Assembly (NCBI GenBank): GCA_030427935.1
Contig: JAUICI010000001.1
Coordinates: forward strand, 1 to 64,000
DNA length: 64,000 nucleotides
Reading direction: 5' to 3'
Source: Bacteroidia bacterium
Lineage (GTDB): Bacteria; Bacteroidota; Bacteroidia; Flavobacteriales_D; Crocinitomicaceae
Shown: positions 1 through 64,000 of the stretch, piece after piece
Layout of the letters: each line of letters begins with the position of its first letter
How positions within the stretch are numbered: position 1 is the first letter of the stretch
Translations under genes and position numbers: made by a program
Notes under the pieces: model-generated
Database searches by the model: none
The model's input: the letters and a program-made list of their open reading frames with translations, nothing else
What the model was told of the DNA's origin: nothing

Positions 1-1284
1 TCCTACAACCTGAGCGTATTCCAAGACTTTTTGGTTGGGAGCCCGTCCTGTGATCATTTCATACAATAAGAAGACTACGTGTCCACCATCCAATGCAGGA
101 ATAGGTAAGATATTCATGAAGGCCAAAATGATGGATAGAAGTGCTGTCATTCGCCAGAATTTTTCCCACTCCCAAATTTCACCAAACATATTGGCGATCG
201 ATCCAAATCCACCGAGCTGCGATACGCCTTTACTCGTGAATAAAAATTTCATTTGTTTTACATAGCCACTTAGGACTTTATTACCATAGCCTACGCCTGC
301 TGGAATAGAAGCCAAGAATCCGTATTCATCATTTTCTACCTCATACCATCTCGTAAGATCATCAAGAGGTTTGATTCCGATAACTCCAACTGTTTCTTCT
401 CCTCTTTGGTCTCCAGCAACTTTTACTGAAACAGAATCCAACACACCAGCACGATAGAATTTAACGGATACCGTATCATCAACTCTATTTTTAAGGGCTA
501 AAGAAAAGTCTTGGAAATATGGGGTAGCTTGGTCATCAATTCCTACAATACTATCTCCAGGAAGAATTCCAGCTTCTTGTGCATTATCTACAACTCCATC
601 AGGATATTCGTCAACGATGAAAGGTAATGGTATAGTAAATAATGCATTTGCCCCATCGGTCTGAATCATCTGGTATTCGATATCCTCCGGAAGTGAAATT
701 TCGATTTCTTTTCCATCTCGCTCCACAACCAATTCCGTTTTATTATCTAGCAAGATACCAGTTCGGAAATCTTTAAAACTATTCAATTCCTCTCCGTTAA
801 GACTGATAAGTTTATCACCTGTTTGGAGCCCATGTTCTCTTCCTAAATCATCCACATAAATTCCATAGGGCATTTTGGATGGCTCTAACCTTTCATTTCC
901 CCAGACAAATAAAATCATCATGAAGATGAAATAACCAAGTAATAGGTTCACGGTAACCCCACCAAGCATTACAATCAATCTTTGCCAAGCGGGCTTCGAT
1001 CTAAATTCATAAGGTTGAGGTGGTTTTTTCATTTGTTCTTTGTCCATGGATTCATCGATCATCCCGGAGATTTTTACATAACCTCCCAGAGGCAACCAAC
1101 CGATTCCCCATTCAGTTTCCCCAATCTTTTTCTTCCAAAGAGAAAACCATGGGTTAAAGAACAAATAGAATTTCTCAACTCTGATTTTAAACCAACGTGC
1201 TGCAGCATAATGCCCTAGTTCGTGCAAGGCAATCAATAGGGATAATGAAAGAATAAACTGCGTGGCTTTAACCAGAATCTCCAT
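1..1284 (-). CDS. rseP: RIP metalloprotease RseP (site-2 protease), C-terminal end cut by the window
   Basis: Membrane-embedded zinc protease that makes the second cut in regulated intramembrane proteolysis, typically releasing anti-sigma factors and clearing signal peptides in the inner membrane. The frame is open from an ATG at 1284 to base 1, about 428 codons. The zinc motif HELGH is at residues 21-25 in the first membrane segment. Two PDZ-like stretches occupy the middle, and a downstream LDGGH motif near residue 400 supplies the third zinc ligand. Length and order fit the Bacteroidota family (about 440 residues), so little is missing. A TATCTTTG promoter element lies just upstream. Dxr often sits beside it in this phylum, but that side is outside the window. 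Family call is secure. Confidence 0.95.
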   Translation of the reverse strand, partial: MEILVKATQFILSLSLLIALHELGHYAAARWFKIRVEKFYLFFNPWFSLWKKKIGETEWGIGWLPLGGYVKISGMIDESMDKEQMKKPPQPYEFRSKPAWQRLIVMLGGVTVNLLLGYFIFMMILFVWGNERLEPSKMPYGIYVDDLGREHGLQTGDKLISLNGEELNSFKDFRTGILLDNKTELVVERDGKEIEISLPEDIEYQMIQTDGANALFTIPLPFIVDEYPDGVVDNAQEAGILPGDSIVGIDDQATPYFQDFSLALKNRVDDTVSVKFYRAGVLDSVSVKVAGDQRGEETVGVIGIKPLDDLTRWYEVENDEYGFLASIPAGVGYGNKVLSGYVKQMKFLFTSKGVSQLGGFGSIANMFGEIWEWEKFWRMTALLSIILAFMNILPIPALDGGHVVFLLYEMITGRAPNQKVLEYAQVVG

Positions 1285-1306
1285 GTAACTTAGTTTTTAA
1301 GAGCAG

Positions 1307-1314
1307 CAAAGATA
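1307..1314 (-). promoter_or_regulatory. -7 promoter element of rseP
   Basis: On the minus strand the sequence reads TATCTTTG, a perfect match to the Bacteroidota -7 consensus TAnnTTTG, 22 bases before the rseP ATG. The nearest upstream TTG is 25 bases away, slightly too far, so the -33 box is weak or absent. Confidence 0.55.
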
Positions 1315-1348
1315 AGGGATTTGAGGTAATAAAAAAGCTCAAAAAATC

Positions 1349-1678
1349 TTAAAACTCGAAATAGTCAAGGATTGCGATAGTAATCAATTCTGTTTGTTCT
1401 TCAGGTTGTAAATTCGGAAGGGTGTCCTTTGCTTCAAAATGTGGCCAATTGTCTTCATCTCTCCCTTTGAACTCGTAATACCCATGAGGCTCTAATAAAG
1501 TACAGATTGCAACATGCATCAGATCTACTTTTTGGTCTTTGGTGAATTTTTGATAGCCCTTTCCATACTCTTGAACACCGATTAAAAAAAGAATCGATTG
1601 TAAGTTTAAATCAGGACCAAAATCCTCTTCAAGGTGCTTTTTTAATTTCTGAAATCGTTGACCAACATCCAAATCCAT
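1349..1678 (-). CDS. Conserved hypothetical protein, 109 aa
   Basis: Small acidic, probably cytoplasmic protein with no signal peptide or membrane segment. I place the start at the Met that begins MDLDVGQRFQ, because a start at 1714 adds 12 residues that do not look conserved. The middle (LQSILFLIGVQEYGKG) and the end (ELITIAILDYFEF) look like a helical fold; short proteins of this appearance occur widely in Flavobacteriia. The gene lies between rseP and a divergent cvpA-like gene. It runs in the rseP direction with a 64-base gap, so the two may be cotranscribed. I do not recognise a domain with a known function. Confidence 0.7.
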   Translation of the reverse strand: MDLDVGQRFQKLKKHLEEDFGPDLNLQSILFLIGVQEYGKGYQKFTKDQKVDLMHVAICTLLEPHGYYEFKGRDEDNWPHFEAKDTLPNLQPEEQTELITIAILDYFEF

Positions 1679-1766
1679 CCGGCAAAAATACGAAGCTTTC
1701 TCTCGATTAAACACTGTAGTGTGGGAAATTTCAATTTTTAGTCGAAAACTCCGGTTCTTACAAAAC

Positions 1767-1774
1767 TACCTTTG
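1767..1774 (+). promoter_or_regulatory. -7 promoter element directly in front of the cvpA-like ATG
   Basis: TACCTTTG matches TAnnTTTG and ends 4 bases before the ATG at 1779. Transcription would then begin at or next to the start codon, giving a leaderless message. No clear TTG box is visible at the usual distance. Confidence 0.5.
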
Positions 1775-1778
1775 TAGG

Positions 1779-2270
1779 ATGAATTTTATTGACCTGATCA
1801 TAATTATTCCTACAATTTATGGGGGATGGCAAGGCTTTAAAAAAGGTTTTATCATTGAAATCTTTACGCTTTTGGCTCTCCTTGTAGGGGTTTATGCTGG
1901 AGTCCACTTGTCGGATCAAGTCAGTATTGTTTTGAGAGATCACGTGAGTATCACATGGAAATACCTTCCCACAGTTTCATTCATATTGGTTTTTTTAATG
2001 GTGGGCGCCATGGTTTATTTTCTTGGAAAATTGGTTGAAAAAGTGATTGATCTGGCAGGCATGAAATTGTTGAATAAACTTGCGGGTCTTTTCTTTGGAG
2101 TGGTCAAATTCATTTATGTGATTTCGATTATTTTACTTATTGAAGAATCTTTTCAAGTAAAAGGAGATGTACTTCCTGGTGAAGCCAAAGAAAACTCCTT
2201 ACTGTACCAACCAGTGAAAGATTTGTCATTCAAAACTATCCCTTCTTTCAAGGATAGTGAATTATTCTGA
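1779..2270 (+). CDS. CvpA family membrane protein
   Basis: Inner-membrane protein of the CvpA family, linked in other bacteria to colicin V production and envelope homeostasis; its molecular activity is not settled. The 163-residue product has about four hydrophobic segments: residues 2-18, 24-43, 63-90 and 107-128. It also has the GWQGFKKGF motif between the first two, which is typical of the family. A start at 1719 would add 20 residues, but the ATG at 1779 matches family N-termini and follows a TACCTTTG element. The 3' end overlaps the convergent gene at 2262-2498 by 9 bases. Confidence 0.85.
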   Translation: MNFIDLIIIIPTIYGGWQGFKKGFIIEIFTLLALLVGVYAGVHLSDQVSIVLRDHVSITWKYLPTVSFILVFLMVGAMVYFLGKLVEKVIDLAGMKLLNKLAGLFFGVVKFIYVISIILLIEESFQVKGDVLPGEAKENSLLYQPVKDLSFKTIPSFKDSELF

Positions 2271-2498
2271 TTGAATCTCAACTTCGACTTCGGTGTTTGT
2301 AGAGTCTTGGAGTTTTTCCCTTTGAATTTCTTCTTGCTGTAAATTTTCACGAGCAAGCAAAAGATCAAATACCATGTAAATTAGAAATCCGAGTGTCGCC
2401 AGAATCACAAAAACTCGAAATAGATATCGTGGGGAAATATATTCGTATTGCCGATGCTTTTTTAGGTTAACAGGCTTTTCTTCTTCCAGCTCCTTCAT
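2262..2498 (-). CDS. Small single-pass membrane protein, 78 aa
   Basis: Short protein with a charged N-terminal tail, one membrane helix around residues 27-47 (FRVFVILATLGFLIYMVF) and a Glu/Gln-rich C-terminal tail, so probably an inner-membrane protein with both ends soluble. The start ATG overlaps the stop of the upstream lipoprotein gene in an ATGA arrangement, which supports it as a real, translationally coupled gene. Function unknown. It is the last gene of the minus-strand run that starts with the lipoprotein at 3241. Confidence 0.65.
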   Translation of the reverse strand: MKELEEEKPVNLKKHRQYEYISPRYLFRVFVILATLGFLIYMVFDLLLARENLQQEEIQREKLQDSTNTEVEVEIQSE

Positions 2499-2845
2499 TG
2501 CAGAATCACCGTTTTACTTGTAGTTTCAAACTGATAAATACGCATGTTGAATTCTTTGTAGATAAGATTGTGCTGAACTTTAACCAGAGCACTAACAAAG
2601 CCCGTCTGACCATTCGTTTGTCGGTCTGAAAAATCAACCTTAAGCACACCTAAAGAATCCGTGTAAAAAGTGTCATTAAAAATAATCTCATTGGTATAGG
2701 AAGAATCATGCGGATCACCCGTAAAAATGACCATGGCGGAATCCGCAGGAAGCAAATTAGCATCCTTAATCGTCAACTCTACAATTGTAGGGTCGTCCTT
2801 ACACGAAAATAAAATGAGGAATAAAAATACTCCGAATAATCTCAC
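2495..2845 (-). CDS. Small lipoprotein with carboxypeptidase-regulatory-like beta domain (paralog 1)
   Basis: 116-residue protein with a short signal sequence ending in the lipobox LFSC at residue 15, so predicted to be lipidated. The mature part carries the pattern seen in its two upstream neighbours: an opening strand (IVELTIKDANL), a V-x-FTGDP turn, then YTDSLGVLKVDFSD. That layout resembles Ig-like/carboxypeptidase-regulatory domains of surface proteins. It is more divergent than the other two and ends with ETTSKTVILQ, matching the ETVIIQPQ and ETVVIEP tails. It follows the next lipoprotein by 3 bases, so they form an operon. Function unknown. Confidence 0.75.
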   Translation of the reverse strand: MRLFGVFLFLILFSCKDDPTIVELTIKDANLLPADSAMVIFTGDPHDSSYTNEIIFNDTFYTDSLGVLKVDFSDRQTNGQTGFVSALVKVQHNLIYKEFNMRIYQFETTSKTVILQ

Positions 2846-2848
2846 ACC

Positions 2849-3241
2849 TTATTGAGGCTGAATAATCACCGTCTCTTCTGAAGTAACCTCTTCTTCAACT
2901 TTAATGATTCCTGAACCTTCTAAGGTGTCTTTGATAGCTTTGATGTCTAATACAGCAAATCCAGCTTGACCTAATTTAAAAGCTTCAGTGTAGTTGAAAG
3001 TAGCTTGTCCAACAGCATCAGTAAACTGAGTATCTTTTCTGATAATCTCCAATCCCGCATAATCTGGAGATGATGGAGTTCCATATAGAATTACAGTTGC
3101 ACCAGGAATTCTTGCTCCCGAAGTATCTACAACCGTGATGATCGCGATCGTATCCCCTTCTTTTCTACAAGATGGCATAACAATTAACAACAGGGCAAAC
3201 AACCCAAGAATTGAAACTAGTTTAAGGTGTAAAGCTTTCAT
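2849..3241 (-). CDS. Small lipoprotein with carboxypeptidase-regulatory-like beta domain (paralog 2)
   Basis: 130-residue lipoprotein; the signal peptide ends at PSC (Cys 25). The mature region reads IAIITVVDTSGARIPGATV and later TDAVGQATFNYTEAFKLGQ, the usual signature of a small carboxypeptidase-regulatory or Ig-like beta-sandwich. It is clearly related to the gene at 3391-3759, sharing TIA-ITV, AVG/NGQA, F-LGQ-GFA and ETV near the C-terminus. It heads an apparent three-gene operon that runs down to 2262. Probably surface- or periplasm-facing; no enzymatic residues are visible. Confidence 0.78.
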   Translation of the reverse strand: MKALHLKLVSILGLFALLLIVMPSCRKEGDTIAIITVVDTSGARIPGATVILYGTPSSPDYAGLEIIRKDTQFTDAVGQATFNYTEAFKLGQAGFAVLDIKAIKDTLEGSGIIKVEEEVTSEETVIIQPQ

Positions 3242-3390
3242 AATCCTATAATTTAGTTGAAATTTTTATCTAAACTCTATTGCAACAATACGATAAAAAT
3301 CTCTATTAATTAACAATTTCTTAGTCCTATTAACAATATAGACGTCCAAAAAGTTACAAAGTTGGCTCATTTTTTTGAAAATATTTTGTT

Positions 3391-3759
3391 TTAAGGTTCA
3401 ATGACTACCGTTTCTTGAGACGTTTCTTGCTCTTTTACGTGAATGGTTCCAAAGCCTTCCAAGTTGCCTTTTTGAGCTCGAATCTCAAGAATAGCAAATC
3501 CAGACTGACCTAATTGAAACAAATCTGTATAGTCAAATATAGCCTGTCCGTTTTGATCGGTATAAGCAGTATCAAAGCGTTCCACAGTTCCCAGTTGAGG
3601 CTGTGGATTACCAAATAAAACAACTTGGGCGTTTTCAACCAGGGCATTATTGGTGTCTCGAACTGTGATCACAGCAATCGTTGCATCTTCCTTAATGCAG
3701 GAAGTAAATTGAAGTAGGGTAAAAGGAATAAAAAGGAATAAAATAAATCTTGTTTTCAT
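3391..3759 (-). CDS. Small lipoprotein with carboxypeptidase-regulatory-like beta domain (paralog 3)
   Basis: 122-residue lipoprotein with signal peptide and lipobox FTSC (Cys 21). It is the closest relative of the 2849-3241 product: both have T-IAVITV-DT, a V-LFGNP or V-LYGTP turn, DQNGQAIFDYTDLFQLGQSGFA and a final ETVVIEP. A 149-base AT-rich gap without a clear terminator separates the two genes. The simplest reading is local duplication followed by divergence. Ligand and partner unknown. Confidence 0.78.
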   Translation of the reverse strand: MKTRFILFLFIPFTLLQFTSCIKEDATIAVITVRDTNNALVENAQVVLFGNPQPQLGTVERFDTAYTDQNGQAIFDYTDLFQLGQSGFAILEIRAQKGNLEGFGTIHVKEQETSQETVVIEP

Positions 3760-3856
3760 GGCAAGTAAAGTTTTTGCGATTATGATAGTAGGACAAACTT
3801 CTTGCTCAAAAAGTTACAGGGGGAGTTGAGAATGTGCTGATTTAATGATGTGAAAA

Positions 3857-4426
3857 CTATCTCACTTTTGGAAGCTTAAGTGTTCGACCAGATGGAATAG
3901 AAAGACTAACAACCAAAGTAGCTCCAGTGAAAATCAAAGAAGAATAGACGATTGTTTGATACCTTCTGGCATTAAAATTATAAGGTGAATTCTTATCAAT
4001 GGATGCTAAAGGCGCCACCACAAGCGTACTAAACAATCCAACACCCGCAGCAATTCCAAAACCGATTTTCACACCAAGGCCTTGGTTTTGATAAAGGTTA
4101 TATTTTTTTGACCTAGTAAAAACTTCGCTTTCTGCATCTACATATTCTATATCGATCATGGTCTCCTTATGTATGTTTTTTTCAATTTGAAAAACTTGTT
4201 TGCTCTCGTACCATTTATTGAAATAAATAGAGTCTGATGAAATCGAATCTATAAAGCCGTTAATATTATAAAGTGTATCCCCTTTTTCATAGGTCAAAGT
4301 AAAATCGGATCCGGGTTTGACATAGACTTTTTTACCCCTTAAATTTTCGAGCTCGAGTTTTTCTTTCTTTTGAGAAATCAGAGGAAGGACAAGAATGAAT
4401 GAAAGAAACAGCAGAGTAAATCTCAT
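3857..4426 (-). CDS. Hypothetical envelope protein with two C-terminal hydrophobic segments
   Basis: 189-residue protein with an N-terminal signal-like segment (FTLLFLSFILVLPLIS). A soluble region of about 100 residues follows, containing GKKVYVKPGSDFTLTYEKGD and DSISSDSIYFN, of the kind seen in small Bacteroidota proteins with short beta repeats. Two hydrophobic stretches near residues 120-140 and 160-178 follow, with a basic tail. The likely location is the envelope, with the soluble part outside the cytoplasm. I do not recognise the family. It is transcribed away from pheS, with a 189-base gap between them. Confidence 0.65.
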   Translation of the reverse strand: MRFTLLFLSFILVLPLISQKKEKLELENLRGKKVYVKPGSDFTLTYEKGDTLYNINGFIDSISSDSIYFNKWYESKQVFQIEKNIHKETMIDIEYVDAESEVFTRSKKYNLYQNQGLGVKIGFGIAAGVGLFSTLVVAPLASIDKNSPYNFNARRYQTIVYSSLIFTGATLVVSLSIPSGRTLKLPKVR

Positions 4427-4567
4427 GGGTTAAGCTTTACTTAGTAGAAACAAAATTATTGAATTAAAGTTACAGTCACTATTCAAAGAAGTTCTTTATT
4501 AAGCTTAAAGAATAAATGGGCTAGTTCTTAAATTTCAAGAAAGCCCCCTTAAACCAATATCAACAAA

Positions 4568-4598
4568 TTGTTTAATTAAACGGCTCTTCGTAAATTCG
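4568..4598 (+). promoter_or_regulatory. Promoter of the pheS operon
   Basis: TTG at 4568-4570 is followed after 20 bases by TAAATTCG at 4591-4598, one mismatch from TAnnTTTG, with the ATG 17 bases further on. Spacing and composition fit the Bacteroidota primary sigma factor. Confidence 0.5.
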
Positions 4599-4615
4599 CG
4601 CCAAAGAACTCGTAG

Positions 4616-5641
4616 ATGAAAGAGAAAATAGAATCTTACAAACAAGAACTGGAAGAGTTAAAAGCGGACACCCTGGATGCTATCGAGGCTTTTCGAATCA
4701 AATTTTTAGGTTCCAAAGGATTGGTGAAGGAGTTGTATGCGGATTTAAAATCGGTTGCAAATGAGGAGAAAAGAGAATTTGGACAGTTAATCAACGAGTT
4801 TAGAACAAATGCGGAAGCGAAGTACAATGAATTAAAAGATTCTCTATCGGCATCGGATGGTGGGTCTGATCCAAAAGTGGATTTAACAAGACCTGGAACA
4901 AAATTTCCGCAAGGCGCAAGGCACCCTATTTCATTGGTTAGAAAAGAAATTATTGAAATTTTTTCTCGTATTGGTTTTACCGTTTCTCAAGGACCAGAAA
5001 TTGAGGACGATTGGCATAATTTCTCTGCTTTGAATTTCCCGCCAGAGCATCCGGCAAGAGATATGCAGGATACTTTTTTTGTTGAAAAAGGAGACAATGA
5101 AATGGCCTTGAGGACCCATACTTCGTCGGTTCAAGTTCGAGTTATGGAAAATTCTACGCCTCCGATTCGAACTATTTCCCCAGGTAGGGTTTTTAGAAAT
5201 GAAGCAATCTCAGCAAGAGCACACTGTATTTTTCACCAAGTTGAGGGACTTTATATTGATGAAAAAGTCTCATTTGCCGACTTAAAACAGACCTTACTAT
5301 ATTTCGCAAAAGAAATGTTTGGCGACAAAACAGAAATTCGATTGAGACCATCTTACTTCCCATTTACAGAGCCGAGTGCTGAAGTGGATGTGTCCTGTAA
5401 TATCTGTGGAGGAAAAGGATGTAATGTTTGTAAATACACAGGATACCTAGAAATCTTAGGTTGTGGAATGGTAGATCCAAATGTATTAGAAGCAGCGGGT
5501 ATCGACTCCAAAAAATACAGTGGATTTGCCTTCGGAATGGGAATTGAAAGAATTGCCATGTTAAAATATCAGGTGAAAGATTTGCGTTTATTTTTTGAAA
5601 ATGACGTGAGATTTTTGAACCAATTTAAATCAGCATACTAG
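4616..5641 (+). CDS. pheS: Phenylalanine--tRNA ligase alpha subunit
   Basis: Catalytic alpha chain of the cytoplasmic (alpha-beta)2 enzyme that charges tRNA-Phe. The 341-residue length is standard. An N-terminal coiled-coil tRNA-binding arm covers about residues 1-85. The class II core follows, with GPEIEDDWHNFSALNFPPEHPARD (motif 1/2 region), RVFRNEAISARAHCIFHQVEG, and motif 3 GFAFGMGIERIAMLKY near residues 300-316. The cysteine-rich SCNICGGKGCNVCK segment is normal for the bacterial enzyme. pheT is not adjacent, as is common in this phylum. The gene probably leads an operon with ytxJ and the response regulator. Confidence 0.97.
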   Translation: MKEKIESYKQELEELKADTLDAIEAFRIKFLGSKGLVKELYADLKSVANEEKREFGQLINEFRTNAEAKYNELKDSLSASDGGSDPKVDLTRPGTKFPQGARHPISLVRKEIIEIFSRIGFTVSQGPEIEDDWHNFSALNFPPEHPARDMQDTFFVEKGDNEMALRTHTSSVQVRVMENSTPPIRTISPGRVFRNEAISARAHCIFHQVEGLYIDEKVSFADLKQTLLYFAKEMFGDKTEIRLRPSYFPFTEPSAEVDVSCNICGGKGCNVCKYTGYLEILGCGMVDPNVLEAAGIDSKKYSGFAFGMGIERIAMLKYQVKDLRLFFENDVRFLNQFKSAY

Positions 5642-5648
5642 AAATCAT

Positions 5649-6008
5649 ATGTTTTGGAAGTCGAAAAAAGAGAGCTCTAGCTTTCCTTGGGATAATCTGG
5701 ATTCAATCGATCGCTTAAATGAGATCAATGAACTTTCATTTGAAAAACCTGTACTGATCTTTAAACACTCCACAAGGTGTTCCATTAGTTTTATGGCGAA
5801 AAGCAGATTTGAAGGTGGGTATGAAGAGGTTGACATGTCCTTTCATCTATTAGATTTAATTCGAAATAGACCCATCTCCAATCAAATAGCGGAAGATTAT
5901 GCTATTCGTCATGAATCGCCTCAAATTTTGCTTATAAAAGAGGGAAAATGCATATATTCAGCTACGCATAATGCAATCGACTTCAGAAGTTTAAAAAAGG
6001 AATTATGA
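5649..6008 (+). CDS. ytxJ: Bacillithiol-system redox protein YtxJ
   Basis: 119-residue monothiol, thioredoxin-fold protein of the YtxJ (DUF2847) family. Members are linked to bacillithiol redox chemistry, probably reducing bacillithiolated proteins. The sequence shows KPVLIFKHSTRCSIS with the family's conserved Cys at residue 44 in the place of a thioredoxin CxxC. Later SPQILLIKEGKCIYSATH gives the cis-Pro strand and the helix that follows. The gene starts 7 bases after pheS and overlaps the next gene by 4 bases (ATGA), so translation is likely coupled. It suggests the organism makes bacillithiol, which many Flavobacteriia do. Confidence 0.9.
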   Translation: MFWKSKKESSSFPWDNLDSIDRLNEINELSFEKPVLIFKHSTRCSISFMAKSRFEGGYEEVDMSFHLLDLIRNRPISNQIAEDYAIRHESPQILLIKEGKCIYSATHNAIDFRSLKKEL

Positions 6009-6709
6009 AATCAGCTGTAATCATTGATGATATTGAATCTGCAAGAAAATCTTTAAAAGATGATATTGGACATTATTGCTCCAATGTCGAAATCATTGGT
6101 GAAGCTGAAGGAGTTGTGACGGGAGCAAAAGTGATTCGAGAGAAAAACCCGGACATTATTTTTCTGGACATTCAGATGAATGATGGGAGTGGATTTGATC
6201 TTCTTGAAATTCTGCCCGATCTAAATTCAAATGTAATTTTTACGACTGCTTCCGATCAATACGCGATCAAAGCTTTCAAGTTTTCAGCCATTGATTATCT
6301 CTTGAAACCGATCGACCCAGATGATTTGGTTAAAGCAGTAGAGAAAGCATCAAAAGACGAAGACAGCAAAGAAAAACTTGGTATTTTGAAGGAGAACTTC
6401 AATTCGCCAAAAAAATTAGCATTAAACACTCTGGAAAAGATCCACATTGCGAATATTCAGGATATCGTACGTTGTGAATCAAATGTGAATTATACCATGT
6501 TTTATTTCCGTGATAATTCTAAAATTTTGGTTACCAAAACCTTAAAAGAATACGATAAACTATTAACCCCTCAAGGCTTTTTGAGACCCCATCAATCCCA
6601 TTTAATCAACCTAGAATTCGTGAAAGAATTTGTGAAATTAGATGGTGGGTATATAGTCATGAAAGACGGGGGAAAGTTCCTGTATCAACAAGAAAGAGAC
6701 CTGAAGTAA
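6005..6709 (+). CDS. LytTR-family response regulator
   Basis: 234-residue cytoplasmic transcription factor. The receiver domain (about 1-120) has the acidic pair D8-D9, the phospho-acceptor D55 in IIFLDIQM, Thr 81 and Lys 101 in DYLLKPID, so it looks active. A LytTR DNA-binding domain follows (about 135-234) with IVRCESNVNYTMFYFRD, TLKEYDKLL and FLRPHQSHLINLEFV. No LytS/YesM-type histidine kinase gene is adjacent, so its partner kinase must be elsewhere. It overlaps ytxJ by 4 bases. Confidence 0.93.
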   Translation: MKSAVIIDDIESARKSLKDDIGHYCSNVEIIGEAEGVVTGAKVIREKNPDIIFLDIQMNDGSGFDLLEILPDLNSNVIFTTASDQYAIKAFKFSAIDYLLKPIDPDDLVKAVEKASKDEDSKEKLGILKENFNSPKKLALNTLEKIHIANIQDIVRCESNVNYTMFYFRDNSKILVTKTLKEYDKLLTPQGFLRPHQSHLINLEFVKEFVKLDGGYIVMKDGGKFLYQQERDLK

Positions 6710-6733
6710 TGGAAATCCTATCGAATTTATAAG

Positions 6734-7828
6734 ATGAAAAAACTACTTTACTTAATTCCACTAAGCTTTTTTCTTGCGGCTGTTTCTTGTGAGGGAGACG
6801 CCAAAAAGAAAACTGAAGAAGTTAAGCAACCAACCGTCCTAGCAAAATTTGCGGGCATTAAAAATAACGATCAATTTGTGATTGGAAACGACTTGATTGT
6901 GCGTGTACAGCTTAAAGATATGGAAAACCTGGAAAGCCTGAAACTGTTTTTGAACGACCAAACGGTTTATGAAGGCAAACCGAATTCCGACATGCATGTG
7001 AGCACCATCAAGACCGATTCTTTGCCAGTAGGGTATACAAGCTTACGCTTGATAGCTAAATACAAAGGAAGTTCTGACGCCATTGGAGACAGCAGAAAAA
7101 TCGTCTTCTTTTCAAATAAGGTACCTGAAATGAAAGTGGCTAAAATTGTCAAAAAGTATCCGCACGAGTCCACTAGTTATACTCAAGGTTTAGAATTTGA
7201 TGGCGAGCAGTTGTGGGAAGGCACAGGACAGAGAGGAAGGTCCATTGTTGCGAAAGTAGATCTGAATACAGGTAAGATTACCGAACAAATTGATATGGAG
7301 AAAACTCTTTTTGGAGAGGGAATTACAATCATGGGAGATAAGGTTTATCAGCTTACTTGGCAAGCGGGGAGGTGCTTGGTTTACGACAAGGGTATCATGC
7401 AAAAAGTAAACGAATTCAATTATTCGGGAGAAGGATGGGGTTTAGCCAATAATGGAGAGTCACTAATCATGACAGATGGTTCCTCAAAAATTGTGTTCCG
7501 AGACCCAGAAACCTTTGAGGTTCAAAAGACAATTTACGCATTTGATCATAGCAAAGAATGGCAATATTTGAATGAAATTGAATGGATTGAAGGGAAGATT
7601 TATGCAAATGTTTATCAAAGAACAGACATCTTGGTTATCGACCCAGAAACAGGAAAAGTAGAAACGGTAATCGATGCTTATGATGCCGACAGGGAGTTGA
7701 AACTAGATAATCCAAAATCAGATGTATTGAATGGAATAGCCTACAAGAAGTCGACGAAGGAAATCTACATTACGGGCAAGTATTTTCCTTATTTGGCAAA
7801 AATCAATCTGGCAGAGGACCTTCCTTAA
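6734..7828 (+). CDS. Glutaminyl-peptide cyclotransferase, lipoprotein
   Basis: Predicted enzyme converting N-terminal Gln of secreted proteins to pyroglutamate. The 364-residue product has a signal peptide with lipobox AVSC (Cys 19), an extra N-terminal beta domain (about 30-130), then the five-bladed propeller of the glutamine cyclotransferase family. Hallmarks are YPHESTSYTQGLEFDG, LWEGTGQRGRS, GEGITIMGDKVYQLTW and LNEIEWIEGKIYANVY. Many T9SS and lipoprotein substrates in this phylum expose Gln after signal cleavage, which would give it work in the periplasm. It begins 24 bases after the LytTR gene and ends overlapping the convergent gene by 4 bases. Confidence 0.92.
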   Translation: MKKLLYLIPLSFFLAAVSCEGDAKKKTEEVKQPTVLAKFAGIKNNDQFVIGNDLIVRVQLKDMENLESLKLFLNDQTVYEGKPNSDMHVSTIKTDSLPVGYTSLRLIAKYKGSSDAIGDSRKIVFFSNKVPEMKVAKIVKKYPHESTSYTQGLEFDGEQLWEGTGQRGRSIVAKVDLNTGKITEQIDMEKTLFGEGITIMGDKVYQLTWQAGRCLVYDKGIMQKVNEFNYSGEGWGLANNGESLIMTDGSSKIVFRDPETFEVQKTIYAFDHSKEWQYLNEIEWIEGKIYANVYQRTDILVIDPETGKVETVIDAYDADRELKLDNPKSDVLNGIAYKKSTKEIYITGKYFPYLAKINLAEDLP

Positions 7829-9153
7829 GTCTTTTTCTTTCTCAATAAATAGGCTTTAAAGGCAGATACTTTTTCATCATTTTTCAAATTCTTTAGAAGA
7901 GACCTTTCCTGTTCTGAAAGCGGCAAGCTTGAACGAAATACACTTTTATATCTAGATTCAAAAACAGTGTGTTTTCCTTGAACATAATACAAATAAACCT
8001 CCCTTAATGTAGCACGAATATAATAGTGGGTGGCCCTCAAAGTTTTTTTATAGATTAAGAGATTGTAGTTGCATTTGAGCGATTCACGGTATTCGTTTTT
8101 CTTCAGATAGATACTGGAGAGCGTATCCCAAAACTTTTGGGTATAATAATTACTAAACTCTTTACTGTGTTTATTTACTTTTTCCCTCAATTCTTCTAAT
8201 TCTTCTTCTCCGCGACCAATTGCCAATATTTGTTGGAGCTTTAAATCCAGTAAACGCTCTTTTTTTCTAATCTCAATTCTTTGATTATCAGAGTATAGAG
8301 TCTCTATGTTTTCTATGATTTTATCAAATTTTAATCTTTCACCATTAAATAAATAGGCCATTCCACAGGCATACCAAACATCTACTTTTTGTTCTGGATT
8401 ATCATCAAACTCATGGGGATTGTTTTCCATTAAATCAATTAGTTCATCCGAAACCCCCAAGGCAGAGGAAAAGTCTTTGGTTTGAACGAAATAGAGTAAG
8501 GAGTGGTGTAAATTAAAATAGTAGGCAGAACGCACCGTTTCCATTTTCTTTTCCCTTGTTGGATTATAGTTAATATCATCAAAAGTACTCCCATTCCACA
8601 ACATGGATTGGGTTCTGAATAGCATTAGTTTTTGATAAGCATACAAATAGTAGCTTCGTCCAACCGACCTGGCAGTGGTAATGGATCGACTAATCTGATT
8701 CACAAATTCTTTATTTTTTTGAGTATAAAACTTTAGTTCAGTCTCTTTTAAAATAACCTCCATGTAATAGGTAAATCGTTCATGCTTATCAATTATTTTT
8801 TTTACGGAATTGCATTTTTTAAGTGCTTGGATATAGAGTTTTTTCTTAATTAAAATATCTATTTCCGTTAGTTCATTCCGGATAATAAAGTCAATATTTG
8901 ATTTTCGGTGATAATCTCGCATACTAGCAAGCAAGGCGCGATAAAGTTGATTTTTAATTGTAGGGAGAATGCGGACAAACTTTTCTTTTTCAAAGGTCTT
9001 TTTTAGTTTTTCCTCATTGTATTCTTTTTCTTTATAGACCTCTTGGTATAAAAGGTATATATGGTTTTCAGGACTATGCTTTTTCTGTTCTAAAACGAAA
9101 TGCCTCTTCTCCATTTTAGTCATTGATTGTATTAATTCCACTAAATGATCCAC
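7825..9153 (-). CDS. Conserved hypothetical helical protein, 442 aa
   Basis: Cytoplasmic, charge-rich, almost wholly alpha-helical protein without signal peptide. The start MDHLVELIQSMTKMEKRHFVLEQKK and the later helical hairpins around residues 95-130, 215-250 and 330-390 look like divergent TPR or helical-repeat packing. Proteins of this length and N-terminal pattern (LI-SM-K-EKRHF) recur in Bacteroidota, but I know no assigned function. It stands alone on the minus strand, convergent with the cyclotransferase gene. The promoter region lies within 9154-9290 and shares space with the candidate small RNA. Confidence 0.7.
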   Translation of the reverse strand: MDHLVELIQSMTKMEKRHFVLEQKKHSPENHIYLLYQEVYKEKEYNEEKLKKTFEKEKFVRILPTIKNQLYRALLASMRDYHRKSNIDFIIRNELTEIDILIKKKLYIQALKKCNSVKKIIDKHERFTYYMEVILKETELKFYTQKNKEFVNQISRSITTARSVGRSYYLYAYQKLMLFRTQSMLWNGSTFDDINYNPTREKKMETVRSAYYFNLHHSLLYFVQTKDFSSALGVSDELIDLMENNPHEFDDNPEQKVDVWYACGMAYLFNGERLKFDKIIENIETLYSDNQRIEIRKKERLLDLKLQQILAIGRGEEELEELREKVNKHSKEFSNYYTQKFWDTLSSIYLKKNEYRESLKCNYNLLIYKKTLRATHYYIRATLREVYLYYVQGKHTVFESRYKSVFRSSLPLSEQERSLLKNLKNDEKVSAFKAYLLRKKKT

Positions 9154-9285
9154 CCTTAGAAATTATAAAGTTTATATAAAAGTATAGGTTTAATCAACTA
9201 AAAACAAGCATAAATATTGAGAATAAGAAGATTTATTCAAAAATTAGAAATTATAAAAACAAAAAAACATGATTTTTCTTTAGTC

Positions 9286-9415
9286 GGGCTTTACCTTAAA
9301 TTGAGGTAAGATTAAACGAGAGATTTTAAGTATTTAGTCGAAAATTTAGAGAATCTCTACTACTACTTTGTCATTAATATTGAAAACGGGAGGCACACAT
9401 GCTCCCGTTTTTTTA
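9286..9415 (+). ncRNA. Candidate small RNA ending in an orphan terminator
   Basis: The 323-base gap between divergent genes carries no convincing ORF but has three hairpins in a row on the plus strand. They are TTACCT/AGGTAA (9291-9309), AGAGATT/AATCTCT (9319-9358) and a strong terminator (9383-9415). No gene upstream on this strand needs that terminator, so a short transcript is a reasonable explanation. I could not find a clean TAnnTTTG promoter; TAGGTTTA near 9185 is the nearest. It could instead be an attenuator in the leader of the PorP/SprF gene. I do not recognise an Rfam family. Confidence 0.35.
9383..9415 (+). terminator. Rho-independent terminator
   Basis: A 10-bp stem AAAACGGGAG/CTCCCGTTTT with a 9-base loop is followed by a run of T. 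It lies 62 bases before the PorP/SprF ATG, with no gene in front of it on this strand. Confidence 0.8.
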
Positions 9416-9476
9416 TTGGTAACCAATTCACCCTTTTTTCAGTATACCTATATGCACGAATTCAAAAGTGCATGTT

Positions 9477-10529
9477 ATGTTTAGAAAAGGAATTGTAATC
9501 ATATTGGTTTTGGTTTTTAATTTTCAATTGAAAGCACAGGACATCCATTTTTCGCAGATATACAATAGTGCCTTACATCTGAATCCCGCATTAACGGGTT
9601 CTTTTGATGGAAACCTAAGAGCGAATCTAAACTGGAAAGATCAATGGAGAACAGTGGGAAAAGCTTTTCAAACTTATGCGTTCTCTTTAGATCAAAATGT
9701 ATTAAAAACCAGAGTCGGAAAAGCTTATTTTGCATATGGAATTACTGCATATCAAGATATAGCAGGGGAAGTTAAGTTGGGAACAACAAGAGTTCTTGGT
9801 TCCTTAGCGGCCTATATCTGGGCTGGTAAAAAGGGTAGAATTTCCTTGGGGCTACAAGCCGGATGGGGAAGGATTGGTGTGGATCCTACCATGATGCGGT
9901 GGGGAACCCAATACGATGGACTTCAATACAATCCAAATTTGCCAAGCGGAGAAACCAATCAGTTCAATGCCTTCAATTTTGCAGACGTATCTGCTGGAAT
10001 ATCCTATTGGTTTTCTTCTTCAGGAAACCGAGTAACGTATGATAATTCGAAGGATTTCAAAATCGGATTTGCGATTCACCACTTGAACAGACCCAGGAAT
10101 GCCTATTATACAGATGAGAGGTTGCCTATGAAATTCGTATTTCATGCGAATGGTTTTTTTGGAATTAAGAATACAACTTTTGGCATATGGCCAAGCATGT
10201 CGTTTCTCTACCAAAAACCACATTGGGAATTGATGGTTGGAACTTTATTTAGAACTACGATTAATGGAAAAGCTCGAGTAACCGGGTATAAAAAAGAAAT
10301 GGCCATATCTTTTGGAGGTCACTTCCGAATTGCCTCGCCATTTGATGCTTTTGTGCCTGAATTCTTTTTGGAGATCGAAGGTGTAGGTGTTGGAGTGACT
10401 TATGATGTAAATATATCTGGTTTAGCAGATGTTTCTCGACTACAAGGTGGGTTTGAACTTTCATTAAGATATATCCTAGACGATAAATATTACTACCAGA
10501 GACCAACACGCAGAGTCCCTTCATTTTAG
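9477..10529 (+). CDS. PorP/SprF family type IX secretion membrane protein
   Basis: 350-residue outer-membrane protein of the PorP/SprF family, which attaches to T9SS machinery or helps anchor secreted adhesins. A signal peptide ends at KAQ; DIHFSQIYNSALHLNPALTGSF follows, the diagnostic start of the mature family. The rest alternates in beta-barrel style (GLQAGWGRIG, SAGISYWFSS, FFLEIEGVGVGVTYDVN). I use ATG 9477 because it gives the better signal peptide; 9468 would add MHV. These genes often follow a large adhesin gene; here it stands alone between a terminator and a peptide-binding protein gene. Confidence 0.92.
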   Translation: MFRKGIVIILVLVFNFQLKAQDIHFSQIYNSALHLNPALTGSFDGNLRANLNWKDQWRTVGKAFQTYAFSLDQNVLKTRVGKAYFAYGITAYQDIAGEVKLGTTRVLGSLAAYIWAGKKGRISLGLQAGWGRIGVDPTMMRWGTQYDGLQYNPNLPSGETNQFNAFNFADVSAGISYWFSSSGNRVTYDNSKDFKIGFAIHHLNRPRNAYYTDERLPMKFVFHANGFFGIKNTTFGIWPSMSFLYQKPHWELMVGTLFRTTINGKARVTGYKKEMAISFGGHFRIASPFDAFVPEFFLEIEGVGVGVTYDVNISGLADVSRLQGGFELSLRYILDDKYYYQRPTRRVPSF

Positions 10530-10578
10530 GGATTTTACCGCTTGTACATAATAATTTTTTAATGCAGGATTAATATTT

Positions 10579-10586
10579 TATATTTG
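10579..10586 (+). promoter_or_regulatory. -7 promoter element of the peptide-binding protein gene
   Basis: TATATTTG matches TAnnTTTG 21 bases before the chosen ATG at 10608. An apparent TTG start at 10584 overlaps this element, which argues against the longer reading frame. Confidence 0.5.
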
Positions 10587-10607
10587 CTCTACATCAATCG
10601 CATCATA

Positions 10608-12350
10608 ATGAAGAGAAACGCATTACTTTTATTATTTACTGCCGCATTTATATTCGCATCTTGTGGTGGAGGAAAAAAGAAAAATGAAATCCAACTGAAA
10701 GAAGGAAAAGGTGGTATTACTTTGGGAGGAGTTTTCAAAGTAAACGAAATTGAAACTTTTCGATCTCTATTCCCGCTTACGATCACAGATGTATATTCCT
10801 ACAGAATTGCGAATCAGATTTATCAGTCTCTTTTCAAATTCAATCAAGAAAGTTTGAAAGTGGAAAGGAACCTAGCTGAATCTTACATGATTAGTGATGA
10901 TAAGTTGACTTACACCATCAAAATAAAAAAAGGGGTTTATTTTCATAATGACCCATGTTTTAGCAATGGCGAAGGTAGAGAATTGAAGGCTTCTGATGTG
11001 AAGTATTGCTTTGATAAGATTTGTGAATCGATACCTCAAAACAAAATGTATTGGTTGTTCAAAGACAAAGTTGTTGGCGCGAAAGAATATTTTGAATCTA
11101 CCAAGAAAGGCTCACCCTCTTCAGGAGGAGTGGAAGGTGTGGAAGTCGTGGATGATTACACGATTAAAATCACTTTGGTGGAACCGTTTGGAGCATTTGA
11201 GCAAATATTGGCTCACATGGGAACAGCAATTTATCCGAAGGAAGCATTCGAACAGTATGGAAAAGACATGCGTGTGAATTGTGTAGGAACAGGTCCGTTC
11301 ACTTTAAAGAAAGTAAAAGAAAATGTAGAAGTTATTCTTGTAAGAAACGAGAATTACTGGGAGCAGGATGAGCATGGGAATCAGTTGCCTTATTTAGAAG
11401 GAATCAAAGTTTCTTTTATTTCTGAGAAGAGTACAGAGTTGAAAGAGTTCCAAAAAGGAAATTTACACATGATCTGGGAAATCCCTGTTGACGAAATTCC
11501 AAACATAATCGGATCTCTTGAAGAAGCGAAAGACGGGAAGAACGCGGAATTTAAATTACAATCTTCAAGAAGTTTGTCTGTACAATATTATGCCTTCCTG
11601 TATACGCATGAGGTATTTAATGACGTCAATGTTAGAAAAGCATTCAACATGGCGATCGACCGAGAGGAATTAGTAAATATTACACTTCAAGGTGAAGGCG
11701 AGCCGGCTTTCCACGGGTTTGTTCCACCAATGGACGGATACCCTCAAGAGAAAGTGAAAGGTTATGAGTACAATCCAGATGAAGCACGCGCATTGATGGC
11801 TAAGGCAGGATATTCTAACGGAAGAGGTTTTCCAAAAATCACTTTAAACCTGAATAGTGGGGGTACAACTCAAGAGTTATTAGCTGAAGCTATGATGAAT
11901 GAGTTGAAAAAGAACTTGAATGTGGATATTGAGATTAAGGTACTTCCGATGAACCAGCATCAAAATGAAATCGAATCAGGAAGAGCTTCATTCTGGAGAA
12001 TCGGATGGGTTGCAGATTACCCGGACCCTGAAAACTTCTTGAACCTGTTCTATAGTAAGAACCTTCCAGAAAATGCTTCGGACGATGCTTATATCAACTC
12101 TGTAAGATACACGAATCCGGCATTTGATGAGGTTTTTGTTCAGGCGAGAAGAGAGTCCGATCCGGTTAAAAGAATGGAATTATTTGCTCAAGCAGATCAG
12201 ATCTTAATGGATGATGCAGTTGTGATGCCTGTTTATTATGACGATTATATCCGACTTCTGAACCCACAAGTAGAAAACTTCCCAATGAATTCTTTAGAGT
12301 ATAGAGATTTTACAAGGGTCTACTTTTCTCCAAAGAAGAAAAAGAAATAA
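10608..12350 (+). CDS. ABC transporter substrate-binding lipoprotein (SBP family 5, peptide type)
   Basis: 580-residue solute-binding protein of the OppA/DppA family, predicted to deliver oligopeptides to an ABC importer. It has a signal peptide with lipobox FASC followed by a GGGKKK linker. Family blocks include AESYMISDDKLTYTIKIKKGVYFHND, LKASDVKYCFD, GTGPFTLKK, NVRKAFNMAIDREELV and WVADYPDPENFLNLFYS. No permease or ATPase genes are adjacent, so it is an orphan component. I start at ATG 10608 rather than the TTG at 10584, which lies in the promoter. It ends just before a strong terminator. Confidence 0.93.
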   Translation: MKRNALLLLFTAAFIFASCGGGKKKNEIQLKEGKGGITLGGVFKVNEIETFRSLFPLTITDVYSYRIANQIYQSLFKFNQESLKVERNLAESYMISDDKLTYTIKIKKGVYFHNDPCFSNGEGRELKASDVKYCFDKICESIPQNKMYWLFKDKVVGAKEYFESTKKGSPSSGGVEGVEVVDDYTIKITLVEPFGAFEQILAHMGTAIYPKEAFEQYGKDMRVNCVGTGPFTLKKVKENVEVILVRNENYWEQDEHGNQLPYLEGIKVSFISEKSTELKEFQKGNLHMIWEIPVDEIPNIIGSLEEAKDGKNAEFKLQSSRSLSVQYYAFLYTHEVFNDVNVRKAFNMAIDREELVNITLQGEGEPAFHGFVPPMDGYPQEKVKGYEYNPDEARALMAKAGYSNGRGFPKITLNLNSGGTTQELLAEAMMNELKKNLNVDIEIKVLPMNQHQNEIESGRASFWRIGWVADYPDPENFLNLFYSKNLPENASDDAYINSVRYTNPAFDEVFVQARRESDPVKRMELFAQADQILMDDAVVMPVYYDDYIRLLNPQVENFPMNSLEYRDFTRVYFSPKKKKK

Positions 12351-12357
12351 TTGAAAA

Positions 12358-12386
12358 AACCCTGACTTTCGGTCAGGGTTTTTTTA
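12358..12386 (+). terminator. Rho-independent terminator, probably bidirectional
   Basis: A 9-bp stem AACCCTGAC/GTCAGGGTT with a short loop, followed by T on the plus strand and preceded by A. It can serve both the peptide-binding protein gene and the convergent marC. Confidence 0.85.
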
Positions 12387-12412
12387 TTTAATAACTTTTT
12401 TAGAATAGCGGC

Positions 12413-13012
12413 TTACTGAAACAATAACTTCGCATTTGAAGAGAAGAGTTTCACCGCAATTGCTAGAAGAATAATCCCAAATACTTTTTGTAAGATCGCA
12501 ATACCAGTCTTACCTAGTAAGCGCTCAATAAAAGTGGTTGATCTTAAAACAACGTAGACAATGATCATATTAATGATAATCGCGATTACGATATTGACCG
12601 ACTGAAATTCAGCTCTAAGGGATACGATTGTCGTCATACTTCCTGCTCCAGCAATCAAAGGAAATGCAATAGGAACAATGGACGCCGATTTATTTCCAGT
12701 AGCGCCATCATCAGCCTTAAAAACCTCGATTCCAAATATCATTTCAACTGCCAGAGCAAATAAAACCAAAGAACCGGCAACCGCGAAAGATTCCACATTG
12801 ATTCCTACTAGTTTTAAGATACTGGTTCCAAGAAAAAGAAAAACGATCATAATCGTTCCCGCAACTAGAGTTGCCTTTCTCGCCTCAATAAAACCAACAT
12901 CCCCTTTTATTTTAATTAGAATTGGAATGTTTCCAACGATATCAATTACCGCGAATAAAATCATTGTGACCGTCCCGATCTCAACGAAACTAAAAGAGTT
13001 GAAAAAATCCAT
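12413..13012 (-). CDS. MarC family integral membrane protein
   Basis: 199-residue inner-membrane protein with six hydrophobic segments, the standard length of the MarC (UPF0056) family. Typical segments are VTMILFAVIDIVGNIPILI near the start, AGSLVLFALAVEMIFG in the middle and IVPIAFPLIAGAGSMTTIVSL in the fourth helix. Despite the name, multiple-antibiotic resistance has not been confirmed as its role, and the transported substrate is unknown. It lies 3 bases downstream of purN on the same strand, so the two are probably cotranscribed. Confidence 0.88.
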   Translation of the reverse strand: MDFFNSFSFVEIGTVTMILFAVIDIVGNIPILIKIKGDVGFIEARKATLVAGTIMIVFLFLGTSILKLVGINVESFAVAGSLVLFALAVEMIFGIEVFKADDGATGNKSASIVPIAFPLIAGAGSMTTIVSLRAEFQSVNIVIAIIINMIIVYVVLRSTTFIERLLGKTGIAILQKVFGIILLAIAVKLFSSNAKLLFQ

Positions 13013-13015
13013 GAT

Positions 13016-13582
13016 CTATTGAATTAAATCGTTAATAATTTGAGGGAAATACAATTGTTCTAATTCTTGAACTTTCGCCCTGATTTCATCGGGGTTAGCA
13101 CAAGTTTCTACATTTACTTTCTTCTGCGCAATGATCTCACCTTCATCAAAATGTTCGTTTACAAAATGAACCGTAATTCCAGATTCAGTTTCATTATGAT
13201 CAAAAACTGCTTGATGCACGCGCATTCCATACATGCCAGGACCACCATATTGAGGTAAAAGACTCGGATGAATATTAATGATACGGTTTTCGAAAGCTTG
13301 AATCAGTTTCGGGTGAATTTTTCTTAAAAACCCTGCTAAAACAATCCAATCTGTCTTGTATTCCTGTAGATTCTCAATGATGAGATCAATCTCGTTTTCA
13401 AAAGCGGTATTGTCAAACTCCAAATAATCAATGGCATTTGCTTCTGCGATCAATCGAAATCGGGACTTTGAAGTATTACTTACTAATGGTCCGATTTTCA
13501 CATCCGAAGATTCAGAAAAAAAGCGAATGATATTTTCCGCATTACTTCCTGACCCACTTCCAAATACCGCTATATTCTGCAT
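13016..13582 (-). CDS. purN: Phosphoribosylglycinamide formyltransferase
   Basis: Cytoplasmic enzyme of purine synthesis that transfers a formyl group from 10-formyl-THF to GAR. I take the Met that begins MQNIAVFGSGSGSNAENI as the start (188 residues); the longer frame adds 33 unrelated residues across the promoter. Catalytic and folate-site signatures are present: GSGSGSNAENII (phosphate loop), DWIVLAGFLRKI, NIHPSLLP with Asn-His, and GITVHFVNEHFDEGEII with the catalytic Asp. It precedes marC. A TAATTTTG element (13600-13607, minus strand) lies 17 bases before the start. Confidence 0.95.
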   Translation of the reverse strand: MQNIAVFGSGSGSNAENIIRFFSESSDVKIGPLVSNTSKSRFRLIAEANAIDYLEFDNTAFENEIDLIIENLQEYKTDWIVLAGFLRKIHPKLIQAFENRIINIHPSLLPQYGGPGMYGMRVHQAVFDHNETESGITVHFVNEHFDEGEIIAQKKVNVETCANPDEIRAKVQELEQLYFPQIINDLIQ

Positions 13583-13697
13583 TTTCTTAAAATTTTGCGC
13601 AAAATTAGTGCTTTTTTCTTCTGAGACACGATAAGTTACTATTAAATGATTGAGTTTTAGACGAAAAAGGGATATGGGCATATGAAAAAGTGAAAAA

Positions 13698-13705
13698 TAT
13701 CTTTG
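13698..13705 (+). promoter_or_regulatory. -7 promoter element of the acpP operon
   Basis: TATCTTTG lies 57 bases before the acpP ATG and fits TAnnTTTG exactly. No TTG occurs at the usual distance. The resulting leader would be about 50 bases. Confidence 0.5.
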
Positions 13706-13762
13706 ATTTAATGGGCAGAAATTATTTCTTTGTGGCTTGAATAAACATTAAAACTTATTAAA

Positions 13763-13999
13763 ATGTCTGATATCAAATCAAGAGTAGTATCAATTATCGT
13801 TGATAAACTAGGAGTTGAAGAGAGCGAAGTTTCACTAGAAGCTAGCTTCACAAATGATTTAGGAGCTGACTCGTTGGATACAGTAGAGCTTATTATGGAG
13901 TTCGAAAAAGAATTCAACATTGCAATTCCAGACGATCAAGCAGAAAAAATCCAAACTGTTGGAGAAGCAGTATCTTATATCGAGGAGAACGCAAAATAA
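13763..13999 (+). CDS. acpP: Acyl carrier protein
   Basis: 78-residue acidic four-helix carrier of growing fatty acyl chains in the cytoplasm. The phosphopantetheine attachment site is Ser 37 in [14 protein letters not shown]. Length and composition are normal. It leads the operon acpP-fabF-rnc-IPExxxVDY-pyk, a conserved order in Bacteroidota, with fabF 28 bases on. Upstream is a TATCTTTG element; the purN gene diverges on the other side. Confidence 0.98.
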
Positions 14000-14027
14000 G
14001 GATTTCACGAAATTTTCGGTTTAGTTT

Positions 14028-15281
14028 ATGGAACTTAAAAGAGTTGTAATTACAGGGCTTGGTGCGCTTACACCATTAGGAAATAATACAAATGATTATT
14101 GGAATTCCTTAATTAATGGAGTTAGTGGTGCTGCACCAATTCAAAGTTTCGACCCTACTGAGTTCAAAACTAAATTCGCTTGCGAGATCAAGAATTTTGA
14201 TGTTCTTGATCATATTAATCGAAAAGATGCAAGGAAATTAGACCAGTTTACACAATACGCCATGGTTTCTTCAACAGAAGCTATGGCGGATTCTGGCCTT
14301 GATCCTGAAAAATTAAACCTTGACCGGTGTGGTGTGATCTGGGGGTCAGGTATCGGTGGACTGAAGTCTTTCCAGGACCAGTGTGAAGTTTATTTCCTGG
14401 GAGGTGGCGCAAGCAAGTTCAATCCATTCTTTATCCCAAAGATGATCATTGATATTGCACCAGGTCATATTTCAATGAAATACGGTTTTAGAGGGCCGAA
14501 TTATTCTACAGTATCTGCATGTGCTTCAGCAACGAATGCATTGATTGATTCTTTCAATGTTATTCGCCTCGGCAAGGCTGATGTCATTATATCAGGAGGA
14601 TCAGAAGCAGCAGTTAACCAATGTGGAATCGGAGGGTTCAATGCCCTACGAGCACTTTCAACAAGAAATGATTCACCAGAAACAGCATCCAGACCATTCG
14701 ACAAAGACAGAGAAGGGTTTGTATTGGGTGAAGGATCTGGAGCATTAATCATTGAAGAGTTGGAACACGCAAAAGCCAGAGGAGCAAAGATTTATGCAGA
14801 AGTTGTCGGAGGCGGATTAACCGCTGACGCTCATCATATCACAGCACCTCACCCAGAAGGACTGGGAGCGAAAAATGTTATGCTTTTCGCACTTGAGGAT
14901 GCAAATCTGAAACCGGAAGATGTAGATTATATTAATGTTCACGGAACATCAACACCTCTTGGAGATATTGCTGAAACAAAAGCAATCAAAGAAGTTTTTG
15001 GTGATCACGCTTATAACTTGAACATTTCTTCTACAAAATCAATGACAGGTCACTTGCTTGGAGCAGCTGGCGCTATCGAAGCAATTGCATGTGTAAAATC
15101 GATTGAGAACGATATCGTTCCACCAACAATCAATCATTTTACAGATGATCCTGAAATTGACAACAAATTAAACTTTACCTTTAATAAAGCACAAGAACGC
15201 ACAGTAAACGTTGCTTTATCAAACACTTTTGGTTTTGGAGGTCACAACACGTCCGTGATTCTTTCCAAATACAAAGGTTAG
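14028..15281 (+). CDS. fabF: 3-oxoacyl-[acyl-carrier-protein] synthase II
   Basis: Condensing enzyme that extends acyl-ACP with malonyl-ACP in fatty acid elongation. The 417 residues contain the Cys-His-His set: Cys in STVSACASATNA, His in NVHGTSTPLGD and His in STKSMTGHLLGAAGA. The glycine-rich end NTFGFGGHNTSVI is also present. Full length, no anomalies. It acts on the carrier encoded just upstream, and its stop is followed after one base by the TTG start of rnc. Confidence 0.97.
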   Translation: MELKRVVITGLGALTPLGNNTNDYWNSLINGVSGAAPIQSFDPTEFKTKFACEIKNFDVLDHINRKDARKLDQFTQYAMVSSTEAMADSGLDPEKLNLDRCGVIWGSGIGGLKSFQDQCEVYFLGGGASKFNPFFIPKMIIDIAPGHISMKYGFRGPNYSTVSACASATNALIDSFNVIRLGKADVIISGGSEAAVNQCGIGGFNALRALSTRNDSPETASRPFDKDREGFVLGEGSGALIIEELEHAKARGAKIYAEVVGGGLTADAHHITAPHPEGLGAKNVMLFALEDANLKPEDVDYINVHGTSTPLGDIAETKAIKEVFGDHAYNLNISSTKSMTGHLLGAAGAIEAIACVKSIENDIVPPTINHFTDDPEIDNKLNFTFNKAQERTVNVALSNTFGFGGHNTSVILSKYKG

Positions 15282-15282
15282 T

Positions 15283-16005
15283 TTGAAAGTCAATTTAAAT
15301 TTATTCCCAAAGAAAAAATCCAAAGAGGAGATTAAGATCATCAAATTTGTGATCAGCAAGTTTGGTTATCGACCTAAGGATGTGGGTTTATTTAAAATTG
15401 CTTTAACTCACAAGTCTTTTTCCAACGACAAAGAACATTTGGAGTCCAATGAGCGACTTGAATTTTTGGGTGATTCCATTATTGATGCCATCGTAGCGAA
15501 TTTGTTGTATGAAAGGTTTCCAGATGAAGACGAAGGTTATTTGACAAAATTAAAGTCCAAGATTGTTAGTAGGAAAGCACTTTCAGGAATTGGGAACAAT
15601 TTGGATATCGGAAAGAATATTTTCTACAAAAAAGGACGATCCATCAATATGGCAACTTTAGAGGGAAATGCATTTGAAGCTTTGATTGGAGCTATTTACT
15701 TAGACTCAAATTATGAGAATGCTAAGAAGTCTTTAGTAAATCACGTTTTTAGAAATTTCGTCGATCTGAATAAGATCATTTCCGAAGAGATTGATTTTAA
15801 AAGTAAATTATTCATTTTCTCTCAGAAGAATAAGTTGGAGTTGAACTTTGATATTGTGAATGAAGAACACAATGGAAAGCAAATTGTTTATGAAGCATTG
15901 GTAACCATAAACAATAGAGAATGGGGAAGAGGAAAAGGAACTTCTAAAAAGAAAGCCGAACAGATGGCCTCCAAAGAAACTTTGATTCTTATGGGAGAAC
16001 TGTAA
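15283..16005 (+). CDS. rnc: Ribonuclease III
   Basis: Double-strand-specific endoribonuclease for rRNA and mRNA processing. The catalytic domain shows the signature NERLEFLGDSIIDAIVA, with further acidic residues in EGNAFEALIGAIYLD. A C-terminal double-stranded RNA-binding domain follows (about 165-238; GKQIVYEALVTINNREWGRGKGTSKKKAEQMASKE in pieces). Length 240 is normal. The start is probably TTG at 15283: it is 1 base after the fabF stop, and no in-frame ATG gives an intact N-terminus. Position in the acpP operon is typical. Confidence 0.95.
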   Translation: MKVNLNLFPKKKSKEEIKIIKFVISKFGYRPKDVGLFKIALTHKSFSNDKEHLESNERLEFLGDSIIDAIVANLLYERFPDEDEGYLTKLKSKIVSRKALSGIGNNLDIGKNIFYKKGRSINMATLEGNAFEALIGAIYLDSNYENAKKSLVNHVFRNFVDLNKIISEEIDFKSKLFIFSQKNKLELNFDIVNEEHNGKQIVYEALVTINNREWGRGKGTSKKKAEQMASKETLILMGEL

Positions 16006-16044
16006 TTTAACCATTTAATAAAATTCTTTAACCTATTTCTTTCT

Positions 16045-16052
16045 TATCTTTG
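16045..16052 (+). promoter_or_regulatory. -7 promoter element touching the IPExxxVDY gene start
   Basis: TATCTTTG ends exactly at the base before the ATG at 16053; a second in-frame ATG follows at 16056. Transcription starting 4-7 bases downstream would begin inside or at the start codons, giving a leaderless pyk message separate from the acpP operon transcript. Confidence 0.45.
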
Positions 16053-16472
16053 ATGATGAAGAAAATCGTTTTAGATCTTGAGGATTCTTTTGATTTTGAA
16101 GTGATCGGTATCTGTACGAGTTTGGTTGATTACAGACTTGCATGGGAGATCAATCAGAGTTTAGGGCTAAAATTATCAAGATCAGGAGAGGATTATTTTA
16201 AAACGAATAAAAAAGGAGAAGTCCTCAGTTCCCACTCACTTTATGAAGATGTTGATGAAGATCAAGGTACCGACTATATCTTGATCAAAAACAAGAACAA
16301 AGGAAAACATCTGATTAGTGAACTGGAAATGATTGATTTTTTCTTCTTAATTAATGATAGTAGAAATGATGTTTCGGAAACATCAGTGAAACTGAGAAAT
16401 GTGCCAACCATACAAACAACAGTGGTCATTGATGTAGAAGAATACAAAAGCTTTAATCAGCTTGAATTATAA
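16053..16472 (+). CDS. IPExxxVDY family protein
   Basis: Cytoplasmic protein of about 138 residues belonging to a Bacteroidota-specific family named after its usual motif. The motif region here is degenerate (NVPTIQTTVVIDVEEYKS). Its recognisable start is KKIVLDLEDSFDFEVIGI, followed by SLVDYRLAWEINQSLGL. Function unknown. The constant position between rnc and pyk supports the call. I favour ATG 16053 or 16056 over the TTG at 16050, since the TTG is part of the TATCTTTG element. The next gene, pyk, starts 4 bases after its stop. Confidence 0.8.
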   Translation: MMKKIVLDLEDSFDFEVIGICTSLVDYRLAWEINQSLGLKLSRSGEDYFKTNKKGEVLSSHSLYEDVDEDQGTDYILIKNKNKGKHLISELEMIDFFFLINDSRNDVSETSVKLRNVPTIQTTVVIDVEEYKSFNQLEL

Positions 16473-16476
16473 AAAT

Positions 16477-17895
16477 ATGAAAAGAACAAAAATAGTTGCA
16501 ACTCTAGGTCCAGCTTCTAGCTCGAAAGAAGTTTTGAAAGGAATGATTGAAGCAGGAGCGAATATTTTCCGCTTGAATTTTTCTCATGGAACCCATGAAG
16601 AGCACCAAAAAGTAATTGATACGATTTTGGAACTCAATAAAGAGTTGAATACACATGTAGGTATTTTAGCAGATCTTCAGGGTCCAAAAATTAGAATTGG
16701 TGAGGTAGAGAATAACGGAGTAGAATTGAAGCCGGGAGATGAGCTCATAATTACAACCAAGGAAGTTGTTGGAACCAAGGAAAAGATTTATTTAAACTAT
16801 GAATCCTTTCCAGAAGATGTGCAGAAAGGGGAAACCATTCTATTGGATGATGGAAAGCTAACGTTCGAAATTTTATCTACAAATAAAAAAGACGAAGTCA
16901 AGTGTAAGGTATTGTATGGTGGAATTCTATCATCTAAAAAGGGCGTAAATCTGCCGAATACCAATATTAGTTTGCCTTGTTTAACAGAAAAAGACCTAAA
17001 GGACCTCAATTTTGCCTTAAAACAAAATGTAGACTGGATTGGATTGTCTTTTGTCCGTTCAGCTAGAGACATCATTGAATTGAAACATCTAGTTGGGAAT
17101 TCAAAAAGCAAGGCTAAGGTAATCGCAAAAATCGAGAAACCTGAGGCCGTTGCGGATATTGATGATATTATCAAGGAAACTGATGCCATCATGGTGGCCA
17201 GAGGAGATTTAGGAGTGGAGATTCCACTAGAAGAAGTGCCTTTGGTACAGAAGATGCTGATTGACAAATCCCTGTTGAATGCCAAACCGATTATTGTGGC
17301 AACTCAAATGATGGAAAGCATGATCAAAAGCAATACGCCGACTAGAGCAGAGGTAAATGATGTTGCCAACGCCGTTTTAGATGGTACGGACGCTGTGATG
17401 CTTTCTGGTGAAACTTCGGTGGGAGATCATCCAGTGAAAGTGATCGAGACCATGTCCAAGATTGTTATGGAGATTGAGAAATCAGAAGGCATTTATCATA
17501 AAGAAGAAATTCCGGAAAAAAATCAGGAACGTTTTATTACGGATTCCATTTGCTTTAATGCGGTAAGATTGAGTCAGCGAGTAGAAGCAAAAGGGATTGT
17601 AACCATGACCCATTCGGGATATACCGCCTATAAAGTTTCTTCTCAAAGACCAAAAGGCAAGATATTTGTATTTACAGGAAATAGAGAGATCTTAACACAG
17701 CTCAATTTGGTATGGGGAGTGATGGGATTTTATTACGATAAAATGGTGAGTACCGATCACACCATTGAGGACATAAAATATTTGTTAAAGAAACAAGGAC
17801 TTTTGGATGCAGGGGATTTAGTGATTAATATTGCATCCATGCCTATTGAGAAAATGGGTAAATCCAATATGTTGAAATTAAGTATGATCGAATAA
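16477..17895 (+). CDS. pyk: Pyruvate kinase
   Basis: Glycolytic enzyme converting phosphoenolpyruvate and ADP to pyruvate and ATP in the cytoplasm. The 472-residue chain starts MKRTKIVATLGPASS. It carries the N-domain RLNFSHGTHEEH, the B-domain insertion (about 70-170), the catalytic Lys/Glu region KVIAKIEKPEA and IMVARGDLGVEIP, ATQMMESMI-TPTRAEVNDVANAV and DAVMLSGETSVGDHP. The C-terminal effector domain is shorter than in enzymes with the extra PEP-utiliser domain. ATG 16477 is preferred to the TTG at 16462 because it matches family N-termini. Confidence 0.96.
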   Translation: MKRTKIVATLGPASSSKEVLKGMIEAGANIFRLNFSHGTHEEHQKVIDTILELNKELNTHVGILADLQGPKIRIGEVENNGVELKPGDELIITTKEVVGTKEKIYLNYESFPEDVQKGETILLDDGKLTFEILSTNKKDEVKCKVLYGGILSSKKGVNLPNTNISLPCLTEKDLKDLNFALKQNVDWIGLSFVRSARDIIELKHLVGNSKSKAKVIAKIEKPEAVADIDDIIKETDAIMVARGDLGVEIPLEEVPLVQKMLIDKSLLNAKPIIVATQMMESMIKSNTPTRAEVNDVANAVLDGTDAVMLSGETSVGDHPVKVIETMSKIVMEIEKSEGIYHKEEIPEKNQERFITDSICFNAVRLSQRVEAKGIVTMTHSGYTAYKVSSQRPKGKIFVFTGNREILTQLNLVWGVMGFYYDKMVSTDHTIEDIKYLLKKQGLLDAGDLVINIASMPIEKMGKSNMLKLSMIE

Positions 17896-17906
17896 AACAA
17901 GGAAAG

Positions 17907-18581
17907 ATGAAAATGATGAAAGGATTGGCTTTAATAGCCCTGTTTATGACAACAAGTGTATTCGGAACTACTCCAGGAAAAGGAGATGATGTTGCGGAGT
18001 TTTTTGTAAAGTTTGATGTAGCCTTCGATTCTGATGATCCACAAATGGAACAAGCGATGCCGTTTCTAGCGGGATCCATGATGAAAGTGATGAAAAACAG
18101 CAAATACACAAAGACTGTTTTTAAAACTGGAACGGTTTCCACAAACACAACAACTATCGATAATAAGACACAAAAAGGTATCGCAGTTACGGAAAGCATG
18201 ATGGGTAATTTCTATACCATGCTGGACAAAGAAGATGACGCGAATCCGGAAGTTGATATCGAAAAAACAAGTGAAACCAAGAAGATCTTAGGCTATACAT
18301 GTACAAAGTATATTGTTAGTGGTGGAGAGAATGAAGGAGAAATCGAGTTGTGGATGACAACAGAATTGAAAGGTGATTTCGCTTCTAAATGGGTACCTAA
18401 ATCGGGTAAGATTGAAGGTTTTCCACTTCAAATGGTTGTAGAAACTGAAAAAATGGCGATTACATTTACAGCAACTGAATACAAAGATGCGGTTCCAAAA
18501 GGAGAAGAATTTACGCTTAAACCACCAAAAGGTTATGATGAAAAATCAGCTGAAGACCTGAAAGGTATGGGAGGCATGTAA
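17907..18581 (+). CDS. Secreted DUF4412-like protein
   Basis: 224-residue exported protein; the N-terminus MKMMKGLALIALFMTTSVFG is a signal peptide. The mature part has a beta-strand pattern with KKILGYTCTKYIVSGGENEGEIELWMT, the hallmark of DUF4412-type proteins (a conserved Gly-Tyr-x-Cys block then a W-x-T strand). Family function is unknown; members are periplasmic. It starts 11 bases after pyk and ends before a terminator, so it is probably the last gene of the pyk transcript. Met-rich ends (MKMM, KGMGGM) are noticeable but of unknown meaning. Confidence 0.65.
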   Translation: MKMMKGLALIALFMTTSVFGTTPGKGDDVAEFFVKFDVAFDSDDPQMEQAMPFLAGSMMKVMKNSKYTKTVFKTGTVSTNTTTIDNKTQKGIAVTESMMGNFYTMLDKEDDANPEVDIEKTSETKKILGYTCTKYIVSGGENEGEIELWMTTELKGDFASKWVPKSGKIEGFPLQMVVETEKMAITFTATEYKDAVPKGEEFTLKPPKGYDEKSAEDLKGMGGM

Positions 18582-18611
18582 TTGTCGAAGGACGATTTTA
18601 GAATCTAGAAT

Positions 18612-18640
18612 GAAGCGAGCTCGATAGGGTTCGCTTTTTT
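18612..18640 (+). terminator. Rho-independent terminator after the acpP-pyk operon
   Basis: AAGCGA and TCGCTT arms separated by a 12-base loop, then a run of T. It closes the plus-strand operon just before the convergent biotin carrier gene. Confidence 0.65.
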
Positions 18641-18657
18641 GTTTTCTAAAAATCGTA

Positions 18658-19137
18658 TTATTTCAATAGAATCAAAGGTTGACCTTTTTCAACGGTATCT
18701 CCTTCGGAAACCAGGATTTCTTTGATTTCAGCATCACCTTCGATCTTGATTCCATTTTCCATTTTCATGGCTTCAAGGATAAGCACAGCATCACCTTTGT
18801 TTACCGTTTGCCCTTCTTCCACCATTACATCGATGATTTTTCCGGGCATTGGGGCTAAAATATCTGTCGCCGCCATTGAATCGGCTGCAACAATACCCAT
18901 CTGATCTAGCTTGTGTTCCAAATCAGTTTTCACTTCAAAATCAATTAGGAAATTATTCACATAGATTTTTTTCAGCCCATCTACATCTTCAACCAATTCC
19001 ACATTATAGTCTTTTCCATTGATTGTCAATCTACTTTCCGTACCAGTTGAAAGATCAATTTCCTGACCATTCACAATTAGTGTATTCTCGTCTTTTCTAT
19101 GAATAGTGAATTCGTTGTTTTGATGTTGGATGTGCAT
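18658..19137 (-). CDS. Biotin/lipoyl-binding carrier protein of an acyl-CoA carboxylase
   Basis: 159-residue protein whose C-terminal half (about 85-159) is a biotinyl domain; the attachment Lys sits in ILEAMKMENGI, and MPGKIIDVMVEEGQTVNKGD is the matching strand. The N-terminal half is the Bacteroidota-type extension seen in the separate carrier subunit of propionyl/methylmalonyl-CoA carboxylases. Its likely carboxyltransferase partner is at 38496-40040, 20 kb away; no biotin carboxylase gene is in this window. The promoter at 19142-19173 leaves only 4 bases before the ATG. Confidence 0.9.
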   Translation of the reverse strand: MHIQHQNNEFTIHRKDENTLIVNGQEIDLSTGTESRLTINGKDYNVELVEDVDGLKKIYVNNFLIDFEVKTDLEHKLDQMGIVAADSMAATDILAPMPGKIIDVMVEEGQTVNKGDAVLILEAMKMENGIKIEGDAEIKEILVSEGDTVEKGQPLILLK

Positions 19138-19141
19138 GGGA

Positions 19142-19173
19142 CAAATTTAAATTTTAAAAAGCCGTTTTATCAA
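19142..19173 (-). promoter_or_regulatory. Promoter of the biotin carrier gene, near-leaderless
   Basis: On the minus strand TTG (19171-19173), 21 bases, then TAAATTTG (19142-19149), then 4 bases, then ATG at 19137. Both boxes and the spacing fit the Bacteroidota consensus, and transcription would begin at about the start codon. Confidence 0.6.
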
Positions 19174-19252
19174 TTAATTTCGCCGTTTAAGGAAAAATCA
19201 AGCTAAAAATAACATCTTTTTCATTTATTTACAGCTTAAATACTTACTGTAT

Positions 19253-21907
19253 ATGAAAAATTATTTGATCATCGGAGGAATTATCGTACTAAGCGCTTGT
19301 GGTGCAAAGAAGAACACAACGACCACTGAGGTTGTTCAACCAGAGATTATTCCAGAGGCCCAAGATGATAAGAGAGAAGTGGTCAGACCCGTTTATAATG
19401 AGTCTGAAAAACGCGAAAACGATATCATCCACACCAAGCTTGAGGTGAGTTTCAATTGGGAGAAACAACAATTGAACGGGAAAGCAACCATCGATGTGAA
19501 ACCCCATTTTTATGCTCAAGACCAATTGGTTTTGGATGCGAAAGGAATGGATATCCACAAAGTGGAATTGGTCGCAGATGAAAAGAAAACTTTGGAACAT
19601 CAATACGATGGGTTTTTCTTGACGATTGATCTGGACAAGACCTACGAAAGAAAAGACACCTTTACCGTTTACATCGAATATACAGCCAAGCCAGAAGAAT
19701 GGGATGAAGGCGGTTCACAAGCCATCATGAGCGATAAAGGATTGTATTTCATTAATCCAAAAGGAGAGGATCCGAATAAAGTAAAGCAAATCTGGACTCA
19801 AGGGGAAACCGAAGCAAGTTCGGTTTGGTTTCCAACTATTGATGCGCCCAACGAGAAAATGACTCAGGAAATTCTCATGACCGTGAAAGAGGAGTACAAG
19901 ACTTTATCCAATGGAAAGCTAATCCTTTCTTCAGAAAACGGTGACGGAACAAGAACCGATGTTTGGAGACAAGATATTCCGCATACGCCTTATCTGACGA
20001 TGATGTTTGTGGGAGATTTTGCTGTTGTCAAAGACACCTTGGTGAAGTCGGATGGCTCTATTTTGGAAGTGGATTATTATGTAGAAAAAGACTGGGAGAA
20101 ATATGCCAAAGACATTTTTGGGGCAACGCCAGAGATGATTAAATTTTTTGGAGAAAGACTGGGATATGAGTATCCGTGGGACAAATATTCTCAAGTGGTT
20201 GTAAGAGATTATGTTTCCGGAGCGATGGAGAATACGACAGCCGTAATTCACGGGGATTTCTTATACCAAACGAAAAGAGATCTTATTGATTCGGATAATG
20301 AGTCGATCATTGCACACGAATTGTTTCACCATTGGTTTGGAGATTTGGTGACTTGTGAATCATGGGCCAACCTGCCATTGAATGAATCTTTCGCCAACTA
20401 TTCGCAATTTCTGTGGGATGAGTACAAGTACGGTGAGAATCATGCAGATTACTATGCAGAAGCGGAGGAAGACGGCTACAAGCAATCTGCTGAATACTCA
20501 GGAATGCACGACATGATTTGGTTTGCTTATGCGGATAAAGAGCAGATGTTTGATGGGCATTCGTATAATAAGGGAGGAAGAATCTTGCACATGCTACGAA
20601 ATCATGTAGGGGATGAAGCTTTCTTTGAGGCTTTGCGAGTTTATTTGAAAGAAAACCAATATCAACCTGCTGAAATTCATCATTTAAGATTGGCATTTGA
20701 GAAAGTGACTGGAGAAGACTTAAATTGGTTTTTCAATCAGTGGTTTTTTGGAAAAGGTCACCCAAAATTAAAGGTAGATTATCAAGTAGATTCAACCGAA
20801 AATGTTTTAAGAGTTGTGGTGGAACAAACTCAGAATTTTGATGAGGTTCCATTGTATAAACTACCTTTTAAAATTGAAGTTTTTAGTGGTTCAGACGCCA
20901 AGGAATATGATGTTGTTGTAGAAGATCAGATTAGTGAGTTTGAATTTCCATTAGCGGGGGAATTACAAAATGTTTTATTTGACAAAGAAAAGATTCTGTT
21001 GGCAGACATCGACGAGGCAAAACCAGCGAAATCTTATTACCATCAGTATTATCATTCTGATGAATATAAATTCAGAAAAGAGGCGATCCAGGAGGCTTCA
21101 AGGTCTAAGTCGGATGAAGCCGTAAAACTTATTTTTGACGCCATGGACGATCCTTTCTGGGGATTAAGATCCTTGGCCATTGTAAAAGGACGTCGTGCAA
21201 AATCTGTAGATTCAGACAAAATGTATGCGGCCTTGATGAAGCGAGTGAAAGAAGACGAGAATTCATCTGTGCGTACCCAGGCATTATCTAAGTTGATCAA
21301 GTATTATAAAAGCAAGCCAGAAGTTGTTTCCTTGATCAAGGAGATCATGGAAAAGGAACAATCCTACGCCGTTTTAGGAAAAGCTTTGAATGGTTTGATT
21401 GAAATCGATCCAAAAGAAGGGATGACAGTAGCTAAGAAAATGGAAAATGAAGAGAGTCAGGATTTGATTATATCTATCTCTTCGATCTATTCGGAATACG
21501 GAAAAGCAGAACAATATCCATTCTATGAAAAAGCCTGGAAAACAGTTGGAGGGTTCAAGAAAATTGGATTGGCGAGCAATTTCACGGCTTATGTGACTAA
21601 ACAAAACAATGATATTGTAGAAAAGTCCTTAACTATTTATGAGGAAATGGCGAATTCCGGAAACATGTACATGAAGGTCTTTTTACCGAATTTGCTGGGA
21701 CAAATCACAAACAAACTAGACAATGAAGCGACTAGCATCAATGCCGAAATTGAACAATTGAGAAAAGACGGCAAAGGAGAAGTGGCCACACAAAAAGAGA
21801 ACGACATTCTGAAAATCGAAACGATTAAGAAAAGAATAAATGAAATTCTAGAATCCGTGAATAAACCGGATAATGTGAAGGTGATTATGAAGACGGAGGA
21901 GGAGTAA
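19253..21907 (+). CDS. M1 family metallopeptidase (aminopeptidase N-like) lipoprotein
   Basis: 884-residue zinc aminopeptidase, exported as a lipoprotein (lipobox LSAC, Cys 16). The M1 core carries the substrate motif GAMEN at residues 323-327 and the zinc site HELFHHW (His 355, His 359) with Glu 378 in NESFAN. A 300-residue helical C-terminal part (from about 590) contains HEAT-like pairs, a common accessory region of M1 enzymes in this phylum. Predicted role: trimming peptides in the periplasm or at the outer membrane. Stands alone; 115 bases separate it from the divergent biotin carrier gene. Confidence 0.93.
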   Translation: MKNYLIIGGIIVLSACGAKKNTTTTEVVQPEIIPEAQDDKREVVRPVYNESEKRENDIIHTKLEVSFNWEKQQLNGKATIDVKPHFYAQDQLVLDAKGMDIHKVELVADEKKTLEHQYDGFFLTIDLDKTYERKDTFTVYIEYTAKPEEWDEGGSQAIMSDKGLYFINPKGEDPNKVKQIWTQGETEASSVWFPTIDAPNEKMTQEILMTVKEEYKTLSNGKLILSSENGDGTRTDVWRQDIPHTPYLTMMFVGDFAVVKDTLVKSDGSILEVDYYVEKDWEKYAKDIFGATPEMIKFFGERLGYEYPWDKYSQVVVRDYVSGAMENTTAVIHGDFLYQTKRDLIDSDNESIIAHELFHHWFGDLVTCESWANLPLNESFANYSQFLWDEYKYGENHADYYAEAEEDGYKQSAEYSGMHDMIWFAYADKEQMFDGHSYNKGGRILHMLRNHVGDEAFFEALRVYLKENQYQPAEIHHLRLAFEKVTGEDLNWFFNQWFFGKGHPKLKVDYQVDSTENVLRVVVEQTQNFDEVPLYKLPFKIEVFSGSDAKEYDVVVEDQISEFEFPLAGELQNVLFDKEKILLADIDEAKPAKSYYHQYYHSDEYKFRKEAIQEASRSKSDEAVKLIFDAMDDPFWGLRSLAIVKGRRAKSVDSDKMYAALMKRVKEDENSSVRTQALSKLIKYYKSKPEVVSLIKEIMEKEQSYAVLGKALNGLIEIDPKEGMTVAKKMENEESQDLIISISSIYSEYGKAEQYPFYEKAWKTVGGFKKIGLASNFTAYVTKQNNDIVEKSLTIYEEMANSGNMYMKVFLPNLLGQITNKLDNEATSINAEIEQLRKDGKGEVATQKENDILKIETIKKRINEILESVNKPDNVKVIMKTEEE

Positions 21908-21968
21908 GACTCAATTAAAAATTAAGAATTAAGAATGAAAAATTAGGGGTTTGTAGGGGCTCCTTTTT

Positions 21969-22511
21969 TTATTGTTTTTTCAGGCTCATATGAGCTACTT
22001 CGTGATAGGAGTCGCCCGTAGGGGTTCCGTAGAATTGATCATTTTCAAGCTCCATTGTTTTGTGTTTTCGGCAGGTTATTTTCCAATCTCCTTGGCTCGT
22101 AATCCCAGGAAAATTAAGATAGTGGTTCTCTTTACTTTCCCAGGTTCCATCTATTATTGCATTCCAATTACTCCAAATACTGTCTCCAACTATATGGTAG
22201 GCTATTCTTGTCTTAATACAAGAGGATTCACCGCTAAAAAGGAATGAGTATTCTTCTACAAAGAATTTAAGGAATTGGATTGTATCATTTGTGTTTAGAT
22301 CAATAACTAAATCATAAATCGTATCATTTACCATCTTTCTATGCCAATATTGATTGGGTGTGGAATTTTGAAAAGGGTATAAATATGCTTCACTTTCAAA
22401 GGATTCAACATTCCATTTTCCTTTTATTTGGGAGTCGGGTAGTTTGGAACATGACCAAATAAACAAAACGAAACCGGAAATAAATGCAATAAAGTTGATT
22501 GGTTTTTTCAT
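21969..22511 (-). CDS. Lipocalin-like lipoprotein (tandem copy 1)
   Basis: 180-residue lipoprotein starting MKKPINFIAFISGF, lipobox IWSC. The mature part begins DSQIKGKWNVESFE: the I-x-G-x-W strand is the usual opening of small lipocalin-like domains in Bacteroidota. Later TWESKENHYLNFPG and TSQGDWKITCRK form further strands. I choose the ATG at 22511, because the frame from 22535 puts eight extra residues before the signal peptide. It is the third gene in a minus-strand row of similar lipoproteins. Ligand unknown. Confidence 0.65.
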   Translation of the reverse strand: MKKPINFIAFISGFVLFIWSCSKLPDSQIKGKWNVESFESEAYLYPFQNSTPNQYWHRKMVNDTIYDLVIDLNTNDTIQFLKFFVEEYSFLFSGESSCIKTRIAYHIVGDSIWSNWNAIIDGTWESKENHYLNFPGITSQGDWKITCRKHKTMELENDQFYGTPTGDSYHEVAHMSLKKQ

Positions 22512-22587
22512 ATTTAAAGATTGACTTTGAAACACATAAGTTATGGAATATCAGATAATTATAAAAAGGAGTGTAATCTTTTTCAAT

Positions 22588-23217
22588 CTATTGACGTTCT
22601 AGAGTTAAGTGTTGTACATAGGTGTGTGACGTAAATGTTCCCGAAAATATATTGGAAGATCCGCCAGTGACTTTTACTTGCATTTCGGAATCGGAAAGCG
22701 TAACAACTTCAAAAATTTCTGAAAACAATATGGCACCATCATTTACTTCGTATTTGTGATATTCTGTCATATCGGCTAAAACCATGTATTCAAATTCTTC
22801 TATTGACTCCCAGTTGAATTGAATCAATCTTCCATCGGTTTGATTTTCTTTATCGAGGAAATCGTAGGTCCCTTTATAGAACATGCTTACTTCATATTGC
22901 TCAAATTCATCTCCAAGATTGTATGCAATATCAAACTCGACCCGACCATCTTCATAAAAACGGTATTCACCTGTTTCGTACACTCGATCAAAAGGGACAG
23001 ATATACTAGTGTCATAAGAGCTAATTGTATACAAAGAGTCTCCATGGAAAATATTTACGGTATAGTAAACACTTTGGGCTGTTTCCGAATAAACTTCGAA
23101 ATTTTCATTAACAGTGACAGAGGACTTAACCGTCCAAGTACCAACGATGGCATCTCGGTCAATTTTTTGACAGGAGAAAAATGCGAGAATAACAAAGGCA
23201 AGAATAATTGGTTTCAT
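22588..23217 (-). CDS. Lipocalin-like lipoprotein (tandem copy 2)
   Basis: 209-residue lipoprotein (MKPIILAFVILAFFSC). The mature start IDRDAIVGTWTVKSSV gives the lipocalin-like I-x-G-T-W strand, and YETGEYRFYEDGRVEFD and FLDKENQTDGRLIQF show repeated short beta strands. The start codon overlaps the stop of the upstream gene by one base (TAATG), so translation is likely coupled. Similar in plan but low in identity to the neighbours on both sides. Envelope-located; function not known. Confidence 0.7.
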   Translation of the reverse strand: MKPIILAFVILAFFSCQKIDRDAIVGTWTVKSSVTVNENFEVYSETAQSVYYTVNIFHGDSLYTISSYDTSISVPFDRVYETGEYRFYEDGRVEFDIAYNLGDEFEQYEVSMFYKGTYDFLDKENQTDGRLIQFNWESIEEFEYMVLADMTEYHKYEVNDGAILFSEIFEVVTLSDSEMQVKVTGGSSNIFSGTFTSHTYVQHLTLERQ

Positions 23218-23864
23218 TAGTTTCTTTTTTTAAAGATTGAAAAAGCTCGGTAATAAGAATTAATGTCTATGTGGTCATTGTGATATAAGATATAATTCGA
23301 TTCAGTTTCAAGCTCTAGTTCATCGCTAGAAAATGAAGTCGGATGCCAGGTGAAGAAAAAACTGTTGTCGGGATAGTGCCTGACATCTTCTGCCCAAGAA
23401 CTATCTGCGGTAAAAAACTCATGTGTTTCGGACTGAAGAATAAAAGCCACTCTTTCATTTTCATTGATCCCATGATGTAAATTTTCACTAATGAAATACC
23501 AATAACCTCTTGTGGTTAATTTTGTTGTATAGACTTGCCCGTTTATTTCGTCGAACCTTTTTATTTGGTTCACTTGTTTGAAACTATGATCTCGGTTAAT
23601 TTCAATATAATTATCCAAGTAGGTATTTGTGTCCCCTTGGGTATAACCTTGTTCATCAGTGAACTCATAAATGCCCGTATTGTTTTCGTACAAATATGAA
23701 AAGATTTCCTGTCCTCCGGAGACAGGGTAAAATTCATTCGTTCTGGATTCGGAATAGTGAAGGTCCCAAGTTCCAACAAGATCGTTTTTTCGAATACCTG
23801 TTTTTTCGCAAGAATAAAATAGTATAGAAACGCAAACCAGCGAAAGGATAAGGATAGGTTTCAT
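23217..23864 (-). CDS. Lipocalin-like lipoprotein (tandem copy 3)
   Basis: 215-residue lipoprotein with lipobox FYSC (Cys 19) followed by NDLVGTWDLHYSESRTNEF, the lipocalin-like opening strand. An acidic, aromatic-rich beta domain follows, with TRGYWYFISENLHHG and FEAT-like strands toward SNYILYHND. It is the promoter-proximal gene of the row that continues to 21969. Families of such proteins expand by tandem duplication in this phylum. Nothing indicates an enzymatic role. Confidence 0.7.
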   Translation of the reverse strand: MKPILILSLVCVSILFYSCEKTGIRKNDLVGTWDLHYSESRTNEFYPVSGGQEIFSYLYENNTGIYEFTDEQGYTQGDTNTYLDNYIEINRDHSFKQVNQIKRFDEINGQVYTTKLTTRGYWYFISENLHHGINENERVAFILQSETHEFFTADSSWAEDVRHYPDNSFFFTWHPTSFSSDELELETESNYILYHNDHIDINSYYRAFSIFKKRN

Positions 23865-23978
23865 AAGGCTTTGTTTTACACAATATTACCCAAATTATCT
23901 ATTCACTAAGTAAAATATAAAACCAAATGACAAAAAAATTGATTCAGCTGTAGAAAAGGCTGAGTTTTCTTGAAAAGC

Positions 23979-24950
23979 TTAAAGTAGGCCCAACTTCCCC
24001 CTTACTCTCCCAAGCACATCATCAGCCGTAACCTTAGCTTTTGCGGCTCCTTCGGCTAAGACTTTATCCAATTCAGAAGGGTTTTCCATGTAGAAATTAA
24101 ACTTTTCTCTTGGTTCAGCGAATTTGTCAAGGATCATGTCTAGAATGGCTTTCTTTGTATGACCATATCCCCATCCTCCATTCACATAATTCTCGCGCAT
24201 TTTAGCGGTTTCTTCGTCGTTTGCTAACAGCTTGTAAATCGCGAAAGCGTTGCAGGTATCCGGATCTTTTGGTTCTTCTAATGGAGTAGAATCCGTTACG
24301 ATGCCGTTCAATTGTTTTTTTAATTGTTTTTCGGGTAAGAACATATTGATGATATTCCCTCTGGATTTACTCATTTTATTTCCATCTGTTCCCGGAACCA
24401 ACTTGGTATCTTCTTGGATTTTGTCTTGCGGAATCACAAAGGTTTCACCCATTTGATTGTGAAAACGGTTAGCTACATCTCTTGTTATTTCCAAATGCTG
24501 CAATTGATCTTTTCCTACAGGAACGAATTCAGCATCATATAGAAGAATATCCGCCGCCATCAACATCGGATAGGTAAATAAGCCCGCATTGACATCAGCC
24601 AATCGATCTGCTTTATCTTTGAAGGAATGCGCGAGAGTTAACCTTTGGTAAGGAAAAAAGCAATTTAAATACCAAGCCAACTGAGTCGTTTCTGGTCGAT
24701 CCGATTGCCGATAAAAAACAGTTTTATCCGTGTCCAATCCAAAAGCCAACCAAGCCGCCGCTGTTGCATAGGTGTTTTGCTTTAAAGTTTCCGCATCCTT
24801 AATTTGCGTAAGCGAATGTAAATCCGCAATAAACAAGTAGGATTCATTCTTAGGATCTTTTGACATTTCGATAGCCGGTATGATTGCGCCTAAGATGTTT
24901 CCAAGATGCGGAATTCCTGTGGATTGGATGCCTGTTAAAATTCTTGCCAT
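23979..24950 (-). CDS. trpS: Tryptophan--tRNA ligase
   Basis: Cytoplasmic class I aminoacyl-tRNA synthetase for tryptophan. The 323 residues open with the HIGH-type motif GIPHLGNILGA (His 15) and carry the KMSKS loop GNKMSKSRGNI near residue 192. LLYDAEFVPVGKDQLQHLEITRD and YPMLMAADILL are further family blocks. Full length, no oddities. Divergent from plsC; the 77-base gap holds promoters for both. Confidence 0.97.
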   Translation of the reverse strand: MARILTGIQSTGIPHLGNILGAIIPAIEMSKDPKNESYLFIADLHSLTQIKDAETLKQNTYATAAAWLAFGLDTDKTVFYRQSDRPETTQLAWYLNCFFPYQRLTLAHSFKDKADRLADVNAGLFTYPMLMAADILLYDAEFVPVGKDQLQHLEITRDVANRFHNQMGETFVIPQDKIQEDTKLVPGTDGNKMSKSRGNIINMFLPEKQLKKQLNGIVTDSTPLEEPKDPDTCNAFAIYKLLANDEETAKMRENYVNGGWGYGHTKKAILDMILDKFAEPREKFNFYMENPSELDKVLAEGAAKAKVTADDVLGRVRGKLGLL

Positions 24951-24965
24951 TTTCCCTTTGTTTTT

Positions 24966-24999
24966 TTGCCAAAAATATAAAATGATGCTTATAAATTTG
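24966..24999 (+). promoter_or_regulatory. Promoter of the plsC-like gene
   Basis: TTG (24966-24968), 23 bases, then TAAATTTG (24992-24999), 28 bases before the GTG start. A TATTTTTG element on the other strand in the same gap probably serves trpS, so the two promoters overlap. Confidence 0.55.
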
Positions 25000-25027
25000 T
25001 AGATTGAACAGATAAAGTCGGCAAAAG

Positions 25028-25771
25028 GTGAAGAAACTCAGACAAGGCCTCTATTTTGCTTATAAAGCATACTTTGCAAGTGTCTTTTTTCTTGTGCTGA
25101 TTATCCATTATCCGATTTTATATTACTTTCTTAATTTTCCAGAGAATCATAAAAGAGGACAGAAGTTCTTCGTTTATCTATCGGATTTAGTCCTAATTCT
25201 GGCGTTTATTTGGCCAAGGAAGAGCGGCAGGCTGGAAAACATCCGGCCTTCAAAACCTTTAATCATTTGTGCTAATCACACTTCCTATGTGGATATTCCC
25301 ATGATTCATACTGTTTTTAGAGATCAACCATTTTTGCTTTTAGGAAAAGCGGAGCTAACCAAATGGCCTTTATTGCGATTATTCTTCAAGCACATGCATA
25401 TTCCTGTTAATCGAGGCAGTAATCGTGAAAGTGTTCGTTCATTGATGCGTGCAAGGGAGGCCCTAAAGGAAGGGTGGAATATTGTGATTTTTCCGGAGGG
25501 AACCATACCAAGAAACGTCCCCAAAATGAAAGGATTTAAGAACGGGGCATTTGAAATGGCCATTAGAGACCGAGTAGATATTCTACCCATTACTTTTCTT
25601 GAAAATTGGAAAAGAATAACGGAACCAGAAAACATGGATACGGAATGTTTACCCGGGACCGCAAGGGTTGTCATTCACGACATCATCAAGATTGATGCTT
25701 ATTCGAAAGAGGATGTAGTCAAATTGAAAAAGAAGGTTTTTGAGACTATTGAAGGACCATTAGTAGAGTAG
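25028..25771 (+). CDS. 1-acyl-sn-glycerol-3-phosphate acyltransferase (PlsC-like)
   Basis: 247-residue membrane-associated acyltransferase of phospholipid synthesis, transferring an acyl chain to lysophosphatidic acid or a similar lysolipid. An N-terminal hydrophobic stretch (about 12-35) anchors it. The catalytic motif NHTSYVD (H-x4-D) is near residues 82-88 and the substrate motif FPEGTIPRN near 154. The start is GTG at 25028; no ATG in frame keeps the N-terminal helix. It is a single gene followed by a REP-like repeat pair. Confidence 0.9.
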   Translation: MKKLRQGLYFAYKAYFASVFFLVLIIHYPILYYFLNFPENHKRGQKFFVYLSDLVLILAFIWPRKSGRLENIRPSKPLIICANHTSYVDIPMIHTVFRDQPFLLLGKAELTKWPLLRLFFKHMHIPVNRGSNRESVRSLMRAREALKEGWNIVIFPEGTIPRNVPKMKGFKNGAFEMAIRDRVDILPITFLENWKRITEPENMDTECLPGTARVVIHDIIKIDAYSKEDVVKLKKKVFETIEGPLVE

Positions 25772-25799
25772 AAATGGGCTTTTGGTTCTGTTTAGCAGG

Positions 25800-25936
25800 C
25801 GAAACCACCCCCAGCCCCTCCTTAGGAAGGAGGGGAGCAAGTCTCTTTTTCATATTATAGTCATTTTAATTATATCAACATAATATTCCTCTCCTTTTCA
25901 AGGAGGGGTGTCCGAGGCACGAGGACGGGGTGGTTA
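25800..25936. repeat. REP-like inverted pair of GC-rich hairpins, copy 1
   Basis: Left arm 25800-25841 reads CGAAACCACCCCC and then a hairpin CCCCTCCTT/AAGGAGGGG. Right arm 25887-25936 is a related hairpin in the opposite direction (CTCTCCTT/AAGGAGGGG) ending GGGGTGGTT. About 45 AT-rich bases separate them. The same design recurs at 40148-40334. This looks like a BIME-type element between plsC and pirin; it may also fold as a terminator for these convergent genes. Confidence 0.8.
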
Positions 25937-25959
25937 TGAAGGCTAACCACGTCTCAACT

Positions 25960-26787
25960 CTACCCAGCTAAATACCCCATCTTACCCATTTCTGCATCAT
26001 TCAATGCTTGGATGATTTCCGACTGTGTGTTCATCACAAAAGGACCATAAGCTCGGATGGGTTCATTTATTTTATCTCCTCCAAGAACTAAAAGTCGACT
26101 CACTTCTTTTATTTCGATTTGGATGGAATCTTCATTGTCCATTTGGATTAGTTGTTTCCCGATAAAGGTTTTTCCATTGATTTTGATTGCACCTGAAAGC
26201 ACGTAGATCATTTTGGTATTACCATAAAACTCTAGGTTCAATTTGTCTTTTCCCGCTGATTTTACCATAGCACTCCTTACCTGAGAAAGGTTTTCGACCG
26301 GACCAGAAATCCCATTGATCTCGCCACTGACCACAAAAATTTCCGATTGCTCCGTTTTAATTTTCCCCAAATCAGATTCGTTTGCGCCAATATAGGTGGG
26401 TTCAGACATTTTATGCTCCTTTTTTAAGTTGATCCATAGCTGAATCATTTCGAAATCTCCTCCTTTTTCTCGGAAGGACTCGGTCATCCCTTCACTATGA
26501 TATAAGCCGCTTCCCGCATGAATCCATTGCACGCCATTTGTTCGAATAACGCTATCATTTCCCAAAGAATCTTTGTGATGCACTTCGCCATCGAAAACGA
26601 AAGTTACCGGTTGAAAACCTCGATGTGGATGAGGACCGACATAAAATCCTTTCCCTGGTTCAACATGGACTTTTTCTGCATGGTGGAGCAGAAGAAAAGG
26701 GTCACCTTCCTTGATATCTTTTTGTGGAAGTGGCTGAAGAACAGTGCTATTGCCAACAGGAACTTCTATCGGATTGTATATTTTCAT
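25960..26787 (-). CDS. Pirin family protein
   Basis: 275-residue double cupin. The N-terminal cupin has the metal site HPHRGFQPVTFVFDGEVHH and further QWIHAGSGLYHSEGM, so a bound iron is expected; bacterial pirins can act as quercetin dioxygenases or as redox-sensing regulators. The C-terminal cupin (about 160-275) lacks the metal ligands, as usual. It lies 52 bases downstream of a marR-type gene on the same strand and is the likely target of that regulator. Substrate cannot be told from sequence. Confidence 0.93.
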   Translation of the reverse strand: MKIYNPIEVPVGNSTVLQPLPQKDIKEGDPFLLLHHAEKVHVEPGKGFYVGPHPHRGFQPVTFVFDGEVHHKDSLGNDSVIRTNGVQWIHAGSGLYHSEGMTESFREKGGDFEMIQLWINLKKEHKMSEPTYIGANESDLGKIKTEQSEIFVVSGEINGISGPVENLSQVRSAMVKSAGKDKLNLEFYGNTKMIYVLSGAIKINGKTFIGKQLIQMDNEDSIQIEIKEVSRLLVLGGDKINEPIRAYGPFVMNTQSEIIQALNDAEMGKMGYLAG

Positions 26788-26839
26788 AATTTGAACATTA
26801 GTCGTTTAAACAAATAAATAGATCAAAAAAAAAGGGATT

Positions 26840-27292
26840 TTAGCCCCTCCATTTATCTAAAATTCGATTCAATTCTTTGGCTTCATCAACGTTGATTCGA
26901 TTCAGTACATCTTCCCACTTCTCCATTTCTTCGTCGATTTGGGCAAGGAGAACGAGGCCTTTCTTGGTAATCTTTACATTGACTTGTCTACGATCCTGAT
27001 CACAGTTTTCACGAACCACATATTCTTTGGTGAGTAAGCGATCAATAAGCCGTGTCAAATCCGGATTCTTATCGAGCATGACGGCTTTTACATCACCCAC
27101 ACGTTTGAATTCGGGGTAGGCACCACGTAGAATTCGCAAGACATTATATTGTTGAAGCGTTAGCTTGTGCTTTTTAATCTCTTTGGAGATGGAATTACTA
27201 AAATGATGAAATGTGAACATGAGATTCACATGTGCCTTATTTTGTTCGCTTTTAAAGCTTTTTTGCTGGATTTCTTCTTCTATTCTACCCAC
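26840..27292 (-). CDS. MarR-family transcriptional regulator
   Basis: 150-residue winged-helix repressor type. The central helix-turn-helix and wing cover about residues 60-120: VGDVKAVMLDKNPDLTRLIDRLLTKEYVVRENCDQDRRQ contains the recognition helix and the Asp-x-Arg wing typical of MarR. The flanking helices form the dimer. No ligand-sensing Cys pair stands out. It precedes pirin and probably represses both genes: a near-palindrome overlaps its own promoter. Confidence 0.92.
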   Translation of the reverse strand: MGRIEEEIQQKSFKSEQNKAHVNLMFTFHHFSNSISKEIKKHKLTLQQYNVLRILRGAYPEFKRVGDVKAVMLDKNPDLTRLIDRLLTKEYVVRENCDQDRRQVNVKITKKGLVLLAQIDEEMEKWEDVLNRINVDEAKELNRILDKWRG

Positions 27293-27296
27293 TACG

Positions 27297-27339
27297 ATAT
27301 TTGTTTGAACAAAGATACTTCGTTTAATTAATAATTCAA
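27297..27339 (-). promoter_or_regulatory. marR promoter with overlapping operator-like palindrome
   Basis: Minus strand: TTG (27337-27339), 19 bases, TATCTTTG (27310-27317), an ideal promoter. Overlapping its -7 box is TTTGTT-CA-AACAAA (27300-27313), with matching A/T flanks out to 27297 and 27316. This is the size and place expected of a MarR dimer site that blocks its own promoter. Confidence 0.6.
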
Positions 27340-27497
27340 AGTGAAAAATGAAAAATTGTTTCGGTTGTGGTGGATTTTAGATTTCAGACTCTAGATATCA
27401 GATGTTAGATTTATGTTCTGCTACAAAAAAAGAAGTCTATAAGCGACGAAGGAGCGGTCTATCCTCTTTAAGCGCAGCGGTCTAAACATCTCAAAAA

Positions 27498-28169
27498 TCA
27501 ATATTTATCAAAGGCGATACGGAAACCGAGTTTGAAATCCAGGTTTTGGGTTTTCCATTCTTGTTGTGGAGTCACCAAATAATCTTTAAAATAGGCGTTG
27601 TAAATGATTTCGATGAATGGAATGATGAAGAATTTGCTTGTTCCAGATCCAACTCCGCTTTTCTTTCTTGGGGAGATTTGCCAAATATTTGCACCTAAAC
27701 CACCACCGGCATAAAGCGAACCTCTTTCCAAATTTGGATTTCCATTTTGAACATTGAAGGCATAACCGAAATCCCCAAGCAAATACATTCTAAACGGATA
27801 GGTTAGGGCTTTCAGTTTCGTTTTGTCTTTTGAACCTTTTTTCTTTCCTGTCCGAAAATCGTTTAGAAACCACCATTTTAAATTGAGTCCGATCGACAAA
27901 GAAGACCATTTTGGAACCGGAATAGAATCAATTGCATATTGGTTTAAAGTTATGGTTCTATAATTCAAATTTAGTCCAGCACTGATACTTCTTCCGATAA
28001 AAATATTGGCATCAAAATGACCTTGATGGCAAGGAAATTTCATTTTTTTATCGAGGTCCATCACACCACCGATTCCATAACTGAAACTAAGTGAAGTTAG
28101 CTGTGCATTTGAAACACTGCAAGCCAATACAAAGAAGTATAATACAATCGTTTTTCGCAACATAGTCAA
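27498..28169 (-). CDS. Outer-membrane beta-barrel-like protein (paralog of 29794-30456)
   Basis: 223-residue exported protein (signal MLRKTIVLYFFVLACSVSNAQ). The mature part alternates polar and hydrophobic residues as in small beta-barrels: SFSYGIGGVMDLD, SAGLNLNYRTI, LNLKWWFLNDFRTG, FGYAFNVQNG, LYAGGGLGANIWQ, and the chain ends IAFDKY. It shares this plan and many motifs (FKWWFLNDFR, GGGLG-N-WQ) with the gene at 29794-30456. Last gene of the operon that starts at 32046, 66 bases after the ankyrin-like gene. Function unknown. Confidence 0.7.
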   Translation of the reverse strand: MTMLRKTIVLYFFVLACSVSNAQLTSLSFSYGIGGVMDLDKKMKFPCHQGHFDANIFIGRSISAGLNLNYRTITLNQYAIDSIPVPKWSSLSIGLNLKWWFLNDFRTGKKKGSKDKTKLKALTYPFRMYLLGDFGYAFNVQNGNPNLERGSLYAGGGLGANIWQISPRKKSGVGSGTSKFFIIPFIEIIYNAYFKDYLVTPQQEWKTQNLDFKLGFRIAFDKY

Positions 28170-28235
28170 AGTAGAGGTGCGAATATCATTAATAAAAACT
28201 AAAGGTCAAAAAAAATGGACATAAACGCTGAAATA

Positions 28236-29783
28236 TTAGAACTTTACAACTTCCACACCCTTAGGTTTATTCTCAATTTTAACTCCCTCTTTCGCATAGA
28301 TCTTTTTTAGCTTTACTTCTTTTGGGTTTTCAGGGAGAATGAATTTTTCGGTTCCGCTAATTCTGATGGTTTCATAGAGCACTATATTGGGGCAAAAAGA
28401 AGTGTTAAATTCTTCTTCAAAAGGAGTGTTTGCGCATTTAAGGATCAGATTGGGAATATCTTCATGAAAAATGGAGTTCACCAAATTAAAATCGTTATCA
28501 TCTTCAGAAACTAATTCGATTGTTTTGACAAATGGGTAATGGAAACTAAGATCATAAAGTACCTTCATTCCCATATTTCCGAAGCCCCCAATATCATATA
28601 TATAACCTGGATCAAGAATCAGGGTATCGATATAGAATTTTTCTCCGTATTTGTAGGGAAAATAGTCATTGAATTCGTCTATTTTTTCTGTGATTTCTTC
28701 GGATATGTGTTCTTTTACTTTTCCAATTAAGAATGGATTATTGATCAATCGTACATAGAAGTTATAACTGATGATGTCCATGTAATAATCAAACTTTAAT
28801 GTTTTCTTATCCAAAGTCAAATTCGTTCCGAGATATTTATCATACAGACCTAAGATCTCATTCGCGTGAGCAGGAAAATTTTGATCCTGATAAGTTTCAG
28901 CATAAAACTCTGCTAAGGGCCACAAAGTATTTGCAACTCCTGACTTAGTAGGATAATCATAGTCAATGGACTTGAATAAACTATCCACATATTTTTGGTC
29001 TATTTCATTCAGTTTTAAATAAAATTGAAGGCTTGGCCCCATACCTTTATACTGATATTCGTAAACGGCTTCTTTACGTTCTTCTTCACTCATTTTTGAC
29101 CATAGAAAATGGGTGTGTTTTTTATTCCCTGCAAAAAGAGCTTGATGGAAGGCCAAATCCCCATCGATATTTTTCAAAGTGAGTTTGTCTTCCAACTTTG
29201 GATAATATTTCTCCAAATAAGAGAAGTCTTTGTACGCGGCGAGCATGTTCAACAATGAATTTCCACTGCAATCCACATGTTTTATGTCTTCTTCACTTGT
29301 GTGCTCCAGGATGAAATCAACCATTTCCTTGCTCGTATTATTGCCAAAAGCGAGTGCAATATTGGTTCGGGTATGACAAAAAGTGCATTTTTCATCTAGT
29401 TTCGCTCCAAGTCGCCACAACTTTTTCACCAGTTCCAAATCATTTGCAATAATGGCTTTACTTAAGGCTGAGGTTAGCGCTTTCGTATTACCCGAAATCT
29501 TCTTGTTTTTAAGAAAAGACTGAATCAAGCTTTTGTTTTTATATAAAATTGCGATTTCCAGCACATGCATTTTTTCAGCAAAACAAGGAATCGAAGGGAA
29601 GTAACCATTTTTGACTAGAATACTAATTTCTTTATTCAAAGTGTTCACCCACCCTTCAGGGTTTTTATCGAGCCATTTTTCGATTTTTTTGACATCTCCG
29701 TTTGATATGTAATCGATGACTTTTTGTTGTCCGAACAGAGAAAAAGAAAATAGGAATAGGAAGCTAAAAATAAGTTGTTTCAT
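28236..29783 (-). CDS. Exported ankyrin-repeat-like protein, 515 aa
   Basis: Signal peptide (KQLIFSFLFLFSFSLFGQQ), then helical hairpins in an ankyrin-like rhythm over about residues 20-250: DYISNGDVKKIEKWLDKNP, HVLEIAILYKNKSLIQSFLKN, KAIIANDLELVKKLWRLGAKLD, NIALAFGNNTSKEMVDFILEH. The second half lacks repeats and ends in a short beta segment (VKLKKIYAKEGVKIENKPKG). It is therefore a periplasmic or surface scaffold, which is less usual than cytoplasmic ankyrin proteins. It sits 10 bases after the first beta-barrel gene in a tight operon. I do not recognise a more specific family. Confidence 0.65.
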   Translation of the reverse strand: MKQLIFSFLFLFSFSLFGQQKVIDYISNGDVKKIEKWLDKNPEGWVNTLNKEISILVKNGYFPSIPCFAEKMHVLEIAILYKNKSLIQSFLKNKKISGNTKALTSALSKAIIANDLELVKKLWRLGAKLDEKCTFCHTRTNIALAFGNNTSKEMVDFILEHTSEEDIKHVDCSGNSLLNMLAAYKDFSYLEKYYPKLEDKLTLKNIDGDLAFHQALFAGNKKHTHFLWSKMSEEERKEAVYEYQYKGMGPSLQFYLKLNEIDQKYVDSLFKSIDYDYPTKSGVANTLWPLAEFYAETYQDQNFPAHANEILGLYDKYLGTNLTLDKKTLKFDYYMDIISYNFYVRLINNPFLIGKVKEHISEEITEKIDEFNDYFPYKYGEKFYIDTLILDPGYIYDIGGFGNMGMKVLYDLSFHYPFVKTIELVSEDDNDFNLVNSIFHEDIPNLILKCANTPFEEEFNTSFCPNIVLYETIRISGTEKFILPENPKEVKLKKIYAKEGVKIENKPKGVEVVKF

Positions 29784-29793
29784 TACAGACTTT

Positions 29794-30456
29794 TTAAAAA
29801 TAAGTAAATGCTAATTTGACTCCAATCTTGATAGGCAACATATGTGGTTTCCAAATAGACTGATCAGAGGACATGACATCGGTAAAATTGTAGAGATATT
29901 GTACTTCGGCAAAAGGGATGAGAATGTGTTTGACACCCTGATGCACTCTCCGCGCACCGTTTCTTCCCAAACCGAATTGCCAAAAATTGATTCCTAATCC
30001 CCCACCTAAAAATAGGGCTCCACCTCTCAAGTTTGCATTATTTGAAAGGTTGAAATTGTAACCAAAATTGGCCATTAAATACATTCTGAAATTATAAGAA
30101 AGTGCGACTAGTTTCCCTTTACAAGACGATTTAGCCATTTTGCCCATTAAGCGAAAGTCGTTTAAAAACCACCATTTGAAATTCAATTCCAATCCGAATG
30201 TATTGTATTTTCCTACTGAAATAGAATCTTCAGTAGATTGATTCAATGTTGTAGTGGAATAATTCATATTTATTCCAGCACTAATACTTCTTGCCAGATA
30301 TTGGTTGTAATCCAGATGAATCTGGTGGCTTGGAAATTTGATTTTGCTATTCAAATCGTTGATTCCACCAATACCATAGCTGATTCCCACACTTGAAAGT
30401 TGTGCATTGGAGAATTGAGCAAGAGCAAGAGTGAAGAGGAAGATGAGGGTTCTCAT
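29794..30456 (-). CDS. Outer-membrane beta-barrel-like protein (paralog of 27498-28169)
   Basis: 220-residue exported protein starting MRTLIFLFTLALAQFSNAQ; I choose this ATG, one base after the TPR gene's stop, over a longer frame from 30501. The mature part has barrel-like strands (SVGISYGIGGINDLN, SAGINMNYSTTT, LNFKWWFLNDFRL, FRMYLMANFGYNFN, GGGLGINFWQFG) and ends IGVKLAFTYF, a typical aromatic last strand. The two paralogs flank the ankyrin-like gene, suggesting they act with it. Function unknown. Confidence 0.7.
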   Translation of the reverse strand: MRTLIFLFTLALAQFSNAQLSSVGISYGIGGINDLNSKIKFPSHQIHLDYNQYLARSISAGINMNYSTTTLNQSTEDSISVGKYNTFGLELNFKWWFLNDFRLMGKMAKSSCKGKLVALSYNFRMYLMANFGYNFNLSNNANLRGGALFLGGGLGINFWQFGLGRNGARRVHQGVKHILIPFAEVQYLYNFTDVMSSDQSIWKPHMLPIKIGVKLAFTYF

Positions 30457-30457
30457 T

Positions 30458-30982
30458 TTATTTACAATAATCGTTGATAGCCTGGGCAGCACCTCCTGCA
30501 CCTAATTTCAATGCTTTTTTAAAGTCTTTACAGGCTTCTTTTGTTCTTTTCTTTTTGACAAGTACGAGTCCTCTTTGATAATACAAATCACCGTCTTTTT
30601 TATTTCCAAACTCAATTTGTTTTTCGATATGTTGCAGAGCTTTATCGTATTGACCCAAATCGTGGTATGCAATAGATAGGTTATAGTTGAGGTTTGCGAA
30701 TTTGTCGTCAATTTTCTCAACTGATTTTAAAGCTTCGAGTGCTTTATTTCCGTCATTTACATTTTTGCTTATCCAATATTTCTGAGACAGGGCAACTGCT
30801 TGCCCATACTTTGCATCGATTTTTTTGCCATCAACTTTTTCCGCTTCCTGAAATTTGGCGAAAGCTTCATCGTATTTTTTTTGTCCTAGTAAAGCTTTGC
30901 CTTCGTTCATGAGGTCATCATAAGACTGAGAAAAAGAGACAATTACGAATAGCAGAAAGCTTAAGGTGATAAGTGTTTTCAT
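30458..30982 (-). CDS. Exported TPR-repeat protein
   Basis: 174-residue protein with signal peptide (KTLITLSFLLFVIVSFSQS) and about four tetratricopeptide repeats: ALLGQKKYDEAFAKFQEAEKVD, a divergent one around residue 75, SIAYHDLGQYDKALQHIEKQ and GLVLVKKKRTKEACKDFKKALKLG. TPRs mediate protein-protein contacts, here in the periplasm. The ATG at 30982 overlaps the stop of the propeller gene (ATGA), so the longer frame from 31042 is rejected. Followed after one base by the barrel gene. Confidence 0.8.
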   Translation of the reverse strand: MKTLITLSFLLFVIVSFSQSYDDLMNEGKALLGQKKYDEAFAKFQEAEKVDGKKIDAKYGQAVALSQKYWISKNVNDGNKALEALKSVEKIDDKFANLNYNLSIAYHDLGQYDKALQHIEKQIEFGNKKDGDLYYQRGLVLVKKKRTKEACKDFKKALKLGAGGAAQAINDYCK

Positions 30983-32046
30983 TTTATGTACTGTTTTAAG
31001 TCGATAGTAATAACTGCTTTTTTGTATGGGAAATTCTTCCATTCTTTATCCTGAGTAGCAACAATATGATCATCATTTAGAAAAAACCCAGTTCTCATTT
31101 TTTTCGGAAGAGCGATTTTCGAATGAATTTGGTTGTTTTCGGTTGAATAGATATAAAAATAATCTGTATCCATAAATAGCGCATATTTTCCTTTGTACAG
31201 CTCTATATTATCCACAATATCAGTGAAATCATCCTTATTTTCAAGTATTTCACCTGTATTTTTATCTATTATAAAGAGACCGTTATCTCTGTGTACAGCA
31301 TATAGTTTATCTCCAACTAAAACTGGGGTTTCTTCAAAACCAGACCCACAACCATTTTTGTAGCTTTTTAGGTTTAAAGTCCATATTTTCTTTCCCGTTT
31401 TTTGGTCTAGACAAAAGAACTTTGGATCCCAGCTAGGGATGTAAATTTTTCCATTATCAGTTACATTTCCATATCCGGCCTGCTCCCCAACATTAACAGA
31501 CCAAACAGTTTTTCCGTTACGGAGATCTACTGCCCAGGTTTTCCCACCCCATTTTGTGCAGATTAAATAATCTTTTGAAAGTGATATACCATCTTCGAAA
31601 TCCTTACCTTCTAAATCAAGAATCAGCTTTCCATCTTCTTTATTAAAAATTGCAATATGATCATCTACAATACAAGCTATGTATTGATCACTTAGAATCA
31701 TCGGCTCCCATTGAGGACTCCACCCCGAACTTCCATAATTGGACGACCAAATTTCTTTCATTGTTTTCCGGTCACATTTTTTCAGCTTTTCACTCATATG
31801 TATGTACATATAGTCCCCTTCTAGAGTAATTGGGAGCTCTGTTTTTGGGTCAAATATTCGGGTGTGTTCTTTTTGTCCGATAGGATGCACCTGATACACC
31901 GTTTTGTTCTTCTTTTTAACAGGGATGAAAACACTATCTTGAATAATTACTGCTTCATCTGATGGATCTGCATCATATTCAAAAGCACCGATTTGGGAGA
32001 AGCCATAAAAGGGAAAGAGAGTTAAAAAGAAAGCAATTGTTTTCAT
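30979..32046 (-). CDS. Exported PQQ-like beta-propeller protein
   Basis: 355-residue protein with a signal peptide (KTIAFFLTLFPFYGFSQ) and a PQQ-like propeller with repeats of the W/GK-type pattern: MKEIWSSNYGSSGWSPQWEP, RNGKTVWSVNVGEQAGYGN, QKTGKKIWTLNLKS, DKNTGEILENKDD. The quinone-binding residues of true PQQ dehydrogenases are not evident, so a structural or binding role is likelier. First gene of a five-gene operon (propeller, TPR, barrel, ankyrin-like, barrel), with an operator-like palindrome and promoter just upstream. Confidence 0.8.
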   Translation of the reverse strand: MKTIAFFLTLFPFYGFSQIGAFEYDADPSDEAVIIQDSVFIPVKKKNKTVYQVHPIGQKEHTRIFDPKTELPITLEGDYMYIHMSEKLKKCDRKTMKEIWSSNYGSSGWSPQWEPMILSDQYIACIVDDHIAIFNKEDGKLILDLEGKDFEDGISLSKDYLICTKWGGKTWAVDLRNGKTVWSVNVGEQAGYGNVTDNGKIYIPSWDPKFFCLDQKTGKKIWTLNLKSYKNGCGSGFEETPVLVGDKLYAVHRDNGLFIIDKNTGEILENKDDFTDIVDNIELYKGKYALFMDTDYFYIYSTENNQIHSKIALPKKMRTGFFLNDDHIVATQDKEWKNFPYKKAVITIDLKQYIK

Positions 32047-32061
32047 AAACTAATGTTTATT

Positions 32062-32110
32062 CAAAAATGGCATTTAAACAACTTGTTTGCAATACTCAAT
32101 TTTGTGTATA
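32062..32110 (-). promoter_or_regulatory. Operator-like palindrome plus promoter of the propeller operon
   Basis: Plus-strand AATACTCAATTTTGTGTATA at 32091-32110 is the weakest of four related sites. Read on the minus strand it ends in TTG, followed by 20 bases and CATTTTTG (32062-32069), one mismatch from TAnnTTTG, 15 bases before the ATG at 32046. Same layout as at 37062 and 37555. Confidence 0.6.
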
Positions 32111-32112
32111 TA

Positions 32113-35100
32113 TCATAAAATCTCATGCTCTTCGCAGAACTTAATGAGTTCAGGAGCAGAGTGTAGATTAACTTTACTTAATATTCTCTTTCTGTGGGTA
32201 TCCACAGTTGTTTTGGCAATATTCAAATCATCGGCGATCATCTTGGATGATTTGCCTTCCTTAATTTTTTGGATGACTTCAAGCTCTCTTTTAGAGAAGA
32301 GCTTTCGCATGTGTCCGTTTACTCGAAGACCAATAATACAAATGTCATCGATTTGTTCCAGTTCTCCTTTCCAGCGATTAAACTCCAAATCTAGCATTTC
32401 CTTTTGGGTGTCCATTTCTTTGGACTCGATTTCCATTAGAAGCTTTTTGAAATTGGCGTATTTGTATTTTTTACCTTTTTCTCCACCAAATTGATCGGCA
32501 TAACCATCGGAGAAGAGGTAAATACAATCTCCAGGTTCCAGTTGGATTTCCGTAGTTTTAAAAGGCTCCATATGATCGAAAGCACCCACGGGTTGTTTGG
32601 AGGCTTTGTATTCGACGAGTTTTCTTTCTCCAACCTCCAGTGTTCTGAGTTCTTCTGAAGTGGACGTATCCGTATTGGTTACCCGATACAATGGATTATG
32701 TGCCCCTGCAAACCAGACTTTTCTGTCCATTAAATCCAAAGCACATAAGGCGATGTCCATTCCGTCTTTTATTCTACCCGCCGAAGCTTCAGCGAAGGAG
32801 GGGTCGGTGTCCTCGGATTGCTCAAAAGTGCTTTTCACAAGCTCCACGACTTTATCCAAAAGTAATCCCGGTTCATGAATTCCAAATTCTTTAATCGCTC
32901 GGTTCATGGCATTGGAACAAACCACAGAAACCATAGCTCCTGGCACCCCATGACCAGTACAATCCGCAGCAGCAAAAAGGACGATGGTTCTACCGTCTCT
33001 TTTGGTTGTTTCCATCCAGTAGAAATCCCCTGCAACAATGTCTTTGGGTTTATAGAAAATGAAAGAATCATTCAACCATTCCTTAACCAAACGAGGAGGA
33101 GGTAAAATGGCATTTTGAAGTCTTTTGGCGTAGGAAATGGAGTCTAGGATTTCTTTGTTTTTTTCTTCGACGATTTCTTTTTGATGATGGGCAATGTCTC
33201 TTTGTTTTTCAACTTCTTCTTTTTGCTCAACCACTTCTTTGGTGCGTTCCTCTACAGTGTTTTCCAACACCTTCTGTCTTTTGCGCATTTGAGCTGTTCG
33301 TCCTTTGTAGAAGGCAAAAAAGATGAGCAATAATCCAGCTCCAGCACTTCCTCTAAACCACCAGGTAGCATACCAAGGAGGATGAATCGTGAAGGAATAC
33401 TCATGAATTTCCGACTCAATGCCATAACCATTTACGGACTTAAATCTGTAAGTATATTTCCCCGGAGCAAGATTGGATAGTTGAACCGAATCCACATCAC
33501 TTCGAATCCATTTATCTGAACCTGAAGGCCCTTCCAATTGGTAGAGATAATAAACGGTTTCTGGTTCAAAATTCGTGATGGTTTCCATTCGGATAGTTAG
33601 GTTGTTTTGGTTGTAATCTAGATTTAGATCTCCTTCTAAGGTGGAGTCAGCAAAAATAAATTCTTTTTCGTTATCGAAGACTTTTACTGAACGGAATTTT
33701 GAGTTGAGGGAGGTGAAGGGTGGGGTGAAGGAAGTATTCATTGATTTGGCTGTTTTATCGGAAGCCACGAAGTAATTACTATGTTTTTTGATCCAAAAGA
33801 ATGGTGAAATTTTATCAGGAAACTCAAGAATTTCACTCAATTGAATTTTATTATTTCCAAAATCGATAGAAGCTATTTCGTAAATTATATTTTCTGAAAT
33901 AATGTAGATCTCGTCATCAGATTTATAGTCTATATAATTTACAAACTTTGTTTTATTCTTATGTTGTGGATGCAGCTCCTTTGTTTGCCCTGTTTCAAGA
34001 TTGTAGACGGAGATTTTTCGATTCGAGTTGATATACATCAATTTATTTGAATGGAAAAAATGTTTTGTTATGAAGTAGTCTTTGACATTCTCTGGAATAG
34101 AATCGAACTTCACCCAATTAAATTGTTCGGTTAAATCCCCGTTGGGGAAGAGTACAAACATTTTATTTTCTTTTGATAGTATATCAGCATTCTCAAGATG
34201 CAATCTAGATTTATTAGAAACCTTTAGCAGAATTTCAACCTCTTTTTTTGAGTTTAATTTAGCAAATGAAATAGAATCGGTTTCATGTAAGATCAATATT
34301 GAGCCAGCCTCATAAGCAAAATCTATACTAGTATAAATTTCTTGACCTCCAATCGATAGAAGGGAGTTGTTTTCAAGAATTTTTACTGTATTCGAATGTG
34401 TACGAATAATTAATTCTCCTCTGATTTGCCACCCAGCTGCGTAACTTGTCCTATATGAATCCAATAGCTTCCATTTTCTATCTAAAATAGAATACAGATA
34501 AAGTGAATGAAACGCACCGGAATTTCCTGAGTAATCTTCGTCAGAACAATCGATCAACAGAAAATTGCTATCTGACGCTGCGTAAATATAGGGCCCAAAA
34601 GGTCTATTGTCTTTATTTTTTGTTTCTATTTCTAAGGACTCAAAACTTAAAAAGGAAGCGTGAAGTTTTTTGATGATTTTTGATGAGTCCGTGTTTGTAA
34701 TCTCTTGAAAATAATTTCTAATTCTTCCGATTCCCCTTTTGTTGATAGCATATTTCGATGGGCTAACTTTAATTAATTTACCCCTCATACTATAGATCCA
34801 AATGTTTTTTTCCTTGTCCACAAAAATGGGAGCTATTTGATTGTAATTGTTTTTGGAGTGAAAAAGGATATATTCTTGGCCTTTGATATTCATTACAAAC
34901 TCAGAAAAACTCCTATCAGAAGAATTTTTTACATAGAACAATGTGTCCCCAAGAACCTGAATAAATGAGAAACTCATTGTTTGAATCCCTGCTATATCAT
35001 CATCATATTTTGTTTGGATAACACCTTTCTTAAGTTTGAAAAATGAGTTTTTATGGAAAAGGAAAGTTTCTCCATTTTGATTAATAACCTTAGTATCATC

Positions 35101-35955
35101 ATTCAACAGAGCAAACTCTAAAGTTTCTTTTAACACCCAGTTTTCATCAAAATATTCGATCCATTTTTTATCATATGATATGACGTAGAATCCACCAAAT
35201 TTATCTTCACAGATTTGACTTATAAAGGTATTTTTAATGTTGATAAAAACAGTGTCTAGTTGAGGAGTTATCATCAAGAACCCACCTGATTTTAGTCTCA
35301 AGTAAAGATTTTTTTGATCTCCAATTACAGGGTGACTAACATTTTCAAAAGCAATTAAATCAATGTTGTGTTTAGCATTTATCTTTGAAATAGTATCATA
35401 GTTAACTGGATTTAGGAGTTTTACCCTACTTCTTAAAATTTTGATAGAATCATGATTGTTATAAAATTTGATTTCCTCATCTTGTGGATATGAACATCCA
35501 AAATCCAAAAACAATTCCAATTTGTCTGCATTACCTATACCAGTGTGAAACTTTCCTCTAGTTTCGATTACAGTATCACCTTTTTCAATATAGCCTCTAT
35601 TATAGCAAAGATCGCTACCAATATTATTAATCTCTTCTATTTTCCGATACTTCTTTTTATCAAATAGAATTGTTGATTTCGATTTTCTTCCTTTAAAAAT
35701 TTCTCCATCAAATTCAATGTTCCTGCAAGAGAGCTTACTTGAGTCGGGCCAAAAATTTATTACTTCGTTTCCATTAATTCTATTGAAACCAATTTCATCC
35801 GCCACCCAGATATATCCTTCACTATCTTGCCAAATGCCACGAACATTATCACTCATCAAACCAAATTCTTTGTCGATTTTTGTGACCTTGTATTGGGAGA
35901 AAGCGACAATAGAGAATAGAGAAAAGAGGATGGAGAAGAGGGTTTTCATGAACAA
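32113..35955 (-). CDS. Membrane sensor with propeller, Y_Y_Y, SpoIIE-type phosphatase and LuxR-type DNA-binding domains
   Basis: 1280-residue single protein. A signal peptide (1-20) and a long periplasmic beta-propeller-like part (about 21-770) come first, with two-component-propeller strands such as GIWQDSEGYIWVADEIGFN and FVDKEKNIWIYSMRG. A Y_Y_Y domain (about 785-855), one membrane helix (about 864-882) and a coiled coil (885-945) follow. A PP2C/SpoIIE phosphatase (about 950-1215) keeps its metal Asp motifs GDFYW, AADCTGHG, FSDGYADQFGG and DDICIIGL. Last is a LuxR-type helix-turn-helix (about 1218-1280, SKRELEVIQKIKEGKSSKMIA). It starts 34 bases after the thioredoxin gene. A FAEASAG-containing insertion interrupts the phosphatase near residue 1055. 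Confidence 0.88.
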   Translation of the reverse strand: MFMKTLFSILFSLFSIVAFSQYKVTKIDKEFGLMSDNVRGIWQDSEGYIWVADEIGFNRINGNEVINFWPDSSKLSCRNIEFDGEIFKGRKSKSTILFDKKKYRKIEEINNIGSDLCYNRGYIEKGDTVIETRGKFHTGIGNADKLELFLDFGCSYPQDEEIKFYNNHDSIKILRSRVKLLNPVNYDTISKINAKHNIDLIAFENVSHPVIGDQKNLYLRLKSGGFLMITPQLDTVFINIKNTFISQICEDKFGGFYVISYDKKWIEYFDENWVLKETLEFALLNDDTKVINQNGETFLFHKNSFFKLKKGVIQTKYDDDIAGIQTMSFSFIQVLGDTLFYVKNSSDRSFSEFVMNIKGQEYILFHSKNNYNQIAPIFVDKEKNIWIYSMRGKLIKVSPSKYAINKRGIGRIRNYFQEITNTDSSKIIKKLHASFLSFESLEIETKNKDNRPFGPYIYAASDSNFLLIDCSDEDYSGNSGAFHSLYLYSILDRKWKLLDSYRTSYAAGWQIRGELIIRTHSNTVKILENNSLLSIGGQEIYTSIDFAYEAGSILILHETDSISFAKLNSKKEVEILLKVSNKSRLHLENADILSKENKMFVLFPNGDLTEQFNWVKFDSIPENVKDYFITKHFFHSNKLMYINSNRKISVYNLETGQTKELHPQHKNKTKFVNYIDYKSDDEIYIISENIIYEIASIDFGNNKIQLSEILEFPDKISPFFWIKKHSNYFVASDKTAKSMNTSFTPPFTSLNSKFRSVKVFDNEKEFIFADSTLEGDLNLDYNQNNLTIRMETITNFEPETVYYLYQLEGPSGSDKWIRSDVDSVQLSNLAPGKYTYRFKSVNGYGIESEIHEYSFTIHPPWYATWWFRGSAGAGLLLIFFAFYKGRTAQMRKRQKVLENTVEERTKEVVEQKEEVEKQRDIAHHQKEIVEEKNKEILDSISYAKRLQNAILPPPRLVKEWLNDSFIFYKPKDIVAGDFYWMETTKRDGRTIVLFAAADCTGHGVPGAMVSVVCSNAMNRAIKEFGIHEPGLLLDKVVELVKSTFEQSEDTDPSFAEASAGRIKDGMDIALCALDLMDRKVWFAGAHNPLYRVTNTDTSTSEELRTLEVGERKLVEYKASKQPVGAFDHMEPFKTTEIQLEPGDCIYLFSDGYADQFGGEKGKKYKYANFKKLLMEIESKEMDTQKEMLDLEFNRWKGELEQIDDICIIGLRVNGHMRKLFSKRELEVIQKIKEGKSSKMIADDLNIAKTTVDTHRKRILSKVNLHSAPELIKFCEEHEIL
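32779..32794. repeat. Palindromic insertion inside the sensor gene
   Basis: CGCCGAAGCTTCAGCG is a 16-base near-perfect palindrome in a locally GC-rich stretch. In frame it and its flanks encode DPSFAEASAGRI in the middle of an otherwise conserved EQSE...KDGMDIALC phosphatase segment. The frame is kept, so the gene stays intact. Confidence 0.6.
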
Positions 35956-35989
35956 GTTTTTATAATCACAAAGTGGGATAATCCAAAGA

Positions 35990-37033
35990 TTATTTTTCCC
36001 CTAAAATCGCATCCAACTGATCTCTCAAACCACCACTAGGTCTTTCAGACATCAACTCCACGATTTTTCCTTCTTTGTCGAGTAGCATGTAACGTGGAAT
36101 TCCTTGGATTCCATATTTTTCGACTAGAGGAGCGGACTGCTCTTTGTTGAGGAAAATATTGTTTTTAAAACCGTATTGAGGGGCGCCTTTTAGCCACTGG
36201 GCTTTTTTATCCCAGATGCACACACTTACGACCTCGACTTTTCCTTCGTATTCTTTTTCAATTTTTTGTAGAAAAGGAATCTCATATTTGCAGGGCCCAC
36301 ACCAGGTCGCCCAAAAATCAACCACAATTGGTTTTCCGTAATAAGCGCTCAGTTTATTGTCTTTTTCTTTTAAATCTATCCCAGCGATTTCATCCATCGG
36401 TTTTCCCTTCAACTCCTTCTCCATGAGCTTGAATTGAATATCGGATCTTACCATCATGGTATATCTGCCTTTCATCCATTCGAAGTACTTTTTCTTATCA
36501 TTCAAATAGAATTCGATTTCGGGATAGGTCTTTAAACCTTGGTCTGCATATTTGGTAAGACGATCCATCTGCTCATTGATAAATTCGAAAACATCAGCGG
36601 TATCCGCTGCGGCGCAGTCTTTTGTCTCCGCATCAAAGCCCATGAATTGGATCTCTTCTGCCAACCCCAAATTGGCCATGTAATTATTTCTTCCAGCGGC
36701 ACTTCCTGTGTAATGAATGGACTCATCAAACATCAAGGTGTTGAGTGTAAGGTTAAGATCTTCACCTTTGTCCAAATAGATTTGAGTTTGCTCATTTCCA
36801 TCAAAAAATTGCAGACTTGATAAGGAATCCAACTCGGTTTCTATTTTAAATTTTCCATTATCTAATTTGACAGAATCTAAGATTACAGGAACCCACATTC
36901 GACCTTCCTTTTTGAAGTAGCGCAGATAAACATAATCCTGAAAGGGGTTTTCTACATGTCCTGAAAAAGTAGATGTTTGCGAAAAGGAGAAGCTAGAAAG
37001 GATAATTGTAAAAAGTAATAGATGTTTCATCAT
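35990..37033 (-). CDS. TlpA/thioredoxin-family disulfide reductase with DUF4369-like N-terminal domain
   Basis: 347-residue exported protein (signal MKHLLLFTIILSSFSFS). The N-terminal beta domain (about 22-115) resembles DUF4369; a helical linker follows, and the thioredoxin domain runs from about 215 to 345. The active site WCGPC is at residues 244-248 (KPIVVDFWATWCGPCKYEIP), and cis-Pro is in IQGIPRYMLLD. It should reduce or exchange disulfides in the periplasm. Its promoter carries the palindrome at 37091-37110. The sensor gene follows after 34 bases, so both probably share one transcript. Confidence 0.88.
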   Translation of the reverse strand: MMKHLLLFTIILSSFSFSQTSTFSGHVENPFQDYVYLRYFKKEGRMWVPVILDSVKLDNGKFKIETELDSLSSLQFFDGNEQTQIYLDKGEDLNLTLNTLMFDESIHYTGSAAGRNNYMANLGLAEEIQFMGFDAETKDCAAADTADVFEFINEQMDRLTKYADQGLKTYPEIEFYLNDKKKYFEWMKGRYTMMVRSDIQFKLMEKELKGKPMDEIAGIDLKEKDNKLSAYYGKPIVVDFWATWCGPCKYEIPFLQKIEKEYEGKVEVVSVCIWDKKAQWLKGAPQYGFKNNIFLNKEQSAPLVEKYGIQGIPRYMLLDKEGKIVELMSERPSGGLRDQLDAILGEK

Positions 37034-37061
37034 GGGGTATTAGTTTAATTAGTAAGTGCCT

Positions 37062-37110
37062 CAAAACTATCAGTTTTATGTGAAATATGCAATACTCAAT
37101 ATTGGGTAAT
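37062..37110 (-). promoter_or_regulatory. Operator-like palindrome plus promoter of the thioredoxin-sensor unit
   Basis: AATACTCAATATTGGGTAAT at 37091-37110 (plus strand), a 7-2-7 palindrome TACTCAA-TA-TTGGGTA. On the minus strand it runs into TTG, then 20 bases and TAGTTTTG (37062-37069), a perfect TAnnTTTG, about 30 bases before the ATG. Best-matched of the four sites. Confidence 0.7.
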
Positions 37111-37122
37111 CAAATAGATAGC

Positions 37123-37157
37123 AAAAAACCCACTTCTATTGTGGAAGTAGGCTTTTT
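37123..37157 (-). terminator. Terminator of the lipoprotein gene at 37184-37528
   Basis: On the minus strand a stem of CCTACTTCC against GAAGTGGG with a short AT loop, followed by a run of T. It separates this gene from the next promoter downstream. Confidence 0.65.
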
Positions 37158-37183
37158 CTGTTTAGTTGCAAAAAGTAGATGGG

Positions 37184-37528
37184 TTATTGTTTGTAATATG
37201 TTGTAGGTGTATAACCTGCTCGCGTGAGAACCATTGTTTGATAATTATCCATAAATTCATAGGAAAAATCATCATCTGTTCCATCTCCCCAATCAATATT
37301 TATTTCCAAATCGTCGTATGTGTAATAAAAATCTCCATAATTACCGCTTACGAGGTTGGTAATAGTAAGACTACCATCTGAGTAAAATATCATTTCTTGA
37401 TCTCCATCTTGATTAATCCATGTTCCTTGAAAATGATTAGTGTTTACAGGAGTGTAGGGTTCATCTTCACACGACTGAAAGAAAGAAATAGCCATGAATA
37501 AGCTAAAGAAAAGTACTAATTGTTTCAT
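37184..37528 (-). CDS. Small lipocalin-like lipoprotein
   Basis: 114-residue lipoprotein (MKQLVLFFSLFMAISFFQSC, lipobox FQSC). Mature part NHFQGTWINQDGDQEMIFYSDGSLTI is a lipocalin-like opening, followed by an acidic beta segment with GDGTDDD. It is a single gene with its own promoter and terminator. Its promoter carries the same palindrome found before the thioredoxin, propeller and cysteine-rich genes, so it is a likely member of that regulon. Ligand unknown. Confidence 0.75.
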   Translation of the reverse strand: MKQLVLFFSLFMAISFFQSCEDEPYTPVNTNHFQGTWINQDGDQEMIFYSDGSLTITNLVSGNYGDFYYTYDDLEINIDWGDGTDDDFSYEFMDNYQTMVLTRAGYTPTTYYKQ

Positions 37529-37554
37529 ACTAGATTGATTTTAAAAGTTTGAAT

Positions 37555-37603
37555 CAAAATTAGAATGATTGACTTTAGAAGTCAATACCCAATAATAGGT
37601 AAT
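37555..37603 (-). promoter_or_regulatory. Operator-like palindrome plus promoter of the lipocalin-like gene
   Basis: AATACCCAATAATAGGTAAT at 37584-37603 (plus strand). On the minus strand it ends with TTG, then exactly 20 bases, then TAATTTTG (37555-37562), a full TAnnTTTG, 26 bases before the ATG. A second inverted repeat TTGACTT/AAGTCAA overlaps the -33 box. Confidence 0.7.
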
Positions 37604-37697
37604 GGTAACAGGAAGACTTGTTTTGAAAGCCTAATGAAGAAAAGTATAACTTAATTTTGCAATTAGTTTAAGTGATAATAATTTGAATTTGATTTTC

Positions 37698-37705
37698 TAT
37701 CTTTG
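37698..37705 (+). promoter_or_regulatory. -7 promoter element directly in front of gatC
   Basis: TATCTTTG ends 4 bases before the ATG at 37710. A transcript from it would start at or inside the start codon, so gatC is probably leaderless. Confidence 0.5.
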
Positions 37706-37709
37706 CCTC

Positions 37710-38009
37710 ATGCAAATCACAGACGAAATAATCGATCAAATTGCGGAACTGGCCAAATTGAAATTTGAAGGCGAAGAGAAAGAAGCCATCAAAGGAGATT
37801 TGAACAATATTGTGCACTTCATGGACAAGTTGAGAGAAGTAGACACGGAGGGTGTTGAACCCTTAATTTCCATGGTGGAAGACGAAAACGACATGAGAGA
37901 AGACGTGATCGGCAATGAGATCTCTAAAGAAGCGGCTTTGAAAAATGCGCCCTCTAAAAATTCAGATTATTTCAAGATTCCAAAAGTTTTAGACAAAACA
38001 GGCGAGTAG
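37710..38009 (+). CDS. gatC: Aspartyl/glutamyl-tRNA(Asn/Gln) amidotransferase subunit C
   Basis: Small subunit of the GatCAB amidotransferase, which converts misacylated Glu-tRNA-Gln (and Asp-tRNA-Asn) to the correct amide form in the cytoplasm. The 99-residue product shows the family signatures IDQIAELAKLKFEGEEKEAIKGDLNNIVHFMDKLREVDTEGVEP (in pieces) and a C-terminal YFKIPKVLD. ATG 37710 is chosen over the frame from 37683, whose N-terminal residues are encoded by the promoter. gatA and gatB are not in the window. Confidence 0.93.
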   Translation: MQITDEIIDQIAELAKLKFEGEEKEAIKGDLNNIVHFMDKLREVDTEGVEPLISMVEDENDMREDVIGNEISKEAALKNAPSKNSDYFKIPKVLDKTGE

Positions 38010-38033
38010 TTTTTTGTATTTCAGTGAATTAAA

Positions 38034-38066
38034 AAAACCCGCTCAAAACGAATTGAACAGGTTTTT
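38034..38066 (+). terminator. Probable terminator of gatC
   Basis: AAAACC/GGTTTT outer arms and TCAA/TTGA inner arms with two mismatches, then T. It separates gatC from the promoter of the cysteine-rich gene. Confidence 0.5.
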
Positions 38067-38141
38067 CATGTTTAGTTCGAAAAGGCAGAAAATACCGTTT
38101 CGTAGGATATTTCAAATGTCTGTATATGAAGGAATATTTGC

Positions 38142-38189
38142 AATACTCAATTATGGGTATTGGATGTTTCCTATATTTTTTCTACTTTG
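38142..38189 (+). promoter_or_regulatory. Operator-like palindrome plus promoter of the cysteine-rich lipoprotein
   Basis: AATACTCAATTATGGGTATT at 38142-38161 keeps the TACYCAA-N2-TTGGGTA-type arms with small changes. It ends in TTG (38160-38162); TACTTTG follows 20 bases later (38183-38189), a one-base-shortened TAnnTTTG. The ATG is at 38234, giving a leader of about 40 bases. Confidence 0.6.
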
Positions 38190-38233
38190 GTGATCAATTA
38201 TTTACAACTATTTTATTATTAAAAACCAGAATT

Positions 38234-38422
38234 ATGAAAAAGATTTTAGGAACGTTGGTTGTCGCTGCAGCATTTGCATTTTCTTTTACTTCTTGTGATA
38301 CAGAAAAATGTGACAACACTTGTACTTGGGCAAACGATGGAACTTGTGACGATGGTGGATCAGGATCCTCATTTAGCGTATGTGATCTAGGAACAGATTG
38401 CGCAGATTGTGGACCAAGATAA
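38234..38422 (+). CDS. Tiny cysteine-rich lipoprotein
   Basis: 62-residue lipoprotein: signal MKKILGTLVVAAAFAFSFTSC, then a mature part of about 42 residues with six further Cys in the pattern C-x3-C-x7-C-x11-C-x5-C-x2-C. WANDGTCDDGGSGSS and LGTDCADCG are the key blocks. The same CDDGG...GTDCxDCG module occurs in secreted proteins of algae and several bacteria and looks like a small disulfide-stabilised domain, perhaps Ca-binding. The ATG at 38234 is used because the longer frame from 38126 runs through the promoter and operator. Flanked by a terminator on each side, so it is a one-gene unit. Confidence 0.75.
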   Translation: MKKILGTLVVAAAFAFSFTSCDTEKCDNTCTWANDGTCDDGGSGSSFSVCDLGTDCADCGPR

Positions 38423-38448
38423 GATTGAGAAATTTTTTTTCAAATAGA

Positions 38449-38477
38449 AAAGGCCGTTCAACGAACGGCCTTTTTTT
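38449..38477. terminator. Bidirectional terminator
   Basis: A 10-bp stem AAAGGCCGTT/AACGGCCTTT with a 5-base loop and T on the 3' side, A on the 5' side. It serves the cysteine-rich gene and the convergent carboxylase gene. Confidence 0.85.
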
Positions 38478-38495
38478 ATGATCTCTTTTCAAATA

Positions 38496-40040
38496 CTAAA
38501 GTGGAATATTCCCGTGTTTTTTCTTCGGTAAAGTTTTCACTTTGTTCTTCAACATTTCAAAACCTCTAATCAATTTCATTCGGGTTTCTGAAGGAACAAT
38601 TACTTCGTCCACATAACCTCTAGCAGCGGCATTGTATGGATTCGCAAATAGATCTGAATATTCCTGATCTTTTTCTGCCAATGTTTTTTCAGGATCTGCG
38701 CTATCTGCAATTTCTTTTCTAAAGATAATCTCAGCAGCCCCCTTCGATCCCATTACAGCAATTTCAGCTGATGGCCAGGCAAAATTCAAATCCGAACCAA
38801 TATGTTTCGAATTCATTACATCATAGGCTCCACCATAGGCTTTTCTTGTAATAACTGTAATTCTTGGAACGGTAGCCTCACAAAATGCATACAATAATTT
38901 AGCACCATTGGAGATGATTCCATTCCATTCTTGATCGGTTCCAGGTAAAAATCCAGGAACGTCTTCCAAGGTTAATAATGGAATGTTAAAGGCATCACAA
39001 AAGCGAACAAATCGAGCGCCTTTATTTGAAGCTTTGATATCCAATACACCTGCCAAAAATGCGGGTTGATTCGCAACTATTCCAACGGATTTTCCACCGA
39101 TAAAAGCAAAACCAACCACAATGTTTTCAGCGTAGTCTTTGTGAACTTCATAAAATGATCCCTCATCAACCAATTCTTGTATCACGTCCTTAATATCATA
39201 AGGCTGATTTGGGTTTTCAGGAATGATGGAGTCTAAAGTTTTCCTTTTTTCATCGATCGAAAAGTTATAATCCAAAGACGGATTCTTTTCCTCACAGTTT
39301 TGAGGAATATATTTCATCAATCGCTTAATTCCATTAATGCATTCCAACTCGTTTACTGCTGTAAAATGAGTGACACCAGATTTTGAAGCATGTGTTTTTG
39401 CACCTCCCAATTCCTCGGAAGTTACCTCCTCATGCGTCACGGTTTTCACAACATTTGGACCCGTAACAAACATATAAGAAGTGTTTTCCACCATAAATAT
39501 AAAATCCGTCAAAGCTGGAGAATATACGGCTCCACCTGCACAAGGCCCCATGATTGCGGAAATCTGAGGAATCACACCAGAAGCTAAGGTATTCCGATAG
39601 AAGATGTCGGCATAACCCCCAAGAGAAACTACACCCTCCTGAATTCTAGCTCCACCAGAATCATTTAAACCAATTAAAGGTGCTCCGTTTTCAATAGCCA
39701 AATCCATGATTTTACAAATCTTTTTCGCATGTTCTTCAGCAAGTGATCCACCCATAACTGTAAAATCCTGTGAAAACACATAAACGAGCCTGCCGTCAAT
39801 GGTTCCGTAACCCGTTACGACGCCATCACCATAAAACTTTTGCTTATCCAATCCGAAGTTGGTTGATCTGTGGGTAACGAGCTGACCCATTTCTTGAAAG
39901 GAATTGTGGTCCAACAAAAGTTCTACTCTTTCTCTCGCTGTTAGCTTCCCTTTTTTGTGTTGAGATTCGATTCGTTTCTCACCACCACCTTTTAAGGCTT
40001 CGGCTTTCTTTTTTTCTAATAGCTCAAATTTTTCGCTCAT
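38496..40040 (-). CDS. Acyl-CoA carboxylase carboxyltransferase (propionyl-CoA type) beta subunit
   Basis: 514-residue enzyme that moves CO2 from carboxybiotin to an acyl-CoA such as propionyl-CoA, or runs the reverse methylmalonyl decarboxylation. The N-terminal and C-terminal crotonase-like domains carry [65 protein letters not shown] and [18 protein letters not shown] (in pieces). The start is [16 protein letters not shown] at 40040; a longer frame reaching 40241 runs into a repeat and is spurious. Its biotin carrier partner is probably the 18658-19137 product. Confidence 0.94.
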
Positions 40041-40147
40041 AATTCTGATTTGGAATGTCTCAAATGTAGGAATTGATAATTTAAAATGTAAAAAGAAGAA
40101 GAAAAAAATGGTTGGATGAAGAGAGTTTGGGGTGTGAGGAAATGGGA

Positions 40148-40334
40148 GTTGAATACGAATAGTCAGACGAAACCACCCCGACCTCGTTCCTCGGCCACCC
40201 CTCCTTAGAAAGGAGGGGAACTGGTGCAGACATCTTAACAAAAAATACTGCTAAACTTGTGTTTTGGCTCCCCTCCTTTCCAAGGAGGGGTCCGCGCAGC
40301 GGGGGGTGGTTTCGTCTGATATTCGTACTCAAAT
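40148..40334. repeat. REP-like inverted pair of GC-rich hairpins, copy 2
   Basis: Each end carries CAGACGAAACCACCCC or its complement, with weaker pairing continuing outward (GAATACGAATA against TATTCGTACTC). Inside each end is a hairpin CCCCTCCTT/AAGGAGGGG. Between them lie about 40 AT-rich bases. The left arm matches the right arm of the 25800-25936 element (ACCCCG-CCTCG-CCTCGG-ACCCCTCCTT). It fills most of the 323-base gap between the carboxylase and the outer-membrane barrel gene; apart from the repeat I see only low-complexity ACCAAA-rich sequence there. Confidence 0.85.
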
Positions 40335-40363
40335 ACCAAACACCAAACAACAATCACCAAACA

Positions 40364-43300
40364 TCAAAAGAAAGCCCGAACTTCCATACCACCTGTATGA
40401 ATCACTTTCGAACCTTGAGAGGAACGTCCATTATAGGAAACGGACAATTGTAAGAATTTGGCTATGTTTCTTTGGTAGGAAACGCCCCAGGTAATATTGA
40501 GTCCATCCTGAAAGCCTTCCAACATTTCGTAAGCAATTTGGGTATTGGACTCTCCTGAATAATCAATCAAAATGGTGTTGAAATTGGCCTGTAAACTTCC
40601 TTTTTTGGGCTGATTGAACCTGAACTCTAAACCAGCATCCAATAACTGCGCCCGTTCTCGATTGATACTGTTGTTGAGTTTGTTGTTATAATTTCCAAGA
40701 ATCGTCAATCTTAAGGAGGTACTGGGTTGATAACTAAAACTCAATTCTGGCTTGTAATAATCAATGTCGTAATTTCTGGAGGTGGTATATGTGGCTCCCT
40801 GCCTTTTTGTACCGATTTCACCTGAAATTTTTAATGTGAATTTTCTGGAGATGTTATAACGAATATTCAACTGATGGAAATTCTGATCCCGGGCATCAAA
40901 TCCATTTGCGATCAATGCTTTTGAGCTTAAATACTGATAGGTATAATCAAACCCAAAAACAGGGTTGGTACGATTGAAATAAAAAGAGTTTCTAAATGAA
41001 GAGTTCAAATTCATCAAAGCAGTGTCGGCAATTTCAAAGATGAAAGGATTAAAAATATCAGCCGTTTGTGTTTCACCGGTTGTTTTTCGATTAATCCTAA
41101 AAGTAGTTTGATTGGAAAGTCGGGAAAGAAATTTTAAAAAGCCCTTTTTTCGTGCCAAAACCCTTTCTGGTCGTAAATTCAAAGAGGTTTGAAATTCATT
41201 CGTATATACCCGAACATAATCCGTTGAAGGCGTAAAAACCCGAATATAATTGGCTTGATCCTGAAATTGTGCAATCTCGAATTCATTTAAATCCTTGATT
41301 CCATCATTATTATAATCAACCCAAGTGTAAATTCCCTGACCAGCTGTTACTTCCAAGTAAACGAATTCTTTTTGCTGTTCCAGACCTGAACCAATTTCAT
41401 AAAAATTACTCCAGTTAATTGCACCTTTCCATACATTCAAAATATACTCCAGTCTGCTCAAAATGGTATTGTCGGGTTCCACATTGATCAGTTCATCGTT
41501 TTGGATGGTTAGTTTTCTATAGGAAATATTGGCCTTGATGACATTATGCCTCCATTTGGTCATTTTGAAATCCGCCCCAATGGTTTGCGCTAAGGCTGAA
41601 GATCTCAAATTGATGGTGTCAGAATTCCAGTCGTTTCTTTGTCTGTAAAAAACACGATAGCCAATTTTATTGGTGTCTGGAGTTCCTAAATACGCTTCAA
41701 AATCATAAAACTGATAGGAGAGTGGATCTTGAATTAAATTATTCAAACCACTTTTCTCATTCCATTCATGTTCGTCCTTAAATCCGATTTTAAACCATCT
41801 TTGCTGATAATAAATATTGGATCGGTGTCTTAGAAATAAGGTTTTTTGCTCACCATTAGAGTTCAATAATGAACCATCAACCCAAACGTTCAAACCTTTA
41901 AACTTGGTGTCTATTTTTAATTGATTTTTATAACCTTGATAGTCATCACCCCAATAAAACATTTTGAAGAGGTAATCAATTTTACCAATTTTTCGATTTT
42001 CAAAACCTAATTGGGCATTCCCCAGATACTGATTGTTATAATAATTGGCGGTCAAAATATTCCAGTCTCTCGTAAATTCTACCGCTCGATACCTTTCAAT
42101 CGGGTTAAAATCTTTACCACGAGCTTCAAAGTTGATGGCTGATTTTAAACGCCAAGGAGAAATACTATCCTTTGAAATTTTATGATCGGTACTCAGATTG
42201 AAATTCAATCCCAAGCCATTATTATTTTGTTTGTCTTTATCTGAAAAGGTATTGACGTCTTTATTCGAAAAGGCAAATTCAGCTTGAGCACGAACACCTT
42301 TGGCAATGTCAACTTTTGCACCGGCAGTAATCATTTGTGTTCGAACTGGGGCGGTTAGTAATCGAACCGCGGCATAATCTCCATTTCCTTGTCCAACCCA
42401 TTTGTAAACTTTTCCAAAAGCAGAATAAAAATCGAAAACATAATCTCCATTTCCTTGTCCAACAAAAGAAAAAGCCACTTGGTAAAAGGCACTATCAGGA
42501 GCAGTTGAATAAACCATCACCGAATCAATTCCCATGCTATCAATCATGGCATAGAGGTTTTGATTATCATTGTAACCGACATTAGTGATACTGCTTCGAA
42601 CTGCATTTTGGGTGCTATCACCAACAGAAGACAGGAGGGCTTTATCTTCATCACTAAGATCTTGCTGCAAAGGCTGGTTTTTTAGATCGGACTCGGAAAA
42701 GGCATTTACATAAACTCTAAATTTCTCCTTTTCAAAAGCGACGTTTCCTTGCAATAAAGTTCTCGAAAAGCTCTGATCTGTATACTGAAACTCTACCGTA
42801 ATTCTTCGGTCTTTGGTAATTCTTCTTTTTGCTGTGAAAGTGATTTCCGCTGTATTGTAGTCGATGGTATAGTCGTATTCACGACCTCTGGTCATGACTT
42901 CTCCGTCGATATAAACTTTCTCCGTCCCTGAAAGAATGATGATGTAGATTTCGTTATTGTTCCCCGTAAGCCGATACGGACCTTGATTTCCTTCAATTCC
43001 CTGGATCACATTCCTTCCGAAAACACCTCTAGAAAAGGCAAAAGATGCTTCAGCTTCAACGAGTCCAACTTTCTTTTTTTCATCACGCGTAGCATTGATA
43101 TCCAGCGGTTTGATGGGCAAAGAAACACTACCATTGATTCCCTGGCCACGTTTGTTGTAGTTCATGAAATATCCAAAGGGCTTCTTAATCCAAAAGTCTC
43201 CCCCTGTTAGAGAGAAGGTGTTGTTGTAAATGGAAATATAAACCTGATCAAATTCTTGTAGTTGATTGGTATTCCCATCAGGTTGAATCGGAATGTTGGC

Positions 43301-43852
43301 ATCTGAAATAGAGGCTTTTAAATATAGATTTTTTGTGATTTCTCCTGTTAATTGCAGGTTTAGCGTAGAGTTCACCGATAAGTTCTGATTATTTCCAAAT
43401 ACGATTCCTCTTGAGATCGAACCATTCTTCTTCAATTTACTGGCACTGAAAAAATCATCTTTTCGATTCACGGCAGTATAAAGAAACTTGTCTTTATCAT
43501 CTGGCCGATCATAATTATAGATAATATTGGTGTCTTTATTCGAATGGACTTTGGCAAAATAGAGGGGATAAGTTCTATAGCTTGAGCTCAATACAGAATC
43601 TTGAATTTGAGACCAGTCGATAATCAATTGAGCAGAAAAAGGGTTTAAATAATACAATTTCGGGTCGATCTTACCCCCATCTATACCTTTTAATTCAAAG
43701 CTTTGGGAGACAATACTCAAGGTGTCAAGTATGACGGTATCTTGTCCAGCTCGAATTTCTTTTTGACGCACAATATCCTCTTGCCCATAGAGCACGGAAA
43801 AATTTACAGCAAAAAAAAGGCTGAAAAGTAAATATTTAAAAGTATTGAACAA
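40364..43852 (-). CDS. Large outer-membrane beta-barrel protein, 1162 aa
   Basis: Signal peptide at the N-terminus (LLFSLFFAVNFSVLYGQ), a short periplasmic lead with SFELKGIDGGKIDPKLYYLNPF, a beta-rich plug region (about 130-400; KNGSISRGIVFGNNQNLSVNSTLNLQLTGEI, EKVYIDGEVMTRGREYDYTIDYNTAEITF in pieces) and a long series of alternating strands to the end. The last residues MEVRAFF fit an outer-membrane assembly signal. It resembles the uncharacterised large barrels related in style to SprA, but at half the length. An exact 25-base in-frame direct repeat encodes GQGNGDY twice (42373-42463). Stands alone, divergent from exonuclease III. Confidence 0.7.
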   Translation of the reverse strand: MFNTFKYLLFSLFFAVNFSVLYGQEDIVRQKEIRAGQDTVILDTLSIVSQSFELKGIDGGKIDPKLYYLNPFSAQLIIDWSQIQDSVLSSSYRTYPLYFAKVHSNKDTNIIYNYDRPDDKDKFLYTAVNRKDDFFSASKLKKNGSISRGIVFGNNQNLSVNSTLNLQLTGEITKNLYLKASISDANIPIQPDGNTNQLQEFDQVYISIYNNTFSLTGGDFWIKKPFGYFMNYNKRGQGINGSVSLPIKPLDINATRDEKKKVGLVEAEASFAFSRGVFGRNVIQGIEGNQGPYRLTGNNNEIYIIILSGTEKVYIDGEVMTRGREYDYTIDYNTAEITFTAKRRITKDRRITVEFQYTDQSFSRTLLQGNVAFEKEKFRVYVNAFSESDLKNQPLQQDLSDEDKALLSSVGDSTQNAVRSSITNVGYNDNQNLYAMIDSMGIDSVMVYSTAPDSAFYQVAFSFVGQGNGDYVFDFYSAFGKVYKWVGQGNGDYAAVRLLTAPVRTQMITAGAKVDIAKGVRAQAEFAFSNKDVNTFSDKDKQNNNGLGLNFNLSTDHKISKDSISPWRLKSAINFEARGKDFNPIERYRAVEFTRDWNILTANYYNNQYLGNAQLGFENRKIGKIDYLFKMFYWGDDYQGYKNQLKIDTKFKGLNVWVDGSLLNSNGEQKTLFLRHRSNIYYQQRWFKIGFKDEHEWNEKSGLNNLIQDPLSYQFYDFEAYLGTPDTNKIGYRVFYRQRNDWNSDTINLRSSALAQTIGADFKMTKWRHNVIKANISYRKLTIQNDELINVEPDNTILSRLEYILNVWKGAINWSNFYEIGSGLEQQKEFVYLEVTAGQGIYTWVDYNNDGIKDLNEFEIAQFQDQANYIRVFTPSTDYVRVYTNEFQTSLNLRPERVLARKKGFLKFLSRLSNQTTFRINRKTTGETQTADIFNPFIFEIADTALMNLNSSFRNSFYFNRTNPVFGFDYTYQYLSSKALIANGFDARDQNFHQLNIRYNISRKFTLKISGEIGTKRQGATYTTSRNYDIDYYKPELSFSYQPSTSLRLTILGNYNNKLNNSINRERAQLLDAGLEFRFNQPKKGSLQANFNTILIDYSGESNTQIAYEMLEGFQDGLNITWGVSYQRNIAKFLQLSVSYNGRSSQGSKVIHTGGMEVRAFF

Positions 43853-43878
43853 CTAAGTCCGTCTTAAGATTATCTTTG
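43845..43878 (+). promoter_or_regulatory. Promoter of the exonuclease III gene
   Basis: TTG (43845-43847), 23 bases, then TATCTTTG (43871-43878), a perfect -7 element 49 bases before the ATG. The TTG overlaps the start region of the divergent barrel gene. Confidence 0.6.
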
Positions 43879-43927
43879 CTATTCTACGAAAAATAATCGA
43901 TTCAGTATAACATATTAAACACGCAGA

Positions 43928-44701
43928 ATGGCTAAAATTATTTCATATAATGTGAACGGAATCAGGGCCGCGATCAATAAGGATTTCGCAGGATGGCTAA
44001 AAGCTGCCGATCCAGATGTGGTTTGTATTCAGGAAACAAAAGCCCAACCAGAACAAATCGACACCGAATTATTTAAGGAATTGGGCTATCATTCCTATAT
44101 GGTTTCTGCTGAAAAGAAAGGCTATTCAGGAGTGATGATTCTTTCAAAAAAAGAACCTGATCACATTGAAGAAGGTTGTGGAATTGATTATATCGACAAG
44201 GAAGGAAGAATTATACGGGCGGATTATGGTGATCTTTCAATCATGAGTGTTTACATCCCAAGTGGTTCAAGTGGAGACATTCGTCAGGATTTAAAAATGC
44301 AGTTTTTGGATGATTTTCTGAATTACATCACTGAATTAAGAAAAAGCAGACCCAAGCTAATAATTTCCGGAGATTATAATATTTGTCACAAAGCAATTGA
44401 CATTCACAACCCAGTTTCCAATAAAAATTCATCCGGATTTTTACCCGAGGAAAGAGCCTGGGTAGATGATTTCGTTGGAACAGGATTCATCGATACATTC
44501 CGCTATTTTAATGAGGATCCACACCATTATACTTGGTGGACTTACCGCATGAATGCAAGAGCAAATAACAAGGGCTGGCGTATCGATTATCATATGGCAA
44601 CAGAAAATTTGGAACAAGATTTAAAAAGAGCCGTAATACTAAGTGAAGCTGTTCATTCAGATCATTGTCCGATCTTACTCGAATTGAAGAATGAACTTTG
44701 A
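43928..44701 (+). CDS. xth: Exodeoxyribonuclease III / AP endonuclease
   Basis: 257-residue DNA repair nuclease of the EEP fold that incises abasic sites. The catalytic set is visible: NVNGIRAAI, QETKAQPEQ with the metal Glu, SGDYNICHKAIDIHNP with the Asp-Asn pair, and the final SDHCPILLEL with the catalytic Asp-His. ExoA type by the start MAKIISYNVNGIRAA. Normal length. Independent of its neighbours. Confidence 0.95.
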   Translation: MAKIISYNVNGIRAAINKDFAGWLKAADPDVVCIQETKAQPEQIDTELFKELGYHSYMVSAEKKGYSGVMILSKKEPDHIEEGCGIDYIDKEGRIIRADYGDLSIMSVYIPSGSSGDIRQDLKMQFLDDFLNYITELRKSRPKLIISGDYNICHKAIDIHNPVSNKNSSGFLPEERAWVDDFVGTGFIDTFRYFNEDPHHYTWWTYRMNARANNKGWRIDYHMATENLEQDLKRAVILSEAVHSDHCPILLELKNEL

Positions 44702-44742
44702 GTAGAATCGGTATAAATAAGGGTTTAAGTGAATTTGCTTGA

Positions 44743-44750
44743 TATCTTTG
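44743..44750 (+). promoter_or_regulatory. -7 promoter element of the LysE-type gene
   Basis: TATCTTTG, a perfect -7 element, 24 bases before the TTG start at 44775. No clear TTG box at 17-23 bases. Confidence 0.45.
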
Positions 44751-44774
44751 TAGGATCAAAATAGGAATCAGGGA

Positions 44775-45428
44775 TTGACTGAAATAGTTTTAAAAGCAGT
44801 AGTTATGGGTTTGGCTTTGGCGATGTTGCCAGGACCGGCATTTTTTGTGCTTTTACAAACGAGTATCAAAAATGGAATTCGTTCCGCCATGGCCTTTGAT
44901 GTCGGAATCCTTGTTGCAGATATTATCTACATTGCCGTTGCCTATCTTTTCTATGCTGAAGTACAGCAGCTCGCCTCTCAAAGAGATTATTTAACGCTTG
45001 CAGGAGGAATCATTTTTGCCATTTTCGGAATAAGTTTCTTCGTCAATATCAAGATGAAACATAAGCGAAAATCAAAAGTTGAAACTGAGAAGAAAAAGAA
45101 GAAACTTGAAGGAGAAGACAGCTATTGGTTGCTTTTTATCAAAGGTCTTTTGCTCAATGGATTTAATCCTTTTGTGATTTTTTATTGGTTAGGAGTAATC
45201 ACTTTTGGAACAAGTGAAGTGGATGCGGAAGGCAATCAAATGTTTTGGTTTTTAACCATCATTTTAATCACTTTCTTCAGTATTGACGCGCTTAAAATTA
45301 TTGGTGCCAAAAGTCTTCAAAGGTATATTACACCTAAATTTCTTAAGAATTTGAATCGATTTATTGGTGTAGTTTTCATCATTTTTGGAGTAGCCAGTAT
45401 CGTAATCGGAACACGAGGTCTGATGTAA
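44775..45428 (+). CDS. LysE family amino-acid exporter
   Basis: 217-residue inner-membrane protein with six predicted membrane helices, in the LysE/RhtB superfamily of small-solute exporters. The first helix has GLALAMLPGPAFFVLLQTSIKNG, matching the family's Pro-Gly-Pro motif. A charged loop KHKRKSKVETEKKKKKLEGED sits at about 98-118, and FYWLGVITFG follows. The start is probably TTG at 44775; using the next ATG (44805) would cut into the first helix. Substrate unknown. Confidence 0.85.
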   Translation: MTEIVLKAVVMGLALAMLPGPAFFVLLQTSIKNGIRSAMAFDVGILVADIIYIAVAYLFYAEVQQLASQRDYLTLAGGIIFAIFGISFFVNIKMKHKRKSKVETEKKKKKLEGEDSYWLLFIKGLLLNGFNPFVIFYWLGVITFGTSEVDAEGNQMFWFLTIILITFFSIDALKIIGAKSLQRYITPKFLKNLNRFIGVVFIIFGVASIVIGTRGLM

Positions 45429-45466
45429 CAGAAACAAACAAACAACTTATAAAAGAAAAAGCTTTA

Positions 45467-47170
45467 ATGAAGTACATCATTTTATTTTTAGTCACTATTA
45501 TTTCATTTGGAACCGTTTATTCACAGAAGAAAAGAGACAAAAAGGTTCACATGGAGTATTGGGATTTCAACAAGACCAAAATCCGAATCAAAGGCTATCA
45601 CTACATGTTTCCATCTGGGATGGTTTCAGACATGCGACATGGTAGATGGACTTATTTTACAAAAGAAGGTAAGATCGAAGAAATTCAAACCTATAAATTG
45701 GGTAAGCTTCACGGTAAGACATCAGTATTTTATAAAAATGGAAAACCAAAGATTGAGGGTTTTTTTGAAGATGGTTTGCAGGATTCCATTTACAAGGAAT
45801 ATTGGGAAAATGGAAACATAAAAATGCAAGGATTTTACGATTCTGATACAGCTACAGGAATTTGGAAACATCATTACCAATCGGGTTATTTGATGATGGA
45901 GGAAGAGTATATTGACACGATTTTGTATGTCAAAAACTTCTGGGGTCCGGATAGTACACAACTGTGCAAAGATGGAAATGGAAAAACCATGACTTTATAT
46001 GCTTTTGGAACAGAAAAGGAAGTCTATCATTATAAAGATGGCCTCAAGCATGGTGAATTCTATGAGAAGAGTCAGTACAATGCTTTTACAGTAAAAGGGA
46101 ATTACAAGAATGGTCTAAAAGACGGAAACTGGGAGTTTTTATACATCAGTGGAAAGCCAAAATTACAGTCGACTTACTCTGAAGGAAAATTAAATGGAAA
46201 GTACACCAAGTTTTATCCAGACGGAACAATTGATGCATCAGGAGCCTATTTAGACAATAAAAAAACGGGTGAATGGATCTGGAATTTCAAAAGCGGAAAA
46301 CTGGAAATGAAAGGAAATTTCAAGGAAGGAAAAATGCACGGAAGGTGGACCTATTATTATGATGAATCTGATCAGATCGCTTACACGGCTGAGTATGAAG
46401 AGGGCATGAAATCGGGGGTTTGGAGATACAACTATAAAGATGGGTCTCAGTATCGACTAGGAACCTATAAAAACGATAAGAAAAACGGAGAATGGAAGAC
46501 CTGGTATGAAAATGGTCAGCTTTTAATGCAAGGAGAATACGTGGATGATCAAGAAGAAGGCGTTTGGAAAAATTATTTCGAAAATGGTCAGTTGAAAAAC
46601 GAAGGAACTTTTGCTGCGGGTAAATTATCCGGTGAATGGAAAAGTTTTTGGCCAAATGGAAACCCCAAGCTTGAAGGGGAATACAAGGACAATTTCAAAG
46701 TCGGACATTGGATCACCTATTCATCGAAGAAAGGCAAGAAGGAAGAAGAAGGAGATTACAAAGTCATCAAAATCAAAAAAATTGCAAAATACGGAGCATT
46801 TAAAGATAGAACCGTTGAAGAAAGCGTAAAACATGGACATTGGATTACCTATTCCCAGAAGGACTTCCAAAGAACAGAAGAAGGGAATTACAAGAACGGA
46901 GAAAAACACGGAGAGTGGACGGCCTACTATCCAATGGGAAAAAAACCCGCGGTAGTCTCCAATTACAAAGAAGGAAAATTGCACGGTCCCATGACTTCCT
47001 ATAGTTGGGGAAGAAAAAGTGGCATTACTTCCATTGTCAATTACAAAGACGGATTGAAACACGGAAAGACCCAGATCTTCGACAAGAAAGGAAAACTGAT
47101 TTCTGAAAAAGAATTCAAAGAAGGTGTTGAGGTTGTAAAAGGTGGAACACCGGGCTGGAGTCCGAAATAA
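45467..47170 (+). CDS. Exported MORN/YwqK-like repeat protein, 567 aa
   Basis: Signal peptide (KYIILFLVTIISFGTVYS) then about eighteen short repeats of the YwqK/MORN type, each near 22 residues with a G-x-W or G-x-a-Y step and a following NG or DG turn: HGRWTYFTKEG, HGKTSVFYKNG, NGKYTKFYPDG, TGEWIWNFKSG, SGEWKSFWPNG, HGEWTAYYPMG, HGKTQIFDKKG. Such repeats form long beta solenoid surfaces. The family is sometimes labelled an antitoxin; no toxin gene is next to it and I do not use that name. Location outside the inner membrane is inferred from the signal. Confidence 0.85.
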   Translation: MKYIILFLVTIISFGTVYSQKKRDKKVHMEYWDFNKTKIRIKGYHYMFPSGMVSDMRHGRWTYFTKEGKIEEIQTYKLGKLHGKTSVFYKNGKPKIEGFFEDGLQDSIYKEYWENGNIKMQGFYDSDTATGIWKHHYQSGYLMMEEEYIDTILYVKNFWGPDSTQLCKDGNGKTMTLYAFGTEKEVYHYKDGLKHGEFYEKSQYNAFTVKGNYKNGLKDGNWEFLYISGKPKLQSTYSEGKLNGKYTKFYPDGTIDASGAYLDNKKTGEWIWNFKSGKLEMKGNFKEGKMHGRWTYYYDESDQIAYTAEYEEGMKSGVWRYNYKDGSQYRLGTYKNDKKNGEWKTWYENGQLLMQGEYVDDQEEGVWKNYFENGQLKNEGTFAAGKLSGEWKSFWPNGNPKLEGEYKDNFKVGHWITYSSKKGKKEEEGDYKVIKIKKIAKYGAFKDRTVEESVKHGHWITYSQKDFQRTEEGNYKNGEKHGEWTAYYPMGKKPAVVSNYKEGKLHGPMTSYSWGRKSGITSIVNYKDGLKHGKTQIFDKKGKLISEKEFKEGVEVVKGGTPGWSPK

Positions 47171-47203
47171 TTCACTCCATTTTTTTCTTAGTGTAGCATT
47201 TAT

Positions 47204-47211
47204 TAAATTTG
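47204..47211 (+). promoter_or_regulatory. -7 promoter element of queA
   Basis: TAAATTTG, a perfect -7 element, 59 bases before the queA ATG. A TTC/TTT run lies at the -33 distance, but no exact TTG. Confidence 0.45.
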
Positions 47212-47270
47212 CCCCCCTTGAAATATTTCAAGTATAATTGAGAGTTTCTTTCAAAAACTGATTTCGAAAT

Positions 47271-48326
47271 ATGAAAATGAAATTATCGGCATTTAATTTC
47301 GACCTTCCGGAAGATTTTATTGCAAAGTATCCAACTGAAAATAGAGATGAGTCAAAATTAATGGTTGTTCATCGTGACACGGGAAAAATCGAGCACAAAA
47401 TGTTTAAAGATGTGATTGATTATTTCGATGAAGGCGATGTGATGATCATGAACAATACCAAGGTTTTTCCAGCTAGATTATACGGAAATAAAGAAAAAAC
47501 AGGAGCTAAGATCGAAGTTTTTCTTTTGAGAGAACTGAACAGAGAAAGTTTGCTTTGGGATGTTTTGGTTGATCCAGCAAGAAAAATCAGAATTGGAAAT
47601 AAACTCTATTTCGGTGATGATGAATCATTGGTTGCTGAAGTAATTGACAATACAACTTCTAGAGGAAGAACTTTAAGGTTTTTGTTTGAAGGAACGCATG
47701 AAGAATTCAAACAAAAGATTATGGAATTGGGTGAAACTCCACTTCCAAAATACATCAAAAGAGAGGTAGAACCTCAAGATGAAGAAAGATACCAAACAAT
47801 TTTTGCTGAGGTTGAAGGAGCAGTAGCTGCACCAACTGCAGGATTGCACTTTTCAAAACAATTGATGAAGAGATTGGAGATCAAAGGTGTTGAAAAGGCA
47901 GACATCACATTGCACGTTGGTCTTGGAACTTTCAGAAATGTGGAAGTAGAAGACCTTACGAAACATAAAATGGATTCGGAAAGAGTAATTATTCCACAAG
48001 CAACAGCTGACAAAGTGAATCAAGCTAAAAATGCAAAGAAGAAAGTATGTGCTGTTGGAACAACTTCAATGCGGGCTATTGAGACTTCAGTTTCTACAGA
48101 AGGAGATCTTAAGGAATTTGACGGGTGGACAAATAAGTTCATTTTCCCTCCATATGATTTCTCCATTGCAAATTGCATGATTACAAACTTCCACACGCCA
48201 CTGTCGACATTGTTAATGATGATTGCAGCATTTGGTGGTTATGATTTGATGATGGAAGCTTATGAAACAGCGAAGAAAGAAAAATATAGATTCTATTCTT
48301 ACGGTGACGCGATGTTAATTCTATAG
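47271..48326 (+). CDS. queA: S-adenosylmethionine:tRNA ribosyltransferase-isomerase
   Basis: 351-residue enzyme that transfers and isomerises the ribosyl part of SAM onto preQ1-tRNA to form epoxyqueuosine. Family blocks: [25 protein letters not shown] near the start, [59 protein letters not shown] and [22 protein letters not shown] 47271 and the third codon (47277) are both possible starts; they differ by two residues. Single gene followed by a terminator. Confidence 0.96.
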
Positions 48327-48364
48327 AGTAACGAGTTTCGAGAACCGAGACTAATAAAATATTG

Positions 48365-48389
48365 AAGGAGCTTTCGGGCTCCTTTTTTC
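48365..48389 (+). terminator. Terminator of queA
   Basis: AAGGAGC/GCTCCTT stem with a 6-base loop, then T. Confidence 0.8.
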
Positions 48390-48456
48390 TTGGTTAAAAT
48401 TTACCATATATGGACTACTTGGAACTTGAAACATTAGTCATTAACTTAGTGATTCC

Positions 48457-49116
48457 ATGAAAAAGACAATCATCATCACAGCGGGAGGAGAAGGCAAAAG
48501 AATGCATTCTAAATTGCCCAAACAGTTCACCAACTTAAATGGCAAACCAATTCTCATGCATACCATTCGGAGATTTTATCGAATAGACAAAAATTTTGAG
48601 ATCATTTTAACCCTTCCGGAAAAACACATTAAAACATGGAAAAAACTGTGTTTGGATCATGATTTTGAAACACCACATCACACGGTTAATGGAGGCAAAG
48701 AGCGCTTTCATTCGGTGAAAAACGCCTTGAATTTTAGTACGGGGGATTTAATAGCCGTACACGACGGTGTGCGACCTGTGATTTCAAGAAAAATGGTTGA
48801 GAATCTATTTAAAGAAGCCGAGAAAAAAGGCGCGGTGGTTCCTGCTATCGAAATCAATGAATCTCTCAGAAAAGTAGGTAAAACGGAAGCGAAATCAGTG
48901 GATCGATCGAAGTATAGAATTATTCAAACACCTCAAGTTTTCAAAGCAGACATTTTGAAAAAAGCCTATCAAATTTCTTATCAAAAAGAAATTACCGATG
49001 ATGCTACTTTAGTGGAAAAAGTGGGACACAAAATCCATTTGGTGGAAGGAGACATCAATAATATCAAAATTACCTTTCCGAGAGATATGTTGTTAGTGGA
49101 GCAATTACTGGCTTAG
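48457..49116 (+). CDS. ispD: 2-C-methyl-D-erythritol 4-phosphate cytidylyltransferase
   Basis: 219-residue enzyme of the MEP isoprenoid pathway that adds CMP to methylerythritol phosphate. The nucleotide loop TAGGEGKRMHSKLPKQF (with Gly-rich and Lys residues) is at about 7-23, and AVHDGVRPVISRKMV and RIIQTPQVFKADILKKAYQ are the later family motifs. Slightly short of the 225-235 typical length but complete. Followed by a GC-rich inverted repeat, then purH. Confidence 0.94.
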   Translation: MKKTIIITAGGEGKRMHSKLPKQFTNLNGKPILMHTIRRFYRIDKNFEIILTLPEKHIKTWKKLCLDHDFETPHHTVNGGKERFHSVKNALNFSTGDLIAVHDGVRPVISRKMVENLFKEAEKKGAVVPAIEINESLRKVGKTEAKSVDRSKYRIIQTPQVFKADILKKAYQISYQKEITDDATLVEKVGHKIHLVEGDINNIKITFPRDMLLVEQLLA

Positions 49117-49148
49117 ACTTTCACCTCGACCTCTTTGGTTACGGGCAT

Positions 49149-49223
49149 CTCGGCTGTCGCTCGATGACCTAGTTCTATAATACATAGTCAGTCTTTTGAT
49201 TAGCACCCCGAGCAATAGCCGAG
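49149..49223. repeat. GC-rich inverted repeat between ispD and purH
   Basis: CTCGGCTGTCGCTCG (49149-49163) faces CGAGCAATAGCCGAG (49209-49223) with 13 of 15 bases paired; the whole stretch from about 49118 to 49236 is richer in GC than its surroundings. It resembles a REP-type pair but is unlike the elements at 25800 and 40148. The function may be a terminator for ispD. Confidence 0.6.
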
Positions 49224-49328
49224 GGGCCGAGGGGTCTGTTTTTGAGCAAAAAATATCCCCATCCCTGCAAATAATCATTTCCTTGCTGATAAAGGCTTGA
49301 AAAAAGCGCGTTAACCTCAAATTATAAT

Positions 49329-49336
49329 TAACTTTG
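49329..49336 (+). promoter_or_regulatory. -7 promoter element of purH
   Basis: TAACTTTG, a perfect TAnnTTTG, 25 bases before the purH ATG. Confidence 0.5.
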
Positions 49337-49361
49337 CACTTTATTTCACGAGAAAATCAAA

Positions 49362-50891
49362 ATGAGTAAGGAAGTCAAAATTCAGAATGCCCTAATTTCG
49401 GTATTTAGTAAAGATGGTTTAGGGCCCATCGTTGATAAACTGAATGAACTTGGAGTTCAAATTTTTTCAACAGGAGGAACGCAGAAATTTATAGAAGAAA
49501 GAGGGATAGAAGTTGTTCCCGTAGAAGAGCTTACATCGTATCCATCGATTCTTGGAGGAAGAGTTAAAACCCTTCATCCGAAAGTTTTTGGTGGAATTCT
49601 GAATAGAAGAGCGCATGCTGGAGATCAAGATCAAATCGTGGAATTTGAAATCCCAAATATTGATTTGGTGATTGTGGATTTATATCCTTTCGAAGATACG
49701 GTTGCTTCCGGAGCTTCTCACCAAGATATTATTGAGAAAATTGATATCGGTGGAATTTCATTAATCAGAGCAGCTGCGAAAAACTTTACCGACGTCGTTA
49801 TCATTCCATCAATGAATCAATACGAACCATTTTTGAATGTATTGAATGAAAAGAATGGAACAACTTCCGAAGAAGACCGAAATGCTTTTGCACGAGACGC
49901 TTTTGAAGTTTCTTCTCATTATGATTCGGAAATTTTCAAGTATTTCAATCAAGGAGAAAAAGATGTATTCAAGGAATCTATTTCTCAATCTCAAATTTTA
50001 AGATATGGAGAGAATCCTCACCAGAAAGGTGTTTTTTATGGTGATTTGGATGCCATGTTTGAAAAGCTACACGGAAAAGAACTTTCGTATAACAATCTGT
50101 TAGATGTGGATGCAGCAGTAAATCTAATGTCGGATTTTAAGAATGATGATCCAACTTTCGCAATTTTAAAGCACAACAACGCTTGTGGGGTAGCGACAAG
50201 ATCAACAATCAAACAAGCATACGCAGATGCACTTGCAGGAGATCCTGTTTCGGCATTTGGAGGAATTTTGATTTCGAATACAAAGATCGATAAATCGACA
50301 GCGGAAGATATCAATGAGCTATTTTGCGAAGTAGTCATTGCTCCAGCTTACGATGATGAAGCACTAGAAGTATTAAGATCAAAGAAAAACAGAATCATTT
50401 TGATTCAAAAAGATGTGGAGCTTCCGAAAAAGCAATTTAGAACGTTGCTTAATGGAGTTTTAGAGCAAGATAAGGATTTAATAACTGAAACAAAATCCGA
50501 TTTTAAAACGATTACAAAACGTTCTGCTACGGAAGATCAGATGGAGGATTTAGTGTTTGCAAATAAATTGGTGAAGCACACCAAATCAAACACAATTGTA
50601 TTGGCAAAAAATGGTCAATTACTTGCTTCTGGAACCGGACAGACTTCCAGAGTGGATGCCCTGAGACAAGCGATTCATAAAGCGAAATCATTCAATTTTG
50701 ATTTGAACGGAGCTGTGATGGCTTCAGATGCTTTCTTTCCTTTTCCAGATTGTGTGGAAATTGCGCATGGTGAAGGAATTGATACTGTAATTCAACCAGG
50801 CGGATCCATCAAGGATGAGTTGTCGATCAACTACTGTGATGAGAATGGAATGGCCATGGTTTTCACAGGGAATAGACATTTTAAGCATTAA
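49362..50891 (+). CDS. purH: Bifunctional AICAR transformylase/IMP cyclohydrolase
   Basis: 509-residue enzyme for the last two steps of purine synthesis in the cytoplasm. The N-terminal IMP cyclohydrolase part (about 1-195) has GVQIFSTGGTQKFIEERG and GRVKTLHPKVFGGIL. The transformylase part has LRYGENPHQKGVFY, ILKHNNACGVATR with the catalytic Lys-His, DPVSAFGGIL and AHGEGIDTVIQPGGSIKDE. Full length. purN, an earlier step of the pathway, lies 36 kb away. Confidence 0.97.
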   Translation: MSKEVKIQNALISVFSKDGLGPIVDKLNELGVQIFSTGGTQKFIEERGIEVVPVEELTSYPSILGGRVKTLHPKVFGGILNRRAHAGDQDQIVEFEIPNIDLVIVDLYPFEDTVASGASHQDIIEKIDIGGISLIRAAAKNFTDVVIIPSMNQYEPFLNVLNEKNGTTSEEDRNAFARDAFEVSSHYDSEIFKYFNQGEKDVFKESISQSQILRYGENPHQKGVFYGDLDAMFEKLHGKELSYNNLLDVDAAVNLMSDFKNDDPTFAILKHNNACGVATRSTIKQAYADALAGDPVSAFGGILISNTKIDKSTAEDINELFCEVVIAPAYDDEALEVLRSKKNRIILIQKDVELPKKQFRTLLNGVLEQDKDLITETKSDFKTITKRSATEDQMEDLVFANKLVKHTKSNTIVLAKNGQLLASGTGQTSRVDALRQAIHKAKSFNFDLNGAVMASDAFFPFPDCVEIAHGEGIDTVIQPGGSIKDELSINYCDENGMAMVFTGNRHFKH

Positions 50892-50980
50892 TTTGTATAT
50901 TTAATAACCGCCGTAACGACATTTAGGTAACCTTATTATAGGTTATTCAGTATAAGAGATTTGAACTATTAAGAAGCCAG

Positions 50981-52006
50981 ATGGGATTATTTAACTTTTT
51001 TACGCAGGAAATCGCAATTGATTTGGGAACTGCAAATACACTGATCCTTCAGAATGATAAAGTGGTTTTGGATGAACCATCAATCGTTGCCAAGGACATT
51101 CAGACTGGAAAAGTTGTTGCAATTGGAAGGAAAGCACAGCAAATGCACGGTAAAACGCACAAGTTGATCGAAACGATACGACCTTTACGTGATGGTGTAA
51201 TTGCCGATTTCCAATCCGCTGAGATGATGATTCGTGGATTCATTAAGATGATGAATAAAGGGAATCGTTTTTACAATCCTTCCTTAAAGATGGTAATTTG
51301 TATTCCTTCTGGTATTACTGAAGTAGAGAAAAGAGCTGTTCGTGACTCAGCTGAGCACGCGGGAGCTAAAGATGTATATTTGATTCATGAGCCTATGGCT
51401 GCTGCAATCGGTATTGGTATCGATGTGGAAGAGCCAATGGGGAACATGATTATTGATATAGGTGGTGGTACTTCCGAAATTGCGGTAATCGCATTGGGAG
51501 GTATCGTTTGCGATAAGTCGATTCGTGTTGCAGGAGATGATTTTACAAAGGAGATTGAGGATTACATGAGAAGACAGCACAATATCTTGGTAGGTGAAAG
51601 AACCGCCGAGCAAATTAAGATTGAAGTAGGTTCTGCCATGTCTGAGATTGACAACCCGCCACCAGATTATCCAGTTCGAGGACGAGATTTGATGACAGGT
51701 GTTCCAAAAGAAATCATGGTTTCTCATGTGGAAATTGCCCACGCTTTGGACAAATCGATTTCTAAGATTGAAGAAGCGATTCTAAGTGCATTGGAGATGA
51801 CACCTCCAGAACTTTCAGCGGATATTTACAAAACTGGTATTTATTTAGCTGGTGGAGGATCCATGTTGAGAGGTTTGGATCAAAGAATTTCGATTAAAAC
51901 AAAATTACCTGTACACGTTGCAGAAGATCCGTTAAGAGCGGTAGCTAGAGGAACAAGTATCGCATTGAAAAATGTAGATAGATACCAGTTTATCATTAAA
52001 GATTAA
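50981..52006 (+). CDS. mreB: Rod shape-determining protein MreB
   Basis: 341-residue actin-like filament protein that guides cell-wall elongation beneath the inner membrane. Nucleotide-binding motifs are IAIDLGTANTLI near the start, NMIIDIGGGTSEIAVIALGG in the middle and GIYLAGGGSMLRGLD near the end. Full length. It opens the operon mreB-mreC-mreD-pbp2-rodA-CPBP, in which all later genes overlap or nearly touch. Confidence 0.97.
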   Translation: MGLFNFFTQEIAIDLGTANTLILQNDKVVLDEPSIVAKDIQTGKVVAIGRKAQQMHGKTHKLIETIRPLRDGVIADFQSAEMMIRGFIKMMNKGNRFYNPSLKMVICIPSGITEVEKRAVRDSAEHAGAKDVYLIHEPMAAAIGIGIDVEEPMGNMIIDIGGGTSEIAVIALGGIVCDKSIRVAGDDFTKEIEDYMRRQHNILVGERTAEQIKIEVGSAMSEIDNPPPDYPVRGRDLMTGVPKEIMVSHVEIAHALDKSISKIEEAILSALEMTPPELSADIYKTGIYLAGGGSMLRGLDQRISIKTKLPVHVAEDPLRAVARGTSIALKNVDRYQFIIKD

Positions 52007-52020
52007 AAGGAGGAAAATGA

Positions 52021-52860
52021 ATGAGAAATCTACTAATATTTCTCAACCGATTTAAAATTTTCATTGTCTTCATGGCCCTACAAGCAGTGGCCCTAGGTAT
52101 TTACTTTTCTTATACTTACTATCCTGGAATGCGCTTTATGAGTTCTACTCAGAGTGTGAATAATTCACTAATCAACTTCAGAAACAGCATTACAGATCAT
52201 TTCTACCTCAGAGAAAAGAATGATTCACTCATGGTCGAAAATGCACTTTTGAAAAGTCAACTTAAAGGTAGTTTTGTAAAAGTTCAATCTGATATAGTAA
52301 AGATTGAGGATACGCTTTTCAGACAAAATTACACCTTCATTTCTTCTAACATCATCAATAGCACCATCAATCACAGAAACAATTTTGTGACTTTAGATAT
52401 TGGTTCGAAACATGGTATTGAAGAAGGCATGGGAGTAGTTTCAAAAAACACTCTGGTCGGAATTGTATTCAAAGTTTCGAAGAATTATACCTTGGTGAAA
52501 TCTGTTTTGAGTGAGAACATCAACATCTCCATCAAACTGAAGAAGAATAATGAACATGGATTGCTAAAATGGTATGGTCGGGATCATGAAACAGGTTTGT
52601 TTACAGGGCTTACAAATGATTTGGAAGTCAACCCCGGTGATACAGTTGTAACTCGAGGTTCGCACACCCATTTTCCAAGAAATTATCCTGTTGGAGTGGT
52701 TGAGTCAGCAGAATATGAAGAAGGAAAACCTCACCAAAAAGTAATCGTTCGTTTTTTCGATGATTTAAATACATTGCAGTATGCCTATATCGTCAATAAC
52801 CTAACAAAATACGAGCAAATAGAAATAGAAAAAGCGATCAAGGAAGAGAATAATGACTAA
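52021..52860 (+). CDS. mreC: Rod shape-determining protein MreC
   Basis: 279-residue periplasmic scaffold of the elongasome, anchored by one N-terminal helix (about 11-31). A short coiled coil (about 50-85) and the MreC beta domain follow, with NSTINHRNNFVTLDIGSKHGIEEGMGVVSKNTLVGIV and PGDTVVTRGSHTHFPRNYPVGVV in pieces. An AAAGGAGG ribosome site, unusually good for this phylum, lies just before the ATG at 52021; a nearby out-of-frame ATG (52017) leads only to a 12-codon frame. Overlaps mreD by 8 bases. Confidence 0.93.
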   Translation: MRNLLIFLNRFKIFIVFMALQAVALGIYFSYTYYPGMRFMSSTQSVNNSLINFRNSITDHFYLREKNDSLMVENALLKSQLKGSFVKVQSDIVKIEDTLFRQNYTFISSNIINSTINHRNNFVTLDIGSKHGIEEGMGVVSKNTLVGIVFKVSKNYTLVKSVLSENINISIKLKKNNEHGLLKWYGRDHETGLFTGLTNDLEVNPGDTVVTRGSHTHFPRNYPVGVVESAEYEEGKPHQKVIVRFFDDLNTLQYAYIVNNLTKYEQIEIEKAIKEENND

Positions 52861-53371
52861 CGCATTGAGAATATATGGAATTCAGTTTGTGCTACTTTTA
52901 ATAGCCCAAATTGTCATTTTCAATAGTTTGCAATTTTCTACTTTGAATTATACCATGATTTACCCTTTACTGCTCCTGTTAATGCCCTTTCAAATGGGTC
53001 CACTTACAGGAATGGGTGTTGGATTCGCATTTGGTTTAGTGATTGACTATTTTTCCAATACTTATGGTTTACATGCTTCAGCTTGTATAGTGATCATGTA
53101 CTTAAGGCCTTCTATTTTAAAAGTGATTTCGCCAAAGAATGGATATGACCCCATATTGATTCCATCGATAAGGGACATGGGTTATGGTTGGTTTTTATAT
53201 TATGCTGCTATCGTACTATTCATCCATCATTTATGGTTTTTTCTCTTTGAATATTTTAGTTTTTCCAATTTGCTTTGGGTCTTCCTGAAAACCATAGTAT
53301 CTGTGTTTTTCAGTTTGATCTTCATGGTAATCTGGCAATTTGTTTTATTGAGACCTTCTAAGTTGCAATAA
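52853..53371 (+). CDS. mreD: Rod shape-determining protein MreD
   Basis: 172-residue inner-membrane protein with about five hydrophobic segments; partner of MreC and RodA in cell elongation. MreD sequences diverge strongly, so the call rests on the hydrophobic profile, the length, and the position between mreC and the transpeptidase gene. GMGVGFAFGLVIDYFSNTYGLHASA matches the conserved MreD middle. It overlaps both neighbours. Confidence 0.88.
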   Translation: MTNALRIYGIQFVLLLIAQIVIFNSLQFSTLNYTMIYPLLLLLMPFQMGPLTGMGVGFAFGLVIDYFSNTYGLHASACIVIMYLRPSILKVISPKNGYDPILIPSIRDMGYGWFLYYAAIVLFIHHLWFFLFEYFSFSNLLWVFLKTIVSVFFSLIFMVIWQFVLLRPSKLQ

Positions 53372-55221
53372 TGAATTCACTCGAGTACAGAAAATTCGTA
53401 GTTCTCTTTTTCTTCCTGATTACAGCGGGGGTCTTTTCTGTTCGAATGTTTTACATGCAAATTATCGATGACAAATGGAAACTGAGAGCTGAAGAGATCT
53501 CAAAATACAAAATGACCACATATCCGACTCGTGGAATTGTTTACGACCGAAATGGAAACAAACTCATCGCCAACGAGACTTATTACGACATCATGGTAAT
53601 TGAAGATGAGGTAAAGGGATTGGATACCAATTTGTTTTGCACCACTTTCGGAATGAGTAGAGCTGAATTAAAAACGGCCTACGAAGTCATGATCGATAAA
53701 CAAGGGAAGGATGAGAAAGGGGAAAGCAATTACCGAAAATATCGAGCCTATCCAATAATATCAGGATTATCCTCTGATGAGTTTGCAGTTGTCGCCACCC
53801 AATTAGATAAATTCCCTGGTTTCTTCGAGAATGTTAGAACCATGAGAAAATACCCACAGAATTCAGGGGCTCATGTTTTGGGGTATATGAATGAAGTAAG
53901 TGGCGAGGATTTAAAAAAAGACAGCTATTACCGAATGGGTGATTATATCGGGCGAGAAGGAATAGAGAATTACTACGAAGAATTTTTGAGAGGTGTCAAG
54001 GGCGTCCAATATTTAATGAAAGACGCCAAAGGTAACATTTCGGGTTCCCAGAATGAAAGCAAATACGACACGGCGGCCGTTCCCGGTAGAAATTTGGTTT
54101 TGACTTTAGATGCTGACTTACAACTATATGGAGAACGATTAATGGAGAACAAGATTGGTTCGGTTGTGGCCATTGAGCCATCTACTGGAGAGATTCTAGC
54201 ATTTGTCTCATCACCAACCTATGATCCAAATTTATTAATTGGTAAAAAGATTGGTAAAAATTATCAATTGCTTTTAAAAGACACTTTGAAACCACTTTTT
54301 CCAAGACCACTTCAGGCAAAATATCCCCCAGGTTCTACTTTTAAATTGGTCACAGGTTTAGTGGGAATGCAGATGGGAGTGGTTGATTCAAATAGAGCTT
54401 TTTCTTGCATTAAAAGTTTAGTGAATTGTCACGGACATCCAACGGCCATGTCCATGTCTGATGGGGTAAAATATTCCTGTAATCCTTATTTCTATCAGGT
54501 GATGTCGAGAATTGTACAACAAGGAAAAAGTCGTTCGATATTCAAAGATTCAAAACTGGGTCTTGCGGAATGGGAACCCTATGTAAAATCATTTGGATTA
54601 GGTGAGCCTTTAAATATTGATTTGGCAGGTGATATTCCTGGTTTTATTCCAAATGTGGAGTTTTACGATAAAATTTATAACGGTGCTTGGGCATTTTCGA
54701 CTATTTATTCGATTTCAATTGGACAAGGCGAGGTTGGGGTGACACCAATTCAAATGGCGAATCTGGCCTGTATCATGGCCAATAGAGGGTATTATTATGT
54801 GCCTCATTTAATCAAAGAAATTAAGGGGAGAGAGATTGACAAGCGTTTTCGAACAAAGAATCATACGCTGGTCGATCCAAAGTATTTTGATCCAATTGTA
54901 GAAGGAATGTGGCGAGTTGTTCACGAACCAGGAGGTACGGCAAGAAGAGCAAGAACAGAGGGATTAAATGTTTGCGGAAAAACCGGAACGGCGCAAAACC
55001 CACATGGAGAAGATCATTCGATTTTCATTGCTTTTGCTCCTAAAGACAATCCAAAAATTGCCATTGCAGTTTATGTTGAGAATGCCGGTTTCGGAGGTAC
55101 TTGGGCTGCTCCAATTGCGAGTTTGATGATTGAAAAATACATCAATGGTGAAGTAAAACAAGACAAGAAAGAGAAAAGAATTTTGGAAAAGAATTTCCAC
55201 ACAGATCCAAGTATTCGATGA
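53371..55221 (+). CDS. mrdA: Penicillin-binding protein 2 (elongation-specific transpeptidase)
   Basis: 616-residue class B PBP that crosslinks peptidoglycan during elongation. One N-terminal anchor helix (about 9-29), a pedestal domain with YPTRGIVYDRNGNKL, then the transpeptidase: Ser 322 in PGSTFKLV (S-x-x-K), SCN at 369-371, KTGT at 537-540. All three active-site motifs are intact. The stop of mreD and its start share a base, and it overlaps rodA by 4 bases. MrdA and RodA work as a pair. Confidence 0.96.
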   Translation: MNSLEYRKFVVLFFFLITAGVFSVRMFYMQIIDDKWKLRAEEISKYKMTTYPTRGIVYDRNGNKLIANETYYDIMVIEDEVKGLDTNLFCTTFGMSRAELKTAYEVMIDKQGKDEKGESNYRKYRAYPIISGLSSDEFAVVATQLDKFPGFFENVRTMRKYPQNSGAHVLGYMNEVSGEDLKKDSYYRMGDYIGREGIENYYEEFLRGVKGVQYLMKDAKGNISGSQNESKYDTAAVPGRNLVLTLDADLQLYGERLMENKIGSVVAIEPSTGEILAFVSSPTYDPNLLIGKKIGKNYQLLLKDTLKPLFPRPLQAKYPPGSTFKLVTGLVGMQMGVVDSNRAFSCIKSLVNCHGHPTAMSMSDGVKYSCNPYFYQVMSRIVQQGKSRSIFKDSKLGLAEWEPYVKSFGLGEPLNIDLAGDIPGFIPNVEFYDKIYNGAWAFSTIYSISIGQGEVGVTPIQMANLACIMANRGYYYVPHLIKEIKGREIDKRFRTKNHTLVDPKYFDPIVEGMWRVVHEPGGTARRARTEGLNVCGKTGTAQNPHGEDHSIFIAFAPKDNPKIAIAVYVENAGFGGTWAAPIASLMIEKYINGEVKQDKKEKRILEKNFHTDPSIR

Positions 55222-56606
55222 GAAAGAATGAAACCATATTAGACAATATTGATTGGAGCTTGATTTTGCTCTATTTCATTTTGACGCTATTGGGTTTGTT
55301 CAATATTTATTCAGCCTCCTTTAATGAAGATTTTCCCTCTTTGTTTTCCTTTTCGCAGGAGTACGGGAAGCAAATTATTTGGATAGGTATTTCCATGTTT
55401 TTAGGATTCATTGTTCTCCTTCTCGATAGCGATATACTATGGAAATACGCCTATTGGTTTTATGGCTTTTGTTTGTTGCTCTTAATCGCCGTTTTATTTA
55501 CAAAAGAAATTAATGGGGCCAAGTCCTGGCTGGGATTTGGGTCGATGGGGATACAACCATCTGAATTTGCCAAATTAGGAACCGCCATAGCTGTTTCAGC
55601 CTATATTTCCACGATAAATATCAAATTACAATCACAATCTTCAGCTTTCTATGCGAATTTGATTATCCTCATTCCGATGGCTTTGATCTTATTGCAGCCA
55701 GACGCCGGAACCTTTGTTGTTTTTACATCTTTTTTATGGGTCTTCTATCGGGAAGGGATTTCTTATGATTTTATTTTGGGATTCATCCTTAGACTCATTC
55801 CCTTTGTGGATCACACCCGAATTAAAGTCGGTTCGAATTTTATTCCACTTTTAGTTGTTTCGGCTATTTTGGTTGTTTCTACTTTGCTTTTGAGTCAGAC
55901 GACCATCTCCGTTTTTGGAACACAGATGCCTGGTTTTTACGGACTGATCTTTTCAATAGGAGCCATGATGTTAATTGGCTTGATTCTAGTTCGAATAACC
56001 GTAATGCTCAGGGAAAGAAAGAAATTGTATTATATTCTAATTGTAGCTGGAATTGCGGCATCAGCACTCGTTTTCGCTGTGAACGGGGTATTCGATTATT
56101 TGAAACCTCATCAAAAAGACAGAATTGAATTGTTTTTAGGCTTGGATGAAGATCCAGACGGTAAAGATTATAATAGAAACCGAGCCATGGCAGCCGTTGG
56201 TTCAGGTGGATTTTTTGGGAAGGGTTATCACGAAGCCACTTTAGCATCGCCTTCACAAGGACACGTACCTATGCAGTCTACTGACTTTATCTTTTGTACG
56301 CTTGCGGAAGAATGGGGATTTGTAGGAGGAATCATTGTGCTCTCCTTGTTTGTGGTATTACTCTTTAAGATTATTCAAATTGCAGAAAGGCAAAGGTCCA
56401 CCTTTACCCGAACCTTTGCTTATTCCATTGCCTGCATCATATTTTATCACGTGGCCATCAATATTGGGATGACGATTGGATTGGCGCCCGTAATTGGAAT
56501 TCCACTTCCATTTTTCTCCTATGGAGGCTCCAGTTTGATGTCCTTTACCATGATGCTATTTGTTTTGGCTAAATTAGATTCCGAAAGAAAAAATGTTTTC
56601 AGGTAA
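55218..56606 (+). CDS. rodA: Rod shape-determining protein RodA (SEDS glycosyltransferase)
   Basis: 462-residue polytopic SEDS protein that polymerises glycan strands during elongation. About ten membrane helices. Family blocks are NGAKSWLGFGSMGIQPSEFAKLG, ALILLQPDAGTFVVF with the Asp required in SEDS enzymes, NRAMAAVGSGGFFGKGY, STDFIFCTLAEEWGFVGG and GIPLPFFSYGGSSLMS. About 60 residues longer than E. coli RodA, mostly in a membrane insertion around 185-275. Ends at the base where the CPBP gene starts. Confidence 0.95.
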   Translation: MRKNETILDNIDWSLILLYFILTLLGLFNIYSASFNEDFPSLFSFSQEYGKQIIWIGISMFLGFIVLLLDSDILWKYAYWFYGFCLLLLIAVLFTKEINGAKSWLGFGSMGIQPSEFAKLGTAIAVSAYISTINIKLQSQSSAFYANLIILIPMALILLQPDAGTFVVFTSFLWVFYREGISYDFILGFILRLIPFVDHTRIKVGSNFIPLLVVSAILVVSTLLLSQTTISVFGTQMPGFYGLIFSIGAMMLIGLILVRITVMLRERKKLYYILIVAGIAASALVFAVNGVFDYLKPHQKDRIELFLGLDEDPDGKDYNRNRAMAAVGSGGFFGKGYHEATLASPSQGHVPMQSTDFIFCTLAEEWGFVGGIIVLSLFVVLLFKIIQIAERQRSTFTRTFAYSIACIIFYHVAINIGMTIGLAPVIGIPLPFFSYGGSSLMSFTMMLFVLAKLDSERKNVFR

Positions 56607-57481
56607 TGTTTCAAAGAATTAAAGATCAATCTCCGACCATACAGTTGTTTTTCCTATTTGGAATCATTGTCTTCGGGTTTTTTCTTTACATGACTTTACA
56701 AAGTGTCATTGTTCTAAATGCTTTTCCAGGAATTGAAGAAATGGAACCAGAAGAAATCATGCCGAGAGTGATGAATTCTAAAAATGGCATTGCCCAGTTA
56801 TTATTGATTTTACAACAATTACTTTTCTTTCTGATACCTGGCATACTGATCAATTATGTTTTAAAGAAGAATAATAAAAACATCTATATGTTTGAGCATA
56901 ATTGGAAGGCCTTTGTAAGCCCCATGATGCTAATGATTGTGGCTTTATTCTCCCTATTTTTTCTTTTGAAAGCCAATGAGTTGTTCATCGATCTTTTACC
57001 GAATTCAGATTATTATGTTGAAATGGATCGCGAAAGATCTGGAGTCGTAGAATTGGCCGCCAATAACGATTCTGTTTGGCTAATGATACTGAACGTCATT
57101 GGAATCACCATTTTACCTGCTATTGGAGAGGAATTAATATTTAGAGGATTTTTGATTCGGAATTTCTATCAGAATTCAGGGAATATGTATTTCGCGATTT
57201 TCGGCTCTTCCTTCTTATTCGCCCTGATCCATTTTCAACCCATGAAGATCATCCCAATGTTTGTACTTGGTCTTTTATTGGCCTTGTTCTATGTTCATAC
57301 AAGAAATATATTGGTCCCAATTGCCTGTCACTTTTTGAACAATATAGTCAGTCTAATCTCCTTGAAATACAATATAATGGAATACTCGGAAAACATCTAC
57401 GTTTCGGCACTAGCGGCTGCTTATTTGATGTTCCGCATTTACTTTTATGTAAGAGGTTTGAGGGGGAAGAGGAGTGAGTAG
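56606..57481 (+). CDS. CPBP family intramembrane metalloprotease
   Basis: 291-residue inner-membrane protein of the CAAX protease/Abi family, with about eight hydrophobic segments. The catalytic motifs are GEELIFRGFLIRNF (E-E-x3-R) near residue 176, SFLFALIHF with a His and PIACHFLNN with the second His. Family members act as proteases on membrane or prenylated substrates; in some bacteria they protect against bacteriocins. It shares one base with the end of rodA, so it is the last gene of the elongation operon, a link I do not know to be established. Confidence 0.85.
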   Translation: MFQRIKDQSPTIQLFFLFGIIVFGFFLYMTLQSVIVLNAFPGIEEMEPEEIMPRVMNSKNGIAQLLLILQQLLFFLIPGILINYVLKKNNKNIYMFEHNWKAFVSPMMLMIVALFSLFFLLKANELFIDLLPNSDYYVEMDRERSGVVELAANNDSVWLMILNVIGITILPAIGEELIFRGFLIRNFYQNSGNMYFAIFGSSFLFALIHFQPMKIIPMFVLGLLLALFYVHTRNILVPIACHFLNNIVSLISLKYNIMEYSENIYVSALAAAYLMFRIYFYVRGLRGKRSE

Positions 57482-57608
57482 GCTGAGAAGTAAAAAGTTA
57501 AAAGGAAGAAGTAAAAAGTGAAATTTTTAGTCAACAAAAAACCCCAACATCTCTGCCAGGGTTTAAGTTATTTATGAAATGAAAAATCCAATTTTTTAAT
57601 TCCGAATT

Positions 57609-60600
57609 CTAATTCTTACTAACGATCATTTTCTTCGTCATCTTTTGTCCATCTGGACTAATAACTGATACGAAGTACATTCCATTTTTGTAATTGTAAT
57701 TATCCAGATCAATGGTTTCTTGGAACTTATCGATTTGAATTTGCTCAACCAATCTTCCGGAAGCATCGTGGATCCAAACTTGACCTCTTTCTTTGAAGGC
57801 GTTGTTTAGCACAATTGCAGAGGCTCCGTTTGTTGGGTTCGGGAATAAGATGAAATCCATTGGCGCATCTGGTTCGTGAACACCTTCAAGTCCAAGTAAG
57901 GCCGTAATTTTACCACTTACCGCTTGGTAAACTTCTTCCGTATCATTATCCTGAATCCAAACAACGACATCCAAACTATTTGGATTTGCCATCATGTGAT
58001 TGGTAATGGTTTTGGTTTCTGTCACATTTAAGATCTGACCAGCACCACCCCACGGTAAAGTTGGTCCTGCCAACCAATTGGTATCACTAAAGGACCTTCC
58101 AGAAGGAGCGGGTAAGAAATCAATTACTGTATTTCGGTAAATATTTCCGTTCACATCAATCGAATCTTCTACGATGGCCATTCTAACAGTCACATTGGTA
58201 TTCCCTAAATCTTCGCGTGCTTCAAAATCGGCCTGGACGGTGAAGTCAAAACTAGTTTGGGTGACATTCAGTCGAATATCAAATTGAGGATCAACCAAAG
58301 TTCTACTTTCAAGGGCATCTAAGTTCGCATACCAATTGTTTACATTTCCTCTGTAAGATGTTCCATCATTGATTACATACGGAACTGTATCCAAACCGTA
58401 ATAATTCATCCTTGCGGAAGGACCAGATTGGTAATTCAAATTGATTAATTCATTGGGTTCTGTAGACGTATGGTATTCTAAACTAATAATGTCTAAACCA
58501 TTTCTGTTTAAGCTTGGTCTTTCAACAACCGTATCATAAGTAGTTGTCCATATGGCATCTGCATGGTTGTAGTTGGTAAAATGCTCACAAAGCACGGTTC
58601 TTTGTCTTTCGCCAATCCAAATATAATCGATGGCGGCACCTTTACTCGTAAGACCAGCATTGGAACCAAAGACTACCTTAAATTGGACATTGGTATCTCC
58701 TACAATCGTATCCAGTCGGAGTCGGGCATCGACCCAGCCATTCGTGTTTTGATACCATCCGGAATTTCCATTGACGGTGGGCTCATTTAGGCCATCGGTA
58801 TAGCCATCAAACCAATTGATTCCTTGTCCTGGCGCACCCAGTGCCTGCCAGTCTCCATTCTGATCTTGGTAATTGATATTTAAACCGTCGTTATTATCAG
58901 TCTCCAATGCATAACTCAACTTAATCATTGGTCGATCAAGCGCTGAAAAATCAAAACAAGGAGAAACCACTCCAGAGTATTCATTATTGTAATAATTGTC
59001 ATTTGGAGCAGTGGTTAGCGCCATGTTTGGAGCTGTAATCGGAGCGAATAGACCGGTTGTATCCGGAATACCAATCGACCAACTGCTAATCGTATCTCCA
59101 AGTCCTACCGTATCCGGTATCCATCCACCACTTCCACTTGTAAAGTCAATTACATAAGGATAAGTCTGCACATAAGGTCGAATCCAAAGCGTTTTTGTTA
59201 TTGTTTCCTCACAACCCGCTTGATTAGATCCATAAAGTGTTACAGTCTTTTGTCCAATCGTCGTGTAATTCCAACTTGGATTCTGCATGGTAGAGGTATC
59301 AGACCCCATTGGCACGGTATTATCACCGAAAGACCAATACATGGAATCAACTCCGTCAGCTACTGGGGTTAAATCCGTAAACTGTGTATTCGTTCCACTT
59401 GGGTCTAACATACATTCATTATCCCATGTGAAATTAAGCGCTGGTTTATCACCAAAATAACCACCAACCTCATAAAAATTCGAACATCCCGCAGCGGTAT
59501 TCAATGTGAGTCGCACTGATCGAGTGGCCGGATAATTAAATAAAATGGAAGTATCTTGAGCACTTGAGGTCATCGTTCCATTGAAATCTGTAAACCACCA
59601 AGTATAATCTGTAATGGTTGCTCCATTTACTGTTGATGAATCTTGGAAATGGATGGTATCCGCAATACAGAAAGAACCAAAAGTAAAGTAAACATCAGGC
59701 GTTGGATAAATGATAATGGTATCATAAGCGGTCTGTTTACAACCGTTTGAATTTCTATAGATGTATTCTACAACAACTTGACCAGTATCTAAAATATTGG
59801 CATCCAATGGATAATTATTCGAAGGATTATAAGTTTGCACCATGCCGTCATAAATCAAAGAATCGTTAGGCCCAGGTATGGGGACAGGATTCACTCCAAT
59901 TCCAGTTTCATCGGAACAGAACTCAGTTCCATCTACGGATACACCGACTATCGGTAGCTCATTTACATGAATACTCGAATTGACAGTTCCCGTACATCCA
60001 AATCCATTTGTAGCCGTATAGCTATAGGCATAAGAAGAATCAGGCAGCAATGCTCCTGAATTGAACCAGACGGTATCACCTAAGGAATTATCCGTGATAC
60101 CAGCACCTAAACTAAATATTCCATTTAAGGTTCCTGTAAACATGGTGCTATCTTCAAAACAGATTTCAGGAAGGGCTGTAACAGAAACGAAAGGTGTATC
60201 ATTAACGGTAAACAACCAAGTAGAGTCTACTAGACAACCATTGGCATCTGTATAGCTGAATGTAATGGGTTCATTGTTTGCCGGACCAGTTAAATTTGTA
60301 TTTAGTTCAGCCAATCCATCGCCATTCGTTAAATCGACAATATTATTTCCAAAGAAAGTTCCACCAGGTAAACCTGAGATAAAACCTTGTAATGTAAAGG
60401 TTTGACCCAGACACAATTCTGTTGGATAAGCCGATAAGGAAATTGTAGGGACGCTATCCACTCGAATGGTTGATGTTAATTGTTCCACACAAGTTCCCAG
60501 AGGAGAAGTTAGCGTATATTGTAAAGTATAATCCGTATTCAATAGCCCTCCAAATGCTAGTGGGTCAAAGGTTACACCAGATAAATTAATTCCGGTTAGA

Positions 60601-63272
60601 CCATCACTTAGAATAGTCAAAATATCCCAGTCATGTGCACCACCTGTTGGACTTTGATCCTGAATAATGATATTGGATTGTCCTTCATTGATACAATATG
60701 GTGAAGTCAAATTTGAGAACCCACCAATGGAATCAATATGCTCAACATAGATCTGTCTTGTAATCCACTTATCCACCACTTGAATTGAAAATGGAAAAGG
60801 TATGATCTGCATTTGCTTATATTGAAGCATTACAATGAAGGTATCTACCCATTGCCCTGGAGTTAATGGTAGATTGTTGAGATAAATAACATCTGTGGCA
60901 ACTGAGTCATTTGGACCTGTCATATTGTGCCAGGCATCACCACCTTGTAAACATGTAGAACCGATATGAGTATTTAGGTCATAGTCCTTGATTCGAAATC
61001 TAAATCGAGATTGAGGTGATATGCCATAATTCTGGTAATCTGGATAAACAGCATCGATTGGGATATTCCCTTCTGTCACGCAAAACTTAAAATCTCCTAA
61101 TCCATTAATAGCGGTACTTTCAATAATTGTGATGCTTTCAGAACTCGTAGATGAACATCCATTCGTATTTGTGAACGTGAATGAATAAGAATGCGTACCT
61201 AAACCAGCAATATTGAAGTAAAGTGAATCTCCACTTGCTCCCGGCCCAGAAAATGAATAAGTACCAGCAGGAATTCCTGTCGACAATTCATCTACCAAAC
61301 TTATTGTAGAATCGGAAACTAAGTATTCACTTTGCCCGAAATTTAATTCTATATCTGTTGTATCATAAACATCAAAACTTAAAGGGCCAACTGAATTCGA
61401 ACAACCATAAGGATCCACATAAGTGTATGAAACGGTATGCGATCCAGCGGCTAATGTTGTTGGGTCTATTGTTAAAGTAGTTGTCACTTGATTTGCGCCA
61501 GCATCTACATTGAAATAACTAGCCGCCGATTGCGGTGAACCTGTCAAAACGATATCTCCTTCATTTTCACAGTATTCCGGAAATAGACCGGCGATCGAAG
61601 CGGTTACAGGATCAATTTCATCCAGTAATAATACATTTGAATAGGCAGTTTGACTACCATCTACAACGCGTCTTCTGATAAACAAAATTCCATTTGCAGG
61701 TACGGGACCAAAAGTAGCTGAGTTCGATGCTGCATAATCATTCCATACTACAAAGTTGGAGGACCATTGCCATGTATAGACTGGAGCTCCTGCACCACCT
61801 GAAATCGAAACAGAGTCATCTAAAACAGTACTATTACCACCACTACAAACATTTTGAACGGTTCCACCACCGGTAAATCGAATCGCTCCTGGATCCAAGG
61901 TTGCGGGATCACTTAGTGTGTCTTGATGACTAGTTTGACAACCATTACTATCCGTTACGGTTACCAAATAAATTCCTGCGCCAACATTTGTAAGATCCGA
62001 AGTCGTCACTGCAGGGAAAGTATTCCAAACATAAGAATAGGGTGTTGTTCCTCCACCCACAACAGTTGTTATGGAACCATCAGTTAAACCAAAATCCGTT
62101 GGGTCTGTGGGTGTAGTAGCAAGTGTTAAGGATGTTGGCTCCGTTAAAATCACTGCTGGAGGTGTCAATGAACATCCATTCGCATCTCGAACAACAACAT
62201 CATATGTGCCATCACATAGTGAGTCTAGCAAACTTCCTGACTGGAAAGTCGCTCCATTATCGTCACTATATTCATAAGGTGAAGTACCTCCTGACATGGT
62301 AACCAATATAGATCCATCACATTCACCATTACAGCTAATGGTGTCTTGAATTAAAGTGGAAACCAAAATGATGGATGGTTGATCAATCACGTAATTTTGA
62401 GTAAAAAAACAATTGGTGTCTCCAGCATCGGAAACTCTGACCCAGTAATTTCCAGGAGCAAGCGATCCATTTGTACTGGTAACGACATTTTCATCTATTG
62501 TGGCATCACTCCAGGCGAAATCAAAATTTCCGGAAGACCCGCTAACGTCAATTTGAATACTACCGTTTCCTTGACCAAAACAGGTAACATCTGTGACCAC
62601 TTCAGCATCTATTGTAAAGTCCGTTGATAAATCTCCAACTGTAATTACGTCTATTGTATCATAACACCCTTTGAAATCTCGAATGATCAGGTCGTCATAA
62701 GTACCAGGAGATAAGCCTGAAAAAGTTGCATTTGATTGCCAACTTGCAGAGCTATCGATAGAAAAGGTATATGGCGCAGATCCAAAACCGGCTCCATTTA
62801 AAGTGATCGAACCATTATGTTGCGTAAAACAAGTGACATCAGATGGAGTTGCATTTCCTCCTTCATACAATCCTTGAAAATTCATTTCAAAACCTGCTTC
62901 ATTAACACCCGCATCAGAATTAAAAATAATGATGATGGTGTCATTTGGAATCACTAAAGGTGGAGGAGAGGCTGTAGCATAATGTCCAATTAAACTTGGA
63001 ATTCCTACAATTCCACTATAAAAAGAGACTGTGTCATAATTATCAACTTCCATATCCCAAAAAGGGAAAGTAATGTGAACTTCAGTAACATAATCTGGAA
63101 AGATTAGCATCATCGTGTCTGTGGTGTTGTCGGAGTAATTTCCAGAAGGTCCTCCTTCGTCAAAAAGAATCTCACTACAACTGACTTGAAATATTCCTTG
63201 TTGGTGGTTGAGTTGTGAGTACGAGAATGTCGCAAATGACAAAATCGTGAAAGCGAATATAAGTAGTCTCAT
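57609..63272 (-). CDS. 1887-residue T9SS-secreted surface protein with CUB and SprB-type repeats
   Basis: A signal peptide (about 1-19) is followed by a CUB-like domain (about 25-138; DNYDTVSFYSG and NDTIIIIFNSDAG). SprB-type repeats come next, to about 460, each with VTC-x6-GSI and an FSGLSPGTYDD- or GC-type end. Many Ig/PKD-like modules follow, and a choice-of-anchor-like jelly-roll region (about 1390-1520). The C-terminal T9SS sorting domain (about 1805-1887) has FPNPTNGASAIV, VWIHDASGRLVEQI and MYFVSVISPDGQK. So it should cross the outer membrane by the T9SS and sit on the surface. CUB domains are uncommon in bacteria outside this phylum. Adhesion is a reasonable guess. Confidence 0.9.
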   Translation of the reverse strand: MRLLIFAFTILSFATFSYSQLNHQQGIFQVSCSEILFDEGGPSGNYSDNTTDTMMLIFPDYVTEVHITFPFWDMEVDNYDTVSFYSGIVGIPSLIGHYATASPPPLVIPNDTIIIIFNSDAGVNEAGFEMNFQGLYEGGNATPSDVTCFTQHNGSITLNGAGFGSAPYTFSIDSSASWQSNATFSGLSPGTYDDLIIRDFKGCYDTIDVITVGDLSTDFTIDAEVVTDVTCFGQGNGSIQIDVSGSSGNFDFAWSDATIDENVVTSTNGSLAPGNYWVRVSDAGDTNCFFTQNYVIDQPSIILVSTLIQDTISCNGECDGSILVTMSGGTSPYEYSDDNGATFQSGSLLDSLCDGTYDVVVRDANGCSLTPPAVILTEPTSLTLATTPTDPTDFGLTDGSITTVVGGGTTPYSYVWNTFPAVTTSDLTNVGAGIYLVTVTDSNGCQTSHQDTLSDPATLDPGAIRFTGGGTVQNVCSGGNSTVLDDSVSISGGAGAPVYTWQWSSNFVVWNDYAASNSATFGPVPANGILFIRRRVVDGSQTAYSNVLLLDEIDPVTASIAGLFPEYCENEGDIVLTGSPQSAASYFNVDAGANQVTTTLTIDPTTLAAGSHTVSYTYVDPYGCSNSVGPLSFDVYDTTDIELNFGQSEYLVSDSTISLVDELSTGIPAGTYSFSGPGASGDSLYFNIAGLGTHSYSFTFTNTNGCSSTSSESITIIESTAINGLGDFKFCVTEGNIPIDAVYPDYQNYGISPQSRFRFRIKDYDLNTHIGSTCLQGGDAWHNMTGPNDSVATDVIYLNNLPLTPGQWVDTFIVMLQYKQMQIIPFPFSIQVVDKWITRQIYVEHIDSIGGFSNLTSPYCINEGQSNIIIQDQSPTGGAHDWDILTILSDGLTGINLSGVTFDPLAFGGLLNTDYTLQYTLTSPLGTCVEQLTSTIRVDSVPTISLSAYPTELCLGQTFTLQGFISGLPGGTFFGNNIVDLTNGDGLAELNTNLTGPANNEPITFSYTDANGCLVDSTWLFTVNDTPFVSVTALPEICFEDSTMFTGTLNGIFSLGAGITDNSLGDTVWFNSGALLPDSSYAYSYTATNGFGCTGTVNSSIHVNELPIVGVSVDGTEFCSDETGIGVNPVPIPGPNDSLIYDGMVQTYNPSNNYPLDANILDTGQVVVEYIYRNSNGCKQTAYDTIIIYPTPDVYFTFGSFCIADTIHFQDSSTVNGATITDYTWWFTDFNGTMTSSAQDTSILFNYPATRSVRLTLNTAAGCSNFYEVGGYFGDKPALNFTWDNECMLDPSGTNTQFTDLTPVADGVDSMYWSFGDNTVPMGSDTSTMQNPSWNYTTIGQKTVTLYGSNQAGCEETITKTLWIRPYVQTYPYVIDFTSGSGGWIPDTVGLGDTISSWSIGIPDTTGLFAPITAPNMALTTAPNDNYYNNEYSGVVSPCFDFSALDRPMIKLSYALETDNNDGLNINYQDQNGDWQALGAPGQGINWFDGYTDGLNEPTVNGNSGWYQNTNGWVDARLRLDTIVGDTNVQFKVVFGSNAGLTSKGAAIDYIWIGERQRTVLCEHFTNYNHADAIWTTTYDTVVERPSLNRNGLDIISLEYHTSTEPNELINLNYQSGPSARMNYYGLDTVPYVINDGTSYRGNVNNWYANLDALESRTLVDPQFDIRLNVTQTSFDFTVQADFEAREDLGNTNVTVRMAIVEDSIDVNGNIYRNTVIDFLPAPSGRSFSDTNWLAGPTLPWGGAGQILNVTETKTITNHMMANPNSLDVVVWIQDNDTEEVYQAVSGKITALLGLEGVHEPDAPMDFILFPNPTNGASAIVLNNAFKERGQVWIHDASGRLVEQIQIDKFQETIDLDNYNYKNGMYFVSVISPDGQKMTKKMIVSKN

Positions 63273-63337
63273 TACTAGTAATTTATAACGTCACTAATAG
63301 TGACGTAAATAATCTAACAAAGTTGGTTAATTTAAGC

Positions 63338-64000
63338 TTAGAGTTCAACATTTTCGTTGACTTTTATCAAAACAGCCTTTTGGTTGTTCTTCCAGAGTGA
63401 GGCTCCAGTTATCAGGAAACCTCCATTTGAAGCGGGAATAAGGTTTCTTCCATAAGCCCCTTCCTCGTATCCAAGTTCGAAATTCAATTCATCCAAATAA
63501 TCGGAACCATTGATCTTAAAAACACACATTTTATCAATTCCATCAGGAGTTGTTGTAAAACCACTTGCGCAAATAGACCCATCTGTTTGCTGTTGAACAT
63601 CATAAAATTCTTCAGCTCCGTTGGAGTTATAGGTTCTTACATTTAAGGTATCTCGAATATTTGTGATGTTTAGGTTGAATACCATCCCTTGTTTTGCCCC
63701 GCCAATTGTTTCATATGACCCGGCAATCATCAAGTTTCCATTATTGTCTAAACTGATCGAATGCGCCGTTTGATTTTGATTATCACCATGAGTCAAAGCA
63801 TCATCTTCAAGTAGCTGATTACTTAAAACTAACATATAGATCAACTTATTTTGATGGTTCGGGTAATAGGCTCCATCGAAACTCTCTGTAGTACCAACAA
63901 TTAAATATTGACTTCCTTGAAAAGGGATTAAGTCAGACCCAATATCGCGATCAAAACCACCAAATTGGTTAGCAGCAACACTATCGCCTAATTCATCAAT
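63338..64000 (-). CDS. Repeat-rich hypothetical protein, 5' part cut by the window edge
   Basis: The frame is open from base 64000 (221 codons in view), so the start lies outside. The visible part repeats a beta-propeller-type unit: FGGFDRDIGSDLIPFQGSQYLIVGTTESFDG, HSISLDNNGNLMIAGSYETIGGAKQ, QTDGSICASGFTTTPDGID, PASNGGFLITGASLW. This fits the delta-60-repeat/propeller class of exported proteins in Bacteroidota. No sorting domain is present at the end (KVNENVEL). An apparent TTG start at 63844 is not the real start, because coding sense continues upstream. It is probably cotranscribed with the large surface protein gene 65 bases downstream. Confidence 0.7.
   Translation of the reverse strand: MDELGDSVAANQFGGFDRDIGSDLIPFQGSQYLIVGTTESFDGAYYPNHQNKLIYMLVLSNQLLEDDALTHGDNQNQTAHSISLDNNGNLMIAGSYETIGGAKQGMVFNLNITNIRDTLNVRTYNSNGAEEFYDVQQQTDGSICASGFTTTPDGIDKMCVFKINGSDYLDELNFELGYEEGAYGRNLIPASNGGFLITGASLWKNNQKAVLIKVNENVEL

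Follow-up and report, generated by a model that had tools for sequence, protein, structure and literature searches.

An open reading frame of the minus strand, at positions 32113-35955, occupies the locus within the stretch of DNA considered here, the window, which comprises 64,000 nucleotides (positions 1 to 64,000 of contig JAUICI010000001.1, GenBank assembly GCA_030427935.1) from a Bacteroidia bacterium belonging to the Crocinitomicaceae. The preliminary description of this DNA had reported the frame without its strand; the frame exists, and translation of the window places it on the minus strand, but its likely start is located slightly downstream of the first codon listed. This codon, TTG, adds two residues ahead of an ATG at 35949, which is the probable start and is followed by the signal-peptide-like stretch MKTLFSILFSLFSIVAFSQ. 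A plus-strand reading of the same span is ruled out by stops occurring throughout. Taking the ATG as the start gives a protein of 1278 amino acids, and all residue numbers are counted from this position. The features of the locus are the following:

32113..35949, minus strand: complete coding sequence (ATG at 35949, stop at 32113-32115, 1278 amino acids)
35893..35949, minus strand: signal-peptide-like N-terminus, residues 1-19 (hydropathy maximum and sequence)
33640..35892, minus strand: putative periplasmic two-component-regulator propeller, residues 20-770 (sub-threshold Reg_prop, homologues above the cut-off, profile match to 3v9f)
33376..33639, minus strand: putative Y_Y_Y domain, residues 771-858 (sub-threshold Pfam match, 3v9f and 3ott matches)
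33298..33369, minus strand: transmembrane helix, residues 861-884 (hydropathy, unbroken predicted helix 858-948)
33085..33297, minus strand: coiled-coil linker prolonging the membrane helix, residues 885-955 (predicted structure, 49-71% identity across relatives)
32320..33084, minus strand: SpoIIE/PP2C (PPM) phosphatase, SiaA-like, residues 956-1210 (Pfam, alignment and fold, metal Asp complete)
32776..32808, minus strand: surface-loop insert of 11 residues in the phosphatase, TDPSFAEASAG (genomic repeat, alignment, model)
32299..32319, minus strand: short linker NGHMRKL from the phosphatase to the HTH, residues 1211-1217 (alignments)
32140..32298, minus strand: LuxR-type GerE HTH, residues 1218-1270 (Pfam and predicted structure)

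The order of the domains, the membrane helix, the coiled coil and the LuxR-type HTH, as they had been proposed from a first reading of the sequence, all find confirmation in the Pfam matches, the hydropathy profile and the predicted structure. The fused architecture is far beyond chance.

The periplasmic sensor

The sensor half of the protein, initially described as a propeller followed by a Y_Y_Y domain, is putatively of the type occurring in the HTCS of Bacteroides. In the window protein itself, both domains fall below their Pfam cut-offs (Reg_prop, 19.1 bits for a cut-off of 20.4; Y_Y_Y, 18.0 bits for a cut-off of 26.6), but two homologues, the chains from genomes G183 (Reg_prop 22.0, Y_Y_Y 39.7) and G798 (62.3 and 48.5, respectively), exceed them. 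In addition, a profile built from three N-termini matches the ectodomains of Bacteroides HTCS (3v9f, E 2.5e-12; 3va6/3ott, E 9e-9), and 3v9f is the second PDB sequence match of the window protein, after 6k4e. The sensor evolves rapidly, the propeller region sharing 18% and 13% identity with its homologues. It is homology that supports the propeller, since the single-sequence fold of the 842-residue N-terminal sensor, with a pLDDT of 33, is meaningless.

The membrane helix, the linker and the phosphatase

The SpoIIE domain is recognized with 66.9 bits (Pfam cut-off 25, E 3e-18). The Asp residues forming the metal site of SiaA from Pseudomonas aeruginosa, D457, D474, D534, D600, D604 and D653 (PMC7647112), correspond in the alignment to D975, D996, D1065, D1148, D1152 and D1201, respectively, and the metal Asp residues are intact, as had been stated earlier. 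The DxxGHG motif is also present, with H1000 as its His residue. Structure prediction, previously suggested for residues 950-1280, was run with AlphaFold on residues 855-1278 together with 47 relatives taken from the genome loci, and yielded a PP2C core and a four-helix GerE domain in a model that is confident nearly throughout (mean pLDDT 92.6, pTM 0.82). In this model, the membrane segment and the coiled coil form one continuous helix of 91 residues (858-948) that leads to the PP2C core. A Foldseek search with the model retrieved the PP2C domain of SiaA first (6k4e, E 4e-20, TM 0.89 on the target), followed by RssB, SpoIIE and RsbU-type domains. Similarly, 6k4e is the best PDB sequence match of the protein and SiaA its best NCBIfam match, restricted to the C-terminal part; this partial match to the SiaA equivalog NF038263 reaches 171.7 bits for a threshold of 700.

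None of the aligned relatives has the insert TDPSFAEASAG (residues 1048-1058). The genome contains seven occurrences of the DNA that encodes it (CCTTCGCTGAAGCTTCGG and close variants), and the insert thus represents the in-frame arrival of a short dispersed repeat.

The HTH tail

The GerE domain scores 60.3 bits (Pfam cut-off 23.5, E 1.4e-16). Its four helices are located at residues 1220-1274, the recognition helix at about 1246-1259, and sequence and predicted fold both show a complete HTH. The loss of essential residues from either the HTH or the phosphatase, named in the preliminary description as an observation that would tell against it, was encountered in neither the alignment nor the predicted fold. 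Profile and predicted fold both identify the window protein as a true member of the SpoIIE phosphatase family and, equally, of the GerE-domain proteins.

The HTH tail is conserved in all of the 11 fused chains identified so far, with the GerE consensus kept and the Thr residues of the TVDT motif in the recognition helix invariant (11/11). Synonymous sites are near saturation in the pairs of chains compared (pS mostly 0.77-1.0), while pN for the same pairs amounts to 0.08-0.19 in GerE and 0.14-0.21 in SpoIIE; for the window protein with G183, and for a TPR pair of the same genus, nonsynonymous divergence amounts to 0.30-0.53 for the sensor, 0.14-0.18 for the phosphatase and 0.08-0.17 for GerE. 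As judged from these divergences, the HTH is under purifying selection about as strong as that acting on the phosphatase, and is real in the evolutionary sense.

Distribution of the fused chains

The window's own genome (G000) contains 43 SpoIIE matches and 8 GerE matches, both of which occur together in only two chains. The other phosphatases read in this genome end about 10 residues past the last Asp pair, and the two fused chains extend 68 residues further, at identical spacing. Profile searches with the SpoIIE-GerE junction through roughly 1,100-1,200 distinct Bacteroidota genomes identified 11 chains in 10 genomes (G000 with two, G001, G045, G110, G155, G183, G798, G982, G1093 and G877, the last apparently identical to the assembly of isolate BCD18). 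Among the matches listed, a conserved-peptide scan of 84,980 species added only BCD18 to the fused chains then known. Scoring covered the top 13-22 candidates of each genome, and very different tails would escape the junction profile; the rarity figure therefore holds for the SpoIIE-GerE family of the window protein in Bacteroidota. Five other long LuxR chains, checked as possible missed fusions, are all devoid of a phosphatase. The survey proposed at the outset thus shows that the two domains seldom share a chain, SpoIIE by itself being very common in G000. No description of SpoIIE and LuxR/GerE in one chain was found in the open literature searched, where the paper richest in relevant terms deals with Campylobacterota (PMC9239204). 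The single receptor joining a sensor, a phosphatase and an HTH is a real, rare and selectively maintained protein, and a new combination of familiar modules.

Evolution of the fused module

Depending on the chain, two unrelated sensors are found on the same fused module, a propeller in three chains (window, G183, G798) and a TPR-type sensor in the other eight. In the SpoIIE-domain tree, nine fused chains form a supported clade (98/88) together with L015 (G000:C240), the closest paralogue of the window protein in its own genome, which is 69% identical in the phosphatase, carries a TPR-like sensor and is devoid of an HTH. L015 is placed beside the propeller members and thus probably lost its HTH and exchanged its sensor; no HTH remnant was found downstream of its stop. 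The chains from G982 and G155, the latter on a long branch, do not join this clade but are placed elsewhere in the tree, alongside a protein devoid of an HTH. In the HTH tree, all 11 HTHs group together weakly (89/0), the earlier nine-chain set having reached 95/94. The AU test did not reject a topology constraining nine fused chains and L015 to one group (p-AU 0.375). On the evidence of these trees, the core SpoIIE-GerE module has a common ancestry, and the simplest reading is a single fusion, after which modules were lost or exchanged. The separate position of G155 and G982 in the phosphatase tree leaves a strict single origin unproven, and two separate fusions may have occurred.

Every metal Asp is kept in 10 of the 11 fused chains. 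In G982, Tyr replaces His in the DxxGHG motif. The G155 chain (L103:6656-8896, minus strand), a TPR-SpoIIE-GerE protein encoded by a 768-codon open frame, displays GNF instead of GDF, AYTGNS instead of DCTGHG, NMN instead of GMD, and ED at the last Asp pair. It is accordingly devoid of the equivalents of D457, D474, the His, D534 and D653, and its intact HTH gives the best GerE match among five homologues scanned together (E 6.5e-18), which makes it a candidate pseudo-phosphatase transcription factor. As read from the alignments, either half has been lost separately, the HTH in L015 and the catalytic residues in G155, which suggests that the two outputs both exist and can be separated.

Two other genes of G000 deserve mention. 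Codon 225 of the TPR member at L031:2143-4791 (G000:C271) is an in-frame TAA. Its counterpart in G001, where the neighbouring genes are conserved, has an uninterrupted frame, and the G000 copy is either a pseudogene or an assembly error. In the TPR-SpoIIE gene L041:2734-5493 (minus strand, G000:C81), about 170 residues are inserted in frame in the phosphatase region. The insert encodes a DUF559 (Vsr-like endonuclease) domain, is flanked on both sides by copies of the palindrome CCCCTCCTT..AAGGAGGGG, and resembles a mobile endonuclease cassette that the gene has accommodated.

Comparison with known systems

With SiaA, which belongs to the SiaABC threonine-phosphorylation switch of P. aeruginosa, and with the RsbU-type PPM phosphatases, the window protein shares a sensor module, a helical linker and a SpoIIE/PP2C domain. 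SiaA in particular possesses the same set of metal Asp residues and the nearest solved fold (6k4e), and homologues of SiaB and SiaC are encoded in the window genome. However, the N-terminal sensor region of SiaA is different and its chain stops after the phosphatase, whereas the window protein combines an HTCS-like ectodomain with a LuxR-type HTH. The Bacteroides HTCS (3v9f, 3ott) have in common with it the ectodomain, of which the propeller and Y_Y_Y are putative in the window protein, the organization as a one-chain membrane-held regulator and a C-terminal DNA-binding domain, but they consist of a histidine kinase, a receiver and an AraC-type HTH where the window protein possesses a PP2C transmitter and a LuxR-type HTH; Pfam found no histidine kinase, receiver or AraC HTH in the latter. 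The window protein is neither a SiaA equivalog nor an HTCS. Among Bacteroidota proteins, the TPR-LuxR chains (L212-L215) and the TPR- or propeller-SpoIIE chains (L036-L038) each share two of its three modules, and none of those examined associates a phosphatase with an HTH.

Proposed mode of action

The homodimeric PP2C domain of SiaA contains Asp-bound Mg (PMC7647112). During the activation of RsbU, the linker forms a coiled coil and thereby brings the PPM domains into a dimer via the switch helices. This mode of activation is proposed to be general and is probably shared by many other PPM proteins (PMC12143880). The unbroken helix predicted here and the conserved linker are compatible with such a mechanism, by analogy with RsbU.

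The reading preferred here, to which a probability of about 0.5 is assigned, is that of a membrane-anchored receptor with two cytoplasmic outputs, a dimeric phosphatase of the SiaA/RsbU type and a pair of HTHs bound to DNA. The HTCS-like propeller and Y_Y_Y would perceive a signal, and the Y_Y_Y domain would connect to the membrane helix, continued without interruption by the coiled coil which, as in RsbU and SiaA, would pair the PP2C domains into a dimer and adjust their switch helices. Activated PP2C domains would then remove phosphate from Ser/Thr in a partner, the likeliest candidate being a SiaC- or STAS-type protein whose gene is located elsewhere. GerE or LuxR-type HTHs generally bind DNA dyads as dimers, and the two HTHs of the receptor, attached at the ends of the phosphatase dimer, would be aligned with a dyad close to the membrane. 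One signal would thus set a phospho-switch and direct transcription together, the added HTH giving the receptor a private output. The signal, the dimerization, the DNA binding, the phosphatase substrate and the coupling of the outputs are elements that we infer. The two outputs need not act together, since L015 dispensed with the HTH and G155 with catalysis. A broader proposal, somewhat more tentative, is that of a class of bifunctional receptors in which the PP2C dimer would serve both as an enzyme and as an allosteric clamp for membrane LuxR-type DNA binding, the class including pure pseudo-phosphatase transcription factors (G155) as well as pure phosphatases (L015).

Transcription could, alternatively, be the real output, with the PP2C domain kept mainly as a signal-responsive dimerization module that places the HTHs, catalysis being secondary or fading. 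The intact HTH of the catalytically degenerate G155 chain, the Tyr residue of G982 and the existence of degenerate PPM adaptors such as RssB from Escherichia coli (PMC12143880) are all in keeping with this. It is nevertheless rather unlikely, as only one member is clearly dead, the metal Asp set being complete in the others, and the phosphatase of the window protein is under strong purifying selection.

Conversely, dephosphorylation could be the real output, the HTH merely tethering or localizing the enzyme, or binding a protein instead of DNA. The single other HTH-bearing SpoIIE match of G000 indicates that phosphatases there normally work without an HTH, as does the closely related L015. A tail that evolves about as slowly as the phosphatase with its GerE consensus preserved, and that outlives catalysis in G155, renders this explanation distinctly improbable.

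Alternatively, the phosphatase might target its own chain or HTH, and so undo a Ser/Thr phosphorylation that blocks DNA binding. The invariant recognition-helix Thr and the mere seven or so residues joining the two domains would suit such an arrangement, which has little probability given that a Thr of this kind is common in ordinary LuxR proteins devoid of a phosphatase and that no evident kinase gene adjoins the window gene in the stretch read. Finally, an artefact or accidental readthrough fusing two genes, conceivable for an assembly fragmented into 289 contigs, is rejected, since 11 chains from 10 independent assemblies share an identical junction and spacing and a closely similar linker, and since the HTH tail is under selection.

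In the preferred reading of a receptor with two outputs, uniting a DNA-binding domain with a Ser/Thr phosphatase in the same membrane protein would enable a single signal to act on a protein-phosphorylation switch and a promoter simultaneously, and a transcription output would be added to the sensor-linker-PPM toolkit. The family moreover offers natural separation-of-function variants, a live phosphatase without HTH and an HTH with a dead phosphatase, which would allow a direct test of whether an adjacent output domain is governed by PP2C dimerization in the way proposed for catalysis.

Genomic neighbourhood and candidate partners

No conserved target gene was found near the propeller members, those of the window, G183 and G798 being located in unrelated neighbourhoods, and synteny occurs only for the TPR member, between G000 and G001. 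Two SiaC homologues are encoded in the genome, one of which (L207:4473-4853) adjoins a SiaB-like kinase (L207:4869-5411) and, like Pseudomonas SiaC, has Thr as residue 68; Ile replaces this motif Thr in the second. One free RsbW-like protein is also encoded in G000. Since these candidate partner genes do not adjoin the window gene, and since the 43 SpoIIE matches share few partners, the phosphatase substrate is a guess; many receptors probably feed the same switch.

With 43 SpoIIE matches for one SiaB-like protein, two SiaC and one RsbW-like protein, G000 displays a strongly many-to-few phosphatase network. In G183 (C14, C94, C4), SiaB-like DUF6272 domains are paired in single frames of 357-365 amino acids, which are probably tandem fused kinases.
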